From NCBI RefSeq assembly GCF_001039275.2, contig NZ_CP030117.1:2480001-2544000 (forward strand): DNA of 64,000 bases, given 5' to 3'. Shown in pieces: positions 1 to 64,000 of the stretch; positions within the stretch are counted from its first letter, which is position 1; the number at the start of each line of letters is the position of its first letter. The stretch comes from Brevibacillus brevis (GTDB lineage Bacteria > Bacillota > Bacilli > Brevibacillales > Brevibacillaceae). The position numbers were made by a program, and so were the translations under genes. The notes under the pieces were generated by a model. The model was given only the letters and a program-made list of their open reading frames with translations. It made no database searches and had not been told where the DNA came from.

Positions 1-640
1 AGCGAATTTCGTTGCGGTTCGTGGACAAAACGTACTGATTTATCCGTCTCAGGATATTCCTGCGGCAACAAACGCTAATATCGTGATCAATCCAGCAGCG
101 AACATCGTAAACCCTGCTGTGAAAAACACATATAGCATCAGCGTATTTACTTCCGAAGAAAGAGGCTTGCTGTTTGCACGTGCTGTTGGTGTAGGAATGC
201 CTTCCCCGGCTCAACCAAAGCCTGCAACGCCGACACCACAACAGCCGCAACAACCATCGACTGTTATTCCGGTGAACTCAGCTTCCTTTAAAGTAAATAC
301 AGCAAACTTCACCCTGCATGGCAAAAACTATCCTCTCTCTGTAGCTCCTTACATTGCAGATGGAAATACGACCATGGTTCCAGCCCAATTCTTTAAAGAA
401 GCACTGGCACTGACTACGCAATGGAACAATACAAGTGTTGCTGTTATCAGTGGAACCAAGGTTGTGAAGTTTACAGTTGGTTCGAAAACAGCTAAAGTAG
501 GCAAAACGGAAATCCAATTGCCAACACCTGTTGTCCTGAAAAACGGCATGCCAATGATCCCAATCCGTACGGTTACGGATAATCTTGGTTACAAAGTCGG
601 CTGGGATGCGAAAACTTCCAGTGTATTCGTTCACAAATAA
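1..640 (+). CDS. C-terminal part of a secreted copper amine oxidase N-domain protein (5' truncated by window)
   Basis: The reading frame is open from base 2, so the gene begins upstream of the window; the ATG-like codons inside are not its start. The visible part has a beta-rich region, a Pro/Gln/Thr-rich linker (roughly encoded at 200-270), then a domain of about 110 residues with the pattern 'PYIADGNTTMVPAQFF ... MPMIPIRTV ... VGWD', typical of the copper-amine-oxidase-like N-terminal stalk domain. In Firmicutes this domain is common in exported cell-surface proteins and does not imply oxidase activity. A strong terminator follows. The N-terminal function cannot be judged from this fragment. 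Confidence 0.75.
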   Translation, partial: ANFVAVRGQNVLIYPSQDIPAATNANIVINPAANIVNPAVKNTYSISVFTSEERGLLFARAVGVGMPSPAQPKPATPTPQQPQQPSTVIPVNSASFKVNTANFTLHGKNYPLSVAPYIADGNTTMVPAQFFKEALALTTQWNNTSVAVISGTKVVKFTVGSKTAKVGKTEIQLPTPVVLKNGMPMIPIRTVTDNLGYKVGWDAKTSSVFVHK

Positions 641-660
641 AAACTAGCTGGGACAAACGA

Positions 661-700
661 AAAACCCCTTTCCGCTTTTCGGTCGGAAAGGGGTTTTTAA
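661..700 (+). terminator. Rho-independent terminator
   Basis: A perfect 14-bp stem (661-674 with 684-697, core ACCCCTTTCCG/CGGAAAGGGGT) around a 9-nt loop ends in a T run. It lies 20 bp after the stop of the preceding gene. Confidence 0.9.
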
Positions 701-718
701 GTGTTTATCATCACTCGT

Positions 719-805
719 TTATTGAAAGTAAAAAAACGTGGGAACGATGAGTGAGAGAATTAGAATGCCGATCAGGATTTTTGCAAAGAGCGATTGGTGT
801 CTCAT
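719..805 (-). CDS. 28-residue membrane miniprotein, candidate Prli42 (stressosome anchor)
   Basis: A short ORF encodes MRHQSLFAKILIGI followed by a hydrophobic run and ends in YFQ: a short basic N-terminus plus one transmembrane helix. The ribosome site AAAGGAGGT (815-823 region) sits 9 nt before the ATG, an ideal distance. Prli42 is a conserved Firmicute miniprotein of about 30 residues that tethers the stressosome to the membrane in Listeria, where its gene lies beside an aminotripeptidase gene. Here the yqjE-type peptidase is the second gene along, which supports the assignment. The gene itself looks real from its RBS and composition. The Prli42 identity is inferred from size, topology and location only. 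Confidence 0.6.
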   Translation of the reverse strand: MRHQSLFAKILIGILILSLIVPTFFYFQ

Positions 806-970
806 TCTAATCAAACCTCCTTTCAGGGTTGAGGAAATTATCAGGTGATTCTGTAAGTGGCTGTGCTAGAATGAAGAAAAGGATATCATTGGCTTTCTTT
901 TTTTCGTCCATGCTGAAATTGTACCGAAATGTAGCCAATGAGACAACCACTTACAAAAGGATGATGATTC

Positions 971-1387
971 GTGAGCGCACCGAAAAAAATTGCCCATATC
1001 GGCATTGCGGTAAAAAGCTTGGAAAAGACGCTTCCCTTTTATACCGAGCAATTGGGATTGGAGTTGGTTGGAACTGAAATCGTAGAAAGCGAACAAGTTC
1101 AAGTGGCATTTTTAAAGATCGGGGAAAGTCATATTGAATTACTAGAACCGCTAAGTGATGAGAGTCCGATAGCGAAATTTATGGAAAAACGCGGAGAAGG
1201 CATTCACCACATTGCTTTTGATGTGGATGACGTTACGAGTCGTCTAGCCACATTAAAAGAGCAAGGAGTACCTCTCATTCACGAGGTCCCCAAAGCGGGT
1301 GCGCACGATGCGCTGATCGGATTTTTGCATCCGAAGGCTGCGAATGGCGTCTTGTATGAGCTATGCCAATATCCGAAAGAATCATAG
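971..1387 (+). CDS. mce: Methylmalonyl-CoA epimerase
   Basis: A 138-residue glyoxalase/VOC-fold protein. It would interconvert (R)- and (S)-methylmalonyl-CoA in propionyl-CoA metabolism in the cytosol. The fold signature is visible: 'IAHIGIAVKSLEKTLPFY' at the N-terminus carries the first metal histidine (H9), 'GIHHIAFDVDD' starts the second half-domain with its histidine, and 'NGVLYELCQ' supplies the C-terminal glutamate ligand. The start is GTG at 971, preceded by an AAAGGATGAT-type ribosome site. In B. subtilis the homologous yqjC is followed by the acyl-CoA carboxylase subunit yqjD. Here the next gene is the yqjE-type peptidase, so the carboxylase is absent from this locus. Family call is firm. 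Confidence 0.9.
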   Translation: MSAPKKIAHIGIAVKSLEKTLPFYTEQLGLELVGTEIVESEQVQVAFLKIGESHIELLEPLSDESPIAKFMEKRGEGIHHIAFDVDDVTSRLATLKEQGVPLIHEVPKAGAHDALIGFLHPKAANGVLYELCQYPKES

Positions 1388-1478
1388 CCGTTTACGTAGT
1401 AGAAAAATTTTTTTTGCGGTATACTGGAACTTGTGAATATGTACCAAAATCGGGCAGTACGATCAGGAGGTAACGAGT

Positions 1479-2600
1479 GTGAGTACGATCAACCAAGAGC
1501 GTTTGTTAAATGAATTTTTAGAGCTCGTCCAAATTGACAGTGAAACGAAGAACGAAGCAGAGATCAACAAGGTGCTCAAAGAAAAACTGATGGCGATGGG
1601 CTTTACCGTAGAAGAGGATGACGCAGCAGCGAAAACCGGACACGGTGCCAACAATCTGATCGCAACCTTGGAGGGAACTGGAAAAGGTCCAGTTATTCTG
1701 TTTAGCAGTCATATGGATACGGTTGTACCAGGAAACGGAATCAAGCCACAAATTCGCGATGGCTACATCTATTCCGATGGAACGACGATCCTCGGTGCGG
1801 ATGACAAAGCAGGAATCGCCGCGATCTTTGAAGGTATTCGCAGCATGAAAGAGCAAAACTTGCCACATCCAACGATCCAAGTCGTATTGACTGTGGGAGA
1901 AGAGTCTGGACTTGTAGGCTCCCGCGCAATGGATTCCAGCCTGCTGAAAGCAGAAATGGGCTTCATCCTCGATTCGGAAGGTCCAGTTGGAAAAATTACA
2001 GTAGCTGGTGCTGGACAATATCGCATCGTAACCAAAATCCACGGTAAAGCAGCGCATGCAGGTGTGAATCCAGAGGATGGCATCAGTGCTATATCGGTTG
2101 CTAGTAAAGCAATTTCTCGTATGCCACTGGGCCGTATTGATGCGGACACAACTGCAAACATCGGGCGTTTTGAAGGCGGAAAAGCGTACAATATCGTAAC
2201 GGATTATGTGGAAATTTGGTCCGAGGCTCGCAGCCTGGTTATGGACAAGCTGGAAGCACAAGTGAAGAAAATGACATCAGCATTTGAAGAAGTGGCAGCC
2301 GAGATGGGTGCGACTTGCGAAAATGACGTTATTTTTATGTACCACGGCTACAAATTCAACGAAGAAACGCCTGTTGTACAAAAAGCAATTGCGGCGGTTA
2401 AACGTGTTGACCGCAATCCTGAGCTGGTTGCAAGCGGCGGCGGAAGCGACGGTAACGTATTTAACGGCTACAACGTGCCAAGCGTAAACTTTGCCATCGG
2501 CTATGAAGAAATCCATACAAAAAACGAGCGCATGCCAATCGCTGAACTGAACAAAGCGGCTGAGCTGGTGCTTGCTGTCATTGCAGAAGTACAAGAGTAA
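1479..2600 (+). CDS. M20-family zinc peptidase, YqjE/PepT-like
   Basis: A 373-residue cytosolic di-zinc aminopeptidase of the M20 family, probably a di/tripeptidase. Catalytic motifs are intact: 'SSHMDTV' with metal His78, 'GADDKAG' with bridging Asp109, and 'VGEES' with the general-base Glu pair 141-142. 'GKAAHAG' marks the lid/dimerisation domain and 'GGGSDGN' the C-terminal metal region. The GTG start is chosen because AGGAGG ends 8 nt upstream. It shares orientation with mce and the 91-bp gap allows co-transcription. A terminator follows at 2609. In B. subtilis the corresponding gene is yqjE; the exact peptide substrate is unknown. Confidence 0.88.
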   Translation: MSTINQERLLNEFLELVQIDSETKNEAEINKVLKEKLMAMGFTVEEDDAAAKTGHGANNLIATLEGTGKGPVILFSSHMDTVVPGNGIKPQIRDGYIYSDGTTILGADDKAGIAAIFEGIRSMKEQNLPHPTIQVVLTVGEESGLVGSRAMDSSLLKAEMGFILDSEGPVGKITVAGAGQYRIVTKIHGKAAHAGVNPEDGISAISVASKAISRMPLGRIDADTTANIGRFEGGKAYNIVTDYVEIWSEARSLVMDKLEAQVKKMTSAFEEVAAEMGATCENDVIFMYHGYKFNEETPVVQKAIAAVKRVDRNPELVASGGGSDGNVFNGYNVPSVNFAIGYEEIHTKNERMPIAELNKAAELVLAVIAEVQE

Positions 2601-2608
2601 CCAAATGA

Positions 2609-2645
2609 GGTCGGAATCTCCTTGCGAGGGGTTCCGGCCTTTTTG
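2609..2645 (+). terminator. Rho-independent terminator after the M20 peptidase
   Basis: The stem GGTCGGAAT (2609-2617) pairs with GTTCCGGCC (2631-2639), with two G-T pairs, and is followed by TTTTT. Confidence 0.8.
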
Positions 2646-2745
2646 TTCGTTCGCTCACTTGTTTGCATGATTGAGACAACCACTGTTCATCATAGACTGA
2701 ATAGAAAGCTCGGGGACGAGGCAGGAATGAAAGGGGGGAAGCTGG

Positions 2746-3945
2746 GTGCTTCGTTTGGCGGTGGGGACGGTCCAAAAAGTTCTGGAAAAGCAAACGGGGA
2801 TGCAGATACTCGAAGTCCGGACAGAATCGGTTACTGGATACAAAATGGAGAGAGTGCTGTCTTTTTTGCAGGAGGATTATAAAAGTGGCGATTTACTTTT
2901 GATCAATACAACCGCTGTTCGATTGGAATTGGGGACAGGCGGGTATCATTTTGTCGTAGGAAAGATTACTCAACCAGAGGAAACGGATGTTCTTCCAAAT
3001 GAGTGGGGGCATGTGATGAAAATGCGCTATTCGCCATGGCAGCTCGCGGTAGATTCGGTAGAAGAACAGGCCAGCCCGTACCACCCTTTGTTTGTGCAAG
3101 AAGATTTATCCTTGGAAGGTACCCCTGTTTTGATTAGCGAGCTACACAGTCTTCTACCTGTTGCTGTCCTTGCTTTGCATATAAAAAATCCAAATGCCCG
3201 TATCGTATATGTCATGCCAGACGGCGCATCTTTGCCGATTGCCTTGAGTCAGCATGTCCATCAATTAAAAGTAAACGGGAGCTTGGCTGCGACAGTGACG
3301 ACAGGTCATGCGTGGGGGGGAGATCGTGAGTCGTTGACAATTCATAGTGGCTTGCTGGCAGCACGCCATGTAGAGCATGCCGATATCATTGTTTGTATGC
3401 TCGGACCTGGGGTAGCGGGTACGGGTACACCTTATGGCTTCTCGGGAATTCAGTTAGCTGAGGTCATTCATGCCGTAGCCACTCTTGGAGGAACACCCTT
3501 TTTTATTCCTAGAATCAGCTTTGGGGACCCACGTACCAGGCATTACGGTGTCAGTCATCATACCGTGTCGATTTTAAACAGATTTGCTCTCTGTCCTGCC
3601 CTGGTTACAATCCCGATTTTCAGGGATGAAAGAGATGAAGTCCTTTCACGGCAAATGAAAGCAATAGAAGTTGCAGGAAAGCATATTTTCATAAAGGGAA
3701 AAGTCCCAGACCCGTCAGAACTGGCTTCACTGGAAAAGGGGTATGGCTTGTCCTTTTCTACGATGGGGCGAAATTGGCAAGAGGACCCTGCCCCTTTTCA
3801 GACGGCATGGATGGCTGCCGATTTGGTAGAAAACAGTCTGGGCTACATCTTCCAAACCGTTAACGACGCCCCGCATTCGCCCGCTTCATCAAGTACTCTT
3901 GAAGCGTTAGGTCTTTACTTGACCAGGAACGAAGTGCAGCCTTGA
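2746..3945 (+). CDS. DUF3866-like conserved protein of unknown function
   Basis: A 399-residue protein without a signal peptide or clear membrane helices. The GTG start follows a strong AAGGGGGGAA ribosome site by about 7 nt. A glycine-rich central segment reads 'MLGPGVAGTGTPYGFSG' and is followed by 'AEVIHAVATLGGTPFFIPRISFGDPR', a pattern I associate with the DUF3866 family seen in Firmicutes and actinobacteria. No catalytic motif can be named. It lies between the yqjE peptidase and nudF. The last 86 bp overlap, on the opposite strand, the small mciZ-like gene. The family name is from memory and should be checked by profile search. Confidence 0.7.
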   Translation: MLRLAVGTVQKVLEKQTGMQILEVRTESVTGYKMERVLSFLQEDYKSGDLLLINTTAVRLELGTGGYHFVVGKITQPEETDVLPNEWGHVMKMRYSPWQLAVDSVEEQASPYHPLFVQEDLSLEGTPVLISELHSLLPVAVLALHIKNPNARIVYVMPDGASLPIALSQHVHQLKVNGSLAATVTTGHAWGGDRESLTIHSGLLAARHVEHADIIVCMLGPGVAGTGTPYGFSGIQLAEVIHAVATLGGTPFFIPRISFGDPRTRHYGVSHHTVSILNRFALCPALVTIPIFRDERDEVLSRQMKAIEVAGKHIFIKGKVPDPSELASLEKGYGLSFSTMGRNWQEDPAPFQTAWMAADLVENSLGYIFQTVNDAPHSPASSSTLEALGLYLTRNEVQP

Positions 3946-4000
3946 TCTCCCAAGCTTTTCCGACCATACGCAAGTGCTTTTCGCTAACATATGTTTTCAT
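3860..4000 (-). CDS. mciZ: MciZ-like mother-cell inhibitor of FtsZ
   Basis: A 46-residue ORF on the minus strand begins MKTYVSEKHLRMVGKAWEI and ends in RANAGRR. The segment 'VGKAWEI(K)A(A)L' matches, as I remember it, the core of B. subtilis MciZ ('VGKAWEIRAKL'), the 40-residue sporulation peptide that caps FtsZ filaments. Its key Arg is Lys here. GGAGGAG (near 4009-4014) stands about 9 nt before the ATG. The location beside nudF and upstream of spoIIM also fits my recollection of the B. subtilis arrangement. The 3' part overlaps the end of the DUF3866-like gene antisense. A CATAAGTT box about 50 bp upstream could be a sigma-E -10, but its -35 is poor. Confidence 0.8.
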   Translation of the reverse strand: MKTYVSEKHLRMVGKAWEIKAALRSWSSKDLTLQEYLMKRANAGRR

Positions 4001-4022
4001 TCATGATCTCCTCCGATACAAT
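3994..4022 (+). promoter_or_regulatory. Candidate sigma-A promoter for the nudF operon
   Basis: TTTTCA (3994-3999), a 17-nt spacer and TACAAT (4017-4022). The -35 overlaps the start codon of the divergent mciZ-like gene, so the two transcription units are head to head. Confidence 0.45.
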
Positions 4023-4104
4023 AGGGTGGACAAGCTCTATGCTCCCAACTTATGGAGGGAATCGACGATTTAGAACGACTTCATGAAAAAGGATGATGAC
4101 GACA

Positions 4105-4662
4105 GTGAATAAATATGATCACTTGTATGAAAAAACCATTTCCAGTCAACCCATTTATGACGGAAGAATTATTAAGGTCAAGGTAGATGAAGTACTTCTG
4201 CCCAATGGCAACACAGCCAAGCGAGAAATCGTGAATCATCAAGGGGCGGTTGCAGTATTACCGATAACAGATGATAACAAAATGGTTGTAGTTCGTCAGT
4301 TCCGCAAGCCTTTGGAGCGTACAATCGTGGAAATCCCAGCAGGAAAGCTGGAGCCAGGGGAAGAGCCACTTGCATGTGCAATGCGCGAGCTGGAAGAAGA
4401 GACAGGTTATGTTGCGAGTCAGTACACACCGCTCAGCTCTTTTTATACATCGCCAGGCTTCGCGGATGAAATTTTACATGTTTTTGTGGCCACTGGTTTG
4501 AAAAAAGGAGAAAGCAAACCGGACGAGGATGAGTTCGTTGATGTGCTGGAAGTAACACTGGAAGAAGCGCATGCCCTGCATCAAAGTGGAGAAATCCGTG
4601 ATGCCAAGACAGTCGTGGCATTATACGCGTGGGAAAACAAAATGCTGCGCGAACGTGGGTAG
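4105..4662 (+). CDS. nudF: ADP-ribose pyrophosphatase (Nudix hydrolase)
   Basis: A 185-residue Nudix hydrolase cleaving ADP-ribose to AMP and ribose 5-phosphate. The Nudix box is complete in 'GKLEPGEEPLACAMRELEEE' plus 'TGY', with the REL-EE core, and is preceded by 'VRQFRKPLERTIVEIPAG', the strand pattern of the ADP-ribose subgroup. Starts at 4093 and 4096 (ATG) are also possible, but the AAAAAGGA ribosome site abuts them. GTG 4105 has the right spacing and aligns with the length of B. subtilis NudF. The stop lies 4 bp before the next ATG, so the two genes are translationally coupled. The family call is very secure. Confidence 0.9.
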   Translation: MNKYDHLYEKTISSQPIYDGRIIKVKVDEVLLPNGNTAKREIVNHQGAVAVLPITDDNKMVVVRQFRKPLERTIVEIPAGKLEPGEEPLACAMRELEEETGYVASQYTPLSSFYTSPGFADEILHVFVATGLKKGESKPDEDEFVDVLEVTLEEAHALHQSGEIRDAKTVVALYAWENKMLRERG

Positions 4663-4666
4663 TACG

Positions 4667-5839
4667 ATGCTTTCTTCCTATTTTTGCGACATGCATATTC
4701 ACATCGGTGGTACGTGGACGGGTAAACCTGTGAAAATAACGGCTTCACGCCAAATGACACTCACCAAAATTTTGGAGGAAGCCTCAGAGAAAAAAGGGAT
4801 GGATGTCATCGGGATTATTGATGCACATTCGCCGGAGGTTCAGGATGAGCTGGTAAATCTGTTGGAAAAGGGATCAGCCATTGAACAGGTGGATGGAGGA
4901 ATTTCCTACAAAGATACCTTGCTTATCTTGGGTTGCGAAGTAGAAATCAAGGAGCCGGGGCGTGGTGCAGCTCATTTTCTCGTTTATCTACCGAAGCTGC
5001 AAGAAATGAAGCAATTTACCGCGTGGCTGTCAGAACGCTGCAAAAATGTGCAATTGAGTTCTCAGCGTATCTACACATCACTCAGGGAATTACAAGCCTG
5101 CGTCGATCAATTGCAGGGACTCTTAATCCCGGCCCATGTTTTTACGCCGCATAAAGGGTTGTATGGGAGCTGTACGGATTCGATGGCAGAAGTGCTCGAT
5201 CCTTCGCTCATCTATGCGGTCGAGCTAGGATTGAGTGCGAATACCATTATGGCGGACCGCATATCCGAGCTGCATGACAAAACCTTTCTCACAAACTCAG
5301 ATGCCCATTCTCTGGCGAAGATAGGCCGGGAATATCAAGCGATGTATATGCAAGAGCGTTCCTTCGCAGAGTGGGTGAAAGCAATTAAGCGTATCGGTGA
5401 CAGAGGGGTTCGTATGAACTATGGTCTACACCCTGAGCTTGGCAAGTATCATCAGACGGCGTGTAAAGCTTGCCAGTCTTTACTAGCGGCGGATGCCTCA
5501 GGCAAATGTCCGGAATGCGGCTTCCAACGAATTGTGCGAGGGGTTGCAGCGCGCATTGATCAGCTAGCGGATGTAGAGGCAGGCCAGCATCCAGCATTCC
5601 GTCCTCCTTATATCGAGCAAATCCCGTTGGAATTCATTCCGGGAGTCGGTCCGAAAATGTTGGACAAGCTGTATCAATCGTTTGGTACACAGATGAACGT
5701 ATTGCATCGAGTGAACGAAGAACAGCTCACTCATGTTGTGGGAGAGAAAATCGCTTCGCTTATTGTGCAAGCACGAGAGGGAAAACTTTCTGTCCAAAAG
5801 GGTGGTGCCGGTACCTACGGAAAGATCGTCCCGATGTAG
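4667..5839 (+). CDS. Endonuclease Q family protein (YqxK/TIGR00375-like, PHP domain)
   Basis: A 390-residue protein of the EndoQ family, DNA-repair enzymes that nick 5' of deaminated bases such as uracil and hypoxanthine. The N-terminus 'FCDMHIHIGG' supplies the first PHP metal histidines, 'IGIIDAHSPE' the next, and 'NSDAHS' a later metal motif. A zinc-ribbon follows ('CKACQSLL ... CPECGF'), then a C-terminal helix-hairpin-helix region ('LEFIPGVGPKMLDKLY'). Reading could be opened as far upstream as 4571, but that part lies inside nudF in another frame. ATG 4667, 4 bp after the nudF stop, starts exactly at the conserved PHP strand. Function is inferred from family; B. subtilis YqxK is the local orthologue by synteny. 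Confidence 0.82.
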   Translation: MLSSYFCDMHIHIGGTWTGKPVKITASRQMTLTKILEEASEKKGMDVIGIIDAHSPEVQDELVNLLEKGSAIEQVDGGISYKDTLLILGCEVEIKEPGRGAAHFLVYLPKLQEMKQFTAWLSERCKNVQLSSQRIYTSLRELQACVDQLQGLLIPAHVFTPHKGLYGSCTDSMAEVLDPSLIYAVELGLSANTIMADRISELHDKTFLTNSDAHSLAKIGREYQAMYMQERSFAEWVKAIKRIGDRGVRMNYGLHPELGKYHQTACKACQSLLAADASGKCPECGFQRIVRGVAARIDQLADVEAGQHPAFRPPYIEQIPLEFIPGVGPKMLDKLYQSFGTQMNVLHRVNEEQLTHVVGEKIASLIVQAREGKLSVQKGGAGTYGKIVPM

Positions 5840-5843
5840 GTTG

Positions 5844-5872
5844 TCATAGGGGAGAACTCGTCCGCATAAGCT
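5844..5872 (+). promoter_or_regulatory. Candidate sigma-E promoter upstream of spoIIM
   Basis: TCATAGG (5844-5850), a 14-nt spacer and CATAAGCT (5865-5872) resemble the sigma-E pattern KMATATT-N14-CATACAHT with four mismatches. spoIIM is a mother-cell (sigma-E) gene in B. subtilis, which supports the call. Confidence 0.5.
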
Positions 5873-5906
5873 GTACAGTAATCAGCCAAGCGGGAGGCGA
5901 CGAAGC

Positions 5907-6533
5907 GTGCGTTCACGAGTCGGACAAACTATCCAATCCTATGCGAGAGAACATCAGTCACTCTACTGGTTCACGATCGTCCTGTTTACGATGGGCATTA
6001 TTTTCGGAGCCGTCCTCGTCAATTCACTGCCATTGTCACAGAAGCAGGAGCTGTACGGTTTTCTGCAATATTTTTTCAACAGTCTTGGCAGTGATGGAAT
6101 CCCGGAGACCAGTGCCCATTTTCAGCAGGCGTTTGGTCATTATGCCAAAACTATAGCGATCATGTGGGTGCTAGGATTATCCATTATTGGGTTGCCTATG
6201 ATTTTGTTGATGCTCTTTTTAAAAGGGGTCGTGGTTGGTTTCACCGTCGGGTTTTTGGTAAGTCAACTCCAATGGCAAGGCGTAACATTTGCTATGGTGG
6301 GTGTTCTCCCGCAAAATTTATTGGTCGTCCCTGCCCTTTTTATTGTAGGTGTCAGCGGAATTTCGTTTTCTCTTCGACTCATACGAACGAGAGTGCTAAG
6401 CAAAAGGGATGTCATCATGCCACATTTTATGGGCTATACCGTTCTTGTTCTTAGCATGCTGGCGGTATTGACGATTGCAGCCTTGTTTGAAACCTTCATT
6501 TCCCCTAGGCTGATGCAGCTTGTGCTTAATTAA
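5907..6533 (+). CDS. spoIIM: Stage II sporulation protein M
   Basis: A 208-residue integral membrane protein with about five hydrophobic segments (starting at 'SLYWFTIVLFTMGIIFGAVL' and ending at 'TVLVLSMLAVLTIAALF'). SpoIIM forms the DMP complex with SpoIID and SpoIIP, which thins septal peptidoglycan and drives engulfment of the forespore. The GTG start follows GGGAGG by 9 nt. The order EndoQ-spoIIM-fur is that of B. subtilis (yqxK-spoIIM-fur), so the assignment is well supported by context and topology. The stop codon overlaps a Fur-type operator. Confidence 0.9.
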   Translation: MRSRVGQTIQSYAREHQSLYWFTIVLFTMGIIFGAVLVNSLPLSQKQELYGFLQYFFNSLGSDGIPETSAHFQQAFGHYAKTIAIMWVLGLSIIGLPMILLMLFLKGVVVGFTVGFLVSQLQWQGVTFAMVGVLPQNLLVVPALFIVGVSGISFSLRLIRTRVLSKRDVIMPHFMGYTVLVLSMLAVLTIAALFETFISPRLMQLVLN

Positions 6534-6545
6534 GAATAATTCTCA
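6531..6545 (+). promoter_or_regulatory. Fur/PerR-type 7-1-7 operator upstream of fur
   Basis: TAAGAATAATTCTCA contains the perfect palindrome AGAATAATTCT. It matches the 7-1-7 Fur box TGATAATnATTATCA at 11 of 14 positions and the PerR box at 10 of 14. It begins in the spoIIM stop codon and ends 17 bp before the fur -35. Confidence 0.6.
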
Positions 6546-6562
6546 GGTAAGAACTTATGCAT

Positions 6563-6592
6563 TTGACTTATTCAATGCCCCTCTACTATAAT
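6563..6592 (+). promoter_or_regulatory. Sigma-A promoter of fur
   Basis: TTGACT (6563-6568), an 18-nt spacer and a perfect TATAAT (6587-6592). The start codon is 35 bp further on. Confidence 0.8.
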
Positions 6593-6627
6593 AGGAACAG
6601 GTTTCATGCGAGCGGGGAGGGGCATTA

Positions 6628-7092
6628 ATGTTGGAAGAAAAATTAGAGAAAATTAAGCAGCAGTTGCATTCACAGAACTACAAGCTGACACCACAGCGTG
6701 AAGCCACTGTTCGCGTGTTGTTGGAGAATGAAGAAGACCACTTGAGCGCGGAAGATGTTTACTTGTTGGTGAAGGATAAAGCGCCGGAAATCGGGCTTGC
6801 TACCGTATACAGGACATTAGAGCTGTTGAGCGAACTGAAAATCCTTCATAAAATGAATTTTGGCGATGGCGTAGCTCGTTACGATCTTCGTGATGATAAT
6901 GCTGCCTATCACCACCATCACCTCATTTGCCTCAATTGTGGTACGGTGGATGAAATTTTTGAAGATCTGCTTGTCACAGCAGAAGAGAAAGTCAAGAATG
7001 TTTACAACTTTTATATTACCGACCACCGATTGACCTTCTACGGGATCTGCAATCGTTGTGTAGATAAAGTGAACGTGGAGGACTTCAAATAA
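6628..7092 (+). CDS. fur: Ferric uptake regulator Fur
   Basis: A 154-residue Fur-family DNA-binding metalloregulator. The N-terminal winged helix ends in the recognition-helix region 'IGLATVYRTLELLSE'. The regulatory site 'YHHHHLICLNCGTVDEI' and the C-terminal 'CNRC' give the two CxxC pairs of the structural zinc site. The ATG follows CGGGGAGGGG closely. Fur, Zur and PerR share these motifs; the choice of Fur rests on position between spoIIM and yqzK-xerD, which matches B. subtilis fur (yqkL). Its own promoter carries a Fur/PerR-type box, suggesting autoregulation or PerR control. Confidence 0.88.
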   Translation: MLEEKLEKIKQQLHSQNYKLTPQREATVRVLLENEEDHLSAEDVYLLVKDKAPEIGLATVYRTLELLSELKILHKMNFGDGVARYDLRDDNAAYHHHHLICLNCGTVDEIFEDLLVTAEEKVKNVYNFYITDHRLTFYGICNRCVDKVNVEDFK

Positions 7093-7097
7093 AGTCG

Positions 7098-7131
7098 ACT
7101 TCTCTGGGAACGGAGAAGTTTTTCTTTTTTT
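7098..7131 (+). terminator. Rho-independent terminator after fur
   Basis: Stem ACTTCTC (7098-7104) / GAGAAGT (7113-7119) followed by a T-rich run. Confidence 0.8.
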
Positions 7132-7249
7132 CCTTGGGAGCTTTTGTAATGGCAGACCTATTCCTGTGGAATCCTAAGAGAGCATCGATTCGAATGGAGC
7201 GAGGGACAAGTGCATATAAATGAAAGAAAGTCTGTAAGGAGGCTCACGG

Positions 7250-7489
7250 ATGAAGGTCTCTTATCGCCGCTTGATGGAGGGTCTTCGTTTCTTGCTTCTT
7301 TTCATTACCTGCACCTTGCTCTCCTACGGCATCATTACCTTGCTGGCGGACAAATTTCTCCCGGCAAACCCTTATCAAGAACCACATGGGAATGCGGTGA
7401 AGGTAGTAAAAGTCATCAATACCTCTCAGGCACAGGATTTTGACGGTTATGTCGCACGACTACAGCTCTTCTTTTTAACAGGAGAGTAA
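7250..7489 (+). CDS. YqzK-like small membrane protein (DUF4227 family)
   Basis: A 79-residue protein with a basic N-terminus and one transmembrane helix ('FLLLFITCTLLSYGIITLL'). The ATG follows AAGGAGGCTC by a normal distance. It sits between fur and xerD, where B. subtilis has yqzK, and its size and topology fit the DUF4227 family. No function is known. The other reading frame overlapping here (7210-7443) has no credible ribosome site. Confidence 0.75.
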   Translation: MKVSYRRLMEGLRFLLLFITCTLLSYGIITLLADKFLPANPYQEPHGNAVKVVKVINTSQAQDFDGYVARLQLFFLTGE

Positions 7490-7582
7490 TGCGAGTTTGA
7501 GTTTTTTATCTGGAGAAGCAGGAGTTTCTTTTTCTTTGTGGAAAGCAATACACGATACTTATCAGCTGAAGGGGACAGCTTC

Positions 7583-8470
7583 ATGGACAGTCTGATTGAT
7601 CAGTTTATTCATTTCCTGACTGTGGAGAAAGGGTTATCGAGAAATACCCTGGAATCCTATCAACGGGATATGGTGGCCTTTACCTCGTACTTACAGGAGC
7701 AAGGTGTCTCTCGAATAGAGGATTCTACTCGGACGCACATCATTGGTTACTTGCTTGTTTTACGGGAAAAAGGACGTGCTACAGCAACGCTTTCTCGCAA
7801 TATGGCATCGATACGAGCGTTTTATCAGTTTCTCATTCGGGATAAATACATAGATAAAGATCCATCCATTCATCTAGAAACACCGAAGATCGAGAAACGC
7901 TTGCCGAAAGTGCTCTCTGTTGAGGAAGTGGAACGTCTTTTGGAAAGTCCTCCTGTCAATCATCCTGCCGGGCTGCGGGACAAGGCGATGCTTGAGCTTT
8001 TATATGCGACAGGCATTCGTGTCTCGGAGTTAGTCAATCTGGATAGTGCTGATGTGAATCTGGATATGGGCTTTGTCAAATGCTTGGGAAAAGGATCAAA
8101 AGAGCGAATCATTCCGTTAGGCTCGGTAGCCATTCAAATGGTTCGCCACTATTTGCAGGCAGGGCGTCCCAAGCTGGTAAAAGGAACTGGCGATACTGCA
8201 TTATTTTTGAATCACTTGGGCAAACAAATTACACGGCAAGGTTTTTGGAAAATTATTAAACGATATGCCCAAAAATCAAACATCCGTGCAGAGATTACAC
8301 CCCATACGCTTCGCCACTCTTTTGCCACTCACTTACTGGAAAATGGAGCCGATTTGCGCTCTGTTCAGGAGATGCTTGGGCATGCTGATATTTCAACCAC
8401 CCAGATTTACACACATGTGACCAGAACGCGGATTAAGGACATCTATGCCAAGACGCATCCGCGAGCATGA
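7583..8470 (+). CDS. xerD: Site-specific tyrosine recombinase XerD
   Basis: A 295-residue tyrosine recombinase that resolves chromosome dimers at dif together with XerC. The N-terminal SAM-like core-binding domain begins '[20 protein letters not shown]'. Catalytic residues are visible: Arg in '[10 protein letters not shown]', Lys in '[11 protein letters not shown]', His/Arg in '[11 protein letters not shown]', His in '[10 protein letters not shown]' and Tyr in 'IYTHVT'. The frame could start at GTG 7538, but ATG 7583 aligns with the usual XerD start and has GAAGGGG upstream. Synteny with B. subtilis ripX/xerD agrees. Confidence 0.93.
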
Positions 8471-8488
8471 GTATGAAAAAACGATCGA

Positions 8489-8515
8489 CTCCGCCTGATT
8501 GTCGGGCGGAGAAAA
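8489..8515 (+). terminator. Stem-loop after xerD, weak terminator
   Basis: CTCCGCC (8489-8495) pairs with GGCGGAG (8505-8511). It is followed by AAAAATTTT rather than a clean T run, so partial read-through into deoB is likely. Confidence 0.5.
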
Positions 8516-8529
8516 ATTTTCTGAATCAG

Positions 8530-8543
8530 GTCAGACGTCTGAC
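8530..8543. promoter_or_regulatory. 14-bp perfect palindrome upstream of deoB, candidate operator
   Basis: GTCAGACGTCTGAC lies just before a possible -35 (TTGATT, 8547-8552; -10-like TGGTAA 17 nt later). Perfect dyads of this size next to a promoter are typical of repressor sites. GntR-family operators have a similar GT-AC pattern. The regulator is unknown. Confidence 0.5.
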
Positions 8544-8589
8544 GACTTGATTTTGGAATTCGAATGACTGGTAAACAGGAGGCGTTAAG

Positions 8590-9762
8590 ATGCAGTATTC
8601 ACGAGTTTTTTTGATCGTCATGGACAGCGTAGGGATTGGCGAACAACCTGATGCGCCTAAGTTCAATGATGCAGGAGCGAACACCTTGGGTCATATTGCG
8701 GAAAGAGTTGCAGGGTTTTCATTGCCCAACCTGCAAAAATTAGGTTTGGGAAATATAGCACCACTCCAAAACGTTGCGCCAGTAGCAACTCCTATGGCCC
8801 ATTATGGGAAAATGCAGGAAATCTCCATGGGGAAAGATACGACGACTGGTCATTGGGAAATCATGGGTCTGCATGTGTCTACTCCGTTTAACACCTATCC
8901 AGACGGATTTCCACAAGAGTTGATCTCGGAATTTGAGCAACGTATTGGCCGCAAAGTGCTCGGGAACAAGGTCGCTTCGGGAACGGACATTCTCGACGAG
9001 CTTGGCGAAGAGCATATGAATACGGGTGCAGTGATTGTCTATACATCTGCGGACAGTGTATTCCAGGTGGCAGCCCACGAAGAGGTTGTTCCGCTTGAAG
9101 AGCTGTACCATATTTGCGAGGTAGCTCGTGAGTTGACGCTTCGTGATGAGTTTGCCGTTACTCGTGTCATTGCACGCCCATTTGTTGGACAGCCAGGTAA
9201 TTTTAGCCGTACAGCAAATCGTCACGATTATTCGGTGAAACCATTTGCTCCGACAGTCATGAATCGTCTGCAAGATGCTGGCCTTGCTTCTATTGCCATT
9301 GGCAAAATCAGCGACATTTACGCAGAAGAGGGAGTTACCCAATCTATTCGTACCAAAGATAACATGGACGGTGTAGATCAAATTCTGGGCACGATGAAAC
9401 AATCGTTTAAGGGTCTTTCTTTTGTCAACCTCGTGGACTTCGATGCGAAGTTCGGTCATCGCCGCGATCCAGAAGGGTATGGTCACGCTTTGATGGAGTT
9501 CGACGCTCGTATTCCAGAGCTTTTGGAAGCGCTACAAGAAAATGATTTGCTGGTAATCACGGCAGACCATGGAAACGATCCTGTACATCATGGCAGTGAC
9601 CATACCAGAGAATACGTGCCGTTGCTTGTCTACCACAAGGGTATTCAAGCTGGAGAACATTTGGGTATCCGTGAAACATTTGCGGACTTGGGTGCGACCA
9701 TCGCTGACAATTTTGAGGTAACTGCTCCGGTGATTGGGAAAAGCTTCCTCAATCATTTATAA
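8590..9762 (+). CDS. deoB: Phosphopentomutase
   Basis: A 390-residue alkaline-phosphatase-superfamily enzyme converting (deoxy)ribose 1-phosphate to the 5-phosphate. It links the two nucleoside phosphorylases encoded downstream to central metabolism. Metal-binding and nucleophile motifs are present: '[13 protein letters not shown]' at the N-terminus, '[12 protein letters not shown]' with the phosphorylated Thr, '[14 protein letters not shown]', 'ITADHGNDP' and '[11 protein letters not shown]' at the C-terminus. The ATG follows AGGAGGCG. It equals B. subtilis drm, adjacent to pupG as there. Confidence 0.96.
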
Positions 9763-9822
9763 AGGTTAAGCAAAAATAAACATTTATATAATAGAAGAAA
9801 CACAAAAAAGGAGAGAGTTAAA

Positions 9823-10632
9823 TTGGCAAATTTCCATGATACAGTAGCATATATCGAACCGAAACTAACAGAAAAACCAACCATTGGTCTCGTACTCGGA
9901 TCAGGGTTGGGTGTTTTGGCAGATGAAATCGAAAATCCAGTGATCATCCCTTATCATGAAATTCCTGGGTTTACTGTGTCCACCGTTGTCGGCCACAAAG
10001 GACAACTCGTGATTGGCAAGCTGCAAGGCAAGCAAGTCGTTGCGATGCAAGGTCGTTTCCACTTTTATGAGGGACATGGACTGGATGCCGTTGTTTTCCC
10101 AATCCGTGTCATGAAGCTGCTCGGCGTTGAAACCATTATTGTGACCAATGCGGCTGGCGGAATTAACGAAGGCTACAATCCAGGCGACCTCATGCTGATT
10201 TCCGATCACATCAACATGACGTTCCGCAATCCATTGATCGGTGCAAATGATGAACAATTGGGAGCGCGCTTCCCAGATATGTCTGAGGCTTATTCCAAAC
10301 AGCTCCGCAAGCTGGCTCATGAAGTTGCTTCCGAGCAAGGAATCCAGCTACGTGAAGGTGTATACGCAGGCCTGTTAGGTCCTACCTACGAAACTCCTGC
10401 GGAAATCCGTATGCTTCGCCTGTTGGGTGGGGATGCTGTAGGGATGTCCACTGTACCAGAGGTAATCGTCGCACGACACATGGGTGTGAAGGTGCTTGGT
10501 ATTTCGTGCATTAGCAACATGGCAGCAGGTATTTTGGAACAGCCTCTGTCCCATGATGAAGTAATGGAAACGACAGAAAAGGTAAAATCGCAATTCCTGG
10601 CTCTGGTAAACGGTATCGTAGCCAAGATGTAA
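9823..10632 (+). CDS. pupG: Purine nucleoside phosphorylase (trimeric PNP class)
   Basis: A 269-residue enzyme cleaving purine (deoxy)nucleosides with phosphate to free base and (deoxy)ribose 1-phosphate. Family motifs are in order: 'VLGSGLG', 'VVGHKGQL', 'MQGRFHFYEGH', 'TNAAGGIN', 'GLLGPTYETPAEIRML' and 'VGMSTVPEV'. The TTG start is set by AAAAGGAGAG upstream. A TATAAT at 9787-9792 with a poor -35 may add a second promoter after deoB. Order deoB-pupG is conserved with B. subtilis drm-pupG. Confidence 0.95.
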   Translation: MANFHDTVAYIEPKLTEKPTIGLVLGSGLGVLADEIENPVIIPYHEIPGFTVSTVVGHKGQLVIGKLQGKQVVAMQGRFHFYEGHGLDAVVFPIRVMKLLGVETIIVTNAAGGINEGYNPGDLMLISDHINMTFRNPLIGANDEQLGARFPDMSEAYSKQLRKLAHEVASEQGIQLREGVYAGLLGPTYETPAEIRMLRLLGGDAVGMSTVPEVIVARHMGVKVLGISCISNMAAGILEQPLSHDEVMETTEKVKSQFLALVNGIVAKM

Positions 10633-10656
10633 GTAACGGATTCGGAGGGATTAACA

Positions 10657-11964
10657 ATGCGTATGGTCGATATGATCGCCAAAAAACGTGATGGCGGAGA
10701 ACTGACAACAGAAGAGATTCAATTTCTGGTGACAGGCTATACAGATGGAAGCATTCCTGACTACCAGATGTCCGCATGGGCAATGGCAGTCTTTTTCCGA
10801 GGCATGACTGCGAGAGAGACAGGAGATCTAACCTTGGCAATGGCAGGATCAGGCGAACAGCTTGACCTGTCTTCCCTGCAAGGAATTAAGGTAGACAAGC
10901 ACAGTACAGGCGGAGTAGGGGACAAGACTACTCTTGTTGTTGCGCCGTTGGTAGCGGCAGCAGGTATTCCTGTGGCAAAGATGTCTGGAAGAGGTCTCGG
11001 ATACTCAGGAGGCACTATCGACAAGCTGGAGTCCTTCGCTGGTTTTGAAGTAGAACGCACACGCGAGCAATTTTTGCAGCAGGTGCGTGATATTGGCGTG
11101 TCCGTAATCGGACAGTCTGGCAACCTGACACCTGCAGACAAGAAGCTGTATGCTCTGCGTGACGTGACAGCTACTGTAGAAGCTGTGCCGTTGATTGCAA
11201 GCTCCATTATGTCCAAGAAGATTGCCGCTGGGGCAGATGCCATCCTGCTTGACGTAAAAGTAGGGAAGGGCGCTTTCATGAAAAGCATTGAAGAGGCAGA
11301 AACATTAGCAAATGCGATGGTTGCAATCGGTAGCCAAGTAGGACGTAAAACGGTGGCGGTTATCAGCGATATGAATCAGCCGCTTGGTTTTGCCGTGGGC
11401 AATGCACTGGAAGTGAAAGAAGCGGTAGAGACACTTGCAGGTAAAGGCCCTCGCGATTTAACCGAGCTGGTATTGGCTATTGGTTCCCGCATGCTTGTTA
11501 TGGGTGGGCTTGTTACTGATGTGGAAGAAGGACGTAAGAAGCTCGAAGACCTGATGGCTTCCGGAAAAGCAGTGGATAAACTGGCGGAAATGGTAGAGGC
11601 TCAAGGCGGCAATAAGCAGGACGTCTATGAGTTGTCTCGTCTGCCGCAAGCAAAGATCATTCATACCGTTACAGCCGAACAGGACGGCTTTGTAAGTGCG
11701 ATTGATGCAGAAGCAATCGGTCATGCTTCTGTTGTCTTGGGTGCGGGCAGATTGACAAAAGAAATGCCAATTGACTTGGCAGTAGGTCTTGTTCTGCACA
11801 AAAAACGCGGGGATCAGGTAAAGGCTGGAGAAGTTTTGGTCACCATCCATGCCAACGAAGACCATCTTCTGCAAAATGCCTTGAAAGAAATGGAAGGTGC
11901 CTTCCAGATTTCGACGGCAATCGACGGAGAACAACCGTTGATTTATAAAATTATCGAAGCATAG
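10657..11964 (+). CDS. pdp: Pyrimidine-nucleoside phosphorylase
   Basis: A 435-residue thymidine/pyrimidine phosphorylase, homologous to DeoA and anthranilate phosphoribosyltransferase. Motifs seen: 'KHSTGGVGDKTTL' (phosphate and base site), 'KMSGRGLGYSGGTIDKLE' and the C-terminal barrel-sandwich domain with 'GLVLHKKRGDQVKAGEVL'. The ATG follows CGGAGGG, 24 bp after pupG, so deoB-pupG-pdp look like one salvage operon feeding pentose phosphate. A strong terminator closes it. In B. subtilis pdp sits in a different operon (dra-nupC-pdp), so this linkage differs. Confidence 0.93.
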   Translation: MRMVDMIAKKRDGGELTTEEIQFLVTGYTDGSIPDYQMSAWAMAVFFRGMTARETGDLTLAMAGSGEQLDLSSLQGIKVDKHSTGGVGDKTTLVVAPLVAAAGIPVAKMSGRGLGYSGGTIDKLESFAGFEVERTREQFLQQVRDIGVSVIGQSGNLTPADKKLYALRDVTATVEAVPLIASSIMSKKIAAGADAILLDVKVGKGAFMKSIEEAETLANAMVAIGSQVGRKTVAVISDMNQPLGFAVGNALEVKEAVETLAGKGPRDLTELVLAIGSRMLVMGGLVTDVEEGRKKLEDLMASGKAVDKLAEMVEAQGGNKQDVYELSRLPQAKIIHTVTAEQDGFVSAIDAEAIGHASVVLGAGRLTKEMPIDLAVGLVLHKKRGDQVKAGEVLVTIHANEDHLLQNALKEMEGAFQISTAIDGEQPLIYKIIEA

Positions 11965-11993
11965 AATGTCTGGTTATTAGTTGATTAATCAAA

Positions 11994-12034
11994 TAAAACA
12001 AGGCGTGCACAGCACATGAGCACGCCTTGTTTTA
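11994..12034 (+). terminator. Strong Rho-independent terminator after pdp
   Basis: A perfect 15-bp stem (11994-12008 with 12020-12034, core AACAAGGCGTGC) with an 11-nt loop. The T-rich 3' arm also makes it work on the opposite strand. Confidence 0.85.
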
Positions 12035-12188
12035 TGAGTAAAAATACAGTTTCTCGAAAAAATATTGTTGATTAAATCTAGTTTTTCATATTCAATAGTA
12101 AGATATAAGTCGTTCTTTATTGTATAAAATATATTTTACTGTTCGGATTGACTTTATAAAGTTTTATAATTCTACTTGTCAAATTTCG

Positions 12189-12217
12189 TTGACACCGCTA
12201 TCATTTCCGATTACTTT
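12189..12217 (+). promoter_or_regulatory. Candidate sigma-A promoter of the lrp-opp block
   Basis: The 260-bp AT-rich gap 12035-12294 holds TTGACA (12189-12194), a 17-nt spacer and TACTTT (12212-12217). A second TTGACT/TATAAT pair at 12148-12170 is spaced too closely to work as one promoter. No gene is seen in this gap. Confidence 0.5.
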
Positions 12218-12294
12218 TATTGTATTAGACTGTTTGTAAAAGATTATTGCGAAATTCGTAAAAAAATGATGGAGGTTCTCAGAAAATCGTATTT

Positions 12295-12765
12295 ATGAAA
12301 AAGCTGGACCATGTCGACAGACAGATTCTGCAAATCCTCCATGAAGATGGGCGTATCCCATATACAGAAATCGCCCATCAACTAGGCGTGAGCGAAGGAA
12401 CAATTCGATCGCGCATCACTCGTCTTTTGCAAGACGGTGTCTTCCAATTCGTAATTCAACCCGATCCAGAGAAATTAGGATTACATGTGCAGGTTATCAT
12501 CGGGTTAACCACAAAGCTAGGTTTGCAGAAAGAAGTGGCAGAAAAATTAAGCAAATTTTCTGCAGTACGCTTTGTAGGCGCTTATAGCGGTAAGCACGAC
12601 TTGATTATCCAAGCGTGTTTCCATAGTAATGATGAGCTGATCACCTTTGTTAACGAACGACTCTCTCAAATTGAAGGAATTGCAGCTGCGGACGTTTCAC
12701 TGGAACTGAAGCAGTACAAAGACACCTTCTCTTTCGTTCAAGACGACGAGGTGACCCTGCAATGA
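12295..12765 (+). CDS. Lrp/AsnC-family transcriptional regulator
   Basis: A 156-residue feast/famine regulator. The N-terminal helix-turn-helix ('LDHVDRQILQILHEDGRIPYTEIAHQLG' region, residues about 3-30, recognition helix 'SEGTIRSRITRL') is followed by a RAM ligand-binding domain with 'FVGAYSGKHDLIIQA'. The only in-frame ATG leaves an unusually long gap (about 19 nt) to the GGAGG at 12271-12275, so initiation may be weak. It lies directly upstream of and co-directional with the oligopeptide transporter genes and is a likely regulator of them in response to amino acids. That regulatory role is an inference. Confidence 0.88.
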   Translation: MKKLDHVDRQILQILHEDGRIPYTEIAHQLGVSEGTIRSRITRLLQDGVFQFVIQPDPEKLGLHVQVIIGLTTKLGLQKEVAEKLSKFSAVRFVGAYSGKHDLIIQACFHSNDELITFVNERLSQIEGIAAADVSLELKQYKDTFSFVQDDEVTLQ

Positions 12766-12786
12766 AAGGGGTTGATGCCTTCCAGC

Positions 12787-12816
12787 CGAAGTCAAGCAGC
12801 TTCGCGTAGTTTTCAT
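12787..12816 (+). terminator. Weak stem-loop between the Lrp gene and oppA
   Basis: CGAAG (12787-12791) / CTTCG (12800-12804), then a T-rich tract broken by CA. Possibly a partial terminator that separates regulator and transporter expression. Confidence 0.35.
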
Positions 12817-12874
12817 TTTTTTTCGTCCTTTATTTTCAGAAAAAAGACAAAAAAGAAAACTGGGGGTTATTGCG

Positions 12875-14524
12875 TTGAAAAAGAATGTGTTTGCACTTGT
12901 GAGCTCGATTGCTGTATTAGGAACTGCCCTGGCAGGGTGCGGAGGAGGTCAACCAACTGCCGCTCCACCGTCAGGAGAAACACCAGCACCTTCACAGCCT
13001 GCAACTCCAGCGGCTGAGAAGAAGCCACAAGTTTTAAAGATGAACCTGCACACGGAGCCACCTACAACTGATCCAGGGCTCGCAGAGGACACGACTTCAG
13101 GTGCGATTATCTTGGCAACCTTTGATGGCTTGACCCGCATTGGAACCGACGATAAGCCTCATGAAGCTGCTGCTGAGAGCTATACCGTCTCTGATGATAA
13201 GCTAACGTACACATTTAAAATCAGAGAAGCGAAATGGAGCAATGGTGATCCTGTAACAGCACATGACTTTGAGTATGCTTGGAAGCGTGCTCTCGATCCA
13301 AAAACAGCTTCCAACTACGCATATCAGCTGTACTACGTGAAGAATGGTGAAAAAGCAAACAAGGGCGAAGCAAAGCTTGATGAAGTAGGCGTGAAGGCAC
13401 TTGACGATAAGACACTGGAAGTTAAGCTGGAGAATCCGACGCCATACTTCCTGGAATTGCTCGCATTCCGTACCTACTTCCCAGTTAATAAAAAAGTAAT
13501 TGATGCAAATCCGAAGTGGGCAGGCGAAGCAAGTTCGCACGTCGGTAACGGACCTTTCAAAATCGAATCTTGGGAGCACAAGAGCAAGATGGTGCTCGTG
13601 AAGAACGAAAATTACTGGGATAAAGACAATGTAAAGCTCGACAAAATCGAATTCTCCATGGTAGAAGACGAAAATACAGAGCTCTCCATGTTCGAAAATG
13701 GCGAAATCGACTGGGCTGGCGCACCTATGAGTGCTTTGCCAACAGATGCGATTCCAGCATTGAAAGAGCAAGGCAAGATTCAAACGAATCCAATTGCTGG
13801 TACGTACTGGTACAAGTTCAATACCGAAAAGCCGCCATTTAATAACATTAAAGTGAGAAAAGCATTTGCCTACTCGATCGATCGCCAAGGCTTGATCGAC
13901 AACATTCTCCAAACGGGTCAAATCCCGGCAACAGGCGCTGTTCCTCCATCCATGGTGCTGAATCCAAATGGCTATTTCAAAGACAAGGATATAGAAAATG
14001 CGAAAAAGCTTTTGGAAGAGGGACTGAAAGAGGCTGGCTTGAGCAAGCTGCCACCGATTACCTTGTCCTACAACACATCTGAGGCTCACAAGAAGATTGC
14101 TGAGGCCATCCAAGACCAATGGAAGAAAAATCTCGGCGTAGATGTGAAACTCGAGAACAAAGAATGGAAAGTTTACCTGGAAGACATGCATGAGGGTAAC
14201 TTCCAGATTGGACGGATGGGCTGGCTGGGTGACTTCAATGACCCAATCAACTTCCTGGAGCTCTACAAGGATAAAATGGGTGGAAACAACGATACGCGTT
14301 GGGAGAATGCAAAATATAAAGAGTTGTTGAACCAATCTGCTCAGGAGCCAGACCTCGAGAAACGTAAGAAAATTTTGGCAGATGCAGAGCAAATCCTAAT
14401 GGATGAAATGCCAATCATGCCAATTTACTTCTACACGCAATCTTGGGTACAGAAGCCAGAAGTGAAAGGCGTTCACCAAACTGGCCTGGGTGACGTGGAT
14501 TGGAAAGGCGCTTACATCGAGTAA
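12875..14524 (+). CDS. oppA: Oligopeptide ABC transporter substrate-binding lipoprotein
   Basis: A 549-residue SBP family 5 protein. The N-terminus is a lipoprotein signal ending in the lipobox 'LAGC', acylated Cys at about residue 22, followed by a Gly/Pro/Ala-rich linker. The mature domain shows 'TTDPGLAEDTTSGAI' and 'LTYTFKIREAKWSNGDPVTAHDF', the family-5 signature. It binds extracellular peptides and delivers them to the OppBC channel. The TTG start is placed by GGGGGTTATT upstream. Two hairpins separate it from oppB, which would favour high oppA expression relative to the membrane parts. Confidence 0.93.
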   Translation: MKKNVFALVSSIAVLGTALAGCGGGQPTAAPPSGETPAPSQPATPAAEKKPQVLKMNLHTEPPTTDPGLAEDTTSGAIILATFDGLTRIGTDDKPHEAAAESYTVSDDKLTYTFKIREAKWSNGDPVTAHDFEYAWKRALDPKTASNYAYQLYYVKNGEKANKGEAKLDEVGVKALDDKTLEVKLENPTPYFLELLAFRTYFPVNKKVIDANPKWAGEASSHVGNGPFKIESWEHKSKMVLVKNENYWDKDNVKLDKIEFSMVEDENTELSMFENGEIDWAGAPMSALPTDAIPALKEQGKIQTNPIAGTYWYKFNTEKPPFNNIKVRKAFAYSIDRQGLIDNILQTGQIPATGAVPPSMVLNPNGYFKDKDIENAKKLLEEGLKEAGLSKLPPITLSYNTSEAHKKIAEAIQDQWKKNLGVDVKLENKEWKVYLEDMHEGNFQIGRMGWLGDFNDPINFLELYKDKMGGNNDTRWENAKYKELLNQSAQEPDLEKRKKILADAEQILMDEMPIMPIYFYTQSWVQKPEVKGVHQTGLGDVDWKGAYIE

Positions 14525-14552
14525 TTTCATAACGAAGGAAACGGGATTTGCG

Positions 14553-14587
14553 GCAGAGGGTATATGGTTGCAACATATACCCTCTGC
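14553..14587 (+). other. 14-bp stem-loop in the oppA-oppB gap
   Basis: A perfect stem 14553-14566 / 14574-14587 (core GCAGAGGGTATATG) with a 7-nt loop and no T run. It looks like an mRNA-stabilising or processing hairpin rather than a full terminator. Confidence 0.7.
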
Positions 14588-14694
14588 TATGCAAGCCCTT
14601 CCCATAAATACCAGCTGGTATGATTGCCAGCAAAGAAAAAATAGAGAGAGAAGCTTTACTGCAAGAGATCTAAGGGTTATTTACACAGCCGATT

Positions 14695-14728
14695 TTTACA
14701 CTGTGTCGGCAGCGTTCCGCAGTGTAAA
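14695..14728 (+). other. Second stem-loop in the oppA-oppB gap
   Basis: TTTACACTG (14695-14703) pairs with CAGTGTAAA (14720-14728), and no T run follows. Together with the previous hairpin it fills the 250-bp gap, which shows no gene. Confidence 0.6.
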
Positions 14729-14774
14729 CATGGGACGTGAAAGCAATCAAAAATCTACCAAGGGGGTAAGTTAG

Positions 14775-15707
14775 TTGATCCGTTATCTCGGTAAGCGCAT
14801 CATTTTTATGCTCATCTCGCTCTTCTTAATTGTAACGGCCACCTTCTTCATCATGAAAGCAGTACCAGGTGGTCCATTTACATCCGAGAAGCAGGTCCCG
14901 CCGGAAATTAAGGCAGCACTAGAGGCAAAGTACAAGCTGAACCTGCCGTTGCACGAACAATACTTTGAATATTTGAAGGGTGTAGCAACATGGGAACTTG
15001 GTCCTTCGTTTACGGAGAAATCTTCAACTGTTAACGACATGATTAATCGTGGTTTCCCAGTTTCTGCTCACTTGGGAGCACAAGCTTTATTGCTCGCTAT
15101 CTTCGGAGGGATTACGCTAGGGGTTATCGCAGCGCTAAACCATAATAAATGGCAAGACTATTCCGCAATGGTCATCGCCGTTTTAGGATTATCGGTACCA
15201 AGCTTTATTTTGGCGTCCTTTTACCAATATATTTTCGCTATTAATTTGGGCTGGTTTCCAATCGCGAAATGGGAAGGATTTGAATACACCATCCTTCCAT
15301 CATTGGCACTCGCCGCATCACCGATGGCATTTATCGCGCGTTTGACGCGTTCTAATATGATTGAAGTTATGGGGCAAGATTACATCAAAACAGCAAAAGC
15401 AAAAGGCCTGCATACTTTTACCATTACAGTAAAACACGCAATCCGTAATGCGCTTTTGCCAGTTGTTACTTACCTGGGTCCACTGATTGCTGGTATTTTG
15501 ACAGGGGCATTCGTTATTGAACGTATTTTCGGTGTTCCTGGTCTTGGTCGCGAATTCGTTTTGTCTATTACAAACCGCGACTATACGGTAATCATGGGTA
15601 CGACCGTGTTCTACTCCATCATCCTGGTTGTGATGATTCTGATTGTTGACATCGCATACACCTTGGTAGACCCACGGATCAAACTTTCGGACGCAGGAAA
15701 GGAGTAA
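14775..15707 (+). CDS. oppB: Oligopeptide ABC transporter permease OppB
   Basis: A 310-residue inner-membrane permease with an N-terminal helix ('[19 protein letters not shown]') and a C-terminal block of five helices. The EAA loop that contacts the ATPase is visible at '[20 protein letters not shown]'. The conserved 'MKAVPGGPF' after the first helix is typical of OppB/DppB. It starts at TTG behind GGGGGTAAG. It would pair with OppC to form the peptide channel energised by OppD and OppF. Confidence 0.92.
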
Positions 15708-15713
15708 TGACAC

Positions 15714-16631
15714 GTGCAAAACTTGACTAAAGAACATTTCGAGCCAATTTCCGTTGACCTTCGTCAAGCTGAAGCAATTAAGCGCCCAAGTCTCTCTTTT
15801 TGGTCTGACGTTTGGCGTCGTTTGAGAATGAATAAAGTCGCAATGATTTCTATGATCTTCATTGCTGCGTTGATCGTATGTGCCATTGTGATCCCATGGT
15901 TAACTCCACAAGATTATTTTACGACGGATCTGGCTGGCAAGAACAAAAAGCCGTCTGCTGAACACTGGTTTGGCACAGATGACCTAGGTCGTGACGTATT
16001 TGAACGTATTTGGTACGGTGCACGTATCTCTCTGCAAGTAGGTCTTGCCGCAGCGTTCATTGACCTGATCATTGGTGTGATCTGGGGCGGTATCGCAGGT
16101 TTCTATGGCGGTAGAGTAGATGAAATGATGATGCGTTTCGCAGATATCTTGTTTGCGATTCCTTACCTGCTGGTTGTTATTTTGTTGATGGTTGTTTTAG
16201 AACCCGGTGTTGGAACGATTATTCTTGCCTTGACGATAACGGGATGGATCGGTATGGCCCGGATTGTACGTGGTCAGATCCTTCAATTGAAAAACCAAGA
16301 GTTTGTACTGGCAGCGCGCTCCCTTGGTGCTGACGCAAACCGTCTGATCTTCAAACACTTGATTCCGAATGCTTTGGGTCCAATCATCGTAACGTTGAGC
16401 TTGACTGTACCTTCCGCGATTTTCGCAGAATCCTTCTTGTCCTTTATCGGGTTAGGGGTTTCGGCACCGATTGCATCGTGGGGAACGATGTCCAATGAGG
16501 GCTTGCCGGCCATGAAGTACTATCCATGGCGTTTGACATTCCCGGCAATCTTTATTTCCGTGACCATCTTGGCATTTAACTTGTTCGGTGACGGTCTGCG
16601 CGATGCTGTAGACCCACGCCTGCGTAAATAG
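15714..16631 (+). CDS. oppC: Oligopeptide ABC transporter permease OppC
   Basis: A 305-residue membrane permease with the OppC N-terminal extension, first helix ('VAMISMIFIAALIVCAIVIPWL'-type region) and periplasmic-side motif 'EHWFGTDDLGRDVFERIWYGARISL'. The EAA loop reads 'VLAARSLGADANRLIFKHLI'. The GTG start is 6 bp after the oppB stop, so the genes are coupled. Together with OppB it makes the translocation pore. Confidence 0.93.
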   Translation: MQNLTKEHFEPISVDLRQAEAIKRPSLSFWSDVWRRLRMNKVAMISMIFIAALIVCAIVIPWLTPQDYFTTDLAGKNKKPSAEHWFGTDDLGRDVFERIWYGARISLQVGLAAAFIDLIIGVIWGGIAGFYGGRVDEMMMRFADILFAIPYLLVVILLMVVLEPGVGTIILALTITGWIGMARIVRGQILQLKNQEFVLAARSLGADANRLIFKHLIPNALGPIIVTLSLTVPSAIFAESFLSFIGLGVSAPIASWGTMSNEGLPAMKYYPWRLTFPAIFISVTILAFNLFGDGLRDAVDPRLRK

Positions 16632-16645
16632 GAGGGATAGTCGTT

Positions 16646-17635
16646 ATGGAACGCATTCTTGATGTAAAAGACCTGCATGTATCCTTCCATACGTATGCAG
16701 GTGAAGTAAAAGCAGTCCGCGGTGTGAATTTTCACGTCAACCGCGGAGAGGCTGTAGCAATTGTAGGGGAGTCCGGTTGCGGTAAATCCGTAACCGCTCA
16801 AACCCTCATGAAGCTGATTCCTATGCCTCCAGGTGAAATTAAACAAGGGCAAATTCTCTTCAATGGCGAGGATATCGTCAAGAAGTCGAAAAAACAAATG
16901 GAATCGATCCGCGGTAAAGATATCGGGATGATCTTCCAAGATCCAATGACTTCCTTGAACCCAACAATGACCATCGGTAGCCAAATTACCGAAGGCTTGA
17001 TCAAGCACCAAAACATGTCGAAATCTGCAGCACGTGATCGTGCTATTGAGCTGTTGACCATGGTTGGTATTCCGCAACCAGAGAAACGTGTGGAGCAATA
17101 TCCACACGAGTTCTCTGGCGGTATGCGTCAACGTGCGATGATCGCGATTGCCCTCGCCTGTTCGCCGAAGCTGTTGATCGCGGATGAACCGACGACAGCT
17201 TTGGACGTAACGATTCAGGCGCAAATTTTGGACCTGATGAAAGAATTGCAAAAGAAAACAGGCACATCCATTATCTTGATCACGCATGACCTTGGTGTTG
17301 TTGCTGAGATGTGTGACCGCGTAATCGTTATGTACGCAGGAAAAGTGATCGAGACAGGAACAGTTGACGATATTTTCTACAATCCGCAACATCCTTACAC
17401 CAAAGGCTTGCTCCGCTCGGTACCACGTCTTGACTTGAACCGTGACGAGCCACTGACACCAATTTTTGGTACGCCACCAGACCTTCTTCGTCCACCTGTT
17501 GGCTGTGGATTCACCGCGCGTTGCGAATCTGCGATGCGTGTGTGCCAAGAGATCGATCCTGAGCTGAACGACATCAGTACGACTCAGCGAGCAGCTTGTT
17601 GGCTTCAGCATCCGCTTGCTCAGAACCGTGCGTAG
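16646..17635 (+). CDS. oppD: Oligopeptide ABC transporter ATPase OppD
   Basis: A 329-residue ABC ATPase. Walker A is 'GESGCGKSV', the signature '[11 protein letters not shown]', Walker B '[12 protein letters not shown]' and the switch His lies in '[12 protein letters not shown]'. The C-terminal oligo/dipeptide domain holds cysteines in 'VGCGFTARC', 'MRVCQE' and 'AACWLQ', which in some OppD/DppD proteins bind an iron-sulfur cluster. ATG 16646 follows GGAGGG, 14 bp after oppC. Confidence 0.94.
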
Positions 17636-17649
17636 AAGGAGGGATATCA

Positions 17650-18609
17650 GTGGATAAACGTGAAAATTTGATTGAAGTACGTAATCTGAAAAAGTTCTTT
17701 TCGATTGGCGATAATACTCTGAAAGCTGTGAATGATATCTCGTTTGAGATCAAACGTGGAGAAACATTGGGCGTAGTAGGAGAGTCAGGCTGTGGAAAGT
17801 CCACTGCAGGTCGTACCATCTTGAGACTGTATGATGCGACTGAAGGGGACGTCCTGTTTGAAGGCAAAAGCATCATGGATTTGAACCCGCAGGAAATGAA
17901 GGCGATGCGCCGCAACATGCAAATGATTTTCCAAGACCCTTACGCATCCTTGAATCCGCGTATGACAGTCGGGGATATCATTGGCGAGGCGCTGGATATT
18001 CATGGCCTGGCGACTGGTCAGAAGCGCAAAGAGCGCATCCAGGAGCTGCTTTCCTTGGTGAGCTTGAATCCTGAGCATATGAACCGCTTCCCACACGAGT
18101 TTTCAGGCGGTCAGCGCCAACGTATCGGAATTGCCCGTGCACTGGCGGTAGAGCCAAAATTCATCGTGTGTGACGAGCCGATCTCTGCTTTGGACGTATC
18201 CGTACAAGCACAGGTTGTAAACTTGCTCGAACAGCTACAAGAAAAAATGGGCTTGACCTACATGTTCATTGCCCATGACCTGTCCATGGTAAAATACATT
18301 TCCGACCGTGTAGCGGTTATGTACCTGGGTAAAATGGTTGAGCTAGCAGAAAGTGATGCTTTGTATGAAAAGCCGCTCCATCCGTATACGCAAGCGCTGT
18401 TGTCTGCGATTCCGATTCCAGACCCAGAAGTTGAGCGTAACCGTGAGCGCATTGTATTGCAAGGAGATGTACCTAGCCCAATGAACCCACCAAGCGGTTG
18501 CCATTTCCGTACCCGTTGCCCGAAAGCAATGCCGGAATGTGCTGCATCCGTACCTGTGTGGAAAGAAGTAGAGCCAGGACATTTCGCAGCTTGTCATTTG
18601 TATAACTAA
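17650..18609 (+). CDS. oppF: Oligopeptide ABC transporter ATPase OppF
   Basis: A 319-residue ABC ATPase partner of OppD. Walker A 'GESGCGKST', signature '[15 protein letters not shown]', Walker B '[12 protein letters not shown]', switch '[10 protein letters not shown]', and a C-terminal segment with '[15 protein letters not shown]'. The reading frame extends upstream into oppD, but GTG 17650 has AAGGAGGGAT at the right distance and gives a normal OppF length. It is the last gene of the operon, followed by a long hairpin. Confidence 0.93.
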
Positions 18610-18624
18610 ATCAATTACAAATAG

Positions 18625-18665
18625 CGAGTTCCGAGGCTACTCGTGCAGCCCGGAACTCGTTTCCC
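18625..18665 (+). terminator. Terminator of the opp operon
   Basis: CGAGTTCCG (18625-18633) pairs with CGGAACTCG (18651-18659). An inner GGCT/AGCC pair extends the stem, and TTTCCCTT follows. Confidence 0.7.
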
Positions 18666-18683
18666 TTCATAAGGGAGGTTTTA

Positions 18684-18725
18684 CCTCTGAAAAAAGTGGG
18701 TATTGTACCCAGAGGCAGTTTTTTT
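18684..18725 (+). terminator. Second stem-loop with T run, upstream of the chemoreceptor
   Basis: CCTCTG (18684-18689) pairs with CAGAGG (18710-18715), followed by a T run from 18718. A competing hairpin GGGTA/TACCC (18698-18710) overlaps it. It may be a backup terminator for opp or a leader element of the chemoreceptor gene. Confidence 0.5.
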
Positions 18726-18789
18726 CAGGGGTATTTTTTCGGAGTTCTTGCACTGGAAAATGGTAGCAGTGATAAAGGGGGCAAGTAGC

Positions 18790-20862
18790 ATGAGTAAATT
18801 TTTGTCGCCACGATGGAAAAAGAAGGAGGGAATTTCGAATCTCATAAAAAAAGTGAACCTGACTAGCCAAGTAGTAACGGAAAAGCTAAAAGGCTCTCTT
18901 GCTACAAAGATGATTGTGTTTGGTCTAATTCTTGTACTTATTATTATCGGTTCTTTGCAATACATAGCCCTTTCCTTCTCGAAATCAACATTGTTTAGCA
19001 TAACCTCTAATCAAGCGAAAATGCTGGCTGACCAGCATGCGAATAGTATGGAAGATGACTTACAAGCGATTGTGAACTCCACCAAATCGGCAGCAACCAA
19101 ACGTGTGATGATGACAGATCTGCAGCCGCTTATCATGGAGCAGTTTACTCTATTGCGCCAGGCGCATAAAGAAGTGTCCAGAATCTATTTGATCGACACG
19201 GCTTCCGGGAAATCCCTGTATTCCTTGACTGGGACAAATGAGATTGATTTCAAGCAAAAGCAATACTTCCAAAGAGCGTTAACCACGAAATCCTTGGTCG
19301 TTTCTGATGAAGAAATCGTTGAAGGCAGCAACAAGAGTTTTCTTTATATTGCGACACCCATAGGGGAAAAGGCCGATGATACGAGCCGGTTGTTCGTTGT
19401 TGGCTTTACAATTGACCAAATGATTCAAAAGATTCCTGAGATCTCTTTCATGGAGAATGGCTACGCATTTGTCGTTCGCCAAGATGGTTTGGTTGTGGCC
19501 CATCAAAATCCGAATAACAACAACAAGCTCGTGCTGGCTGGTGACAAAGATTATGAAGAGATGCTTGCTCTGATGCAGCATGAGACAAGCAACAGCTTGC
19601 TGTACTCGGATCATGGAATTGATTCATTTGCAGCTTTTGCACCGATCCCAATGTTGAAATGGAATGTCGTTTTGTCCACGGGAACGGACGAGGTATACGG
19701 TGAAGTAGACGGAATGTGGCTGTACTTCGTGCTCTTCAGCTTGCCGATCATCGGGCTCTCGGTTTGGGCGATCTGGTGGTTTGCGAATCGGATTCGACTG
19801 TCTCTGTTCGCGATAGCACGGGATATGGATCAAATCGGTGCCGGACATTTTAATATCAACGTAAAAGTAAACGGCAATGACGAGCTGGCTATGGTTGGCC
19901 GCAAAATGAATGACATGGCGGCTGAACTCCGCAAGCTGATTGCCCTTGTACAGGGACAAGCTACACAACTGAACGTAGCGACAGATGAGCTGACTCTATT
20001 TGCGCAAGAAAACAAAGGAGCCATTAACGTCATTACGGATAATATCTCTACGATTGCCCAACGCGTCTCTACGCAGACGAATGAAGTGCAAGCGACGGCC
20101 AACACCGTCTCGGAGATATCGGAAGGCGTTGAACAGGTGGCTGTGGCTGCCGAATCTACATCGGTTGCCACTACCCGTACGTTTGAGAGAGCGCAAGGCG
20201 GAATGGAGTTAGTGGAAAACGTAATTAATACGGTGAGACGTGCTACTGGTGAGGTAGAACGTACTGCTGGGCAGATGCACAATCTTCGTGAGCGGGCTCG
20301 TGAAATTACGAGCATCGTTGAAATGATTACGAGTATTGCTTCGCAAACGAATTTGTTGGCGTTGAATGCTGCCATTGAGGCTGCTCGCGCTGGAGATGCT
20401 GGACGAGGCTTCTCGGTAGTTGCCAGCGAGGTTCGCAAGCTCGCAGAGGAAAGCAGCTCCTTCTCTGAGCGTATCGCTGCCATTGCCCATTCGATCAATG
20501 ATGAGGCAATGGATATGAGCAAGCATATGGACGAGATCGTTACCATGGTGAGTGGAGGCTTGCAGTCCGTAGAGTCTGTGGGAACTGCTTTCCAAAATAT
20601 CGTGGCAGAGATTCAAGCGGCTGCAGAGCAGAGCGAATCGATGACGGCGACATCGGAAGAGATGGCGGCAGGTAATCAGGTTGTGACGAACTCCATGCAA
20701 CGTCTTGCCACCATGTCGGATGAAATTAGTGATTCCATCTCAGGTGTGGTAGAGACAGTGGATGAACAATTGAATTCGATTGCACGCATTAATGAAAACG
20801 TAGAGCAATTGAAAAAAATGGCGGACGAGCTAACGCAAAATGTGAGCCGATTCGTCATTTAA
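18790..20862 (+). CDS. Methyl-accepting chemotaxis protein with extracellular double-Cache-type sensor
   Basis: A 690-residue transmembrane receptor: basic N-terminus, helix 1 (residues about 40-62), an extracellular sensor of about 250 residues ('[16 protein letters not shown]', '[18 protein letters not shown]') of dCache type, helix 2 ('[21 protein letters not shown]'-type region), HAMP, and a cytoplasmic signalling domain. The signalling hairpin tip reads '[20 protein letters not shown]'. ATG 18790 has AAAGGGGG upstream. The frame is open to 18703, but the earlier codons overlap the stem-loop. Being next to the opp operon, it may sense peptides or amino acids; the ligand is not shown by the sequence. 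Confidence 0.9.
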
Positions 20863-20869
20863 GAAAGTG

Positions 20870-20901
20870 TCCCTTCTGCTAGTAGCGGAAGGGATTTTTT
20901 T
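20870..20901 (+). terminator. Terminator after the chemoreceptor gene
   Basis: TCCCTT (20870-20875) pairs with AAGGGA (20889-20894), with an inner GCT/AGC pair, followed by TTTTTTT. Confidence 0.8.
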
Positions 20902-20948
20902 GTGAACCCGGATGTGCTTTCCAGAAGATAATCTCGCCGTTTTTGTGT

Positions 20949-20978
20949 GAATATTTTCCTTTCATGATGGTGAGAATA
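20949..20978 (+). promoter_or_regulatory. Forespore (sigma-F/sigma-G type) promoter of dacF
   Basis: GAATA (20949-20953), a 15-nt spacer and GGTGAGAATA (20969-20978). The -10 matches the sigma-F pattern GGHRAARHTR with one mismatch. B. subtilis dacF is transcribed by forespore sigma factors and reads on into spoIIA. Confidence 0.65.
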
Positions 20979-21006
20979 AAACCATGAATGGAGGGAAGAG
21001 ACTGCT

Positions 21007-22191
21007 ATGAAACGGAATGGATACCTCGCTCTATGCTTCGTTATGTGCTTAACCATCTTTTCTCCGATGGCGATTGCCAAAGAAAAGGCTGGACAGCAAA
21101 AGGGTGATAATCATTTTGCCCCACAAGCTTCATCCGCAGTGATGATTGAAGCGGATACGGGAACAGTCTTGTATGAAAAGAACGCCAATGAAAAAATGCC
21201 ACCCGCCAGTATCACCAAAGTAATGACCATGCTTTTGATCATGGAAGCGGTGGAACGGGGAGAGCTTAAGCTTACCGATAAGGTTCGAACAAGTGAAAGA
21301 GCAGCATCGATGGGCGGGTCGCAAATTTTTCTACAGCCCGGTGAAGAAATGACGGTAGAGGACATGATGAAAGGGATTGCGATTGCTTCTGGGAATGATG
21401 CCTCTGTAGCGATGGCTGAGCACTTGGCTGGGACAGAAGAGAGTTTTGTCGCGCGAATGAATGAACGCGCACAGCAGCTCGGCATGAAAAATACGCATTT
21501 TGTAAACTCCAATGGGCTTCCTGCCGCGAATCACTACTCTTCGGCAGCGGATATTGCAATCATGTCACGAGAGCTCTTAAAGCATGAAGGCATCACGAAG
21601 TTCACTGGTACGTACCAAGACTATTTGCGAAAAGATACAGAGAGCCCCTTCTGGCTTGTGAATACGAACAAGCTGGTGCGTTTTTATGAAGGGGTGGACG
21701 GTTTGAAAACAGGGTACACAGGCGAAGCAAAATACTGTTTAACAGCGACTGCCAAACGCGACAACATGCGCGTCATTGCAGTCGTCATGGGTGAGCCTGA
21801 TGTGAAAACCCGCAACAATGAAGTATCGACCATGTTCAATTACGCATTCACGCACTTCCAGGTGACGCCGATGTACAAAAAGGGGGAAGCTGTTCGTGCA
21901 CTTGTTGTGGATAAAGGTCAGAAAGCGCAGATCAATGCGGTTACACCACATGCGGTTAGCCTGTTGATGAAAAAAGGAGAATCAGCCGATACCTTCCAAA
22001 AGGAAATTGTCATCAATGAGGCGGTTCACGCTCCTATAGCAAAGAACCAAGTAATCGGCCACATTTTCATCCGCACGAAAGATGGCAAAGAAGTAAATCG
22101 AATCGATCTGATCCCAGAAGATCAGGTAGATAAAGCCAACATGTGGGAGATTCTTAAGCGAACCACCAAGAGCATTTTGATTAGCTACTGA
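21007..22191 (+). CDS. dacF: Sporulation D-alanyl-D-alanine carboxypeptidase DacF
   Basis: A 394-residue penicillin-binding protein of the S11 family. It has a signal peptide (cleavage after about residue 24, 'SPMAIA') and the three catalytic motifs: 'SITK' (Ser68, Lys71), 'SGN' in 'IASGNDASVAMAEHL' and 'KTG' in 'VDGLKTGYTGEA'. It trims the terminal D-Ala of spore peptidoglycan stem peptides. ATG follows GGAGGGAAG. Its place directly before spoIIAA identifies it as DacF rather than DacA or DacB. Confidence 0.92.
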   Translation: MKRNGYLALCFVMCLTIFSPMAIAKEKAGQQKGDNHFAPQASSAVMIEADTGTVLYEKNANEKMPPASITKVMTMLLIMEAVERGELKLTDKVRTSERAASMGGSQIFLQPGEEMTVEDMMKGIAIASGNDASVAMAEHLAGTEESFVARMNERAQQLGMKNTHFVNSNGLPAANHYSSAADIAIMSRELLKHEGITKFTGTYQDYLRKDTESPFWLVNTNKLVRFYEGVDGLKTGYTGEAKYCLTATAKRDNMRVIAVVMGEPDVKTRNNEVSTMFNYAFTHFQVTPMYKKGEAVRALVVDKGQKAQINAVTPHAVSLLMKKGESADTFQKEIVINEAVHAPIAKNQVIGHIFIRTKDGKEVNRIDLIPEDQVDKANMWEILKRTTKSILISY

Positions 22192-22212
22192 CAGACAGCA
22201 TGAGCGCGAAAA

Positions 22213-22260
22213 GAATCGAGTTGCCCCGAATGGAATGGCGCGGCTGCTCGATTTTTTTGT
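22213..22260 (+). terminator. Stem-loop after dacF
   Basis: ATCGAG pairs with CTCGAT across a GC-rich inner region and is followed by TTTTTTT. Some transcripts probably pass it into spoIIA. Confidence 0.6.
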
Positions 22261-22275
22261 TCTTTTGTCGGCTGG

Positions 22276-22303
22276 CAGGAATTGGTTTCGCCGAGGAAGA
22301 AAG
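22276..22303 (+). promoter_or_regulatory. Sigma-H promoter of the spoIIA operon
   Basis: GCAGGAATT (22276-22284) fits RNAGGAWWW exactly. A 12-nt spacer precedes GAAGAAA (22297-22303), one mismatch from RNNGAAT. It lies 36 bp before the spoIIAA start, where sigma-H acts in B. subtilis. Confidence 0.75.
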
Positions 22304-22338
22304 AGAGTTTCTATCAAGGGAGAAGGAGTGGGTCAGCT

Positions 22339-22689
22339 ATGAGTTTACGAGTTGCGATGGAGACACGGCAGGACGTGCTGGTGATCCGTTTGCAGGGTGA
22401 GCTGGATCATCATACGGCAGAGGAGTTACGCAAGAAGGCGGATGATCTTTTGCGTACCTCTACTATACGCCATATTGTGCTGAGTCTGGCTGATTTGACG
22501 TTTATGGACAGCTCTGGTATCGGAGTTATTTTGGGAAGATACAAGCAGATTTCTGCCCGATCTGGAGATATGTACGTCTGCTCGATCAACCCTACAATCT
22601 ATCGAATATTTGAGATGTCCGGGTTATTCAAGGTAATCAAGTTTCGCGAAAACGAAGCGGATGCTTTGCATGTTCTGGGGGTGGCGTAA
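22339..22689 (+). CDS. spoIIAA: Anti-sigma-F factor antagonist
   Basis: A 116-residue STAS-domain protein. Dephosphorylated SpoIIAA binds SpoIIAB and frees sigma-F in the forespore. The regulatory phosphorylation site is in '[19 protein letters not shown]' (Ser58), and the characteristic '[12 protein letters not shown]' precedes it. ATG 22339 is chosen over the longer frame from 22282 because of AGAAGGAGTG upstream and normal length. Its stop overlaps the spoIIAB start. Confidence 0.95.
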
Positions 22690-23138
22690 TGATGGTACAG
22701 CGTAACTTTATGTCAGTGTCGTTTGCAGCATTGAGCCAAAATGAAGCATTCGCACGTGTAGCAGTCGCAGCCTTCATTTCCCAACTCGATATTACGATGG
22801 ACGAGCTGGAAGAAATTAAAACCGTTATATCCGAAGCTGTTACGAATGCCATTATTCATGGTTATGACGAAAATCCAGAGGGTGTGGTACAAATCTCTGT
22901 GCGAATTCAAGAGGACAGCGTTGATCTGATTGTGGAAGACAATGGACGAGGAATTGAGGATGTGGAGCAGGCCATGCAGCCACTCTATACGACGAAGCCG
23001 GAGCTTGAACGCTCTGGAATGGGCTTTACGATAATGGAGAATTTCATGGATTCTTTGGAAGTGGCAACGGTTGTGGGTAAGGGAACAACTGTGCGCCTCA
23101 CCAAACGCCTGGCGTTTGCCAAAGCCTTGCAAAATTAG
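22689..23138 (+). CDS. spoIIAB: Anti-sigma-F factor / serine kinase
   Basis: A 149-residue GHKL-fold protein that holds sigma-F inactive and phosphorylates SpoIIAA. The ATP-binding boxes are clear: N box '[16 protein letters not shown]', G1 '[10 protein letters not shown]' and G2 '[15 protein letters not shown]'. ATG 22689 shares bases with the spoIIAA stop; ATG 22692 is equally possible. The strict coupling keeps the partner stoichiometry. Confidence 0.95.
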
Positions 23139-23149
23139 GGGTAGTGCCA

Positions 23150-23905
23150 ATGGGTGCCGATATCAAAAACGCGAGTCAACCATTTCTGACCAATGACCAA
23201 GTAAAAGAGCTAATCGCCAAAAGCCAAGCTGGAGACACTGAGGCACGAGAGCTTTTAGTCAACAGCAATATTCGACTGGTCTGGTCTGTCGTCCAGCGCT
23301 TTATCAACCGTGGATACGAAGCGGATGATTTGTTTCAGATCGGTTGTATTGGCCTTTTGAAAGCCGTAGACAAGTTTGATCTCTCCTATGATGTTCGATT
23401 CTCAACCTATGCTGTGCCGATGATTATTGGAGAAATTCAACGCTTCTTACGCGATGACGGTACAGTCAAGGTAAGTCGATCACTCAAAGAAACAGCCAAT
23501 AAGGTACGACGAACAAAGGATGAGCTGTACAAGCAATTCGGTCGCGCACCCACGATTGCTGAGGTTGCGGACGCGGTGGGGATTACGCCAGAAGAAGTCG
23601 TGTTTGCACAAGAAGCGAATCGGGCACCTTCTTCCATCCATGAAACGGTTTTTGAAAATGACGGGGACCCCATTACGTTGATCGATCAGATTGCGGATGA
23701 AGGGGTCAACAAATGGTTTGAAAAAATTGCCCTCAAGGATGCGATCAGTCGATTGAGCGAGCGAGAGCAGCTCATTGTCTACCTGCGCTACTACAAGGAT
23801 CAGACACAGTCGGAAGTAGCGGAAAGGCTGGGAATCTCGCAAGTACAGGTATCGCGCCTCGAGAAGCGCATTTTGCAAACGATCAAAGACCAAATTGAGC
23901 ATTAA
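23150..23905 (+). CDS. sigF: RNA polymerase sigma-F factor
   Basis: A 251-residue sigma-70-family factor controlling early forespore genes. Region 2 shows 'NIRLVWSVVQRF' and 'ADDLFQIGCIGLLKAVDKFD' with 'FSTYAVPMIIGEIQRFLRDD'. Region 4 ends in 'SQVQVSRLEKRIL'. A GTG at 23144 would add two residues, but ATG 23150 has AGGGG at 8 nt. The third gene of the spoIIA operon, followed by a terminator. Confidence 0.95.
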   Translation: MGADIKNASQPFLTNDQVKELIAKSQAGDTEARELLVNSNIRLVWSVVQRFINRGYEADDLFQIGCIGLLKAVDKFDLSYDVRFSTYAVPMIIGEIQRFLRDDGTVKVSRSLKETANKVRRTKDELYKQFGRAPTIAEVADAVGITPEEVVFAQEANRAPSSIHETVFENDGDPITLIDQIADEGVNKWFEKIALKDAISRLSEREQLIVYLRYYKDQTQSEVAERLGISQVQVSRLEKRILQTIKDQIEH

Positions 23906-23912
23906 CTGATAC

Positions 23913-23949
23913 AAACACTCCGGTCACTACGTGGCTGGGGTGTTTTGTT
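23913..23949 (+). terminator. Terminator of the spoIIA operon
   Basis: AAACACTCC (23913-23921) pairs with GGGGTGTTT, with an inner GTCAC/GTGGC helix and a T-rich tail. Confidence 0.8.
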
Positions 23950-23964
23950 CATTTCCGTTTATTT

Positions 23965-23993
23965 GCATGGGTTTTGTGGCTCGGCACATACTA
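23965..23993 (+). promoter_or_regulatory. Sigma-G promoter of the spoVA operon
   Basis: GCATG (23965-23969), a 17-nt spacer and CATACTA (23987-23993) match the sigma-G pattern GHATR-N18-CATWMTA almost exactly. spoVA is the classic sigma-G operon. Confidence 0.8.
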
Positions 23994-24030
23994 GCGAATA
24001 ATCAGGTATGTGATGGAAGGGGAAGGTACC

Positions 24031-24645
24031 ATGAAAGACGCGTTGTTTCTGCGCCTGAGAAAGCGATTGGCCGTAAAGCCACAAGCCATGATTACGCTTG
24101 GGGACATTTGCCAGCTTTACTGGGATGGAGAGCGCGAGGAAGCGTTAAAGCGGATGCCCATTTACCAGACAACGCCAACGGATGGCAATTTGATCATTAT
24201 CGATATTATGCAGGTGATTAAAAGGCTGCGTTCTGTCTATCCCGACGTGGAATTGGACGTCCAGGGTGCACCCCAAATTATTGTGGAGGTACTCAATCCA
24301 CGAAAGAAAGCGAACCCGATTTTGGTGGCGATGGTGTGGCTTCTGCTGTTCATTGGCTCAGGCTTGGCGATCATGAATTTCCACACCGATGTCAGTATGA
24401 TGCAGGTTCACGAGCGAATCTACTATTTGATTACAGGTGAAAAAAGCCATCAGCCTTTGTGGATGCAAATTCCTTACTCCATCGGGATCGGCTTGGGGAT
24501 GATTCTGTTTTTCAATCATATCTTCCAGAAAAAAATCAACGAAGAACCTAGTCCGTTAGAAGTTGAATTGTTTATGTATCAGCAAAGCCTTGATCAATAC
24601 TACATACAAAATGAAAACAAGGAAAACCAACGGACGAAGAAATGA
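24031..24645 (+). CDS. spoVAA: Stage V sporulation protein AA
   Basis: A 204-residue membrane protein with a soluble N-terminal half ('KDALFLRLRKRLAVKPQAMITLGD') and two helices ('PILVAMVWLLLFIGSGLAI', 'SIGIGLGMILFFNHI'). It is part of the SpoVA channel that moves dipicolinate into the spore and out at germination. ATG 24031 follows AAGGGGAAGG; an in-frame ATG at 24010 is less well placed. It overlaps spoVAB by 4 bp. Confidence 0.92.
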   Translation: MKDALFLRLRKRLAVKPQAMITLGDICQLYWDGEREEALKRMPIYQTTPTDGNLIIIDIMQVIKRLRSVYPDVELDVQGAPQIIVEVLNPRKKANPILVAMVWLLLFIGSGLAIMNFHTDVSMMQVHERIYYLITGEKSHQPLWMQIPYSIGIGLGMILFFNHIFQKKINEEPSPLEVELFMYQQSLDQYYIQNENKENQRTKK

Positions 24646-25061
24646 GCGTCATCCAGTGCTTGTTGCTTATGTTGATCGGACTAGGTGGAGGTCTTGCAGT
24701 AGGGAGCGGGTTGGTCGCGTTTATTACCGTTCTGGACATCATTCCGAGGTTGACACAATTAACGAATGCTCATCGATATATCCGCTCGCTGGAATGGGCC
24801 TTGGTGGCAGGAGCGCTTTTTTTTACGTTCATTGATTTTTTTCACTGGGGTGCTCATTTGCCCGTTATCGTTTCTTCGATTTACGGGATATTTGCTGGGA
24901 TATTTGTGGGAACACTCGCCGCAGGCTTAACTGAGGTACTGAATGTCTTCCCGATATTAGCGAAGCGAATCCACATGGATGGCAGTCTTCTCTTTCTATT
25001 GATGGCAGTGGTGTTGGGAAAAGTGACGGGTTCCTTACTGCAATGGCTGCTCCATCTGTGA
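24642..25061 (+). CDS. spoVAB: Stage V sporulation protein AB
   Basis: A 139-residue protein with about four transmembrane helices, beginning 'CLLLMLIGLGGGLAVGSGLVAF'. The ATGA overlap with spoVAA shows translational coupling. A subunit of the dipicolinate channel in the spore inner membrane. The name rests on operon position and fold; no catalytic motif is expected. Confidence 0.92.
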   Translation: MSVIQCLLLMLIGLGGGLAVGSGLVAFITVLDIIPRLTQLTNAHRYIRSLEWALVAGALFFTFIDFFHWGAHLPVIVSSIYGIFAGIFVGTLAAGLTEVLNVFPILAKRIHMDGSLLFLLMAVVLGKVTGSLLQWLLHL

Positions 25062-25142
25062 AATGGTAAATACCACTATTCATAGGCATCTTTAGAAAAA
25101 GGAAGGATATAGGAAGAAAGCTTACAAAGGGAGTGAAAGGGC

Positions 25143-25628
25143 ATGGCAACCAAAACAAAATCCAAAAACCCCGGATCGATGCATATGACCAAGCAACTGT
25201 ATCAACAGCAGGCTTCCAAGTTCCAGCCCAAACGAAATGTTCTGCTTAACTCGTTTCGTGCTTTCTGGGTAGGAGGGACCATATGTTTGTTGGGTCAGGC
25301 CATTCAAAATATGTATATTACCTTTTTCGGATTTACGGAGAAAACGGCAAGCAATCCAACCGTTGCGACGCTTATCTTTCTATCCGTTTTGCTGACAGGG
25401 TTAGGTGTGTATGACAATATCGGGCAGTATGCCGGAGCAGGATCAGCCGTGCCTGTTACAGGCTTTGCCAACTCGATCGCTTCTGCTGCTATCGAACATC
25501 GGAGCGAAGGGTATGTTCTCGGTGTTGGGGGAAATATGTTTAAGCTTGCTGGCTCGGTCATTGTATTTGGGGTTGTTGCTGCTTTCATTGCGGGAATTTT
25601 AAAGAGCCTGATCAACATGTTTTTCTAA
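25143..25628 (+). CDS. spoVAC: Stage V sporulation protein AC
   Basis: A 161-residue membrane protein, one of the most conserved SpoVA parts. B. subtilis SpoVAC behaves as a mechanosensitive channel releasing dipicolinate. Visible features: a basic N-terminus, 'FRAFWVGGTICLLGQAIQNMY', and the signature 'TGLGVYDNIGQYAGAGSAVPVTGFANSI' region shared with SpoVAE. ATG follows AAAGGGAGTG. Confidence 0.94.
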   Translation: MATKTKSKNPGSMHMTKQLYQQQASKFQPKRNVLLNSFRAFWVGGTICLLGQAIQNMYITFFGFTEKTASNPTVATLIFLSVLLTGLGVYDNIGQYAGAGSAVPVTGFANSIASAAIEHRSEGYVLGVGGNMFKLAGSVIVFGVVAAFIAGILKSLINMFF

Positions 25629-25641
25629 GGGAGGGCTGTCG

Positions 25642-26667
25642 GTGTCAAACAATCAACCAGTGAAACGAGTCAATCGGCAAACCTGGCACTTCGATCAAAA
25701 TGTGCGCTTGCAAAGCTCGGCAGTTGCTGTGGGACCAAAAGAAGGAGAAGGGCCGCTGGCACACTTGTTTGATAAGATCCACGACGATATGTATGCAGGC
25801 CAACAGACGTGGGAAGACGCCGAACGCCAGTTAATGGAGGATGCAGTCAACACCTTGCTGCAAAAGGCGGGGATCACGGGCAAGGATGTGGATATCATTC
25901 TCGCCGGTGACCTGTTGAATCAGAACATCACCACCAACTTTGCAGCAGAAAAGGTGGCGATTCCCCTTTTGGGCATGTACGGCGCTTGTTCTACCTCGAT
26001 GCTGACACTAGCAAATGCGGCGGCTTTGGTAAACGCAGGCTATGCGAACAGGGCGATTGCTGCTTGTAGTAGCCACAATGCCACAGCGGAAAGGCAGTAT
26101 CGTTATCCCACGGAATATGGAGGCCAGAAGCCGCCAAGCGCCCAGTGGACAGTCACAGGAGCCGGTGCGGGATTGGTCGGGATAGGGGGAAATGGTCCGC
26201 GCATTACGTATGCGACGATGGGAAAAGTAGTGGATATGGGGATAAAAGACCCGTTTGACATGGGGACGGCCATGGCGCCAGCGGCTGCTTCTACGATCCA
26301 GACTCATTTTCAAGATACGGGGCGCTCCCCACAATCCTATGATTTGATCGTGACTGGTGATCTGGCAGCTGTCGGGTTTCCGATTCTAAAGGAGCTCATG
26401 TTGACAGAAGGATACGACATGGATCAAGTCTACAATGATTGCGGAATGATGATTTACTCCCCCGATCAGGATGTATTTGCAGGCGGGAGCGGTTGTGCCA
26501 GCAGTGCAGTGGTCACGTATAGCTACATTTTGGATCAACTTAACCGTGGGTTACTGAAAAACGTGTTGGTCTGCGCCACGGGAGCCCTCTTAAGCCCGGT
26601 GAGCTATCAGCAGGGCAATTCGATACCATGCATCGCCCATGCGGTTGCACTTGAAGGAGGAAAATGA
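25642..26667 (+). CDS. spoVAD: Stage V sporulation protein AD
   Basis: A 341-residue thiolase-fold protein that binds dipicolinate at the outer face of the spore inner membrane. Seen: '[22 protein letters not shown]', '[15 protein letters not shown]' (thiolase-like Cys region) and '[15 protein letters not shown]'. GTG 25642 follows AAGGGAGGG. Overlaps the next gene by 4 bp. Confidence 0.95.
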
Positions 26668-27017
26668 TGGAGTACCTGATTGCTTTTGTCGTAGGGGGCT
26701 TGGTTTGTGTAGTAGGTCAGCTCCTTCTGGATGTTGGCAAGTTAACGCCTGCTCATGTCATGAGTACGCTGGTTGTGGCAGGAGTTTTTCTCGATTTTAT
26801 CGGGGTGTATGACAAGTTTATTGATTTTGCAGGTGCAGGTGCGACTGTACCGATTACGAGCTTCGGTCATTCTTTGTACCATGGAGCCATCAGCGAGGCT
26901 GAACAACATGGGTTGATCGGTGTGGCAACGGGGATTTTTGAGGTCACGAGTGCGGGTATATCGGCTGCAATTGCATTCGGATTTTTTGCCTCACTCATCT
27001 TTAAACCCAAAGGGTAA
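26664..27017 (+). CDS. spoVAEB: Stage V sporulation protein AE, membrane subunit
   Basis: A 117-residue membrane protein with the same core as SpoVAC ('[21 protein letters not shown]'), so the two are paralogues. The start is ATG 26664 inside the spoVAD stop or ATG 26667. Part of the dipicolinate channel core. Confidence 0.93.
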
Positions 27018-27046
27018 GTCCAGGCAATAAAAGGCGGTGACCCAGC

Positions 27047-27661
27047 ATGGACACAGTACGCCGGAAAGTCATATTGGTGACAGACGGAGATCATATTGCC
27101 CAAAAAGTTATCGAGAATGTCGCCAAGCAATTTGGTGGTCGATGTATATCACTGTCTGCCGGGAATCCGACTCCGCTGCGAGGCAATCAGATGGTCGAGC
27201 TCATTAAAATGACACCATATGATCCTGTCATCGTCATGTTCGATGACAACGGAGATTACGGCAAGGGTAGAGGGGAACGAGCACTTGAATACGTGGTGAA
27301 GCATCCTGATATCGAAGTAATCGGTGCGATTGCAGTAGCTTCGAATACACACTGGGTCAAGGGTGCGACTGTCGCTTATTCCGTAAACAACCAAGGACAA
27401 ATTGTAGACGAAGCCGTGGACAAGGATGGGTACGCAGACGAGCAGCTTCAGCATCATATTTATGGAGATACGGTAGACATCTTGAATTCCCTGCATATAC
27501 CGAATGTCATCGGCATTGGAGATATAGGCAAAATGGAAGGCAGAGATAGTTTGCAGAACGGTTGTCCTATAACGATGAGAGCGGTGCAATGGATAATGGA
27601 AAGGAGCGGCGCTCATGGCACAAGTCACGGAAAAACGGCATCCCATCTCGAGTTATCTTGA
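27047..27661 (+). CDS. spoVAEA: Stage V sporulation protein AE, soluble subunit
   Basis: A 204-residue soluble protein without membrane helices: 'RKVILVTDGDHIAQKVIENVA' near the N-terminus and 'MFDDNGDYGKGRGERALEYV' later suggest a Rossmann-like fold. The precise role within the SpoVA system is unknown. It overlaps spoVAF by 47 bp, an unusually long overlap for this operon. Confidence 0.9.
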   Translation: MDTVRRKVILVTDGDHIAQKVIENVAKQFGGRCISLSAGNPTPLRGNQMVELIKMTPYDPVIVMFDDNGDYGKGRGERALEYVVKHPDIEVIGAIAVASNTHWVKGATVAYSVNNQGQIVDEAVDKDGYADEQLQHHIYGDTVDILNSLHIPNVIGIGDIGKMEGRDSLQNGCPITMRAVQWIMERSGAHGTSHGKTASHLELS

Positions 27662-29084
27662 AGAGAATCAGAGGTATTTGAACGACAGACTTGGTGTCGG
27701 TAAGAGCTTTGATATTGGGGTCCATGATTTTTATGTGGGTCATACACGCATGTTGTTGTATTACATAAATGGCTTCGCTGAAAGCTTACTGATTTCACAG
27801 GTCATGCGTGAGTTGAACGATGTGCGTGACCGGGAGCTGGCGGAGGACGCTTTCGATCAGTTGTTCCACAAATTTATTCCTTTCTTTCAGCTCAGTAAGG
27901 TGGAAACGACAGACGAATTTATGGATAAATTGCTCGTCGGTCAAGTAGGATTGATCATTGACCGATCTTGCCACGCCATTATCCTCGATGCCAAAATCCT
28001 GCCAAATCGCACACCGCAGGAGCCAGATACGGAGAGAATCGTGCGTGGAGCGCATGACGGTTTTACAGAAGTACTCGTAACCAATACAGCTCTTACCCGC
28101 CGAAGAATACGTGATGAACGGCTCCGATTTGAAATCATGCAGATTGGGGAGCGTACCAAGACAGACGTTGCAGTTGCCTACTTGCATGATGTAGCGAATG
28201 AAGAGCTCGTCCAAACGTTAAAGGAGCGTCTACAAAACATCCAGATAGACGGGATACCGATGGCGGAAAAAACCGTCGAAGAATTTATCATTGGAAAGAC
28301 TTTGAACCCTTTCCCGTTAGTACGATATACAGAGCGTCCCGATGTGGCTGCTGTACATCTATTGGAAGGTCACGTACTGATTTATGTGGATACTTCGCCG
28401 AGTGTCATGATCACACCCGCCACTTATTTTCATCATGTACAGCATGCGGAGGAGTATCGACAAACACCGGTAATCGGTGCTTATCTGCGCTGGATTCGTT
28501 TTTTGGGAATCTTTGCTTCCGTCTTTGTTTTGCCGATCTGGTTACTTTTGGTCATGCACCCTTCCATGATACCGGAGCCACTTCACTTCCTGGGGATCAA
28601 GAAGATGGGGAGCATTCCTATTTTGGCACAATTCTTGATCGCTGAGGTCGGTCTGGACTTGATGCGGATGGCCGCCATTCACACGCCAGCGCCGCTCTCG
28701 ATTGCCGTAGGCTTATTGGCCGCGATTCTGGTCGGGGATGTGGCGATCAAGGTAGGACTCCTTGCACCCGAGGTTATCTTGTATTTGGCAGTGGCGGCAA
28801 TTGGGATGTACGCGACTCCCAGTTATGAGTTGAGCTTGGCCAATCGAATGATTCGCTTGTTTCTGATTCTCATGGTGGGCTTTTTCTCCACACCGGGACT
28901 GATGATCGGACTTACGCTCATCCTGATTTTCTTGGCTTCCACCCGTTCGCTCAATACACCTTACTTATGGCCGTTCATTCCATTCAACTACAAAGGGATG
29001 AAGGACATTGTGGTACGGCTGGCTGTGCCCAGCAAAAACAACAGGCCGAGTATCGTTCGCTCACAAAATTCCTCTCGGCAATAA
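27615..29084 (+). CDS. spoVAF: Stage V sporulation protein AF (GerA-like)
   Basis: A 489-residue protein homologous to the GerA-type A subunit of germinant receptors: a soluble N-terminal half ('FDIGVHDFYVGHTRMLLYYINGF' region) and a C-terminal membrane half of several helices. In B. subtilis SpoVAF works with FigP to amplify the germination response. ATG 27615 is fixed by AAAGGAGCGG upstream and lies inside spoVAEA. Last gene of the operon. Confidence 0.92.
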   Translation: MAQVTEKRHPISSYLEENQRYLNDRLGVGKSFDIGVHDFYVGHTRMLLYYINGFAESLLISQVMRELNDVRDRELAEDAFDQLFHKFIPFFQLSKVETTDEFMDKLLVGQVGLIIDRSCHAIILDAKILPNRTPQEPDTERIVRGAHDGFTEVLVTNTALTRRRIRDERLRFEIMQIGERTKTDVAVAYLHDVANEELVQTLKERLQNIQIDGIPMAEKTVEEFIIGKTLNPFPLVRYTERPDVAAVHLLEGHVLIYVDTSPSVMITPATYFHHVQHAEEYRQTPVIGAYLRWIRFLGIFASVFVLPIWLLLVMHPSMIPEPLHFLGIKKMGSIPILAQFLIAEVGLDLMRMAAIHTPAPLSIAVGLLAAILVGDVAIKVGLLAPEVILYLAVAAIGMYATPSYELSLANRMIRLFLILMVGFFSTPGLMIGLTLILIFLASTRSLNTPYLWPFIPFNYKGMKDIVVRLAVPSKNNRPSIVRSQNSSRQ

Positions 29085-29111
29085 TATTCTGAAAACGGAT
29101 GACATCACCCA

Positions 29112-29140
29112 TTGTCAAACGCACAGCCTTGTAGTAAATT
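29112..29140 (+). promoter_or_regulatory. Candidate sigma-A promoter of lysA
   Basis: TTGTCA (29112-29117), a 17-nt spacer and TAAATT (29135-29140). It would give a leader of about 115 nt. Confidence 0.5.
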
Positions 29141-29173
29141 GTAGGGAAGCCTTACGAACAAAAGTTTCTGTAT

Positions 29174-29200
29174 GGCAACTGACGCTCCTTGTTGGTTGCC
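29174..29200 (+). other. Stem-loop in the lysA leader
   Basis: GGCAAC (29174-29179) pairs with GTTGCC (29195-29200), followed by TTTCTC. It may end spoVA transcripts or attenuate lysA. The leader is too short for a full lysine riboswitch. Confidence 0.5.
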
Positions 29201-29263
29201 TTTCTCTATAAAAGGTTGTCTATATACATCATCGGTGCGAATGAATTGGGGAGGAAACGAAAC

Positions 29264-30586
29264 ATGTACTTACACGGGACAAGTCGAGTGAATGAACAAG
29301 GAAACTTGGAAATCGGAGGCTGTGATACAACACAGCTAGCTGCAACTTACGGAACACCTTTATATGTGTATGACGAACAACAAATTCGCACCAAATGCCG
29401 GGAATTTGTCAATGCGTTTCACAATACGGGTTTTTCCTTCCAGGTTGCTTACGCGAGCAAAGCTTTTTGCACGATGGCGATGTGCAAGTTGATTGAAGAG
29501 GAAGGCTTGTCACTCGATGTAGTATCTGGCGGCGAATTGTACACGGCTCTGCAAGCTGGATTTCCCGTAGAACGCATCCATTTTCATGGCAACAACAAAT
29601 CTCATGATGAGTTAATCATGGCGCTAGACGCCAAAATTGGCTGCTTCGTTGTGGACAATTTTTATGAGTTGCACATCTTGGCGCAATTGGCCGAAGAGCG
29701 GAACGAAAAGGTCTCCGTTCTCTTGCGTGTCACACCGGGTGTAGAAGCTCATACGCATGAATACATTTCTACAGGGCAGATCGACTCCAAGTTTGGCTTT
29801 GACGTGCAAAACGGCCAGGCACTTGAGGCGATTCAATTCTCTCACGAAAGCAATCATCTCCATTTATTGGGAGTTCATAGTCATATTGGCTCACAAATTT
29901 TTGAAACAGAAGGCTTCCTCGTTGCTGTCAAACGATTGACAGAACTGTTGGGCGAAGCAAAAGGAAAGCTGGGATTCCTCCCAGAAGTGCTGAATGTAGG
30001 AGGCGGATTCGGTATTCGGTATGTAGAAGGCGATACACCGCAGCCAGCGGAAACGTATATCAAAGCCATTACAGATATCGTTCGCCAAGAGCTCACAGCG
30101 CTTGCGATTCCTCTACCTGAGATTTGGATCGAGCCAGGTCGGAGTATTGTAGGGGATGCAGGGACAACCTTGTACCGAATTGGATCGCAAAAGAACATTC
30201 CTAATGTCCGGAAATATATTGCGGTCGATGGGGGCATGACAGACAATCTGCGACCGGCTTTGTACGATGCAGAATACGAAGCAGCGATTGCGAACAAAAT
30301 GAATGCAACTGCCACAGAAGTTGTTTCGATTGCAGGGAAGTGCTGTGAGTCAGGGGATATGCTCATCTGGGATGTGAAGCTGCCAGAAGCACAGGCCGGT
30401 GATATTCTCGCAGTTCCAAGCACAGGTGCATATGGTTATTCGATGGCGAACAATTACAACCGAATCGCTCGTCCTGCTGTTGTATTTGTCAAGGACGGAG
30501 AAGCAGAAGTGGTCGTGCGACGCGAAACGTACGCAGAAGTAGTTGGTCACGATGTTTTGCCAAAACGCGCGCAGCTTATGCGCTAA
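29264..30586 (+). CDS. lysA: Diaminopimelate decarboxylase
   Basis: A 440-residue PLP enzyme of the alanine-racemase fold, making lysine from meso-diaminopimelate. The PLP lysine is in 'VAYASKAFC' (Lys66). Also seen are 'GGGFGIRY', 'EPGRSIVGDAGTTLY' and the substrate-side cysteine in 'GKCCESGDML'. ATG 29264 follows GGGGAGGAAAC; the longer frame from 29189 has no good ribosome site. lysA directly after spoVAF is the B. subtilis arrangement. Confidence 0.95.
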   Translation: MYLHGTSRVNEQGNLEIGGCDTTQLAATYGTPLYVYDEQQIRTKCREFVNAFHNTGFSFQVAYASKAFCTMAMCKLIEEEGLSLDVVSGGELYTALQAGFPVERIHFHGNNKSHDELIMALDAKIGCFVVDNFYELHILAQLAEERNEKVSVLLRVTPGVEAHTHEYISTGQIDSKFGFDVQNGQALEAIQFSHESNHLHLLGVHSHIGSQIFETEGFLVAVKRLTELLGEAKGKLGFLPEVLNVGGGFGIRYVEGDTPQPAETYIKAITDIVRQELTALAIPLPEIWIEPGRSIVGDAGTTLYRIGSQKNIPNVRKYIAVDGGMTDNLRPALYDAEYEAAIANKMNATATEVVSIAGKCCESGDMLIWDVKLPEAQAGDILAVPSTGAYGYSMANNYNRIARPAVVFVKDGEAEVVVRRETYAEVVGHDVLPKRAQLMR

Positions 30587-30603
30587 ACTTCATAAAAAAT
30601 GAA

Positions 30604-30634
30604 CAAACCTTCCCGATCGTTTGGGAAGGTTTTG
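30604..30634 (+). terminator. Terminator after lysA
   Basis: AAACCTTCCC (30605-30614) pairs with GGGAAGGTTT (30623-30632). Confidence 0.85.
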
Positions 30635-30710
30635 TATTTCCTTCATCTCCCATTCATGATTGCTTAATGTTTTCTCGGCATAATGAAAGGGTGAGGGGGA
30701 GCGATTCATC

Positions 30711-32984
30711 ATGTTGTCGACTCTAATGAAGCGGTTTCGACGGATACCCTATATTTCATTGGACAAACGCCAATGGATGAAGGCGATGATTCGGCAAGAA
30801 GTGGAGAGAGAGAAAAAAGTCGTCATGTTTTATATAGATATCGTCAAGCTGACAGAGGTAGAGCATCGCTATGGCGATACGAGTGCCAAGAGAGTTCTTC
30901 ATATATTTGAAAGCATTTTGCCAGCTGTAGCTCGTCAAGCATTTGAAATCAAAGGGAGAATCATCGCGATTCAAAAGCTGTGGGGAGATGATTTTGCGAT
31001 CTACACTTCCTTTTCGCAAATGATGAGTGAGGAAGACTGTCAAATGCTATCGATTCATTTTCAGGAGTTGGCTGAACGACAGTTAAATCGACAAGTAAGC
31101 TTCGTCAATCGCGAGGAGCTTCGTGTCCATATCGGCTATGCGGAAATTATCGGAGAAGATATCGTAAAAGAGATGTATACCTCTGTCAAACATGCTGTAC
31201 ATATGGCCAAGTATGGGATTACCTCCGAAAAATATACGCACATCAGACAATTTCACAAGCTGCTTGCAGAAGAAAACGTTCAGATGCATTTCATGCCGAT
31301 CATTCATTTGCCAAATGGCGAAGCTTTGGGATGGGAGGCATTAGCGCGAGGACCGGTCAACAGTCTCTTTGCAACTCCCGCCGCCTTGTTTGATTATGCA
31401 CAAGAGACGGATACAGTGTTTCGTTTGGAGCATATATGTCGCAAGCGGGCATTGGAGCATATCCGCTACCTAAAGCCGCATGAAAAACTATTTATCAATT
31501 TGGACCCACGGGCGATTGACGATCCGTTTCTGTTGCGTGGCAGGGTGCAGATGCTTTTGGCAGAGTATGAGCTGACGCCACAAAACATTGTTTTTGAAAT
31601 AACAGAGCGCCACGCGATTACAAATTACGCTGCCTTTCGAAAAATCATTGAGGAGTACCGCAAGCAAGGCTATATGATTGCCGTAGATGATGCGGGAGCA
31701 GGGTACTCCAGCTTGGAATCGATTACAGAAATCTATCCAGATTTTATTAAGCTCGATATGTCATTGATTCGCAATATCGATGTCGATCCGATTAAGCAGG
31801 CGTTGTTGGAGACGTTTGTATCCTTTGCTGACAAAGTGAACTGCAAAATCATAGCAGAAGGGATCGAGACGGAGCGTGAGCTGGAAACACTCATGGACGT
31901 CGGTGTTATCTATGGACAGGGTTACTATTTAGGCAAGCCGGACAAAGGGATGGCGCAGCTATGTGGAAAGGCTATGAACTTTCTGCGGTTTACAATGGAA
32001 AGGCGGATTGAGCAAGAAGCAGAACAAACGCTGCCCACTCCGGCTATGACGGAAATTTTGACGAAGACAATCAGTGTTGAAAAGCACGTGAAAGTAAGAC
32101 GCATCCATGAGATTTTTGAACAAAATCAGCGGATTGAAAGCGTGGTAGTGTTGGAGAATGGCATACCGGTTGGACTTGTCATGCGGTTTTCTCTGTATCA
32201 AATTCTCGGTGGTCAATACGGAATCGCGCTGTATTATGAAAGGCCCGTTTCTCAAATCATGAATACCAACCCGCTCAAAGCCACGAAAGACGACAAGTTG
32301 GATGAGGTAGCGAAGCGGGCGATGGCCAGAGATGCTTATCATTTGTATGATGTGGTCATTATTATTGATGAGAATGGCGAGTACATCGGTATCGTTACCG
32401 TGCAGAAGCTGTTGGACAAAATGGCCTCCATAAAGCTCGAGATAGCGAGCTCTGCCAATCCGCTGACAGGATTGCCGGGGAATGTGCAGATTGAAAGGGA
32501 ATTGAATCAACGGCTGAAACGGAATGATCATCAGGTGGTCATCTACTGTGATCTCGACCGTTTCAAATGGTTTAACGACCGCTACGGGTTTGAAGTGGGT
32601 GATCAGATTATCGTTCGAACGGCGAACTTGTTGCGGGAAGCCTCGAAATGGTACGGAAGCGGGTCTGACTTCATTGGCCATATTGGCGGAGATGATTTTA
32701 TCCTGATCACGACAGCACCATGTGCGAATGATGTTGTCTTGTTTATTATGGATGCTTTTACGCCGTACTTTTCGGACATTTATGAAAAGCGCAGAATGGG
32801 GGACGGTCAGGAGCTCTCGATGTCGATGGCAGGTGTCGTCTTATATGCAGGGAAGTACACCAGTGCAGAACAAGTTGCAGAGAAGGCAGCGTACGTGAAA
32901 ATGATGGCAAAAGCGAGGGCGGGTACTGTTTTTATTCCCGACTGTGAGCTGCCTGGCGAAGAGCAGATCCGCATCGAGGGATAA
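30711..32984 (+). CDS. c-di-GMP signalling protein: degenerate GGDEF - EAL - CBS pair - GGDEF
   Basis: A 757-residue cytosolic protein. Residues 35-180 look like a GGDEF fold with the signature changed to WGDDF (91-95), so probably inactive. The EAL domain (about 185-425) keeps every catalytic residue I can place: E209-A-L, N263, E296, D326/D327, K347, E383, Q403. It should therefore hydrolyse c-di-GMP. Residues 445-575 look like a CBS-domain pair that may bind an adenine nucleotide. A C-terminal GGDEF domain starts at 'NPLTGLPGN' and carries GGDDF (659-663). ATG follows GAGGGGGAGC. A monocistronic, probably bifunctional enzyme. Confidence 0.85.
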
Positions 32985-33052
32985 ATTGGACGTCAATCGT
33001 TCTCCATGGTAGAATGGGTACGTTAACTTTACAAGGTATGGAGGCTCAACAT

Positions 33053-33481
33053 ATGAAAAAAGCGCTCATCACCATGGAAAATGGTAACCAAATCGAGCTG
33101 GAGCTATTCGATCAAGAAGCTCCGGGCACAGTAGCAAACTTTGAAAAATTGGCTAGCGAAGGCTTCTACAACGGTCTGTCCTTCCACCGTGTTATCCCTG
33201 GCTTCGTAGCACAAGGCGGATGCCCTTACGGAACAGGTACAGGCGGCCCTGGTTACACCATCAAATGTGAAACAAAAGGAAACCCACACAAACATCTGCG
33301 CGGTTACCTGTCCATGGCACATGCAGGAAAAGACACAGGCGGAAGCCAATTCTTCATCTTGTATGATGCTTTCCCTCACCTCGATGGCGTACATACAGTA
33401 TTTGGTCGCGTCACTTCCGGTATGGAACACGTTGATGCAATCAAGCAGGGCGATAAAATGGGTACAGTAAACGTAGGCTAA
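33053..33481 (+). CDS. ppiB: Cyclophilin-type peptidyl-prolyl isomerase
   Basis: A 142-residue cytosolic cyclophilin speeding proline isomerisation. Active-site segments are present: '[13 protein letters not shown]', '[14 protein letters not shown]', '[17 protein letters not shown]' and '[11 protein letters not shown]'. ATG 33053 follows GGAGGCTC; the open frame to 33014 is not needed. The usual cyclophilin Trp contact is replaced by His in 'LDGVHTVFG', common in this bacterial group. Confidence 0.95.
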
Positions 33482-33494
33482 TAGAAGTTTCAAG

Positions 33495-33529
33495 AACACC
33501 GATGAGGGAAACCTTGTCGGTGTTTTTTC
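33495..33529 (+). terminator. Terminator after ppiB
   Basis: AACACCGA (33495-33502) pairs with TCGGTGTT (33517-33524), with an inner AGG/CCT pair, followed by a T run. Confidence 0.85.
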
Positions 33530-33620
33530 GTCAGGATGCATGCTAGATCAAGCGGGAATGGGGTTGTAAGCCTATCTATCTGCTGGTATGCTAGAAGATA
33601 GACGATTTTTATCTGGGGAT

Positions 33621-33644
33621 GTTCAAAAAGATGACTTTTTGAAC
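33621..33644 (+). other. Perfect 10-bp hairpin before the M50 protease gene
   Basis: GTTCAAAAAG (33621-33630), loop ATGA, CTTTTTGAAC (33635-33644). It ends about 9 nt before the GGAGGA ribosome site, so it could affect translation or mark the promoter region. Confidence 0.6.
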
Positions 33645-33664
33645 GCGCATGATTGGAGGAAGCA

Positions 33665-34333
33665 ATGGATCTTTTTCACTTTGATTGGAAAACGGTACCG
33701 TTTCGCTTGATCGCGTTCGTTATCGCTTTCACTTTGCATGAATGGGCGCATGCCTTTGTTGCTTGGAAGCTGGGTGACAATACGGCGAAATCGGAGGGCC
33801 GCTTAACATTAAATCCAATCCCGCATATTGATCCGTTTGGTTTGATTCTCATTCTGTTTGGTCCATTTGGTTGGGCGAAACCAGTGCCGATCAATCCTCT
33901 TCATTTTCGAGGGAACAAGCGTTTAGGGATTGTGTATGTATCGGTAGCAGGACCGATCATTAACTTTATTTTGTCGATCTTGTTTTATATCGGGTACATA
34001 CTGGTCCAATATTCGGGAGTCTTGGTAGGGATGAATGAAAAAGCAGTCTTTGCCATTGAGACAACGCTTGAATTTAGTATCATCATCAATGCGGCACTGT
34101 TTGTCTTTAACCTTTTGCCGATCCCACCGTTGGATGGCTACAAAATATTGCGTTTCTTGTCTCCGCGCAGTTGGGATGCGAAGTATTATCATTATGAAGT
34201 TTACGGACCGTGGATCTTGCTCTTGCTGATTTTCATTCCAGGTGTCAGCTCTACCATTTTCGGGATTCCGCTTGCTATTGTAAGCACCTGGATTCAACAG
34301 ATTGCAGTGAACATATTAAGCGTGTTCATCTAA
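33665..34333 (+). CDS. Site-2 protease family (M50) zinc metalloprotease
   Basis: A 222-residue integral membrane protein. The zinc motif HExxH is 'LHEWAHAF' in the first helix, and the third ligand lies in 'NLLPIPPLDGYKIL'. This is the compact bacterial S2P subgroup without a PDZ domain. ATG 33665 follows GGAGGAAGC. It lies before scpAB, as in many Bacilli, but its substrate is unknown. Confidence 0.88.
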   Translation: MDLFHFDWKTVPFRLIAFVIAFTLHEWAHAFVAWKLGDNTAKSEGRLTLNPIPHIDPFGLILILFGPFGWAKPVPINPLHFRGNKRLGIVYVSVAGPIINFILSILFYIGYILVQYSGVLVGMNEKAVFAIETTLEFSIIINAALFVFNLLPIPPLDGYKILRFLSPRSWDAKYYHYEVYGPWILLLLIFIPGVSSTIFGIPLAIVSTWIQQIAVNILSVFI

Positions 34334-34352
34334 CGGAAACGAGGGACGACTT

Positions 34353-35117
34353 TTGGCTTACAGCATCAAACTTGATTCCTTTGAGGGACCACTCGATCTG
34401 TTGCTCCATCTGATCGACAAGGCTGAGGTGGACATCTACGACATACCGATAGCGGAAATTACGGAGCAATACCTCGCGACGATTGACAAGATGCAAGAGC
34501 TCCAACTGGATGTGGCCAGTGAGTTCGTAGTCATGGCGGCTACGCTCCTCTCTATTAAAAGCAAGATGCTGTTACCCAAAAAGGAGGAGCATGTCTTTCA
34601 GCAGTTCCTCGATATGGATGTAGACGAGATAGACCCGCGTGAAGAACTGGTTGCGCGTCTGTTGGAGTACAAACGCTATAAAATGCTTGCTGAGAACTTG
34701 CGAGAAATGGAAATCGGTCGTAATCAAGTTTTTACGCGTCCCGCAGAAAATTTATCCCCGTATGCGCGTGAAGAGGATCATACCGTAACGAATGTGACCC
34801 TCTACGATTTGATCAACGCGCTGGAAAAGCTGGTAAAGAAAACGAAAGAAAAAGAACCGATAACCAAGGTGTCGCGTGACGAGATCTCCATCAAAGATCG
34901 GATGACAGAGATACGTCAAGCGGTACGCAGCGGTGGGATGGTTCGGTTTTCTGAGTTGTTTACTCAAGGGGCGACGCGTACAGAGATTGTGACGACCTTT
35001 CTCGCCTTGCTTGAGCTCATGAAGGCGAAGCACATTACCTGTGTACAAAATCAATTGTTTCAAGACATCATCATATGTGAAAACGGAACGGAAGGAGCCC
35101 ATACCGATGGACTATGA
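34353..35117 (+). CDS. scpA: Segregation and condensation protein A
   Basis: A 254-residue kleisin that bridges SMC heads in the bacterial condensin and is needed for chromosome segregation. The N-terminal signature 'FEGPLDLLLHLIDKAEVDIYDIPI' spans typical residues, and the C-terminal winged helix ('VRFSELFTQGATRTEIVTTFLALLELMK' region) binds the SMC cap. It starts at TTG behind GAGGGACGAC. It overlaps scpB by 11 bp. Confidence 0.94.
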   Translation: MAYSIKLDSFEGPLDLLLHLIDKAEVDIYDIPIAEITEQYLATIDKMQELQLDVASEFVVMAATLLSIKSKMLLPKKEEHVFQQFLDMDVDEIDPREELVARLLEYKRYKMLAENLREMEIGRNQVFTRPAENLSPYAREEDHTVTNVTLYDLINALEKLVKKTKEKEPITKVSRDEISIKDRMTEIRQAVRSGGMVRFSELFTQGATRTEIVTTFLALLELMKAKHITCVQNQLFQDIIICENGTEGAHTDGL

Positions 35118-35691
35118 CAAGCTGAAAGGCGTAATCGAGGGCTTGCTGTTCATCTCGGGTGATGAAGGAATCGATGCCAAAGAAATCAGTGAAATCACTG
35201 AGGTGTCGGAAGAAGAGGTCATCGATTTGATCGAAGACATGAAAGCTGACTTCCGCCGGGCAGGACGCGGTATTCAAATCGTGGAAGTGGCAAAAGCGTA
35301 TCAGTTGACCACTCTGCCCGAGCATGTACCCTATTTTGAACGGCTAGCAACATCGCCAGGTCAGTCAACGCTATCCCAAGCTGCATTGGAGACTCTCGCC
35401 ATTGTTGCGTACAAGCAGCCCCTGACCCGTTCGGAGATTGAAGAAATCCGTGGCGTTAAATGCGAAAAAGCACTGAACACCCTCTTATCCAAACAACTCA
35501 TTCGCGAAGCGGGGAGAGCAGAGGGGATCGGACGCCCCATTTTGTACGCGACCACCAAAGAATTTTTGGAGCATTTTGGTTTACGGGAACTGGGGGATTT
35601 GCCAGAACCGCCTGTGAATCTTGATATCGAAGAAGCGCGACTGGAAGCATCAGCGCTATTCGGAAAAGCAGAAGAATCGACAAACGACTAG
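35107..35691 (+). CDS. scpB: Segregation and condensation protein B
   Basis: A 194-residue double winged-helix protein that dimerises and binds ScpA. Seen: 'GVIEGLLFISGDEGIDAKEIS', 'QAALETLAIVAYKQPLTRSEIEEIRGV' region and 'GRPILYATTKEFLEHFGL'. ATG 35107 lies within the scpA end and follows GGAAGGAGCC, so the pair is coupled. Confidence 0.94.
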   Translation: MDYDKLKGVIEGLLFISGDEGIDAKEISEITEVSEEEVIDLIEDMKADFRRAGRGIQIVEVAKAYQLTTLPEHVPYFERLATSPGQSTLSQAALETLAIVAYKQPLTRSEIEEIRGVKCEKALNTLLSKQLIREAGRAEGIGRPILYATTKEFLEHFGLRELGDLPEPPVNLDIEEARLEASALFGKAEESTND

Positions 35692-35713
35692 TTACAGCTC
35701 GGACAGTTTTTCG

Positions 35714-35742
35714 TACTATCATACGACTCGTCCCCATATACT
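35714..35742 (+). promoter_or_regulatory. Candidate sigma-E promoter of dacB-spmAB
   Basis: TACTATC (35714-35720), a 14-nt spacer and CATATACT (35735-35742, 7 of 8 to CATACAHT). In B. subtilis this operon is transcribed by sigma-E. A short CTTGAC/GTCAAG dyad (35785-35801) follows in the leader. Confidence 0.5.
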
Positions 35743-35835
35743 ATGGTACAAACCTGTGTATCGTGGTATAACGACGGCTTTTCTCTTGACTTATAGTCAA
35801 GGTTGAGCCCAAGTTTTCAATTGGGGAGGACGTTT

Positions 35836-37005
35836 ATGAACATACGAAAAAATCTGTCCGGCGTACTCGTCGTTTTTCTTTTTATACAGATGGCTCTTAC
35901 GCCGGCAGCGATAGTAAAGGCTGCTGTAGCTCCACCTAGCTTGTCAGCAGAAGGTGCAGCGCTAATCGATGTAGAGAGTGGACGGATTCTTTATTCCAAA
36001 AACGGTACGAAAAAAATGAGGATCGCGAGCTTGACCAAAACGATGACAGCAATCGTAGCGATCGAGATGGGCAAATTGGATGCACAGGTAACGGTTCCGC
36101 CACAAGCCGTAGGGGTTGAAGGCTCATCGATCTACTTGAAAAATGGGGAGAAGCTCACGCTTGAAGAGTTGCTGTACGGTTTGATGCTACGATCTGGCAA
36201 TGACGCAGCCGTCACCATCGCAACACACATTGGAGGGTCAGTGCCTGGATTCACTTACTTGATGAATGAAAAAGCTGCGATGATTGGAATGGAGCATACG
36301 AATTTCACCAATCCGCATGGTTTAGACGACAGTAACCAGCATTACTCCACCGCAGAGGATATGGCAAAGCTGTCCGCCTACGCCTTACATAATCCCGTGT
36401 TTCGTCAAATCGTCTCAACGAAAGTCAAGGATATTTCATGGGAAGGCGAACAGTGGGACCGGCGCCTACTCAACAAAAACAAGATGCTTCATTTATACAA
36501 CGGTGCTGATGGTGTGAAAACGGGATACACCAAACTCGCGAAGCGCTGCCTGGCATCTTCCGCCACGCGGGACGGAAGACAGCTAGCGACGATTACTCTG
36601 AATGCTTCTGATGACTGGAACGACTCCGCCAAGCTGATGGATTGGGGCTTTGCGAATTATCCGCTACAGGAACTGGTCAAAAAAGGGCAGGAGGTAAAGC
36701 CTGACACGCCAGTCACACTTGAAGCAGGAACTCATCTCGTCACAACAAACGCTTTTCAATATCCGTTGCAAACGGCAGAGGCAGAGGGGATTCACAAGCG
36801 TGTCGTTATGGGAGAATCGACGGTTACAGCGAAAATGAATGGTCAACTGGCAGGGTTTCTTCAACTCTATTTAAAGGAGAAGATGATTGGGCAGGTTCCG
36901 TTACTAGTTAGCGTGGATGCGCCGACTTTCGCATCTCCGCAAGCTTCACGCTCAATGTGGCAGCCATTTTGGGACATCGTGTCAGGGGGGCTGTGGAGTG
37001 CTTAA
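35836..37005 (+). CDS. dacB: D-alanyl-D-alanine carboxypeptidase DacB (PBP5*)
   Basis: A 389-residue S11 peptidase with a signal peptide ('LSGVLVVFLFIQMALTPAAI', cleavage near 'VKA'). Motifs 'SLTK', 'RSGNDAAVTIATHIGG' and 'GVKTGYTKLA' are intact. In B. subtilis DacB controls cross-linking of spore cortex with SpmA/SpmB. ATG 35836 follows GGGGAGGACG. The stop overlaps spmA by 8 bp. The dacB-spmA-spmB order distinguishes it from dacF. Confidence 0.93.
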   Translation: MNIRKNLSGVLVVFLFIQMALTPAAIVKAAVAPPSLSAEGAALIDVESGRILYSKNGTKKMRIASLTKTMTAIVAIEMGKLDAQVTVPPQAVGVEGSSIYLKNGEKLTLEELLYGLMLRSGNDAAVTIATHIGGSVPGFTYLMNEKAAMIGMEHTNFTNPHGLDDSNQHYSTAEDMAKLSAYALHNPVFRQIVSTKVKDISWEGEQWDRRLLNKNKMLHLYNGADGVKTGYTKLAKRCLASSATRDGRQLATITLNASDDWNDSAKLMDWGFANYPLQELVKKGQEVKPDTPVTLEAGTHLVTTNAFQYPLQTAEAEGIHKRVVMGESTVTAKMNGQLAGFLQLYLKEKMIGQVPLLVSVDAPTFASPQASRSMWQPFWDIVSGGLWSA

Positions 37006-37588
37006 TGTCATCTGGCTCGGGCTCATTGTCATTAGCATTGTCGTTGCGGCCATAACGGGGCGGATGGAAGCAATTAACGCAGCAGCGTTTGAGGGAGCAA
37101 AGACGGGAGTAACCGTTTGTCTCGGACTTCTCAGTGTTCTCGCCTTTTGGATGGGATTGATGCGAATTGCAGAAAAGTCGGGACTCCTTGAGTTGTTGGC
37201 GCGGGTATTGTCACCGATCATTCAAGTCCTTTTTCCGGATGTACCAAAAGGGCATCCTGCTATGGGATACATCCTCTCAAATATGAGCGCAAACCTGCTA
37301 GGGCTTGGTAATGCAGCAACTCCAATGGGGCTGAAAGCCATGGAAGAGCTCCAAAAGCTAAATCCAGACAAGCAGAACGCTTCGCCTGCCATGTGTACGC
37401 TGCTGGCAATCAATACGGCGAGCATTACGATTATTCCTACGACGATGATCGCAATCCGCATGCAGTATGGCTCCGTGAATCCTGTAGAAATCGTAGGCAC
37501 TACGCTGTTATCTTCCTTTGCTGCCACTATTGTCGCCCTGTTGATTGATCGCATGTATCGTTATCGGCATATACGAAGACACAGATAG
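36998..37588 (+). CDS. spmA: Spore maturation protein A
   Basis: A 196-residue membrane protein with a nucleoside-recognition/Gate-domain pattern ('GAKTGVTVCLGLLSVLAFWMG', 'NMSANLLGLGNAATPMGLKAM'). It is needed for full dehydration of the spore core. GTG 36998 is preferred; the frame runs back to 36917 inside dacB, but GGGGGG lies just before this GTG and the length equals B. subtilis SpmA. Confidence 0.92.
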   Translation: MLNVIWLGLIVISIVVAAITGRMEAINAAAFEGAKTGVTVCLGLLSVLAFWMGLMRIAEKSGLLELLARVLSPIIQVLFPDVPKGHPAMGYILSNMSANLLGLGNAATPMGLKAMEELQKLNPDKQNASPAMCTLLAINTASITIIPTTMIAIRMQYGSVNPVEIVGTTLLSSFAATIVALLIDRMYRYRHIRRHR

Positions 37589-37599
37589 GGGGAGTCCTT

Positions 37600-38133
37600 A
37601 TGTACCAATGGGTATCCCTGCTTTCTCTTTGGGCCATTCCCGTTACAATTGCCTTTGTCTTGTTGTATGGGTGGCAAAAACAAGTCCCCGTCTACGAGAC
37701 GTTTGTAGATGGAGCAAAAGGCGGTTTAACCACTACCATTCGCATACTCCCGCACTTGATTGCCATGATGGTTGCGGTAAGTATGTTTCGGGAGTCAGGA
37801 GCATTGGATCTACTGCTTCGGGCACTCAAACCGCTTCTAGACCTGTTGCATTTTCCAGAAGAACTGGTCCCGTTGGCGTTGCTTCGTCCGTTGACGGGAA
37901 CAGGCTCCCTTGCGATTGCAACAGATCTGATTGCGCAGTACGGTCCCGATTCTTTTTTGGGTAGACTGGCAGCTACCATGCAAGGGAGCACAGATACGAC
38001 ACTGTATGTCCTAACTGTTTATTTTGGCGCAGTTGGGATTCGCAATTCTGCTTATGCGTTAAAGGTAGGCTTGTGGTCAGACCTGGCTGGTGTCATATTC
38101 TCGCTGCTCATTGTTTCCTACATTTTCGCTTAG
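37600..38133 (+). CDS. spmB: Spore maturation protein B
   Basis: A 177-residue membrane protein, partner of SpmA, with the Gate-domain segments 'FVDGAKGGLTTTIRILPHLIA' region and 'GRLAATMQGSTDTTLYVL'. ATG follows AGGGGGAG, 11 bp after spmA. A terminator ends the operon. Confidence 0.92.
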   Translation: MYQWVSLLSLWAIPVTIAFVLLYGWQKQVPVYETFVDGAKGGLTTTIRILPHLIAMMVAVSMFRESGALDLLLRALKPLLDLLHFPEELVPLALLRPLTGTGSLAIATDLIAQYGPDSFLGRLAATMQGSTDTTLYVLTVYFGAVGIRNSAYALKVGLWSDLAGVIFSLLIVSYIFA

Positions 38134-38158
38134 ATAGAATTCAAATCGTGTAGACAGT

Positions 38159-38195
38159 GAAAACTTCCTCGTGAATATGGGGAAGTTTTTCCCTT
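38159..38195 (+). terminator. Terminator after spmB
   Basis: AAAACTTCC (38160-38168) pairs with GGAAGTTTT (38181-38189), followed by a T-rich tail. Confidence 0.8.
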
Positions 38196-38199
38196 TTTC

Positions 38200-38228
38200 T
38201 TGTCCACACTAGTAAGAATGGGTATGAT
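38200..38228 (+). promoter_or_regulatory. Sigma-A promoter of rluB
   Basis: TTGTCC (38200-38205), a 17-nt spacer and TATGAT (38223-38228), 20 bp before the start codon. Confidence 0.7.
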
Positions 38229-38248
38229 GTTGTAGAGGTGAACCAACG

Positions 38249-38998
38249 ATGGAACGTTTACAGAAAGTATTGGCGCATGCTGGAGTCGCCTCTCGTCGCC
38301 ATTGTGAAGAGCTGATTGCGCAAGGCAAGGTGCAGGTAAATGGCCAAGTCGTACGAGAGCAGGGAATAAAAGTCGATCCGCTCAAGGACAAAATTGTGGT
38401 GAATGGACAGCAGATTAAGCTGGAGCAACATGTCTATCTCTTGTTGTACAAGCCTACGGGTGTCATTACAAGCGTCACAGACCCGCGAGGCAGACGGGTG
38501 GTTATCGATCTGTTGAAGGGAATCAAAGAACGGGTATATCCAGTAGGTCGCTTGGATTACGATACGTCCGGCTTGCTGCTCTTGACGAACGACGGGGAGC
38601 TCGCTAACAGGCTGGCACATCCAAGCTATGAAATCGATAAAGTGTATCGGGCATGGGTAAAGGGAATCCCCAGCCAGGAAAAAGTGCACAAGCTAGCAAC
38701 CGGCATTCGTTTGGAAGACGGCATGACTTCTCCCGGTCAGTCCAAATTGTTGAAGACAGAGTCTAGCAGCCAAAGGGCATTGGTAGAACTGATCATACAT
38801 GAAGGACGAAACCGCCAAGTGCGTAGAATGTGTGAGGCGATCGGCCATCCGGTATTGACATTGGAGCGAATCCGTTTAGGTTTTCTCACATTAGATGGAT
38901 TGAAGCCAGGCGAATTTCGCAAGCTCACTCATGAGGAAGTGGAGAGCTTGAAGCGGGGATTGGTTCAAAAGAAACGCAGCCCGCGGTCGAAACATTGA
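38249..38998 (+). CDS. rluB: 23S rRNA pseudouridine synthase RluB
   Basis: A 249-residue RsuA/RluB-family enzyme. The N-terminal S4 RNA-binding domain ('RLQKVLAHAGVASRRHCEEL', residues 3-60) precedes the catalytic domain with 'VYPVGRLDYDTSGLLLLTND' (catalytic Asp103) and 'NRQVRRMCEAIGHPV'. It modifies 23S rRNA near position 2605 (E. coli numbering). The local B. subtilis orthologue is YpuL, between spmB and resA as here. Confidence 0.92.
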   Translation: MERLQKVLAHAGVASRRHCEELIAQGKVQVNGQVVREQGIKVDPLKDKIVVNGQQIKLEQHVYLLLYKPTGVITSVTDPRGRRVVIDLLKGIKERVYPVGRLDYDTSGLLLLTNDGELANRLAHPSYEIDKVYRAWVKGIPSQEKVHKLATGIRLEDGMTSPGQSKLLKTESSSQRALVELIIHEGRNRQVRRMCEAIGHPVLTLERIRLGFLTLDGLKPGEFRKLTHEEVESLKRGLVQKKRSPRSKH

Positions 38999-39106
38999 TT
39001 CGTTCAAAATCTGTTCATAAGTTGTGCGCTGTCGGAAAAACTAGGAACGCTATAATAGAATGGGAAAAGGATGCAATTTATTAGCAGTAGATGGGAGTAT
39101 GGCGTC

Positions 39107-39631
39107 ATGAACAAAAGCAATCGTACATATGTCAGGATCGCGGTATTGGGTGTTTTGCTTGTAGCGCTGGTCTTTGCACTCTATTCCAGCTTTGTGAAGG
39201 ACCCCGGTGCTGTGAAAGTAGGAAGCGATGCTCCGAATTTTAGTTTGGAGCAACTGAATGGACCAGAGCTGACTCTGGAAAGTTTGAAAGGAAAGGGCGT
39301 TATCCTTAATTTCTGGGGCACGTGGTGTGAACCCTGTAAGAAGGAAATGCCGGCATTGCAAGAGCAATACACGAAGTTTAAAGATAAGGGATTGGTTGTA
39401 GTCGGCGTCAATATCGGAGAATCGCCAGTTGCCGTAGAACCATTCGTGAAGCAGTTCGGGATTGACTTCCCTATTTTGCTCGATCGTCAATCGGAAATTA
39501 CCAAGCTGTATCGAATCGGTCCGATTCCGACGACCTTTTTCATCGACCCAGATGGAGAAGTGCAAGAAATTTTTATTGGGCAGTTAGATGAAGCGATGAT
39601 TGAGTCGAAAATAACAAAAATCTTGCCGTAA
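39107..39631 (+). CDS. resA: Thiol-disulfide oxidoreductase ResA (cytochrome c maturation)
   Basis: A 174-residue thioredoxin-fold protein anchored by one N-terminal helix ('IAVLGVLLVALVFALYSSF') and facing outward. The active site is 'WCEPC' (Cys74, Cys77), with the cis-Pro region 'IGPIPTTFFID'. It reduces apocytochrome c so heme can attach. ATG 39107 follows GGGAG; an ATG at 39071 would add residues before the helix. Upstream there is a perfect TATAAT (39051-39056) but no good -35, which suggests an activator such as ResD. Confidence 0.93.
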   Translation: MNKSNRTYVRIAVLGVLLVALVFALYSSFVKDPGAVKVGSDAPNFSLEQLNGPELTLESLKGKGVILNFWGTWCEPCKKEMPALQEQYTKFKDKGLVVVGVNIGESPVAVEPFVKQFGIDFPILLDRQSEITKLYRIGPIPTTFFIDPDGEVQEIFIGQLDEAMIESKITKILP

Positions 39632-39641
39632 GTGAGGAGCA

Positions 39642-41279
39642 ATGATGGATCAGAGAAAATGCGAATGCGGTCATACCAACCCGGTTGGGACGCTGCTCTG
39701 TGAGTCTTGCGGGAAGCCTTTGAATGTGGAAGTCCACGAGCAGACATCGTTTCCTGACATGCGTTATGAAGGAATGGCAAGACGTTCTCAAACGAATAAG
39801 ACGAAGGTAATCGATCGAGTCTGGAACTTTTTTTCTTCGGTCAAAATTGCAATCGGTATCATTATTGTCATTTTGGTGGCGTCCGCAGTCGGAACCATCT
39901 TTCCGCAACAAATGTACATACCGGTTCCCGTACCGACAGAAGCAGATGTTGCCCGTTTTTATACGGAATCATATGGAACGCTGGGAACGATTTTCTACGG
40001 CCTAGGATTTCACAATATGTATTCGTCCTGGTGGTTTGTGACGCTTCTGGTTATGCTCGGTACGTCCCTGGTTATCTGTAGTCTGGACCGCGTAGTACCG
40101 CTGTATAAAGCGTTAAAGAAGCCTAGATTGAACCAGCACAAGTCCTTTTTGAAAGGGCAGAAGCTGTTTGCAGAGGGTGAGCTTGCTCCAGAAGCCAATC
40201 AGGAAGCGATACTGGACGCCTCTGCTCTTGCATTGAAAGAAAAAGGATACCGCATTTTCCGCACGGAACGGGCGATTATGGCTGAAAAAGGCCGTTTTAG
40301 CCGTTGGGGTCCTTACATTAATCACATTGGACTGATCTTGTTTTTGGTCGGTACCCTGATGCGAAGCCTGCCTGGCTTTTACTTGGACGAGTACGTCTGG
40401 GTGCGTGAGGGACAAACAATAGCGATTCCGAATACCCCTTACTACATAAAAAACGAGAACTACACGACAGAGTATTGGTCGGAAGAAGAAATGCCGGAGC
40501 AACTGGAGCTTAAGGGCGGAGCCATCGTGAAGAGCTACCAGACAGAGGCCATTTTGTATGAAAATAAAAACGCTGACGTTCCAGGGAAAAAGCCGGATTT
40601 GGTAGAAGTACAGAAGGGGCCGATCGTCGTGAATCATCCGATGGAACAGGACAGCCTCTACATTTATCAGAGCGGCGTGCAAGAGATGCAGCTTGGAGCG
40701 CTTAATTTTACAGTGGTCGATTTGAAAAACAATAAAAAAGAGATCGGCCTTATCAAAATTGATCTGTACAATCCACAGCCCGAGCAAACCATTGCGGATG
40801 GATTCACGGTACGGATTTTAGATTACTTCCCCGATTTTATTATGGGAAAAGACGGGAAGCCGGCGACGAAAACCAATTTGCCTAAAAATCCGATGGTGGC
40901 ATTGGAACTCATTGGAGAGAATGGCAATTATAACGAAAAATTGGTTTATCTAGAAGGAACCATTCTTACACAGAAAAATGATCCGCGTTACGGACTCGAC
41001 ATCAAAATGCCTGATTTAATCGATATTGCAGGGCTGAATGTACGGGTGGACAAAGCATTGCCACTGATTTATTTCGGTTCATTCATTTTCCTTGCAGGCG
41101 TTGCAATCGGTGTGTTCTGGCAACATCGTCGGGTTTGGGTACAGACGCAAGAGGGAAGTATCTTGGTAGCAGCTCACACGAATAAAAACTGGTTCGGTCT
41201 ACGTAGAGAAGTAGAAGGGCTGGTTAAACAAGCGGAGCTCCCTGTCACGATAGAAGATAAAACGAAGGCCAAGGCCTAA
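39642..41279 (+). CDS. resB: Cytochrome c biogenesis protein ResB
   Basis: A 545-residue membrane protein of the system II heme-export/ligation complex. It begins with a small zinc-ribbon ('KCECGHTNPVGTLLCESCG', two CxC/CxxC pairs), then helices at about 65-85, 125-145 and 220-240, a long extracytoplasmic domain and a last helix ('PLIYFGSFIFLAGVAIGVFW'). ATG 39642 or 39645 follows GAGGAGC. ResB with ResC ligates heme to c-type cytochromes. The zinc-ribbon is usual in Bacilli. Confidence 0.93.
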   Translation: MMDQRKCECGHTNPVGTLLCESCGKPLNVEVHEQTSFPDMRYEGMARRSQTNKTKVIDRVWNFFSSVKIAIGIIIVILVASAVGTIFPQQMYIPVPVPTEADVARFYTESYGTLGTIFYGLGFHNMYSSWWFVTLLVMLGTSLVICSLDRVVPLYKALKKPRLNQHKSFLKGQKLFAEGELAPEANQEAILDASALALKEKGYRIFRTERAIMAEKGRFSRWGPYINHIGLILFLVGTLMRSLPGFYLDEYVWVREGQTIAIPNTPYYIKNENYTTEYWSEEEMPEQLELKGGAIVKSYQTEAILYENKNADVPGKKPDLVEVQKGPIVVNHPMEQDSLYIYQSGVQEMQLGALNFTVVDLKNNKKEIGLIKIDLYNPQPEQTIADGFTVRILDYFPDFIMGKDGKPATKTNLPKNPMVALELIGENGNYNEKLVYLEGTILTQKNDPRYGLDIKMPDLIDIAGLNVRVDKALPLIYFGSFIFLAGVAIGVFWQHRRVWVQTQEGSILVAAHTNKNWFGLRREVEGLVKQAELPVTIEDKTKAKA

Positions 41280-41303
41280 AGCTTCAAAGGGGGTACTAAC
41301 AAC

Positions 41304-42533
41304 GTGCAGCTCATTCAACTGAGTGACTGGTTACTGGATATCGCGTTTCTGCTCTACGTCATCTCGTCTATCGTCTTCGCTGTAGCCGTGACGGGTAAAA
41401 ACTGGGCAGGGCGTGATCCCAAACAACATGAAGAGCGCTATGGACGGATTGCGTATTGGTTAGCCGTTATCGGTTTCTTGGCGCAAACAGGGTACGTGAT
41501 TGCTCGCTGGATTGCTGGCGGCCATAGCCCGACGAGTAACATGTTTGAGTTTATGGCATTCCTGGATTACTGTATTATCTTGGCCTACTTAATTATTTAC
41601 CGGATCTACAAGCTGACCTCGATTGGAGCGTTCGTACTTCCGCTAGGGGTTATCATGCTCGCGTATTCGTACGTGTTCCCGAAGGAAATCACCCCATTGA
41701 TTCCGTCTTTGCAGAGCTACTGGCTGCACATTCACGTGACAACTGCTGCACTGGGTGAAGGGATTTTGGCGGTTGGTTTCGCAGCGGGTTTGATGTATTT
41801 GATCCGTACTGTACCGCAGCATATTTCGACGAAAAGTACGAAATGGCTGGAGATTGTGCTGGCTGTGGTCCTCATGCTCGTTGGATTCATTTTGATGGAT
41901 TCTACGTTCGCTCGTATGGATCAAAAGACGGTATTTGAGATGAAGAAAGAAGAAATGAATGCAGCAGGACAGATGGTAAAACCGAAAGTGGAGTACATTC
42001 TGCCAGCAATTGTGGCACCTACTGATTCAACCATCATCAAGGAAGGTCCAATGTCACCACTCTTTGAGGCGCCTACCTGGATGGAGGGAAAAGACGCCGC
42101 ACGCAAATTGAACACGATGCTGTGGTCAGTCCTTACAGGGGTAATTCTGTATGGCGGATTGCGTTTGATTTTCCGAAAACGATTAGGGGCTGCAATCAAG
42201 CCTTCCGTTGAGAGTGTCGATCCTGAGCTTCTGGATGAGATCAGTTATCGAGCTATCAGTATCGGATATCCGGTGTTTACTCTCGGGGCCCTTATCTTTG
42301 CGATGATTTGGGCAGAAGAGGCTTGGGGACGGTTCTGGGGCTGGGACCCGAAGGAAGTATGGGCCTTAATTGTCTGGCTCTTCTACAGTGCCTACTTGCA
42401 CTTGCGTCTATCCAGAGGATGGATCGGTGCAAAATCAGCATGGATGTCCGTCATCGGGTTCGTCATTATTTTGATTACACTGGTCGTGGTCAACTTGGTC
42501 ATTGCTGGTTTGCACTCCTACGCTGGGGTGTAG
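41304..42533 (+). CDS. resC: Cytochrome c biogenesis protein ResC (CcsA-type)
   Basis: A 409-residue polytopic membrane protein. The tryptophan-rich heme-handling motif is 'GRFWGWDPKEVWALIVWL', and external His residues lie at 'YWLHIHVTTAALGE' and in the last helices ('LHSYAGV'). A long loop at about 215-260 separates helices. GTG 41304 follows GGGGGTAC. A terminator separates it from resDE. Confidence 0.94.
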   Translation: MQLIQLSDWLLDIAFLLYVISSIVFAVAVTGKNWAGRDPKQHEERYGRIAYWLAVIGFLAQTGYVIARWIAGGHSPTSNMFEFMAFLDYCIILAYLIIYRIYKLTSIGAFVLPLGVIMLAYSYVFPKEITPLIPSLQSYWLHIHVTTAALGEGILAVGFAAGLMYLIRTVPQHISTKSTKWLEIVLAVVLMLVGFILMDSTFARMDQKTVFEMKKEEMNAAGQMVKPKVEYILPAIVAPTDSTIIKEGPMSPLFEAPTWMEGKDAARKLNTMLWSVLTGVILYGGLRLIFRKRLGAAIKPSVESVDPELLDEISYRAISIGYPVFTLGALIFAMIWAEEAWGRFWGWDPKEVWALIVWLFYSAYLHLRLSRGWIGAKSAWMSVIGFVIILITLVVVNLVIAGLHSYAGV

Positions 42534-42543
42534 AATATCCTCG

Positions 42544-42570
42544 AAAAGCTGGTTTTACTACCAGCTTTTT
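42544..42570 (+). terminator. Terminator/attenuator between resC and resD
   Basis: AAAAGCTGG (42544-42552) pairs with CCAGCTTTT (42561-42569). It would reduce read-through from resABC into the regulatory genes. Confidence 0.85.
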
Positions 42571-42621
42571 GGACTATCTTCTAACGGTTTTACGATATTA
42601 TGAGAGCAAGAGGTGTTCCAG

Positions 42622-43338
42622 ATGGAAAAAATGGCACGTATTCTCGTAGTGGATGATGAAGAACGCATTCGCAGACTTCTGAAAATGTATTTGGAAAGAG
42701 AAAACTTTCTGATTGATGAAGCAGATAATGGAGAGCAAGCAGTCGAAATGGCTGTAGGAAGTGACTATGATATCATTTTGCTCGACCTGATGCTGCCAGG
42801 AATGGACGGGATCGAGGTATGCCAGCGTGTTCGCGAATTCAAGGCAACCCCCATTATTATGCTGACGGCAAAAGGGGAAGAAACGAACCGCGTTCACGGG
42901 TTTGAAGCAGGGGTAGACGATTATGTCGTGAAACCGTTCAGCCCGCGTGAGGTCATGTACCGGGTAAAAGCGATTCTGCGTCGCTCTTCCGCGACAGCTT
43001 ATTTGAAGACAGAGACGTTCAACAGTCATTCTGTCCTTGTTTTCCCGGAATTGACGATTGACCACGATGCTCACAAAGTCATCGCAAGCGGCCAAGAGGT
43101 GAGCCTGACTCCAAAAGAGTATGAGCTGCTGCACTACCTGGCATTGTCGCCGGATAAAGTGTTTACGCGTGAAGAGTTGTTAAAAGATGTGTGGCACTAC
43201 GAGTTCTTTGGCGATTTGCGCACGGTGGATACGCATATCAAGCGTCTCCGCGAAAAATTGAACCGTGTTTCTCCGCAAGCTGCCAATATGATCGCCACGG
43301 TTTGGGGCGTCGGATACAAGCTTGAGGTGCCTAAGTAA
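42622..43338 (+). CDS. resD: Response regulator ResD
   Basis: A 238-residue OmpR-type regulator. The receiver domain has the acidic pair in 'LVVDDEERIRRLL', the phospho-Asp55 in 'IILLDLMLPGMDG' and Lys in 'DDYVVKPFSPRE'. The winged helix ends in 'TVWGVGYKLE'. In Bacilli it controls aerobic and anaerobic respiration genes, including res itself. ATG 42622 follows AAGAGGTG by 7 nt; GTG 42613 is the alternative. Confidence 0.93.
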   Translation: MEKMARILVVDDEERIRRLLKMYLERENFLIDEADNGEQAVEMAVGSDYDIILLDLMLPGMDGIEVCQRVREFKATPIIMLTAKGEETNRVHGFEAGVDDYVVKPFSPREVMYRVKAILRRSSATAYLKTETFNSHSVLVFPELTIDHDAHKVIASGQEVSLTPKEYELLHYLALSPDKVFTREELLKDVWHYEFFGDLRTVDTHIKRLREKLNRVSPQAANMIATVWGVGYKLEVPK

Positions 43339-43339
43339 A

Positions 43340-45124
43340 GTGGACGTTATTTTTCGCAGTGTAGTCGGAAAGCTATGGATGACCATTATTGCCTTATTTG
43401 CTCTCGTCTTGACGATCTTTAGTTTGTTGCTCGTTCAATCTTTTGACAGCTTTTATAGCAATCGGCAGTCGAAGAATTTGCACGATCTGGCAGATGGCAT
43501 CGCAATCGGTTTGGCGCAGAGTCCGGATATGACAGCAGCTATGGAGATGGCTTCCAGGTTTGGCTTGGTCCATCATACGGGCATGGTCATTTTAGATGAA
43601 AAAGGCAAGCAAGTCGGTATGAGCGAGGGGGCTGGACTCCCTCGTATTCCAGTAGAGCAATTGCTCCAAAATCCTGCATTGCATTTGCCAGAAGCGCTGG
43701 CAGGTAAGCATCCTGCTCCCAAAACGATTTATATTGATGTGCAGAATTCCGCTGATCACACGAATAACAAGCATGAACTGCTTGCGGTCGCCGTGCCTTT
43801 AGAAATGGCAGCAGGGAAAACGGGCGCAGTGGTCATGTATCAGGCGATTGAAGATTTTGATGATACGGTTAGTGAAGTCAGATTTTTAATCTTTGTGGTG
43901 GGCGTCATCGGATTCGTCTCTACTACAGTATTCGCCTTTTTCCTCTCATCGCGTCTTACGATTCCATTACGTCAGATGAAAGAAACGGCGCATCGCATTG
44001 CGGAAGGGGACTTTCATGCTGAAATCCCGATCAGGACTCAAGACGAGACAGGTGAACTGGCGGCTTCGTTTAATACGATGGCAAGCAAGCTCAATCAGTT
44101 AGTCGATGCACTGTCCAAAGAGAAGGAGCAGCTGGCGAGTGTTCTTAGAAGTATGGTAGATGGTGTTGTGATGATAGATGCGAGCGGCAAGCTGGCCGTA
44201 ACGAATCCTCCAGCAGAACGATTCCTGCGAGATTGGGATTTCGAGCATTCGGATGAACCTGTGCCGTTGTTCTCGTTCTATCAGCAGGTTTTGCAAACCG
44301 GACAGGAAGTGACAGAGGATATCCCTGTTCAAGGGCGGATATGGTCCGTTGTCATGGTACCTTTGAATGATCGGGATCAAATCCGTGGTGCTGTCGCAGT
44401 TCTTCGGGACATCACGCAGGAACGCAAGCTGGATAAGATGCGTAATGATTTTGTGGCTAACGTATCCCATGAGCTGCGAACACCATTATCCATGTTGCAA
44501 GGATACAGTGAAGCAATTGTGGATGATATCGTGGCTACACCGGAAGAGCATAAAGAATTGGCACAGATCATCTATGACGAGTCAGCGCGTATGACCAAGC
44601 TGGTGAATGAATTGCTCAGCTTGGCGCGGATGGAAGCGGGGCATGTTGAATTGTTCCAGGAGACGATGGAACTGCGTCCGTATTTGGAACGCATTCAACG
44701 CAAATTCACCAATTTGGCGAGAGAACGCGAAATCCACCTCTTCCTCGAAATATCGACGACGCACACGCATGTGCTCATTGATCCTGATCGCATGGAGCAA
44801 GTGCTAACGAATTTGATCGATAATGCGCTGCGGCATACGCCCAGTGGGGGAAGCGTCACCATTCGGGCTCGGGGGGATAAAACGTTGCTGGTTGAGATTA
44901 GCGATACAGGCAGTGGCATTCCGCAAGAAGATTTGCCGTTTGTTTTTGAGCGGTTCTATAAAGCAGACAAGGCTCGCACACGTGGACGACTAGGTGGAAC
45001 TGGACTTGGACTAGCCATCGCGAAAAACCTTGTCGAAGCACACGGGGGCACCATCAGTGTGCAAAGTAAACTGGGTGAGGGAACGACTTTTACAATCGCC
45101 TTGATGCTGCATAAAAACAAATAG
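43340..45124 (+). CDS. resE: Sensor histidine kinase ResE
   Basis: A 594-residue membrane kinase: helix 1 (about 10-33), an extracellular loop, helix 2 (about 182-204), HAMP, PAS-like domain, phospho-acceptor 'FVANVSHELRTPLSML' (His377) and ATPase boxes 'LIDNALRHTPSGG', 'SDTGSGIPQEDLPFVFERFY' and 'GGTGLGLAIAK'. It senses redox or nitric-oxide-related signals and phosphorylates ResD. GTG 43340 starts just after the resD stop with GAGGTG at 10 nt. Confidence 0.93.
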   Translation: MDVIFRSVVGKLWMTIIALFALVLTIFSLLLVQSFDSFYSNRQSKNLHDLADGIAIGLAQSPDMTAAMEMASRFGLVHHTGMVILDEKGKQVGMSEGAGLPRIPVEQLLQNPALHLPEALAGKHPAPKTIYIDVQNSADHTNNKHELLAVAVPLEMAAGKTGAVVMYQAIEDFDDTVSEVRFLIFVVGVIGFVSTTVFAFFLSSRLTIPLRQMKETAHRIAEGDFHAEIPIRTQDETGELAASFNTMASKLNQLVDALSKEKEQLASVLRSMVDGVVMIDASGKLAVTNPPAERFLRDWDFEHSDEPVPLFSFYQQVLQTGQEVTEDIPVQGRIWSVVMVPLNDRDQIRGAVAVLRDITQERKLDKMRNDFVANVSHELRTPLSMLQGYSEAIVDDIVATPEEHKELAQIIYDESARMTKLVNELLSLARMEAGHVELFQETMELRPYLERIQRKFTNLAREREIHLFLEISTTHTHVLIDPDRMEQVLTNLIDNALRHTPSGGSVTIRARGDKTLLVEISDTGSGIPQEDLPFVFERFYKADKARTRGRLGGTGLGLAIAKNLVEAHGGTISVQSKLGEGTTFTIALMLHKNK

Positions 45125-45138
45125 GAGTGTAGAGAGAA

Positions 45139-46269
45139 ATGATCAAAACGATCTTATTTGATGTTGACGGGGTTATGTTGAGTGAAGAGCGTTACTTTGA
45201 TGCTTCTGCATTGACGGTGTGGGAATTTTTGTACAGCCCGCAGTATGTAGGGCTTGCAGGCGAGGAATTCACGCCTGCGCCAGAAGAAGCGCAAATCAGA
45301 CGAGTGCGCGAGCAAGTTTTCGCTCATGATGAAGTGCTGAATTTCATCAAGTCACGTGGAATCAACTCCAACTGGGACATGGTTTTCCTCGCGTTTTCCT
45401 ATCAGTTGATTCGTTTGATTGAAGCGGTTAAAACGCAAGTACCAGAAGCAACGAGCCTTCTTGTCGAACAAATTGATCGACCGCAACTGGCAAAAGTGAA
45501 AGAGTGGGCAGCCACTTATGCTCCTGATTTCCAAGTAGACTACGCAGCGTTCACCGCAGATTTTGCCAAAGGTTCCGCACAAAAAGCAGAAATGCTGCTC
45601 TACTTAAATCAAATTGCAAAAGAGCGTTGCGGTGTTTCAACAGAAATGTTCTCTCGCAATAGTGATCTATGGCAGTTGATTCAAAAGACGTTTCAAGAAT
45701 GGTATCTCGGTGATGAGCGCGTGGCGGCATCGATTGGTCGTGAAACCATGCAGCCAGGCAAGAAGGGCTTCTTGTCAGACGAGATTCCGATTGTACCGCC
45801 TGCAGAAATGGTGGAGTTGTTTCGCACATTAAAAGAAAAAGGATACACACTGGGAATTGGAACAGGGCGCCCTACGATCGAGACGCATGTTCCCCTCCGT
45901 GAGATGAACATACTGGAATGGTTCGACCCGAACCGTGTCGTAACTGCCTCTCACGTACTCGATGCGGAAGAAGCGTTTCCTAGCTTTGCGCCGATGTCCA
46001 AGCCACACCCATATTCCTATGTAAAAGGGCTGCTCGGACTCGATGCACCGATTAGCGATGCTGTCCATTTTTCATTGCCAATCGAAAATGGAGAAGAGGT
46101 GCTGATCGTCGGCGATTCTCTCGCAGATTTTCTAGCGGCTCGCTCGATCGGTTGCAAGTTTGCAGCGACATTGACTGGACTGTCTGGTCAAGACGCACGC
46201 AGCAAGTTTGAAGAGGAAAAAGCAGATTTTATTCTCGATGATGTTCGCGATATCCTTTCCATTTTGTAG
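45139..46269 (+). CDS. HAD-superfamily hydrolase with a large insert
   Basis: A 376-residue cytosolic protein. HAD motif I is 'ILFDVDGVML' (Asp8, Asp10), motif II 'LGIGTGRPTIETH', and motifs III/IV 'MSKPHPYSYVKG' and 'LIVGDSLADFLAARSIG'. About 200 residues between motifs I and II form a long helical cap, longer than in most phosphatases of this type. ATG follows AGGAGTG, 14 bp after resE, so it may share the resDE transcript. In B. subtilis sigX follows resE instead. Substrate unknown. Confidence 0.8.
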   Translation: MIKTILFDVDGVMLSEERYFDASALTVWEFLYSPQYVGLAGEEFTPAPEEAQIRRVREQVFAHDEVLNFIKSRGINSNWDMVFLAFSYQLIRLIEAVKTQVPEATSLLVEQIDRPQLAKVKEWAATYAPDFQVDYAAFTADFAKGSAQKAEMLLYLNQIAKERCGVSTEMFSRNSDLWQLIQKTFQEWYLGDERVAASIGRETMQPGKKGFLSDEIPIVPPAEMVELFRTLKEKGYTLGIGTGRPTIETHVPLREMNILEWFDPNRVVTASHVLDAEEAFPSFAPMSKPHPYSYVKGLLGLDAPISDAVHFSLPIENGEEVLIVGDSLADFLAARSIGCKFAATLTGLSGQDARSKFEEEKADFILDDVRDILSIL

Positions 46270-46272
46270 ATG

Positions 46273-46308
46273 AAAAACTCCGCCGTATGTAAAAACGGCG
46301 GAGTTTTT
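46273..46308. terminator. Bidirectional terminator between convergent genes
   Basis: A perfect 14-bp stem (46273-46286 with 46295-46308, core AACTCCGCCGT) with A and T tracts at both ends serves both strands. Confidence 0.85.
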
Positions 46309-46584
46309 TTATTCCCAACAAATCGATTGCAAGCATTTGAAGCGAAAGGCGTGAATCAAAAAGGATTCTATCATGTTGTGACGTACGATTACTTCGAAAG
46401 AACCATCCTCTCGTGAAAAAAACAGGACATCCGTGTAGTCTTTGTTCCCCTCAAAATAACGACGTACCTCTTTGACACGTGCTCGCATGGACTCGGATTT
46501 AACGACTATGTGGTAGGTAGCATCTTGTTGTGAAATTTGTTCCTTGATCTCAATTTCTTCTTTATTAAAGGTGTAATGGAACAA
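46309..46584 (-). CDS. Hypothetical 91-residue protein
   Basis: A small cytosolic protein beginning MFHYTFNKEEIEIKEQI with a basic/acidic central helix and the C-terminal part 'EVIVRHNMIESFLIHAFRFK'. The frame is open to 46638 inside the transporter gene, but a TTG at 46584 stands 8 nt after GAGGAGG, so I use it. It would be co-transcribed with the upstream transporter (17-bp gap). No family recognised. Confidence 0.6.
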   Translation of the reverse strand: MFHYTFNKEEIEIKEQISQQDATYHIVVKSESMRARVKEVRRYFEGNKDYTDVLFFSREDGSFEVIVRHNMIESFLIHAFRFKCLQSICWE

Positions 46585-46600
46585 TAGGGGTTCCTCCTCA

Positions 46601-47881
46601 CTAAATAAAATAGCGCAGGTACACGTAGACATGGGCAATCAAGATAGACAGGATCATCAACGGGAAGGCGACCTTCATAAAGCTGAAAAAGCCGATATGA
46701 TGTCCTTCCTTTGCAGCTAAGCCAGCAACAATCACGTTGGCACTCGCTCCAATCAAGGTCCCGTTTCCTCCTAAACACGCCCCGAGTGCAAGGCTCCACC
46801 AAAGAGGCTCCAGGTTGGTGATCCCGAGAGCTCCCATTTCCTTGATCATCGGAATCATGGTGGCAACGAACGGGATATTGTCGACAAAAGCAGAGGCGAT
46901 TGCGCTCAACCAGAGGATCAACAGGGAGGTATTCAATGGATCTCCACCCGTCAGATTCATCGCTTCCGTTGCGAGCTTTTTGATCACACCTGTTTCCACT
47001 AACCCAGAGACGAGAACAAACAGACCGATGAAGAAGAAAATCGTATTCCACTCGACTTTGCTGATCGCGTCTTCCAAATAATGCTCTCCAGTAAGGAGGA
47101 GCAAAAGAAAAGCTCCAGTTAAAGCGATCGTTGCCGACTCCAAATGAAGGGCCCCATGAAGCATGAAACCAATAATGGTCAATCCCATCACGGTCAAGGA
47201 CTTTTTCAATAAACGGCTGTCGGTAATTTCATCGCGCTCATTTAACTGCATGATTTTTGCACTCAAATCAGGTGACGTTACTAGCTGTTTACGGTAAATC
47301 AAGACCAAGCAAACAACCGTTACAGCGAGAATCACGATGATAATTGGGCTCAAATTCACAAGAAATTTCATAAAATCAAGCTCCGGTACAGAGCTGCCAA
47401 TCATGATATTCGGGGGGTCACCGATCAGCGTAGCGGTTCCTCCGGCATTAGAAGCGATAATTTCACTGATTAAAAAAGGAATCGGATTAAGCTCAAGCTG
47501 GCGGGCGATGCTAAACGTCACAGGTACGATGAGAAGTACAGTGGTAACGTTGTCCAAAAAGGCAGAGGCAACGGCCGTGATCAAGCTCAGGTAAACAAGG
47601 ATGCGAATCGGTTTACCCTTTGCGACCTTTGCCGCACGGATGGCCACATACTTGAATACACCAGTCTGTGCCGTAATGGCAACCAAGATCATCATCCCAA
47701 TAAGTAGGCCGAGCGTGTTAAAGTCGATATGGTGAATTGCTTGTTCTTGTGTAACGATCCCGAACAAGACCATGAGAATTCCGCCAGACATGGCGACGAT
47801 GGTTCGATGTAACTTTTCGCTAATAATAAATGCATAGGTAACTAAAAAGATACCAATAGCGAATAATGCCTGGTTCGTCAT
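46601..47881 (-). CDS. ArsB/NhaD-like ion transporter family protein
   Basis: A 426-residue membrane protein with about 11-12 helices. The repeat pattern is typical of the ArsB/NhaD superfamily: two related halves, each with a conserved reentrant segment ('AFLDNVTTVLLIVPVTF' and 'AFVDNIPFVATMIPMI'), and 'EIIASNAGGTATLIGDPPNIM'. It may export arsenite or exchange Na+/H+; the motif set is shared, so the ion is not decided. No arsenic genes lie nearby. ATG follows AAGGAAGGAGC. Confidence 0.82.
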   Translation of the reverse strand: MTNQALFAIGIFLVTYAFIISEKLHRTIVAMSGGILMVLFGIVTQEQAIHHIDFNTLGLLIGMMILVAITAQTGVFKYVAIRAAKVAKGKPIRILVYLSLITAVASAFLDNVTTVLLIVPVTFSIARQLELNPIPFLISEIIASNAGGTATLIGDPPNIMIGSSVPELDFMKFLVNLSPIIIVILAVTVVCLVLIYRKQLVTSPDLSAKIMQLNERDEITDSRLLKKSLTVMGLTIIGFMLHGALHLESATIALTGAFLLLLLTGEHYLEDAISKVEWNTIFFFIGLFVLVSGLVETGVIKKLATEAMNLTGGDPLNTSLLILWLSAIASAFVDNIPFVATMIPMIKEMGALGITNLEPLWWSLALGACLGGNGTLIGASANVIVAGLAAKEGHHIGFFSFMKVAFPLMILSILIAHVYVYLRYFI

Positions 47882-47920
47882 AAGAAGCTCCTTCCTTGGT
47901 GTGTAGAATTATCTTGTCCT

Positions 47921-47949
47921 ATTATAGCTCTAACCAAAATAAGGGTAAA
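47921..47949 (-). promoter_or_regulatory. Sigma-A promoter of the transporter gene
   Basis: On the minus strand TTTACC (47949-47944), 17 nt, then TATAAT (47926-47921). Confidence 0.7.
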
Positions 47950-47950
47950 G

Positions 47951-47977
47951 AAAAAGACCCGGCATAGGGCCAGGTCT
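47951..47977 (-). terminator. Terminator after serA
   Basis: On the minus strand AGACCTGGC pairs with GCCGGGTCT (one mismatch), then TTTTTC. It lies just upstream of the transporter promoter. Confidence 0.75.
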
Positions 47978-47999
47978 ATTCTCGTGCGGAAGGGAGAAC

Positions 48000-49583
48000 C
48001 TACAGCTCGATTTGTGTAACGCTTTTCACTTCTGCTAGCTCGCCCATCGTATCGAGAAGCTCTGGCGTCAATGGTTTGTCGACAGAGAGCATCATGATCG
48101 CGTCTCCACCAATATCACGGCGTCCTACCTGCATCGTTGCGATGTTCACGCTGTTTTCACCCAAGATGGAACCGACACGCCCGATCACACCTGGACGGTC
48201 ATTATGGTGAATGTAGAGGAGGTAGCCCTCCGGCGCTACGTCAATCGCAAAGTCGTCAATTTTCACAATACGCGCACCGTAACCATTGAGTCGCGTTCCA
48301 GCCACTGTGCGTGTCTCTTGCGTCGTTTTTAAGCTAACGGTCAGTAAGTTCGTAAAGCCTTTGTTTTGTGCTGCCTTTTGCTCTGTTACGGTTATGTCGC
48401 GCACTTTTGCTAGAATCGGGGCATTCACATAGTTGACTTCCTCGCCCAAACGGAAGGACAGCACGCCTTTGAGGACTGTGCGAGTCAGCGGGGACGTGTC
48501 TACATCCGTCAACTCACCGCTATATTTAATCGAAATCTCCGAAATGGAACCTACTGTCACTTGGGCAAGGAAGTGGCCCAGCTTTTCACCCAACGTAAAG
48601 TACGGTTGGACTTTTTCCATAACGTGTGCAGGGATCGAAGGCAAATTCACGGCGTTTTTGAATGGCTCGTCACGTAGAACTTTCAGGATTTCTTCCGATA
48701 CGTCTACGGCCACGTTTTCCTGTGCTTCAATGGTCGAAGCTCCCAGATGTGGAGTCGTTACTACCTGTGGCAGACCGACGAGAGGGTTGTCTACTGGTGG
48801 TTCTTCTTCAAAGACATCCAGAGCTGCTCCTGCGACTTTTCCTGCGGTAATCGCCTCGTAGAGAGCTTTCTCGTCAATGATTCCCCCACGAGCGCAGTTG
48901 ATCAAGCGAACGCCATCTTTCATTTTCGCGAATTCACGCGTGCTGATGATATGGCGGGTTTCTTTTGTCAGCGGAGTATGGACGGTAATAAAATCTGCTT
49001 TGCGGCAAATTTCGTCGACAGTTGCGTTGGTTACACCCATCTTTTCTGCACGTTCCTCGGTCATGAAAGGATCGAAGCCCATGACGGACATACCAAATGC
49101 TTTTGCACGCTTCGCAACCTCTGAACCAATACGGCCCATACCGATGACTCCCAGTACCTTGTTGTTCAGCTCAACCCCTTGGAAGCTTTTGCGATCCCAT
49201 GTACCGTCTACCAGCTTCTTGTGAGCTTGAGGGATGTTACGAGCGACAGCCATCAGCATGGCAAACGAATGCTCCGCAGTAGAGATGGTGTTGCCATCTG
49301 GAGCGTTGATGACGGGAATACCTGCTTGGGTGGCAGCGTTGATATCAATGTTATCGACCCCAACACCTGCACGGCCGACTGCCTTCAGCTTTTTGCCGGC
49401 AGCGAGTACTTCTGCTGTTACCTGGGTTTGGCTGCGTACGAGGAGTGCATCGTAATCGCCAATCACATCGATCAGTTCGGCAGGGGAGAGGTTTGTTTGA
49501 CGAACAACTTCTACATCAGAAGCGTCCAAGAGCTGTTGAATTCCAAATTCGCTAAGTGGGTCGGTAATAAGTACTTTATACAT
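48000..49583 (-). CDS. serA: D-3-phosphoglycerate dehydrogenase
   Basis: A 527-residue enzyme for the first step of serine synthesis. NAD-binding 'VIGMGRIGSEVAKRAKAFGM', substrate/catalytic Arg in 'LINCARGGIIDEKAL', Glu in 'VFEEEPP' and His in 'TPHLGAST'. An intervening (ASB) domain and a C-terminal ACT domain ('LYIHHNDRPGVIGRVGSIL') provide serine feedback. ATG 49583 overlaps the upstream gene's stop by 8 bp; a TTG two codons earlier is also possible. It is under T-box control as second gene. Confidence 0.95.
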   Translation of the reverse strand: MYKVLITDPLSEFGIQQLLDASDVEVVRQTNLSPAELIDVIGDYDALLVRSQTQVTAEVLAAGKKLKAVGRAGVGVDNIDINAATQAGIPVINAPDGNTISTAEHSFAMLMAVARNIPQAHKKLVDGTWDRKSFQGVELNNKVLGVIGMGRIGSEVAKRAKAFGMSVMGFDPFMTEERAEKMGVTNATVDEICRKADFITVHTPLTKETRHIISTREFAKMKDGVRLINCARGGIIDEKALYEAITAGKVAGAALDVFEEEPPVDNPLVGLPQVVTTPHLGASTIEAQENVAVDVSEEILKVLRDEPFKNAVNLPSIPAHVMEKVQPYFTLGEKLGHFLAQVTVGSISEISIKYSGELTDVDTSPLTRTVLKGVLSFRLGEEVNYVNAPILAKVRDITVTEQKAAQNKGFTNLLTVSLKTTQETRTVAGTRLNGYGARIVKIDDFAIDVAPEGYLLYIHHNDRPGVIGRVGSILGENSVNIATMQVGRRDIGGDAIMMLSVDKPLTPELLDTMGELAEVKSVTQIEL

Positions 49584-50730
49584 GTGCAATGAGCACCTCC
49601 TGAGCAGCTTTTACACCAGCACCCAGCTCAACTGGGGCACCGATTTGGTGAAGCGACAATTCGATGGCGGAAATGACTTGCAGGACATCCAATGGCTCGC
49701 AATACCCCATATGCCCGATGCGGAAAATTTTGCCTTTCAGGTGCTGCTGGCCACCAGCAATCGTGATGTTGAATTGCTGCGTTAACATTTTGCGGAGAGC
49801 TTCTGCATGAAAGACACCCTCAGGATCGCAAGAAGTAACGGTTGTCGATGCGTACTGATCTTCGGCCATCAGTTTGATGTTTAATGCCCTCATCGCTGCG
49901 CGAGTCATGTCTCTCATCAGTTCATGGCGCTTTACGATAGCTGGCAAGCCTTCTTCCTCCATCATATCCAATACTTCGGCGAGACCGAAAATGAGGGATA
50001 CAGCGGGCGTATACGGAGTTGTTTGCTCTGCCAGGCTCTTGCGGTATGCTTTCAGGTCCAAATAGAAGGCGAGCGATTTGTTTTGCTCAATCACTTGCCA
50101 TGCGCGTTCACTTGCAGCGAGGAAGGCAAGGCCTGTTGGCAGCATGAAAGCTTTTTGCGAGCCGGTTACCACGATATCGACACCCCAAGCGTCCATTTCG
50201 CATGGAACCGCACCGAGGTTGCTTACTGCATCGACAATGAAGAGGGCGTCCGAATGTGTACGGATTGTTTTCGCCAAGTCAGCAATCGGATTTTCTACCC
50301 CAGTGGATGTTTCACAGTAGGTGGCGAATACGGCTTTTACTTGCGGTTTTTTTTGCAGGAATGTTTCAACCAGGTCAGGTGTTACGGCGTTTCCCCAAGG
50401 GACTTCTAACCGATGGGCGATGATACCATAACGCTCGCAAATTTTTGCAAAGCGCTCACCAAATGCACCGCTAACGAGGACGGCAGCTTCATCGCCTGGT
50501 TGGAGCGTATTTACGACGCCCATCTCCAGTGCACTCGTTCCACTACCTGCCAAGATGTATACGTCCTGCTTGGTACCAAAGTAAGGCTTCAATCTTTCAG
50601 CAGTACGGGCGAAAAGAGCGGAGAACTTGCCGCTGCGGTGTCCAATCATCGGTTGGCTCATTGCTGTTTGAACACGTGGTGGAATGGGTGTAGGACCAGG
50701 GATTCTCAAGATCATTTTGTCTGCAAACAT
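49576..50730 (-). CDS. Class V aminotransferase, probable phosphoserine or alanine-glyoxylate aminotransferase
   Basis: A 384-residue PLP enzyme of the alanine-glyoxylate/serine-pyruvate group. It begins 'RIPGPTPIPPRVQTAMSQPMIGHR', the PLP Lys is in 'VTGSQKAFMLPTGLAF', and 'IVDAVSNLGAVPCEMDAWGVDI' holds the PLP-ring Asp. It overlaps serA by 8 bp and its leader is a serine-type T-box. I infer that it supplies the phosphoserine (or serine) transamination step that SerC performs elsewhere, but annotation by family alone would be alanine-glyoxylate aminotransferase. ATG follows AGGAGGAG. Confidence 0.85.
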   Translation of the reverse strand: MFADKMILRIPGPTPIPPRVQTAMSQPMIGHRSGKFSALFARTAERLKPYFGTKQDVYILAGSGTSALEMGVVNTLQPGDEAAVLVSGAFGERFAKICERYGIIAHRLEVPWGNAVTPDLVETFLQKKPQVKAVFATYCETSTGVENPIADLAKTIRTHSDALFIVDAVSNLGAVPCEMDAWGVDIVVTGSQKAFMLPTGLAFLAASERAWQVIEQNKSLAFYLDLKAYRKSLAEQTTPYTPAVSLIFGLAEVLDMMEEEGLPAIVKRHELMRDMTRAAMRALNIKLMAEDQYASTTVTSCDPEGVFHAEALRKMLTQQFNITIAGGQQHLKGKIFRIGHMGYCEPLDVLQVISAIELSLHQIGAPVELGAGVKAAQEVLIAHV

Positions 50731-50761
50731 GGTTTTCTCCTCCTATATATGTGCATATCAA

Positions 50762-51050
50762 AAAAACCTCCCGTTCTCACACTGCTCCTATTACAGAACA
50801 GTGAGGGACGAGAGGCTTTGCTTCGCGGTGCCACCCTCATTCGCTCCTTTTTTCTCAAAAAAGAGCCTTGGTAGGTACATGACCTAAAAGAGATAACGGA
50901 TCTACCGTTTGCGTCTACTGGGATGGTGAACCCTCTTTTCAACGCAGCAGCTCAGAAGTGCTTAACCGTGGGAGAAAACGCCGATTCGCAGCAACCATCG
51001 GCTCTCTGGGGATTTCTCGATCACAGCGTTTCTTCGTCAACGCCGTTGTT
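50762..51050 (-). promoter_or_regulatory. T-box riboswitch, probable serine type
   Basis: The leader on the minus strand has a Stem I with the distal GATGGTTGCTGCGAATC loop region, the T-box sequence GGGTGGCACCGCG (50836-50824) and a terminator (about 50817-50766: CCTCTCGT ... ACGGGAGG then T7). By its distance from the conserved TGAGCTG the specifier codon reads AGC (50962-50960), a serine codon. Uncharged tRNA-Ser would pair here and allow read-through into the aminotransferase-serA genes. The motif call is secure; the specifier is read by pattern. Confidence 0.85.
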
Positions 51051-51079
51051 TTATAAGGTGTTTCGTAAGATTTGTACTT

Positions 51080-51108
51080 ACGATATCACGTCAAAATAAC
51101 ACCGTCAA
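51080..51108 (-). promoter_or_regulatory. Sigma-A promoter of the serine T-box operon
   Basis: TTGACG (51108-51103), a 17-nt spacer and TATCGT (51085-51080) on the minus strand. A 7-bp dyad TCGTAAG/CTTACGA (51063-51083) overlaps the -10. Confidence 0.65.
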
Positions 51109-51127
51109 GAAGAAAAACGAGAAAAAA

Positions 51128-51162
51128 TGAACATTAATTATTTTAAAACGGTTATCGTTCGT
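51128..51162. promoter_or_regulatory. Pair of CGAAC-core boxes (PurR-like), proximal
   Basis: TGAACATTAAT on the plus strand (51128-51138) faces ACGAACGATAA on the minus strand (51162-51152), 13 bp apart. It lies 20-55 bp upstream of the serine operon -35. Weak match to the PurBox. Confidence 0.4.
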
Positions 51163-51210
51163 GAATAATACTCTAATTCATGTTGAAAACAGTATAAAAA
51201 TGACCAAAAC

Positions 51211-51267
51211 ACGAACATTAAGATATTGACATCACAAAAAATGGAAAAAACGCGTTTTAATGTTCGG
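51211..51267. promoter_or_regulatory. Pair of CGAAC-core boxes (PurR-like), distal
   Basis: ACGAACATTAA on the plus strand (51211-51221) faces CCGAACATTAA on the minus strand (51267-51257), which with its A-rich flank fits the Bacillus PurBox AWWWCCGAACWWT fully. The 230-bp AT-rich stretch 51120-51350 holds no gene. Confidence 0.5.
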
Positions 51268-51361
51268 TTTTTGCTGTTGTTTTTATCTTACCGAAAAATC
51301 TCAAAAGAAAGAACGGGAAATTGTCGATCATTCGTTCAGAGGAGGAGAGGAGAGCATAATG

Positions 51362-51395
51362 AAAAACCTCTTACATACCGGAGTACGTAAGAGGT
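51362..51395 (-). terminator. Terminator after the ferredoxin gene
   Basis: On the minus strand ACCTCTTAC pairs with GTAAGAGGT, followed by TTTTTC. Confidence 0.8.
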
Positions 51396-51418
51396 CTCTT
51401 CCATTAGTAGATGGAATA

Positions 51419-51661
<243 letters not shown>

Positions 51662-51728
51662 CTATCATAGATCATTGTATGCTCTTGGTGACAAGATTTC
51701 AAGATTGAATCAGTCTAAAAATGTACGA

Positions 51729-52640
51729 CTACTTATAAAGAGGGATTTCAGGTGCCTTCAACACGGAGTAGAGCTGTGTATTTAAGCGTTTAAAATCTCC
51801 CGCAGATACTGCATCTGTCGCGTTCAAAATCTTTACGGCAGCGGCTAAATCCTTGATTCCTAGTGCTTGAACTTCGTTAGATGCGATGAGTAAATCAAGT
51901 CTTGCAGTCAGGTCCTCAGGATTATAGCTGCTCCATTGATTGCTTGCCGACATGGCCACAGCTGCGAGATAGGTGCGGTAATGGAACGGATACTGCTTCC
52001 ACTGCGCGGTGTTAACGGCTCCAGGTAATTGCTTCGGCATGGCTTGCTTCACCACATATGCCGATTCCCATGAAGCAATGGAGTGATAGACCATTTCCTG
52101 TGCGGTTAGCCAATTATTTTGAAAAAGTGTCAGGCTAGCCCCAATGGAAGCAGGCGTAGCATTATTTTGATCGGAACGAATCTGCTCCATACTATCCAAA
52201 TACGCCCGTACACTGTTCGTAAAAGTGGCATGAGCTTGTCTCAGCATGGGTGACGTCGGCAAAGGAACGTTTTTCTCCAGCTCTTTCCTTGTCTGTTCAG
52301 CCAATTTGCTGAGTTGCTTCAAGCCATCCGTCCGTTCATTTTCATTCATTTGATTCCATTTATCCATCGTATCAAAATGTGCTTGTTTCAGATCAAGCAG
52401 CGGTGCATAAACGGCATAGTAAAATCGGATAAAGTCCTGTTCGTTGTACAGCTTTTGCTCACGCAGCAGTTTTTCTTTTTCGGCTTCCTTTTTCTCTGCT
52501 TCGAGTACGGCGGCTTGTTCCGATTCCAATTGTGTCTTCATATAATGGGCCCCGAAAAAAAATCCACCAACTGTGCATGCAAGTGTTATGATGATCATGT
52601 ACGCCATCATAAATTCAGTTCTTTTCAATCGTTTTGTCAT
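51729..52640 (-). CDS. Membrane-anchored hypothetical protein with coiled coil
   Basis: A 303-residue protein: N-terminal helix ('FMMAYMIIITLACTVGGFFFGA'), a charged coiled-coil stretch with many Glu/Lys/Ala (residues about 35-65), then an all-helical domain outside the membrane. No catalytic motif is seen. ATG 52640 follows TTGGAGGAT. It is divergent from ypbB. I do not recognise a family; a structural or signalling role is possible but not shown. Confidence 0.7.
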   Translation of the reverse strand: MTKRLKRTEFMMAYMIIITLACTVGGFFFGAHYMKTQLESEQAAVLEAEKKEAEKEKLLREQKLYNEQDFIRFYYAVYAPLLDLKQAHFDTMDKWNQMNENERTDGLKQLSKLAEQTRKELEKNVPLPTSPMLRQAHATFTNSVRAYLDSMEQIRSDQNNATPASIGASLTLFQNNWLTAQEMVYHSIASWESAYVVKQAMPKQLPGAVNTAQWKQYPFHYRTYLAAVAMSASNQWSSYNPEDLTARLDLLIASNEVQALGIKDLAAAVKILNATDAVSAGDFKRLNTQLYSVLKAPEIPLYK

Positions 52641-52720
52641 ACTATCCTCCAAATACAATGATGCAGTTTACTTCGCTTACTTTGAGCGTTGAAAAATATA
52701 GAATGATGTAAGGAGTACCA

Positions 52721-53836
52721 ATGAACAGTCGGAACAGTGCGGCAGAGGAGCAGGACCTTTTATGTGCGGTCGCCTTGAATGCCATGTTACCTCTGGCCAA
52801 TGAACGAACGCTGCAATCAGCCTACTACATACTGCGTGGCAGAAAAGCCAATCAGACACTGCAAGATGTACATTTGTATACCCTTTATCCGTATTATCGG
52901 ATGTTTTCTCGTTTTCCAAGAGAGGATTGGGAGAAAATAGTTTCAACTTTATTTCAGGCGGGCTGGATTTTACCTGTTGATGCAGGTGGAACGAACTCGA
53001 AGCCGACGTTTACCTTTTCTGATACAGGATTGGAGCATGCCAAACATACGTACCAAAAATATCGCTTTGATAGATGGTTCGCACCTTTTACCCAGTCTGA
53101 CTTGGCGGAGAGAATCGAGCCATTTTGGAGCAGGCTTCATCTTATGGTGCAGACGATCTCGCAAATGCAGCATGGTGATCTTGGGTTCATTCCGGTCGTT
53201 TCGGACAAGACGACACAGCGTTGGGTAAAAAATCAATTGGCTGATGGGGCTATGCGAATCGCCTGGAAACAGCAATTGTCTGACGAGCTGTATCGACTGT
53301 GGGAGCCTTTGGATGAAAGTGTGCAGGAGCTTTTGTTTTGTCAACTGTCAGGAGCAGGCCAAGTCGGCAAGACCATGGGACAAGTAGCAGAGATTCGCCA
53401 AACGAGTCGTAGCTATCTCACGCTGCAATTTCGATACGGGCTTGCCGCGTCGATTCAGACGCTGCTTGCGGAGAGCAATCATTATCCTCTTTTATCAAAA
53501 CTTGTTACAGAATCACATAAGCTTGATCCACGTCTAACCGAAAGTGCTGCTCGAACGTACGCACTGCTTCAGACTGGCTGTGACAAAAAAGAAATAGCGA
53601 AGAAACGACAAATGAAAGAAAGCACGATAGAAGATCATTTGGTAGAGATTGCCTTGCGCTGTCCGGAATGGGACATGACAACATATTTGCCGAATGAGCT
53701 GGCAAAAGAGATCGTGGAGACGAGTGAGCGCCTCGATACAAGCAGACTCCGGCTCATCAAGGATCAATTGGAAGCGTCCGTAACGTATTTGCAAATCCGA
53801 TTGGCATTGGCACGAGCGACAAGGGGGACAAAATGA
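52721..53836 (+). CDS. YpbB-like helix-turn-helix protein
   Basis: A 371-residue cytosolic protein encoded directly before recQ, overlapping it by 4 bp. The C-terminal segment 'TYALLQTGCDKKEIAKKRQMKESTIEDHLVEIA' (about residues 280-315) is the helix-turn-helix found at the C-terminus of some RecQ helicases (HTH_40). This suggests a RecQ partner or a split RecQ module. ATG follows AAGGAGTACC. The rest of the protein is uncharacterised. Equivalent by position to B. subtilis ypbB. Confidence 0.8.
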   Translation: MNSRNSAAEEQDLLCAVALNAMLPLANERTLQSAYYILRGRKANQTLQDVHLYTLYPYYRMFSRFPREDWEKIVSTLFQAGWILPVDAGGTNSKPTFTFSDTGLEHAKHTYQKYRFDRWFAPFTQSDLAERIEPFWSRLHLMVQTISQMQHGDLGFIPVVSDKTTQRWVKNQLADGAMRIAWKQQLSDELYRLWEPLDESVQELLFCQLSGAGQVGKTMGQVAEIRQTSRSYLTLQFRYGLAASIQTLLAESNHYPLLSKLVTESHKLDPRLTESAARTYALLQTGCDKKEIAKKRQMKESTIEDHLVEIALRCPEWDMTTYLPNELAKEIVETSERLDTSRLRLIKDQLEASVTYLQIRLALARATRGTK

Positions 53837-55344
53837 ATAAACAGCTCATGTACGACAGATTAAAGCTGCATTTTGGATACGACTCATTCCGCCCCGGTCA
53901 GGAGTCCATTATTGAACGTCTATTGCATGGACGAAGTGTTCTCGGGTTATTAGCAACAGGTGGCGGGAAATCAGTGACGTATCAGCTGCCAGCAATGCTT
54001 TTGCCGGGTCTCACCGTCGTGGTTTCCCCGTTGATCTCTTTGATGGTCGATCAGGTGCAGCAGCTTCGAGCACGAAAAAAAATTCCAGCTACCTATTTGA
54101 ACAGCATGCAGGAACCGACTGAGTCCCGCGAAATCTTAAAAGGGCTCTCAGAAGGTGCGTACAAGCTGTTATATGTTTCTCCGGAAAAGCTTCAACAGCC
54201 CTACGTCCAACAAGTGTTAAAGCGGGCGAGGGTGTCTCTGATCGCTATTGATGAAGCGCATTGCATCTCGCAATGGGGACATGATTTTCGCACAGATTAC
54301 TTGCGATTGCCAAAAGTCGTGAAACAATTGGGAGCACCTCCTGTTCTGGCTGTGACGGCAACCGCTACGGCGACTGTTCGTGAAGAAATTTGCAGCTTAT
54401 TTTCTATTGAAAAAGAAGACATCGTATTGCAGTCTCTTAATCGGGCGAATATCGCCTATGATCTGGTTGAAGTTGCGGAGGAAAGTGACAGGCGTTCGTA
54501 TGTATTTGATCAGATGGATCGTTTGCAGGGCCCTGGGATCGTTTACTGCAGCACGCGACAAGCGGTAGATGTATTGGCAGCCTCTTATCAACTCGATGGG
54601 AAAAAGCGTGTGCACGGCTACCACGGTGGCATGAACAGCATGGAGAGAATGCTGATCCAATCCCAATTTCTCGCGGGAGAGCTGGATGTTATTATTGCAA
54701 CGAATGCGTTTGGGATGGGAATCGACAAGCCAGATATTCGCTACGTCATCCATTATCAAATGCCAGCTAGTTTGGAGGCATACGCACAAGAAATCGGGCG
54801 GATCGGCCGTGACGGCAAGCCTGGGTATGCGCTACTTTTATTTTCGTGGGACGATTGGCAGATTCATCAGCACATGCTGGAGAAGGAGTACCCGACACAA
54901 GCGCAAGTTCAAAAATATGAGCAGTTATGCAAAACCGGAGTACCCTTGACGAACGAGGCCTTGGCGATGATGGACATATCCGAAGAAATGGGAGCACTCC
55001 TTGCCTTTTATGCGGAAAGAGTGCTGGCCTCATACGAAGCTGCCGCTGCGGGAGAATCGTATCCGAAGGCACAAATCATTTGGCAGGAAACGGAAAAAAG
55101 AAAAAGCTTTAAGCAAAAAAAGCTGGCAGAAATGGTGTCTTACGTAAGAGGAGAAAACTGTTTGCGTGTGAGCATCAATACGTATTTCAAAGAAGATGAT
55201 CATCAATATGATCTGTACTGCTGTAAGAAATGTGGTCTAACTAAGGATGCATATTTCCAAACGAATGATAATGCAATCGCTAAGAATGAACAAATCAAAT
55301 GGAATTTGCGGCAGGCGTTAGACACTCTTTTGCCGAACAAATAA
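53833..55344 (+). CDS. recQ: ATP-dependent DNA helicase RecQ-type (RecS-like, short)
   Basis: A 503-residue superfamily 2 helicase. The RecQ motif 0 region 'FGYDSFRPGQESIIERLL', Walker A 'ATGGGKSVTYQLPA', DEAH in 'AIDEAHCISQWGHDFR', motif III 'AVTATAT' and motif VI 'QEIGRIGRDGKPG' are present. The C-terminus ends with 'YDLYCCKKCGLT', a zinc-type remnant, with no room for an HRDC domain. That and the length match B. subtilis RecS (YpbC). Note the arginine-finger motif reads GRIGRDG where many RecQs have GRAGRDG. Confidence 0.9.
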   Translation: MNKQLMYDRLKLHFGYDSFRPGQESIIERLLHGRSVLGLLATGGGKSVTYQLPAMLLPGLTVVVSPLISLMVDQVQQLRARKKIPATYLNSMQEPTESREILKGLSEGAYKLLYVSPEKLQQPYVQQVLKRARVSLIAIDEAHCISQWGHDFRTDYLRLPKVVKQLGAPPVLAVTATATATVREEICSLFSIEKEDIVLQSLNRANIAYDLVEVAEESDRRSYVFDQMDRLQGPGIVYCSTRQAVDVLAASYQLDGKKRVHGYHGGMNSMERMLIQSQFLAGELDVIIATNAFGMGIDKPDIRYVIHYQMPASLEAYAQEIGRIGRDGKPGYALLLFSWDDWQIHQHMLEKEYPTQAQVQKYEQLCKTGVPLTNEALAMMDISEEMGALLAFYAERVLASYEAAAAGESYPKAQIIWQETEKRKSFKQKKLAEMVSYVRGENCLRVSINTYFKEDDHQYDLYCCKKCGLTKDAYFQTNDNAIAKNEQIKWNLRQALDTLLPNK

Positions 55345-55360
55345 AGGAGCGAAACATCAA

Positions 55361-55939
55361 GTGAGGGAAGATCGGCTAGAGGTGGATGAAGCCACTCTTC
55401 GGCTGAATCTATGGTTGACACAAGGAATCGTGATGGCAGTGGCTGCTGGCGGTAGCTTATGGGTGCTGGGCTGGGATGCTACTCTGTCCTTGTTTACATG
55501 GCCAGGCTGGAATGCCGTGCTGTGGGCCGTGTTTGTAGCCGCAGGTATTATTATCGCGAGTATTGCAATGGATCGGTACTTGCCTAAGAGATGGCAAGAT
55601 GATGGCAGTATCAATGAGAAAGTTTTTGGGGCCATGTTACCATCCACTACGATTCTCGTCTGTATGATAGTAGGGGTGGGAGAGGAATGGCTATTCCGTG
55701 GAGTCATTCAATCGCTTACCGGGAATTTTTGGAGCAGCCTTATTTTTACACTGATCCACATACGTTATTTGAAAAAACCGCTTATGGTCATAAGTGTATT
55801 TGGTACAAGCTGGATCTTGGGACTCTTGTTTTCCCACTATCAGTCCCTTTGGCCCTCGATTGTGGCTCATATCCTTATTGACGTCATGTTAGCACTTTAT
55901 TTACAAAAAACGATCAAGAAAAAGGGGGAGGAAGAGTGA
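55361..55939 (+). CDS. CPBP-family intramembrane metalloprotease (YpbD-like)
   Basis: A 192-residue membrane protein of the Abi/CAAX-protease-like family. The catalytic motif 'GVGEEWLFRGVIQSL' gives the EExxxR pair, followed by 'SLIFTLIHIRYL' with the His motif and a final 'SIVAHILIDVM' with another. GTG 55361 follows AAAGGAGCG, 17 bp after recQ. In B. subtilis the same place holds ypbD. Substrate unknown. Confidence 0.85.
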   Translation: MREDRLEVDEATLRLNLWLTQGIVMAVAAGGSLWVLGWDATLSLFTWPGWNAVLWAVFVAAGIIIASIAMDRYLPKRWQDDGSINEKVFGAMLPSTTILVCMIVGVGEEWLFRGVIQSLTGNFWSSLIFTLIHIRYLKKPLMVISVFGTSWILGLLFSHYQSLWPSIVAHILIDVMLALYLQKTIKKKGEEE

Positions 55940-56568
55940 ATCTCGAGCATAATCCATTACCACCCCGACGCTCCCGACATACTCGCCCTAAAGCGTCGTT
56001 CTCGTTTAAAAAGTGGATTCAACCGGGATTGTACTTGTTTGGATTCGTATTTTTCGGGTTGATTGGTCTTGAGTTGTACAGGGCCAATGTCTTACACGAG
56101 TCAGCCGCTTCTGGTAGTGTTGAAGTGAAAGAAGTTAGTAAAGCGAGTACGATTGCACCAGGAAGCAAGGCAGGAGAAAAGGAGCCTGTATCCGTCGTTC
56201 TTGCTGCTACCCCTGATCCGAATGCAAGCGTGACCAACCCACCTGCCAAGGCGAAAACGACCGAATCAAAACCAGTTGAGCCTGTAGTAAAGGCGACCAC
56301 AAGCGTACAGACACCTGCTGTGAGCACAGTCCCAGCCCAAACTTCTACTAGTAAAGTAGCTACACCAGGCAAACAAGCTTCAACACCGCCTACACCAAAA
56401 TCGAAGGTCGTCAAGCATGTGGTGAAGAAGGGTGAAACGTTGTTTATGCTGTCACGAAAGTACTATGGTAATAATTCGAACGTAGGAAGAATCGCAAGAT
56501 ATAACGGACTTCATTCAGAAGCAGGGCTTGTTGAAGGAAAAATTGTATGGGTTCCCCTCGTTCAGTAA
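55936..56568 (+). CDS. LysM-domain membrane protein (YpbE-like)
   Basis: A 210-residue protein with a short cytosolic basic stretch, one helix ('PGLYLFGFVFFGLIGLELY'), a long low-complexity Pro/Ala/Thr/Lys/Val linker (about residues 55-155) and a C-terminal LysM domain ('HVVKKGETLFMLSRKYYGNN'). LysM binds peptidoglycan, so this is likely a wall-tethered protein. The GTG overlaps the ypbD stop by 4 bp. Confidence 0.85.
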   Translation: MNLEHNPLPPRRSRHTRPKASFSFKKWIQPGLYLFGFVFFGLIGLELYRANVLHESAASGSVEVKEVSKASTIAPGSKAGEKEPVSVVLAATPDPNASVTNPPAKAKTTESKPVEPVVKATTSVQTPAVSTVPAQTSTSKVATPGKQASTPPTPKSKVVKHVVKKGETLFMLSRKYYGNNSNVGRIARYNGLHSEAGLVEGKIVWVPLVQ

Positions 56569-56624
56569 TGAGATCGTGCTCCACTGGCAATGCTATCGGG
56601 AAAAAGATAAGCAGGTGGATGTAA

Positions 56625-57533
56625 GTGGAGTATGATACGGTCATTGTCGGCGGCGGGATTGCAGGGCTTCAAACTGCAATCCAACTAGCTAGATGCCTTC
56701 GACGCGTAGCAGTCATTGACATGCCGGGTGGTCGATCAACAGTCGCCAAAGCCTACCGAAACATTCTCGGATTTTCGGAGGGGGTTAGTGGCGATTTTTT
56801 GCGTCAAGCGGGCAGGGAACAAGCACAAAAATACGGCGCAATCTTGATAACAGATGAGGTAACAAAGCTTGCTACTGACTCAAGCGGCTTATTTACGATA
56901 GGTACGAAAAGTAGCATACATACGCTTACTTCGCGAACGCTGGTATTGGCCACCGGCATTCGCGACCCGTTTCCAACAATCCCTGGCTTCTCCGATTGTG
57001 TAGGAATATCGATTTTCTTGTGTCCCGACTGTGACGGCTATGAAACAGTCGGGAAAGACACGGCAATCATTGGAGCAGGCCTGCACGCTGTTTCGATGGC
57101 AGACGAACTTATTTATTATACAAACAGCTTAACAGTCATTAACCATGCACAGGTGCAGGTGGATATGCAGGTTGTCTCTGGACTGAGCCAGCGAGGGATT
57201 ATATATCGAGAGGAAAAAGTATGTACCCTTCATCATACAGGTGGACAATTGCAAGAAATCGAGTTCTCATCAGGCGAACGCTTGTATGCTGAAAGAGCAT
57301 TTCTTGCCTTTCCGGGTGCTCACGCTTTGACAGAGCTTTTGCGTGGTTTTTCCGTGCAAATTCATGAAAAGGGCCACATCCATTCGAATCCACGAACAAA
57401 AGAAACTGATCATCCCAACATATGGGCTGTTGGCGATATTAATGAGCATTCTCAACAAGTGTCGATTGCCATGGGGGATGGAACACAGGCGGCTATTTGG
57501 ATTCAAAAGCGACTGCGTGAATATGAGACCTAG
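56625..57533 (+). CDS. Thioredoxin-reductase-like FAD/NAD(P) oxidoreductase
   Basis: A 302-residue flavoprotein. The N-terminal FAD motif is 'VIVGGGIAGLQTAIQLAR', 'LCPDCDGYE' holds a CxxC in the place of the thioredoxin reductase redox pair (CPDC rather than CATC), 'AIIGAGLHAVSMADEL' is the NADPH motif (GxGxxA-like), and 'NIWAVGDINEHS' closes the FAD site. It is a low-molecular-weight TrxR relative; its electron acceptor is not known. GTG start after GGTGG. A terminator follows. Confidence 0.82.
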   Translation: MEYDTVIVGGGIAGLQTAIQLARCLRRVAVIDMPGGRSTVAKAYRNILGFSEGVSGDFLRQAGREQAQKYGAILITDEVTKLATDSSGLFTIGTKSSIHTLTSRTLVLATGIRDPFPTIPGFSDCVGISIFLCPDCDGYETVGKDTAIIGAGLHAVSMADELIYYTNSLTVINHAQVQVDMQVVSGLSQRGIIYREEKVCTLHHTGGQLQEIEFSSGERLYAERAFLAFPGAHALTELLRGFSVQIHEKGHIHSNPRTKETDHPNIWAVGDINEHSQQVSIAMGDGTQAAIWIQKRLREYET

Positions 57534-57560
57534 AAAAACGCCTGATTCTGGGCGTTTTTT
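57534..57560 (+). terminator. Terminator after the flavoprotein gene
   Basis: AAACGCC (57537-57543) pairs with GGCGTTT (57551-57557), followed by more T. Confidence 0.8.
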
Positions 57561-57747
57561 CATGTACAAACCTTTATGAATGAGAAGGAACCCGAACTAG
57601 CAGAGCCAAATATAAATACATAAGAAGAAGCATGAAGGGGAACTTTTCCTGGGAAAGCGCAGGAAATGACAGGCAACAACAAAGTTTCTTTTTTCTTGAG
57701 TTGATTCGACATTGATAGGCGAATGTTGCGTAGGTGTCATGGTAGCT

Positions 57748-57775
57748 TTGTTCCAGTAACTAAATGTGATATGAT
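57748..57775 (+). promoter_or_regulatory. Sigma-A promoter of mecA
   Basis: TTGTTC (57748-57753), a 16-nt spacer and TATGAT (57770-57775). The 375-bp gap 57534-57908 otherwise holds the preceding terminator and no gene; the leader to the mecA ATG is about 130 nt. Confidence 0.55.
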
Positions 57776-57908
57776 AGGACTACCCCGTATTTTCCAGTCC
57801 ATCAAAAAATGGATGAATGCCAACAGGTATTCGCCGGAGAATGTGGAGAACTCTTACAGGCTTACCATCATATTTTGTAGTACGACTGGATGGCGAGGAG
57901 GGACAGTC

Positions 57909-58508
57909 ATGCGTGTTGAACGCCTTGGTCAAGATAAAATACGAATCTTTTTAACTTTTGACGACCTCTCAGAGCGCGGGATAGAAAAAGAAGACATGTG
58001 GCGTGACATTCCTAAAGTTCATGAACTGTTCAACGACATGATGGAACAGGCTTATCACGAATTAGGGTTTGAGGTATCAGGGCCTGTTGCAGTTGAAGTG
58101 TTCGCCTTGCCAGCTCAGGGAATGGTCGTAATCGTAACACGTGGCAAGACGGGCTCAAAGGACGGCAAAGAGGAAGAATTCGAAGACGAGGATGTATACG
58201 AGCTAGAGGTCACATTGGAAGAAAGCGACTTGATCATGTATGCCTTCCGGGACTTTGAGCATATGGTTGAAGCCGCCCATCGCATTAACGCCCTTTTGAC
58301 CAATGGCGGAGCTGCCTACTTCTACCAGGGAAAATATCACCTGGTGCTGGAGGAAGTCGACTTGGATCAGGAGCGTTATCACAAGTTAATTGCGATCCTC
58401 TCTGAGTACGGAGAAGCGACGCCGATAACGATTTATGTGTTGGAAGAATACGGGAAAGTGATCGTTGCCGACGATGCTGTAAAAGAAATATGCAGGCATT
58501 TCACGTAA
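57909..58508 (+). CDS. mecA: Adaptor protein MecA (or paralogue MecB/YpbH)
   Basis: A 199-residue adaptor for the ClpC unfoldase. It starts 'MRVERLGQDKIRIFLTFDDL', the conserved N-terminal substrate-binding domain, and has an acidic Glu/Asp linker ('DGKEEEFEDEDVYELEV') before the C-terminal domain that binds ClpC. The frame runs upstream to 57723, but ATG 57909 has AGGAGGGA and matches the family start. Position near gudB corresponds to B. subtilis ypbH (mecB), so it may be the MecB orthologue. Confidence 0.88.
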   Translation: MRVERLGQDKIRIFLTFDDLSERGIEKEDMWRDIPKVHELFNDMMEQAYHELGFEVSGPVAVEVFALPAQGMVVIVTRGKTGSKDGKEEEFEDEDVYELEVTLEESDLIMYAFRDFEHMVEAAHRINALLTNGGAAYFYQGKYHLVLEEVDLDQERYHKLIAILSEYGEATPITIYVLEEYGKVIVADDAVKEICRHFT

Positions 58509-58533
58509 TCGAAAAAGAAATGTCTGGGAATAT

Positions 58534-58565
58534 AAAACAGCACCTAGTCAACCAACTAGGTGCTG
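58534..58565 (-). terminator. Terminator between mecA and the PIG-L deacetylase gene
   Basis: CAGCACCTAGT (58538-58548) pairs with ACTAGGTGCTG (58555-58565). The A run at 58534-58537 gives a T tail for minus-strand transcripts. The plus-strand side has only weak T content. Confidence 0.75.
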
Positions 58566-58581
58566 TTGCTGTCTGTACAGA

Positions 58582-59325
58582 TTATGCTAGGCCATCAAAA
58601 AAATCAGCCTCTTTACCCTGAATGGTATAGTTCGGAAGGCTGTGCCAAGCCAAGATGTAATGATTGTTTGGCGGAACAGAATAATGCTCGCCTTTTGTTA
58701 CACCTGGGAAAACACGCTCTACTGATAGGTGCTGTGTTCTGTGCGCCCGCAAGGCATCTGCTACTTGTGGCATGTATTCAGGACCGTGAATGATGGTCGT
58801 AATGCTCTCGAGTGGATCCGTAAACGGAGGCTTTATCGTACCAAATCCTTCCTCGGATGAACGAGTTGCATAGTAAAACTTTCGCACGCTCGTATCTGGG
58901 CCTAAAGAAAGGACAGCCTGAGTGGTAGCATGACTAATCGCCAAATGGTCAGGATGTCCGGAGATGCCGTGTGGTGCAAACGTGACGACGATCTCTGGTT
59001 GAGTCTGCTGAATGGCTTGGTGGATTCGAGTAACAAGCTCATCTACGGGCACTGTGTTTAGGAACTTATCCTGGTATTCCCAGACTTCTACCTGATCGAA
59101 ACCGAGTATGGCGCAAGCGTCGCGAAGCTCTTGCTCGCGAAAACGAGGGAGTTCTTCCGGTGTGCATAAAGGTGGTTCACCAGCTTTCCCTGCTTGCCCT
59201 TTTGTTGCACACAATAAATGAGTGCTGGCCTTTTTTGTTTTACTATATTTGGAAATGGAAATCCCACAAGCAAACGTTTCGTCATCGGGATGGGCAAAAA
59301 CAAACAAAATAGACTTTTTTTTCAT
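58582..59325 (-). CDS. PIG-L family deacetylase (BshB2-like)
   Basis: A 247-residue zinc deacetylase. The metal motif 'FAHPDDETFACG' and 'HGISGHPDHLAIS' are intact. In Bacilli BshB1/BshB2 deacetylate N-acetylglucosaminyl-malate in bacillithiol synthesis, the step before cysteine addition. The exact substrate is inferred from family; other PIG-L members act on different amino sugars. ATG follows GGAGGTG. Confidence 0.8.
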   Translation of the reverse strand: MKKKSILFVFAHPDDETFACGISISKYSKTKKASTHLLCATKGQAGKAGEPPLCTPEELPRFREQELRDACAILGFDQVEVWEYQDKFLNTVPVDELVTRIHQAIQQTQPEIVVTFAPHGISGHPDHLAISHATTQAVLSLGPDTSVRKFYYATRSSEEGFGTIKPPFTDPLESITTIIHGPEYMPQVADALRAHRTQHLSVERVFPGVTKGEHYSVPPNNHYILAWHSLPNYTIQGKEADFFDGLA

Positions 59326-59470
59326 AAAAACACCTCCATGAATAAACTTCCACCTTTACTTTTTCCATTATGGCATAAATCCACTAATTCCGTAATGAAA
59401 GAAACAAGTTTGGGGACAATATAAGCATGATGGGACGCGTTTTTGAAGCTGTTTGTAAAAATGCATCCTG

Positions 59471-59484
59471 TAAAAGCGGTTTCA
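59471..59484 (+). promoter_or_regulatory. cre-like site 1 upstream of glutamate dehydrogenase
   Basis: TAAAAGCGGTTTCA matches TGWNANCGNTNWCA at all but one defined position. It lies in the 311-bp gap 59326-59636, which carries no gene. Confidence 0.5.
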
Positions 59485-59527
59485 GAAATGATTGGTAAAT
59501 AATTGAATGATTATGCAAAACAAGGCA

Positions 59528-59541
59528 CGAAAACGTTTTCG
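59528..59541 (+). promoter_or_regulatory. cre-like site 2 upstream of glutamate dehydrogenase
   Basis: CGAAAACGTTTTCG is a perfect 14-bp palindrome that fits the cre core except for its outer bases. It lies about 50 bp before a TATACT -10 (59590-59595) that lacks a good -35. Confidence 0.5.
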
Positions 59542-59636
59542 AAATGGAAAAAAAACATTTTTAAGCTTCTCATAAATGATACAAGCGTGTATACTAAAGG
59601 CGGCATTGACCGAAAACATTTTTGAGGTGGTAAGTA

Positions 59637-60926
59637 ATGGGTAATCAAGACGTGGTAACCGAAAGCACCGAAGGGAAAGAAAAGCAAGAATCATTGAACT
59701 TGCTCCATTCAACTCAAACGGTGATCAAGGAAGCACTGGAGAAACTAGGTTACCAAGAATCGATGTTTGAACTCTTGAAGGAACCGCTACGCGTTTTGAC
59801 TGTACGTATTCCGGTTCGCATGGATAATGGCGAAGTAAAGGTATTTACGGGCTATCGTGCACAGCACAACGATGCAGTAGGTCCGACCAAGGGGGGCATT
59901 CGTTTCCACCCGGAAGTTACTGAGGATGAAGTTAAAGCACTTTCTATCTGGATGAGCCTCAAAGCAGGTATCGTCGATCTGCCATATGGCGGTGGTAAAG
60001 GCGGTATCATTTGCGACCCGCGTGAAATGTCCTTCCGTGAATTGGAAAGACTGAGCCGCGGTTACGTTCGCGCAATCAGCCAGCTTGTGGGCCCTACTAA
60101 AGATATTCCGGCTCCGGACGTCTTTACGAACTCACAGATCATGGCATGGATGATGGACGAATATAGCCGTATCCGTGAATTTGACTCGCCTGGTTTCATT
60201 ACGGGTAAACCAATTGCGCTGGGTGGTTCCCATGGCCGCGAAACAGCTACTGCAAAAGGTGTAACCATTTGCATCCGTGAAGCAGCAAAGCGTCGCAACA
60301 TCGACGTAAAAGGTGCTCGCGTAGTTGTACAAGGCTTTGGTAACGCTGGTAGCTACTTGGCAAAATTCATGCATGATGCAGGCGCTAAAGTTGTAGGTAT
60401 CTCTGATGCATACGGTGCGCTGCATGATCCAAACGGTTTGGATATCGACTACTTGTTGGATCGTCGTGATTCCTTTGGTACAGTTACAAAACTGTTCAAC
60501 AACACGATTTCCAACAAAGAGCTTCTTGAACTGGAATGCGACATTTTGGTTCCGGCAGCAATCGAAAACCAAATTACAGCTGCAAATGCTCACAACATCA
60601 AGGCGTCAATCGTAGTAGAAGCGGCAAACGGCCCAACTACACTGGAAGCGACCAAGATTTTGACTGAGCGTGGAATTCTTCTGGTTCCAGACGTACTTGC
60701 TAGTGCTGGTGGTGTGACTGTTTCCTACTTCGAGTGGGTACAAAACAACCAAGGCTACTACTGGTCTGAAGAAGAAGTAGAAGAGAAGCTGGAAAAAGTA
60801 ATGGTTCGTTCGTTTGAAAATGTATACTCCATGTCTCAAACTCGTCGCATTGACATGCGTCTGTCTGCTTACATGGTTGGTGCCCGCAAAATGGCTGAGG
60901 CTTCTCGCTTCCGCGGTTGGGTATAA
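59637..60926 (+). CDS. gudB: NAD-specific glutamate dehydrogenase (GudB/RocG type)
   Basis: A 429-residue enzyme turning glutamate to 2-oxoglutarate and ammonia. Substrate and catalytic segments 'GPTKGGIRFHPEV', 'PYGGGKGGI' and 'PAPDVFTNSQIMAWMMDEY' are present, with the NAD motif 'VQGFGNAGSYLAKF'. The region that is duplicated in cryptic B. subtilis 168 GudB reads singly here ('EDEVKALSIWMSLKAG'), so the enzyme should be active. ATG follows GAGGTGG. Two cre-like sites upstream suggest CcpA repression, more like rocG than gudB. Confidence 0.92.
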   Translation: MGNQDVVTESTEGKEKQESLNLLHSTQTVIKEALEKLGYQESMFELLKEPLRVLTVRIPVRMDNGEVKVFTGYRAQHNDAVGPTKGGIRFHPEVTEDEVKALSIWMSLKAGIVDLPYGGGKGGIICDPREMSFRELERLSRGYVRAISQLVGPTKDIPAPDVFTNSQIMAWMMDEYSRIREFDSPGFITGKPIALGGSHGRETATAKGVTICIREAAKRRNIDVKGARVVVQGFGNAGSYLAKFMHDAGAKVVGISDAYGALHDPNGLDIDYLLDRRDSFGTVTKLFNNTISNKELLELECDILVPAAIENQITAANAHNIKASIVVEAANGPTTLEATKILTERGILLVPDVLASAGGVTVSYFEWVQNNQGYYWSEEEVEEKLEKVMVRSFENVYSMSQTRRIDMRLSAYMVGARKMAEASRFRGWV

Positions 60927-60961
60927 TTTTTCAAACAACCCTCCATATATTGAGAAAACAT

Positions 60962-60990
60962 GGCTTCGCCGTTTTGGCGGGGCCTTTTTT
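60962..60990 (+). terminator. Terminator after glutamate dehydrogenase
   Basis: GGCTTCGCC (60962-60970) pairs with GGCGGGGCC (60976-60984), followed by TTTTTT. Confidence 0.85.
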
Positions 60991-61017
60991 ATTGGGGCGC
61001 GGGATGTGGCTGTGGTG

Positions 61018-61218
61018 TAGAGAAGAATATTTCCAGGCTAGGCTCCAGGCTTCGTCCTGCTGGGGGTTGAGACTGTCCGCTCCGAAGGGATTCGCGGGGA
61101 AACGCAAAAGTGGTAGCCGCTTCGAGGTAGGAGCACGGTTGCGTTTCTTTTGCCCGCGAATCCCTTCTCCGCTTGGTAGGACTCCACAAGTCGCTACGCC
61201 TGGAAATATTCTTCTCTA
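61018..61218. repeat. 201-bp palindromic element, MITE-like
   Basis: The two ends form a perfect 21-bp inverted repeat (61018-61038 with 61198-61218, beginning TAGAGAAGAATATTTCC). Nested inside are 15-bp (61084-61098 with 61153-61167) and 9-bp (61099-61107 with 61139-61147) perfect arms, so nearly the whole element folds on itself. It begins and ends with TA, as a TA target duplication would give. No coding frame inside is credible. Confidence 0.75.
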
Positions 61219-61285
61219 GCGTAACGGATCACATTCTTCAATCTTTTAAGGCATTTAAAACTCGGTTAAACATGGGAAGCTCGTA

Positions 61286-61487
61286 GAGGAAACAGGAGAA
61301 ATAAGCGAAGATCTTAGGGACACCGACCGAGACGCAATGCAAAAAACGAAACACGCCTTTAAGCGTCCACCTCTGAAACACATCCTGATGGGACAACTTT
61401 GGACGCGGTTTCGCTTTTTGCATGGAGTCGTACAGTCAATCCCACAGCGGGTGGCCCTAGAATCTGAGCGTTTTCTCCTGTTTCCTC
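61286..61487. repeat. Second ~202-bp imperfect palindromic element
   Basis: The ends pair over 16 bp (61286-61301 GAGGAAACAGGAGAAA with 61472-61487). Further arms are 61309-61324 with 61450-61465 (imperfect), 61337-61356 with 61405-61423 (imperfect) and GCGTCCA/TGGACGC in the centre. Its sequence differs from the first element. The 640-bp gap 60927-61567 holds a terminator, both elements, and the ansA terminator. Confidence 0.7.
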
Positions 61488-61525
61488 CCCACCACAACAG
61501 CATCGTACAAAGTGTTTCCAAAGAT

Positions 61526-61552
61526 AAAAAAACCTCCTGAAGAACCAGGAGG
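61526..61552 (-). terminator. Terminator after ansA
   Basis: CCTCCTG (61533-61539) pairs with CAGGAGG (61546-61552), with A7 giving the T run on the minus strand. Confidence 0.85.
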
Positions 61553-61567
61553 CTTAAGTCATATGAT

Positions 61568-62539
61568 TTACTGGTCGAACAACAGCTGTAGCTCTTTGAA
61601 AGTCCGCGTTTTTTGCAGTGTTACAATTAACTTGAGACGAGCCTTTTGCCCATTTAAGCCATTGGAGAAGATGATGCCCATCTCTTTTAGCTTGCGGCCT
61701 CCACCCTCGTAATCATAGATATCCTGCACCTGGCCGTTGTAGCAGCGGGAGACAAGCACGATGGGAACGCCTTTGTCGAGTAGTTGCTGCAGGGTAGGGA
61801 TGATAGCGGGAGGAAGATTTCCTAAACCAAACGCCTCTACAACCAGTCCGTCAATCGATTGCTCCAGCAAAAATTGAAGCCAGGAAGGGTCCATGCCTGC
61901 AACGGCTTTGATCAAAGGAACATTCGCATCAGCATTGGAAATCGCATAGTGCTCACGATCCAATGGAGAATGGTGATACTGCACACTTTTTTTGGCAATG
62001 GTTCCAATCGGACCGTATTGTGGGGATTGGAAGGTAGCGACATTGCTTGTATGTGTCTTGGTTACGTGACGTGCTGCGTGAATTTCGTCATTAAAAACAA
62101 CGATAACGCCTTTGTTCAGGCTTGCGGGGTCAGCGGCTGCACGAACGGAAGAAATAAGATTGACCGGACCATCAGCCCCGAGCTCATTGCTGCTGCGCAT
62201 GGCTCCGGTAACGACAATCGGGACGTGAACCGATAAAGTCAAGTCGAGAAAGTATGCGGTCTCTTCCAACGTATCAGTCCCATGCGTAATGACAATGCCA
62301 TCGTAGTGATCATGTTGAAAGGCTTCCTCAATATCGAGTCGCAGTTGATTCATGATCGCAGGTGTCATGTGAGGGCTAGGCAGGTTGAGTACATTTTTCA
62401 TGGTGACTTCCGCGTATTTTTCTAAAAAAGGAAGAATTTTGTTGACTGCTTGATCATCCAATGGCTTTACGCCTTCTGAGTCATCGACAGACATGGCAAT
62501 CGTGCCGCCTGTATTCACTACCAAAATTTTTTTTGACAT
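61568..62539 (-). CDS. ansA: L-asparaginase (type I, cytosolic)
   Basis: A 323-residue amidohydrolase making aspartate from asparagine. The nucleophile Thr13 is in 'VVNTGGTIAM' and the second catalytic set in 'GIVITHGTDTLEETAYFL'. No signal peptide. ATG 62539 follows AGGAGAGA; the frame is open to 62665 but that part would lie across the promoter region. Adjacent to glutamate dehydrogenase, both feeding ammonia release from amino acids. Confidence 0.93.
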   Translation of the reverse strand: MSKKILVVNTGGTIAMSVDDSEGVKPLDDQAVNKILPFLEKYAEVTMKNVLNLPSPHMTPAIMNQLRLDIEEAFQHDHYDGIVITHGTDTLEETAYFLDLTLSVHVPIVVTGAMRSSNELGADGPVNLISSVRAAADPASLNKGVIVVFNDEIHAARHVTKTHTSNVATFQSPQYGPIGTIAKKSVQYHHSPLDREHYAISNADANVPLIKAVAGMDPSWLQFLLEQSIDGLVVEAFGLGNLPPAIIPTLQQLLDKGVPIVLVSRCYNGQVQDIYDYEGGGRKLKEMGIIFSNGLNGQKARLKLIVTLQKTRTFKELQLLFDQ

Positions 62540-62621
62540 GATCTCTCTCCTGTAGCGGGTTTTCATCAACCAGTATTCATGGTACGATGAACAATAGTCT
62601 TGTGTAAAGGAGTAATAAAAG

Positions 62622-63296
62622 ATGATTGCTTTGATCGGCGCGGCAGTTGCCCCCGGTATCGCCATCTTAAGTTACTTTTACCTGCGTGACAGTCTCGAAC
62701 CGGAACCGATTTCGATGGTGATCCGGTCGTTTATCTTTGGTATGCTGCTGGTCGTACCGATTATGGTGCTCCAGTACATCATGCAGAATGAATGGAACTG
62801 GCGGGATGGCATTGTCGCGGAAGTTTTCCAATCCGCTGTCGTGGAAGAATTTTTTAAATGGATGGTCATCTATTTTACGGTTTATAAACATTTGGAATTT
62901 GATGAGCCATACGATGGTATTGTTTATGCGGTTGCGGTGTCACTTGGTTTTGCTACGTTGGAGAATTTGTTCTACCTTATTATCAACGGAACGAATATCG
63001 CCATCTGGCGAGCTTTTCTGCCGGTATCCAGCCATGCGTTGTTTGCAGTGTGGATGGGCTATTATCTCGGACGGGCCAAGTTTTCCAAGGACGCCAAACA
63101 TGAGCGGCTTTTTTTATGGATGTCGATTACCTTGCCGATTGCCTTGCATGCCCTGTACAACGTGATTTTTTTGGCAGTGCAAAACTGGTTGGTAGTGATT
63201 GTGCCATTCATGCTCGTCTTGTGGTGGCAGGGCTTAAAAAAGGTACAAAGAGCACACGATTTCGGTTCTAAAAATCTCTCTTCACGTCCACAATAG
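62622..63296 (+). CDS. prsW: Intramembrane glutamic-type protease PrsW
   Basis: A 224-residue membrane protein with about six to seven helices. The key glutamates are in 'SAVVEEFFKWMVIYF' (Glu75, Glu76), the PrsW signature. In B. subtilis PrsW cleaves the anti-sigma factor RsiW at site 1 under envelope stress. ATG follows AAAGGAG. Gene order gudB-region-prsW-sleB-like agrees with B. subtilis (ypdC). Confidence 0.92.
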   Translation: MIALIGAAVAPGIAILSYFYLRDSLEPEPISMVIRSFIFGMLLVVPIMVLQYIMQNEWNWRDGIVAEVFQSAVVEEFFKWMVIYFTVYKHLEFDEPYDGIVYAVAVSLGFATLENLFYLIINGTNIAIWRAFLPVSSHALFAVWMGYYLGRAKFSKDAKHERLFLWMSITLPIALHALYNVIFLAVQNWLVVIVPFMLVLWWQGLKKVQRAHDFGSKNLSSRPQ

Positions 63297-63316
63297 ACGG
63301 TAAGGAGGAGACGTAC

Positions 63317-63475
63317 GTGCTAAAAACCGAACGAGCAAAAGTGACAATTCAATGCAATGTATGTGGAGAAAAGTTTACACTGCGTGGTCATCGAGAACCT
63401 GGAGGGCAAATAGAAACAGGGTTCAAGCAATGCCTGTGTGACAACGATAAGCATTTTCGGATTGACGAGTCCTGA
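63317..63475 (+). CDS. 52-residue CxxC protein, possible zinc ribbon
   Basis: A short ORF starts at GTG 63317, preceded by TAAGGAGGAG. The product begins MLKTERAKVTIQCNVCGEKF and ends 'QCLCDNDKHFRIDES'. Cysteines form CxxC (13, 16) and CxC (39, 41), a possible metal site. It lies 20 bp after prsW in the same direction, so it is likely co-transcribed. A strong terminator follows. Function unknown. Confidence 0.75.
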   Translation: MLKTERAKVTIQCNVCGEKFTLRGHREPGGQIETGFKQCLCDNDKHFRIDES

Positions 63476-63517
63476 TCTTTTCCTTTCCCAACTGAAAAAG
63501 CGTAACAAATCTAGGTG

Positions 63518-63546
63518 GGCCGATGCAAATAGCATCGGTCTTTTTC
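63518..63546 (+). terminator. Terminator after the CxxC protein gene
   Basis: CCGATGC (63520-63526) pairs with GCATCGG (63532-63538), extended by G-T and G-C pairs, followed by TTTTT. Confidence 0.85.
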
Positions 63547-63630
63547 TATATCCAGATTTACATGCATAATCCATTCTTCCTCCACCAACACTATGCAAAG
63601 ATTTCAATACATGCCAAGGAGGATTCAGCC

Positions 63631-64000
63631 GTGCGTACAATCTGGATCGCAGGTGTGTTGGTGATGTTGGTAGCAGTGGGCTTGAGTGGATACAAGGTTG
63701 TCTGGAAAGAAAAGAATGTAGCCGCCGTACAAGAAGAGCAGATAGCTGCACCTGCAGCAAAGAAAAATACGGCCAAAACCAAAGCCAGCTTTCATCCTTC
63801 GCGGGTTTCTGACAATGATTTGAAAATCATGGCGAATGCTGTTTACGGGGAGGCGAGAGGAGAGCCGTTTGAAGGGCAAGTAGCTGTCGCAGCCGTTATT
63901 TTGAACCGCGTCAAGAGCCCTACGTTTCCTGATACACCCTCGGCTGTGATATTTGAACCACGCGCTTTTACAGCAGTTGCTGATGGTCAAATATGGCTTA
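63631..64000 (+). CDS. SleB/CwlJ-type spore cortex hydrolase (3' truncated by window)
   Basis: The first 123 codons of a cell-wall hydrolase: an N-terminal signal/anchor helix ('IWIAGVLVMLVAVGLSG'), a Lys/Ala-rich linker and the start of the Hydrolase_2 domain ('IMANAVYGEARGEPFEGQVA', 'AVILNRVKSPTFPDTPSAVI', with the catalytic Glu in GEARGE). SleB degrades cortex during germination. The usual SleB PG-binding domain is absent before the catalytic domain. GTG follows AAGGAGGAT. A GCATA-N18-AACACTA upstream (63564-63593) is a weak sigma-G candidate. Confidence 0.85.
   Translation, partial: MRTIWIAGVLVMLVAVGLSGYKVVWKEKNVAAVQEEQIAAPAAKKNTAKTKASFHPSRVSDNDLKIMANAVYGEARGEPFEGQVAVAAVILNRVKSPTFPDTPSAVIFEPRAFTAVADGQIWL

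Follow-up and report, generated by a model that had tools for sequence, protein, structure and literature searches.

MciZ is described in the literature as a sporulation peptide of Bacillus subtilis. According to the available parts of these papers, it is produced under sigma-E control, extends the C-terminal sheet of FtsZ by further strands and caps the minus end of the filament (PMC4929429, PMC7430163, PMC6126333). A salt bridge between Arg20 of MciZ and Asp280 of FtsZ is reported to be very important in B. subtilis, and the interface also comprises hydrogen bonds between FtsZ beta9 and MciZ beta2 and hydrophobic contacts between H1 and H10 (PMC10089256, in the portion available). Within the part of the MciZ literature that was covered, searches for the peptide outside Bacillus (Brevibacillus, Clostridia, Paenibacillus and sporulation core genes) retrieved nothing. 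In the accessible text of PMC10089256, Brevibacillus appears only as the source of edeines, and in the accessible clostridia-related literature MciZ is used as a tool; the Paenibacillus paper retrieved is unrelated.

The window analysed here is a stretch of 64,000 nucleotides from Brevibacillus brevis (assembly GCF_001039275.2, contig NZ_CP030117.1, positions 2,480,001 to 2,544,000 of the forward strand). An earlier note, made from its letters, had proposed that a MciZ-like peptide is encoded antisense to the end of a DUF3866-like gene, at a nudF/spoIIM locus.

The mciZ gene and its neighbours

The features of the locus are as follows.

2746..3945, forward strand: DUF3866 gene (Pfam DUF3866, 1.4e-115; domain at residues 41-358 of 399), convergent with mciZ
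3860..3945, both strands: overlap of mciZ and DUF3866, 86 nt, tail to tail
3860..4000, reverse strand: mciZ (46 codons and a stop codon), predicted to encode a sporulation peptide that caps FtsZ
3994..4022, forward strand: candidate sigma-A promoter of nudF, TTTTCA-N17-TACAAT, with the -35 inside the first mciZ codons
4008..4014, reverse strand: mciZ ribosome binding site GGAGGAG, seven bases 5' of the start
4047..4054, reverse strand: candidate sigma-E -10 element of mciZ, CATAAGTT, CATAnnnT being kept in 26/26 genus genomes
4069..4076, reverse strand: candidate -35 element of mciZ, GTTCTAAA, GTTCTA being kept in 26/26
4105..4662, forward strand: nudF-type NUDIX hydrolase gene (Pfam NUDIX, 3.9e-22), divergent from mciZ
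4571..5839, forward strand: PHP-family open reading frame (Pfam PHP_C), whose true start may be further in
5907..6533, forward strand: spoIIM (Pfam SpoIIM, 1.7e-31)
downstream of spoIIM, forward strand: Fur gene (Pfam)

The small gene reads from an ATG at 4000 to a stop codon ending at 3860 on the reverse strand, and its product of 46 amino acids includes VGKAWEIKAAL. The frame and its strong ribosome site are thus present as the earlier note had described them. The identity that the note had drawn from the VGKAWEIKAAL core is also supported: a profile search, which it had suggested as a check, matches the product to the Pfam family MciZ (PF13072) with 34.1 bits against a curated cut-off of 22.2 (E = 2.2e-8). 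The product is free-standing, MciZ is the only Pfam family found in it at E ≤ 0.01, and a profile search of the whole 6.44 Mb genome gives this frame as the single MciZ match at E ≤ 0.001. An NCBIfam search found no family at E ≤ 1. Compared directly with the PDB by phmmer, the product resembles B. subtilis MciZ weakly (E = 0.015) because it is so short. A phage origin was set aside: a tblastn search of 50,697 phage records with the product returned nothing at E ≤ 1, a test with little power at this protein length. The open reading frame is confirmed as a real mciZ gene of the already known MciZ family. For the window alone, this is a well-supported annotation of a small gene; the value of the finding lies in the locus.

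mciZ is found in all 26 genomes of the genus, with 23 invariant columns in the alignment of its products and with the GGAGG core of the ribosome site kept in every one. The product has exactly 46 residues in 25 of them and 56 in the other (L005), and residue 20 is basic throughout, Lys in 14 and Arg in 12. Two traits that the earlier note had singled out as potentially altering FtsZ binding, the extended C-terminus (46 versus 40 residues) and Lys for the key Arg, are therefore common in the genus, and both were rejected as functional novelties.

The nudF/spoIIM setting named by the note holds as well, Pfam giving a nudF-type NUDIX hydrolase, PHP, SpoIIM and Fur in series on the forward strand. 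mciZ adjoins nudF on the opposite strand, as it does in the Bacilli relatives L044, L045 and L047, and the PHP gene and spoIIM are conserved neighbours that recur beside mciZ in other genomes. For nudF itself, two starts are available, GTG at 4105 and ATG at 4093; the ATG comes directly after AAAGG, and the GTG, with better spacing from it, is probably the true start. DUF3866 is found in 238 of 398 genomes sampled from the phylum; it was not detected in any of the other 15 genomes sampled from the same class. In the part of PMC12548448 available, a study of essential genes, a DUF3866 gene of Clostridioides difficile is listed in a table as not targeted.

Spread of the gene order across the phylum

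Over the 398 genomes, the Pfam MciZ model matched 15, including this one and three of the class. The remaining eleven, outside the class, comprise nine open reading frames of 41-44 amino acids, one (L033) with a frame of 102 amino acids, and a false match (G332/L039) rejected for a stop inside it. Nine of the ten credible ones are flanked by DUF3866, PHP, nudF or spoIIM-region genes, as judged by eye and then by phmmer for these genomes; the match L030 lies near a contig end.

A first-round profile (A1), built from 20 sequences and run on the 398 genomes, matched 96, and 92 of the matches are in the conserved locus, in which mciZ is convergent with DUF3866 and divergent from nudF, PHP or spoIIM. 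When the 14 genomes whose frames built the profile are excluded, the count is 79 of 82. "In the locus" here means that phmmer at 1e-6 finds in the flank one or more of nine reference proteins (DUF3866, NudF, PHP, SpoIIM, Fur, M20, XerD, PPM and AKR); all 92 also have a reference protein gene on the opposite strand within 900 nt. The layouts, given as upstream plus downstream neighbour, are nudF and DUF3866 (50), SpoIIM and DUF3866 (15), PHP and DUF3866 (12), and variants (15). A second-round profile (A3) of 93 rows, run on 378 of the sampled genomes, gave 114 matches, 27 of them new, and 25 of the new ones are in the same locus, defined in this round by a reference protein within 900 nt. The profile having been grown in two rounds, the held-out test consists of these 27 loci only.

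Altogether, 117 genomes under 44 family labels have the gene in this locus, and SpoIVA is found in 116 of the 117 (92/92 in the first round, 24/25 in the second) versus 336/398 in the sample, where the family labels and the second-round SpoIVA count come from lists copied or checked by hand. The one locus-supported mciZ in a genome with no SpoIVA match is L268 (G102), a draft of 280 contigs in which the absence may be a gap. Within the class, three of the 15 other sampled genomes have a mciZ match and several of the remainder have SpoIVA, so that mciZ is not needed by every sporulating member.

Among the 92 first-round loci, four Bacilli included, 84 encode 37-52 amino acids, 83 have a recognisable ribosome site, and the product terminates in LH or LN in 35. 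As far as the available text of PMC3789822 goes, the -35 of sigma-E promoters is of the ATA type, their -10 is shared with sigma-K, and the motifs of C. difficile are similar to the B. subtilis ones. With a matrix made from the B. subtilis consensus, a sigma-E-type promoter (p ≤ 0.05) was found on the mciZ strand in 63 of 93 upstream regions, which are those of the 92 syntenic loci and of L042; on the opposite strand, 11 regions gave one. In the 25 held-out second-round loci, the corresponding counts are 18 and 3. The genomes are related, and these counts are not independent.

Several matches were discarded as false: those in G242, G155 and G416, which lie inside frames of 90-288 amino acids with no recognised neighbours; second matches in G277 and G301 (1128-aa frame); and the second-round matches in G229 and G199, whose neighbours are unrecognised. 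Extra second-round matches in G179 and G301 were left aside. The match G150/L042, near a contig end, has neighbours that cannot be judged and was kept in the profiles and the promoter count. The syntenic but short or odd rows L080, L115, L121, L125 and L132 are included in the synteny and promoter counts and were left out of alignment A3; alignments A5 and A6 omit further rows.

A view from the DUF3866 side is given by the best 80 of at least 563 confirmed DUF3866 matches on named contigs. Among these 80, mciZ lies against the DUF3866 end in 32, beside PHP in one (L155), and is missing from 47. Carriers include Alkaliphilus sp. (L164), Marinisporobacter sp. (L160), Geosporobacter ferrireducens (L225), Thermincola ferriacetica (L154), Desulfotomaculum copahuensis (L224), Desulfoscipio geothermicus (L180) and Syntrophomonas zehnderi (L212). 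Within the same best 80, no mciZ was found at the DUF3866 loci of Romboutsia, Terrisporobacter, C. difficile and Tissierella, or at that of Alkaliphilus peptidifermentans (L170), so that presence and absence occur within one genus. In the 39 evaluable of the 48 loci with no adjacent mciZ (38 without the gene, plus L155), the next open reading frame begins at most 82 nt from the DUF3866 stop, which leaves no room for mciZ there. In thirteen DUF3866 loci from genomes with no credible first-round match, a local profile found no credible mciZ; in the second round, a match turned up on another contig of one such genome (G268), beside nudF. One contig labelled Lutibacter sp. B2 (L151) carries a clostridial-type DUF3866-mciZ-spoIIM-xerD-ppm locus, and the genus name looks wrong.

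Are the clostridial-type frames homologous to MciZ? A profile of 63 non-Bacilli rows, gathered by growing outward from the Pfam MciZ model, was compared with the whole PDB, and the only significant match is B. subtilis MciZ (2mrw, 1.5e-7; 4u39, 5.3e-7; next entry, 0.051). An hhalign comparison of this profile with the genus alignment gave 97.5%. Judged from these profiles, homology to MciZ is detectable with no Bacilli sequences in the query. At E ≤ 0.01, the Pfam model itself already reaches 22 of the 63 rows, so databases may list them.

Predicted structures point the same way. An AlphaFold model of the window MciZ (mean pLDDT 77.9) has strands at residues 2-5 and 10-13 and helices at 16-28 and 33-43, a predicted beta-hairpin and helix in the order known from the FtsZ:MciZ crystal. 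In the PDB, the model is matched best by 4u39_J, which is MciZ (TM 0.56 by query and 0.69 by target; rmsd 0.9 over 28 columns; Foldseek E 0.4, not significant, prob 0.94). The model of a clostridial-type member, L043 (mean pLDDT 92.8), is strand-strand-helix-helix, and its best PDB match is again MciZ in the FtsZ complex (TM 0.69/0.78; rmsd 1.6 over 36 columns; Foldseek E 1.4, not significant, prob 0.69). The alignments behind both models mixed Bacilli and other rows.

Because Brevibacillus keeps the arrangement of the non-Bacilli genomes, with DUF3866 on one side and nudF on the other, it connects the gene of Bacillus with its clostridial counterparts. The locus indicates that the gene order to which the Bacillus peptide belongs is old and widespread among spore-formers.

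Predicted contact with FtsZ

By analogy with B. subtilis, the peptide would act as follows. After polar septation, sigma-E RNA polymerase in the mother cell would transcribe mciZ. The 46-residue product would fold as a beta-hairpin onto the edge of the C-terminal sheet of FtsZ, with its helix lying across the polymerisation face, and by capping FtsZ filaments it would keep the mother cell from dividing a second time. The timing, the capping and its purpose are all carried over from B. subtilis; nonetheless, we consider it very probable that the window gene is a mciZ of this kind, a sigma-E-driven peptide that caps FtsZ and stops the second mother-cell division. Over residues 18-321, the FtsZ of this genome can be aligned with no gap to the FtsZ crystallised in 4u39 (E = 2e-154), and it keeps the Asp280 partner of residue 20, as counted by hand in the alignment. 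As this Asp is kept, the basic residue of the window peptide, Lys20, could keep the contact. The step from B. subtilis to capping in this genus would thus be a close one, while that to FtsZ inhibition by the peptides of clostridial groups is longer.

The distant members differ at positions 17 and 20. Among 84 non-Bacilli rows, position 20 is Leu in 36 and Arg or Lys in 28, so that a basic residue is not general in this group, and position 17 is Lys, Arg or Ser in 60 and Trp in 2. The same rows keep the hairpin pattern, Gly14 (79/84), an acidic residue 18 (69/84) and Leu23 (71/84). The most serious alternative starts from here: the protein of this genus, or those of the clostridial groups, might be MciZ homologues that no longer act on FtsZ, or that have another partner or other contacts. 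The replacement of Trp17 and the prevalence of Leu at position 20 outside Bacilli, the divergent C-terminal tails and the reported weight of the Arg20-Asp280 bridge in B. subtilis (PMC10089256, in part) speak for it. Against it, residue 20 is Lys or Arg in all 26 genomes of this genus, and the distant members retain the conserved positions just named, the locus and the sigma-E-type promoters; the best fold match of the clostridial-type member is MciZ bound to FtsZ, and the beta9-beta2 bonds and H1-H10 contacts offer further parts of the interface (PMC10089256, same portion). On balance, such a change of function is improbable, yet it deserves the most weight among the alternatives.

With capping of FtsZ as the preferred reading, a wider one can be proposed with moderate confidence: MciZ would date back to ancestral endosporulation, as a peptide that is driven by sigma-E, caps FtsZ and has its gene lying antisense between DUF3866 and nudF, and mother-cell shutdown of FtsZ would, as part of the same joint reading, belong to the original sporulation programme. 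Its scope is the 44 family labels of the sampled phylum; elsewhere the gene is cleanly missing and DUF3866 then abuts the next open reading frame. That the residue-20 contact is reported to be very important and yet is missing in many distant members lowers the probability of this ancestral reading and raises that of an altered function. If the clostridial spore-formers share the activity, an FtsZ-capping block of the second division is an old and widely shared step of sporulation. If so, more than 100 natural variants, many of them with no Arg20 contact, are at hand to map the residues needed for FtsZ capping.

Overlap with DUF3866, promoters and comparison with known systems

The C-terminal half of mciZ runs antisense through the last 86 bp of the DUF3866 gene, exactly where the earlier note had placed it. 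All 26 congeners have the overlap: it spans 86 nt in twenty of them, 80 nt in L002, L003, L004, L020 and L024, and 116 nt in L005. It is common elsewhere too, occurring in 52 of the 78 first-round loci where DUF3866 is the neighbouring gene. Under one genus label, g137 (L049, L065, L067, L068 and L072), the mciZ frame is 89-104 amino acids long and the overlap with DUF3866 147-219 nt. In the window, the DUF3866 stop codon (3943-3945) stands opposite bases of the mciZ codons for Ile19 and Lys20 as their reverse complement, and this complementarity would explain the stable position of the stop.

Conservation of the frame in relatives, another check that the note had suggested, was found: it is open in all 26 genus genomes, and pairwise divergence by mciZ codon position follows the order 3 > 1 > 2 both inside and outside the overlap. 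In the mciZ frame, pN/pS is 0.09 outside the overlap (codons 2-18) and 0.29 inside it (codons 22-46), versus 1.8 for the DUF3866 frame across the overlap; it is therefore mciZ, not DUF3866, that holds the shared stretch. The DUF3866 C-terminus concerned falls beyond its Pfam domain. Judged from these substitution patterns, selection acts on the mciZ protein.

Upstream of mciZ, all 26 genus genomes have GTTCTA(A/T)(A/T) separated by 14 (24 genomes) or 15 nucleotides (2 genomes) from CATAnnnT, which begins 54-56 nt 5' of the start codon. The -10 candidate is of the sigma-E/K type, from which we infer sigma-E. The -35 candidate (TTCTAAA) is atypical in departing from the usual ATA core, and a textbook sigma-E -35 was sought at the conserved window site and not found. 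With the B. subtilis consensus matrix, the conserved site, or one a base off, scores highest in six of the seven genus loci scanned; in the seventh, the window locus itself, another site is preferred over it. On the other strand, ATTGTA, the complement of the candidate nudF -10 TACAAT (4017-4022), is found in 26/26 genus upstream sequences, and it is plausible from this arrangement that the mciZ start codon lies within the nudF promoter region. Between 3994 and 4076, the candidate promoters of nudF (forward) and mciZ (reverse) face each other such that each transcript would cross the promoter of the other, and mutual interference is possible.

This geometry bears on another explanation, that the conserved element is an antisense RNA tuning DUF3866 or nudF, the peptide being secondary or a second product. 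The transcript would indeed cover the 3' end of DUF3866 and cross the candidate nudF promoter, and the frequency of the overlap is in its favour. However, selection acts on the protein, 26 of the 78 loci with DUF3866 as neighbour have no overlap with it, and mciZ is retained in some loci where M20 or aldo-keto reductase genes replace DUF3866, which makes this explanation very unlikely. That the frame is no gene at all and only a by-product of the DUF3866 antisense strand has almost no probability left: half of it is antisense to DUF3866, and antisense frames can stay open by chance, but codon positions and the pN/pS values inside and outside the overlap rule out a chance frame, and the Pfam match and the conserved start and ribosome site agree.

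Read as a protein-coding mciZ, the window gene can be set beside the known systems. B. subtilis MciZ (40 amino acids; PDB 2mrw and 4u39) is of the same Pfam family, PF13072, and shares the VGKAWEI core; the window peptide differs in its 46 residues with a basic tail and in Lys at position 20. Like its counterparts in L044, L045 and L047, the window mciZ points away from nudF; its tail overlaps DUF3866, a gene not found in the B. subtilis control genome. The small non-Bacilli frames (Alkaliphilus, Geosporobacter, Thermincola, Desulfotomaculum and Syntrophomonas, among others) resemble the window gene in position, orientation, size and predicted fold, and in most of them also in a sigma-E-type promoter, whereas Trp17 and Arg20 are mostly replaced. 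SulA and other FtsZ inhibitors likewise act on FtsZ polymerisation; in the descriptions available (PMC4929429, in part), SulA is set apart from MciZ in that it sequesters monomers, whereas MciZ caps filaments.
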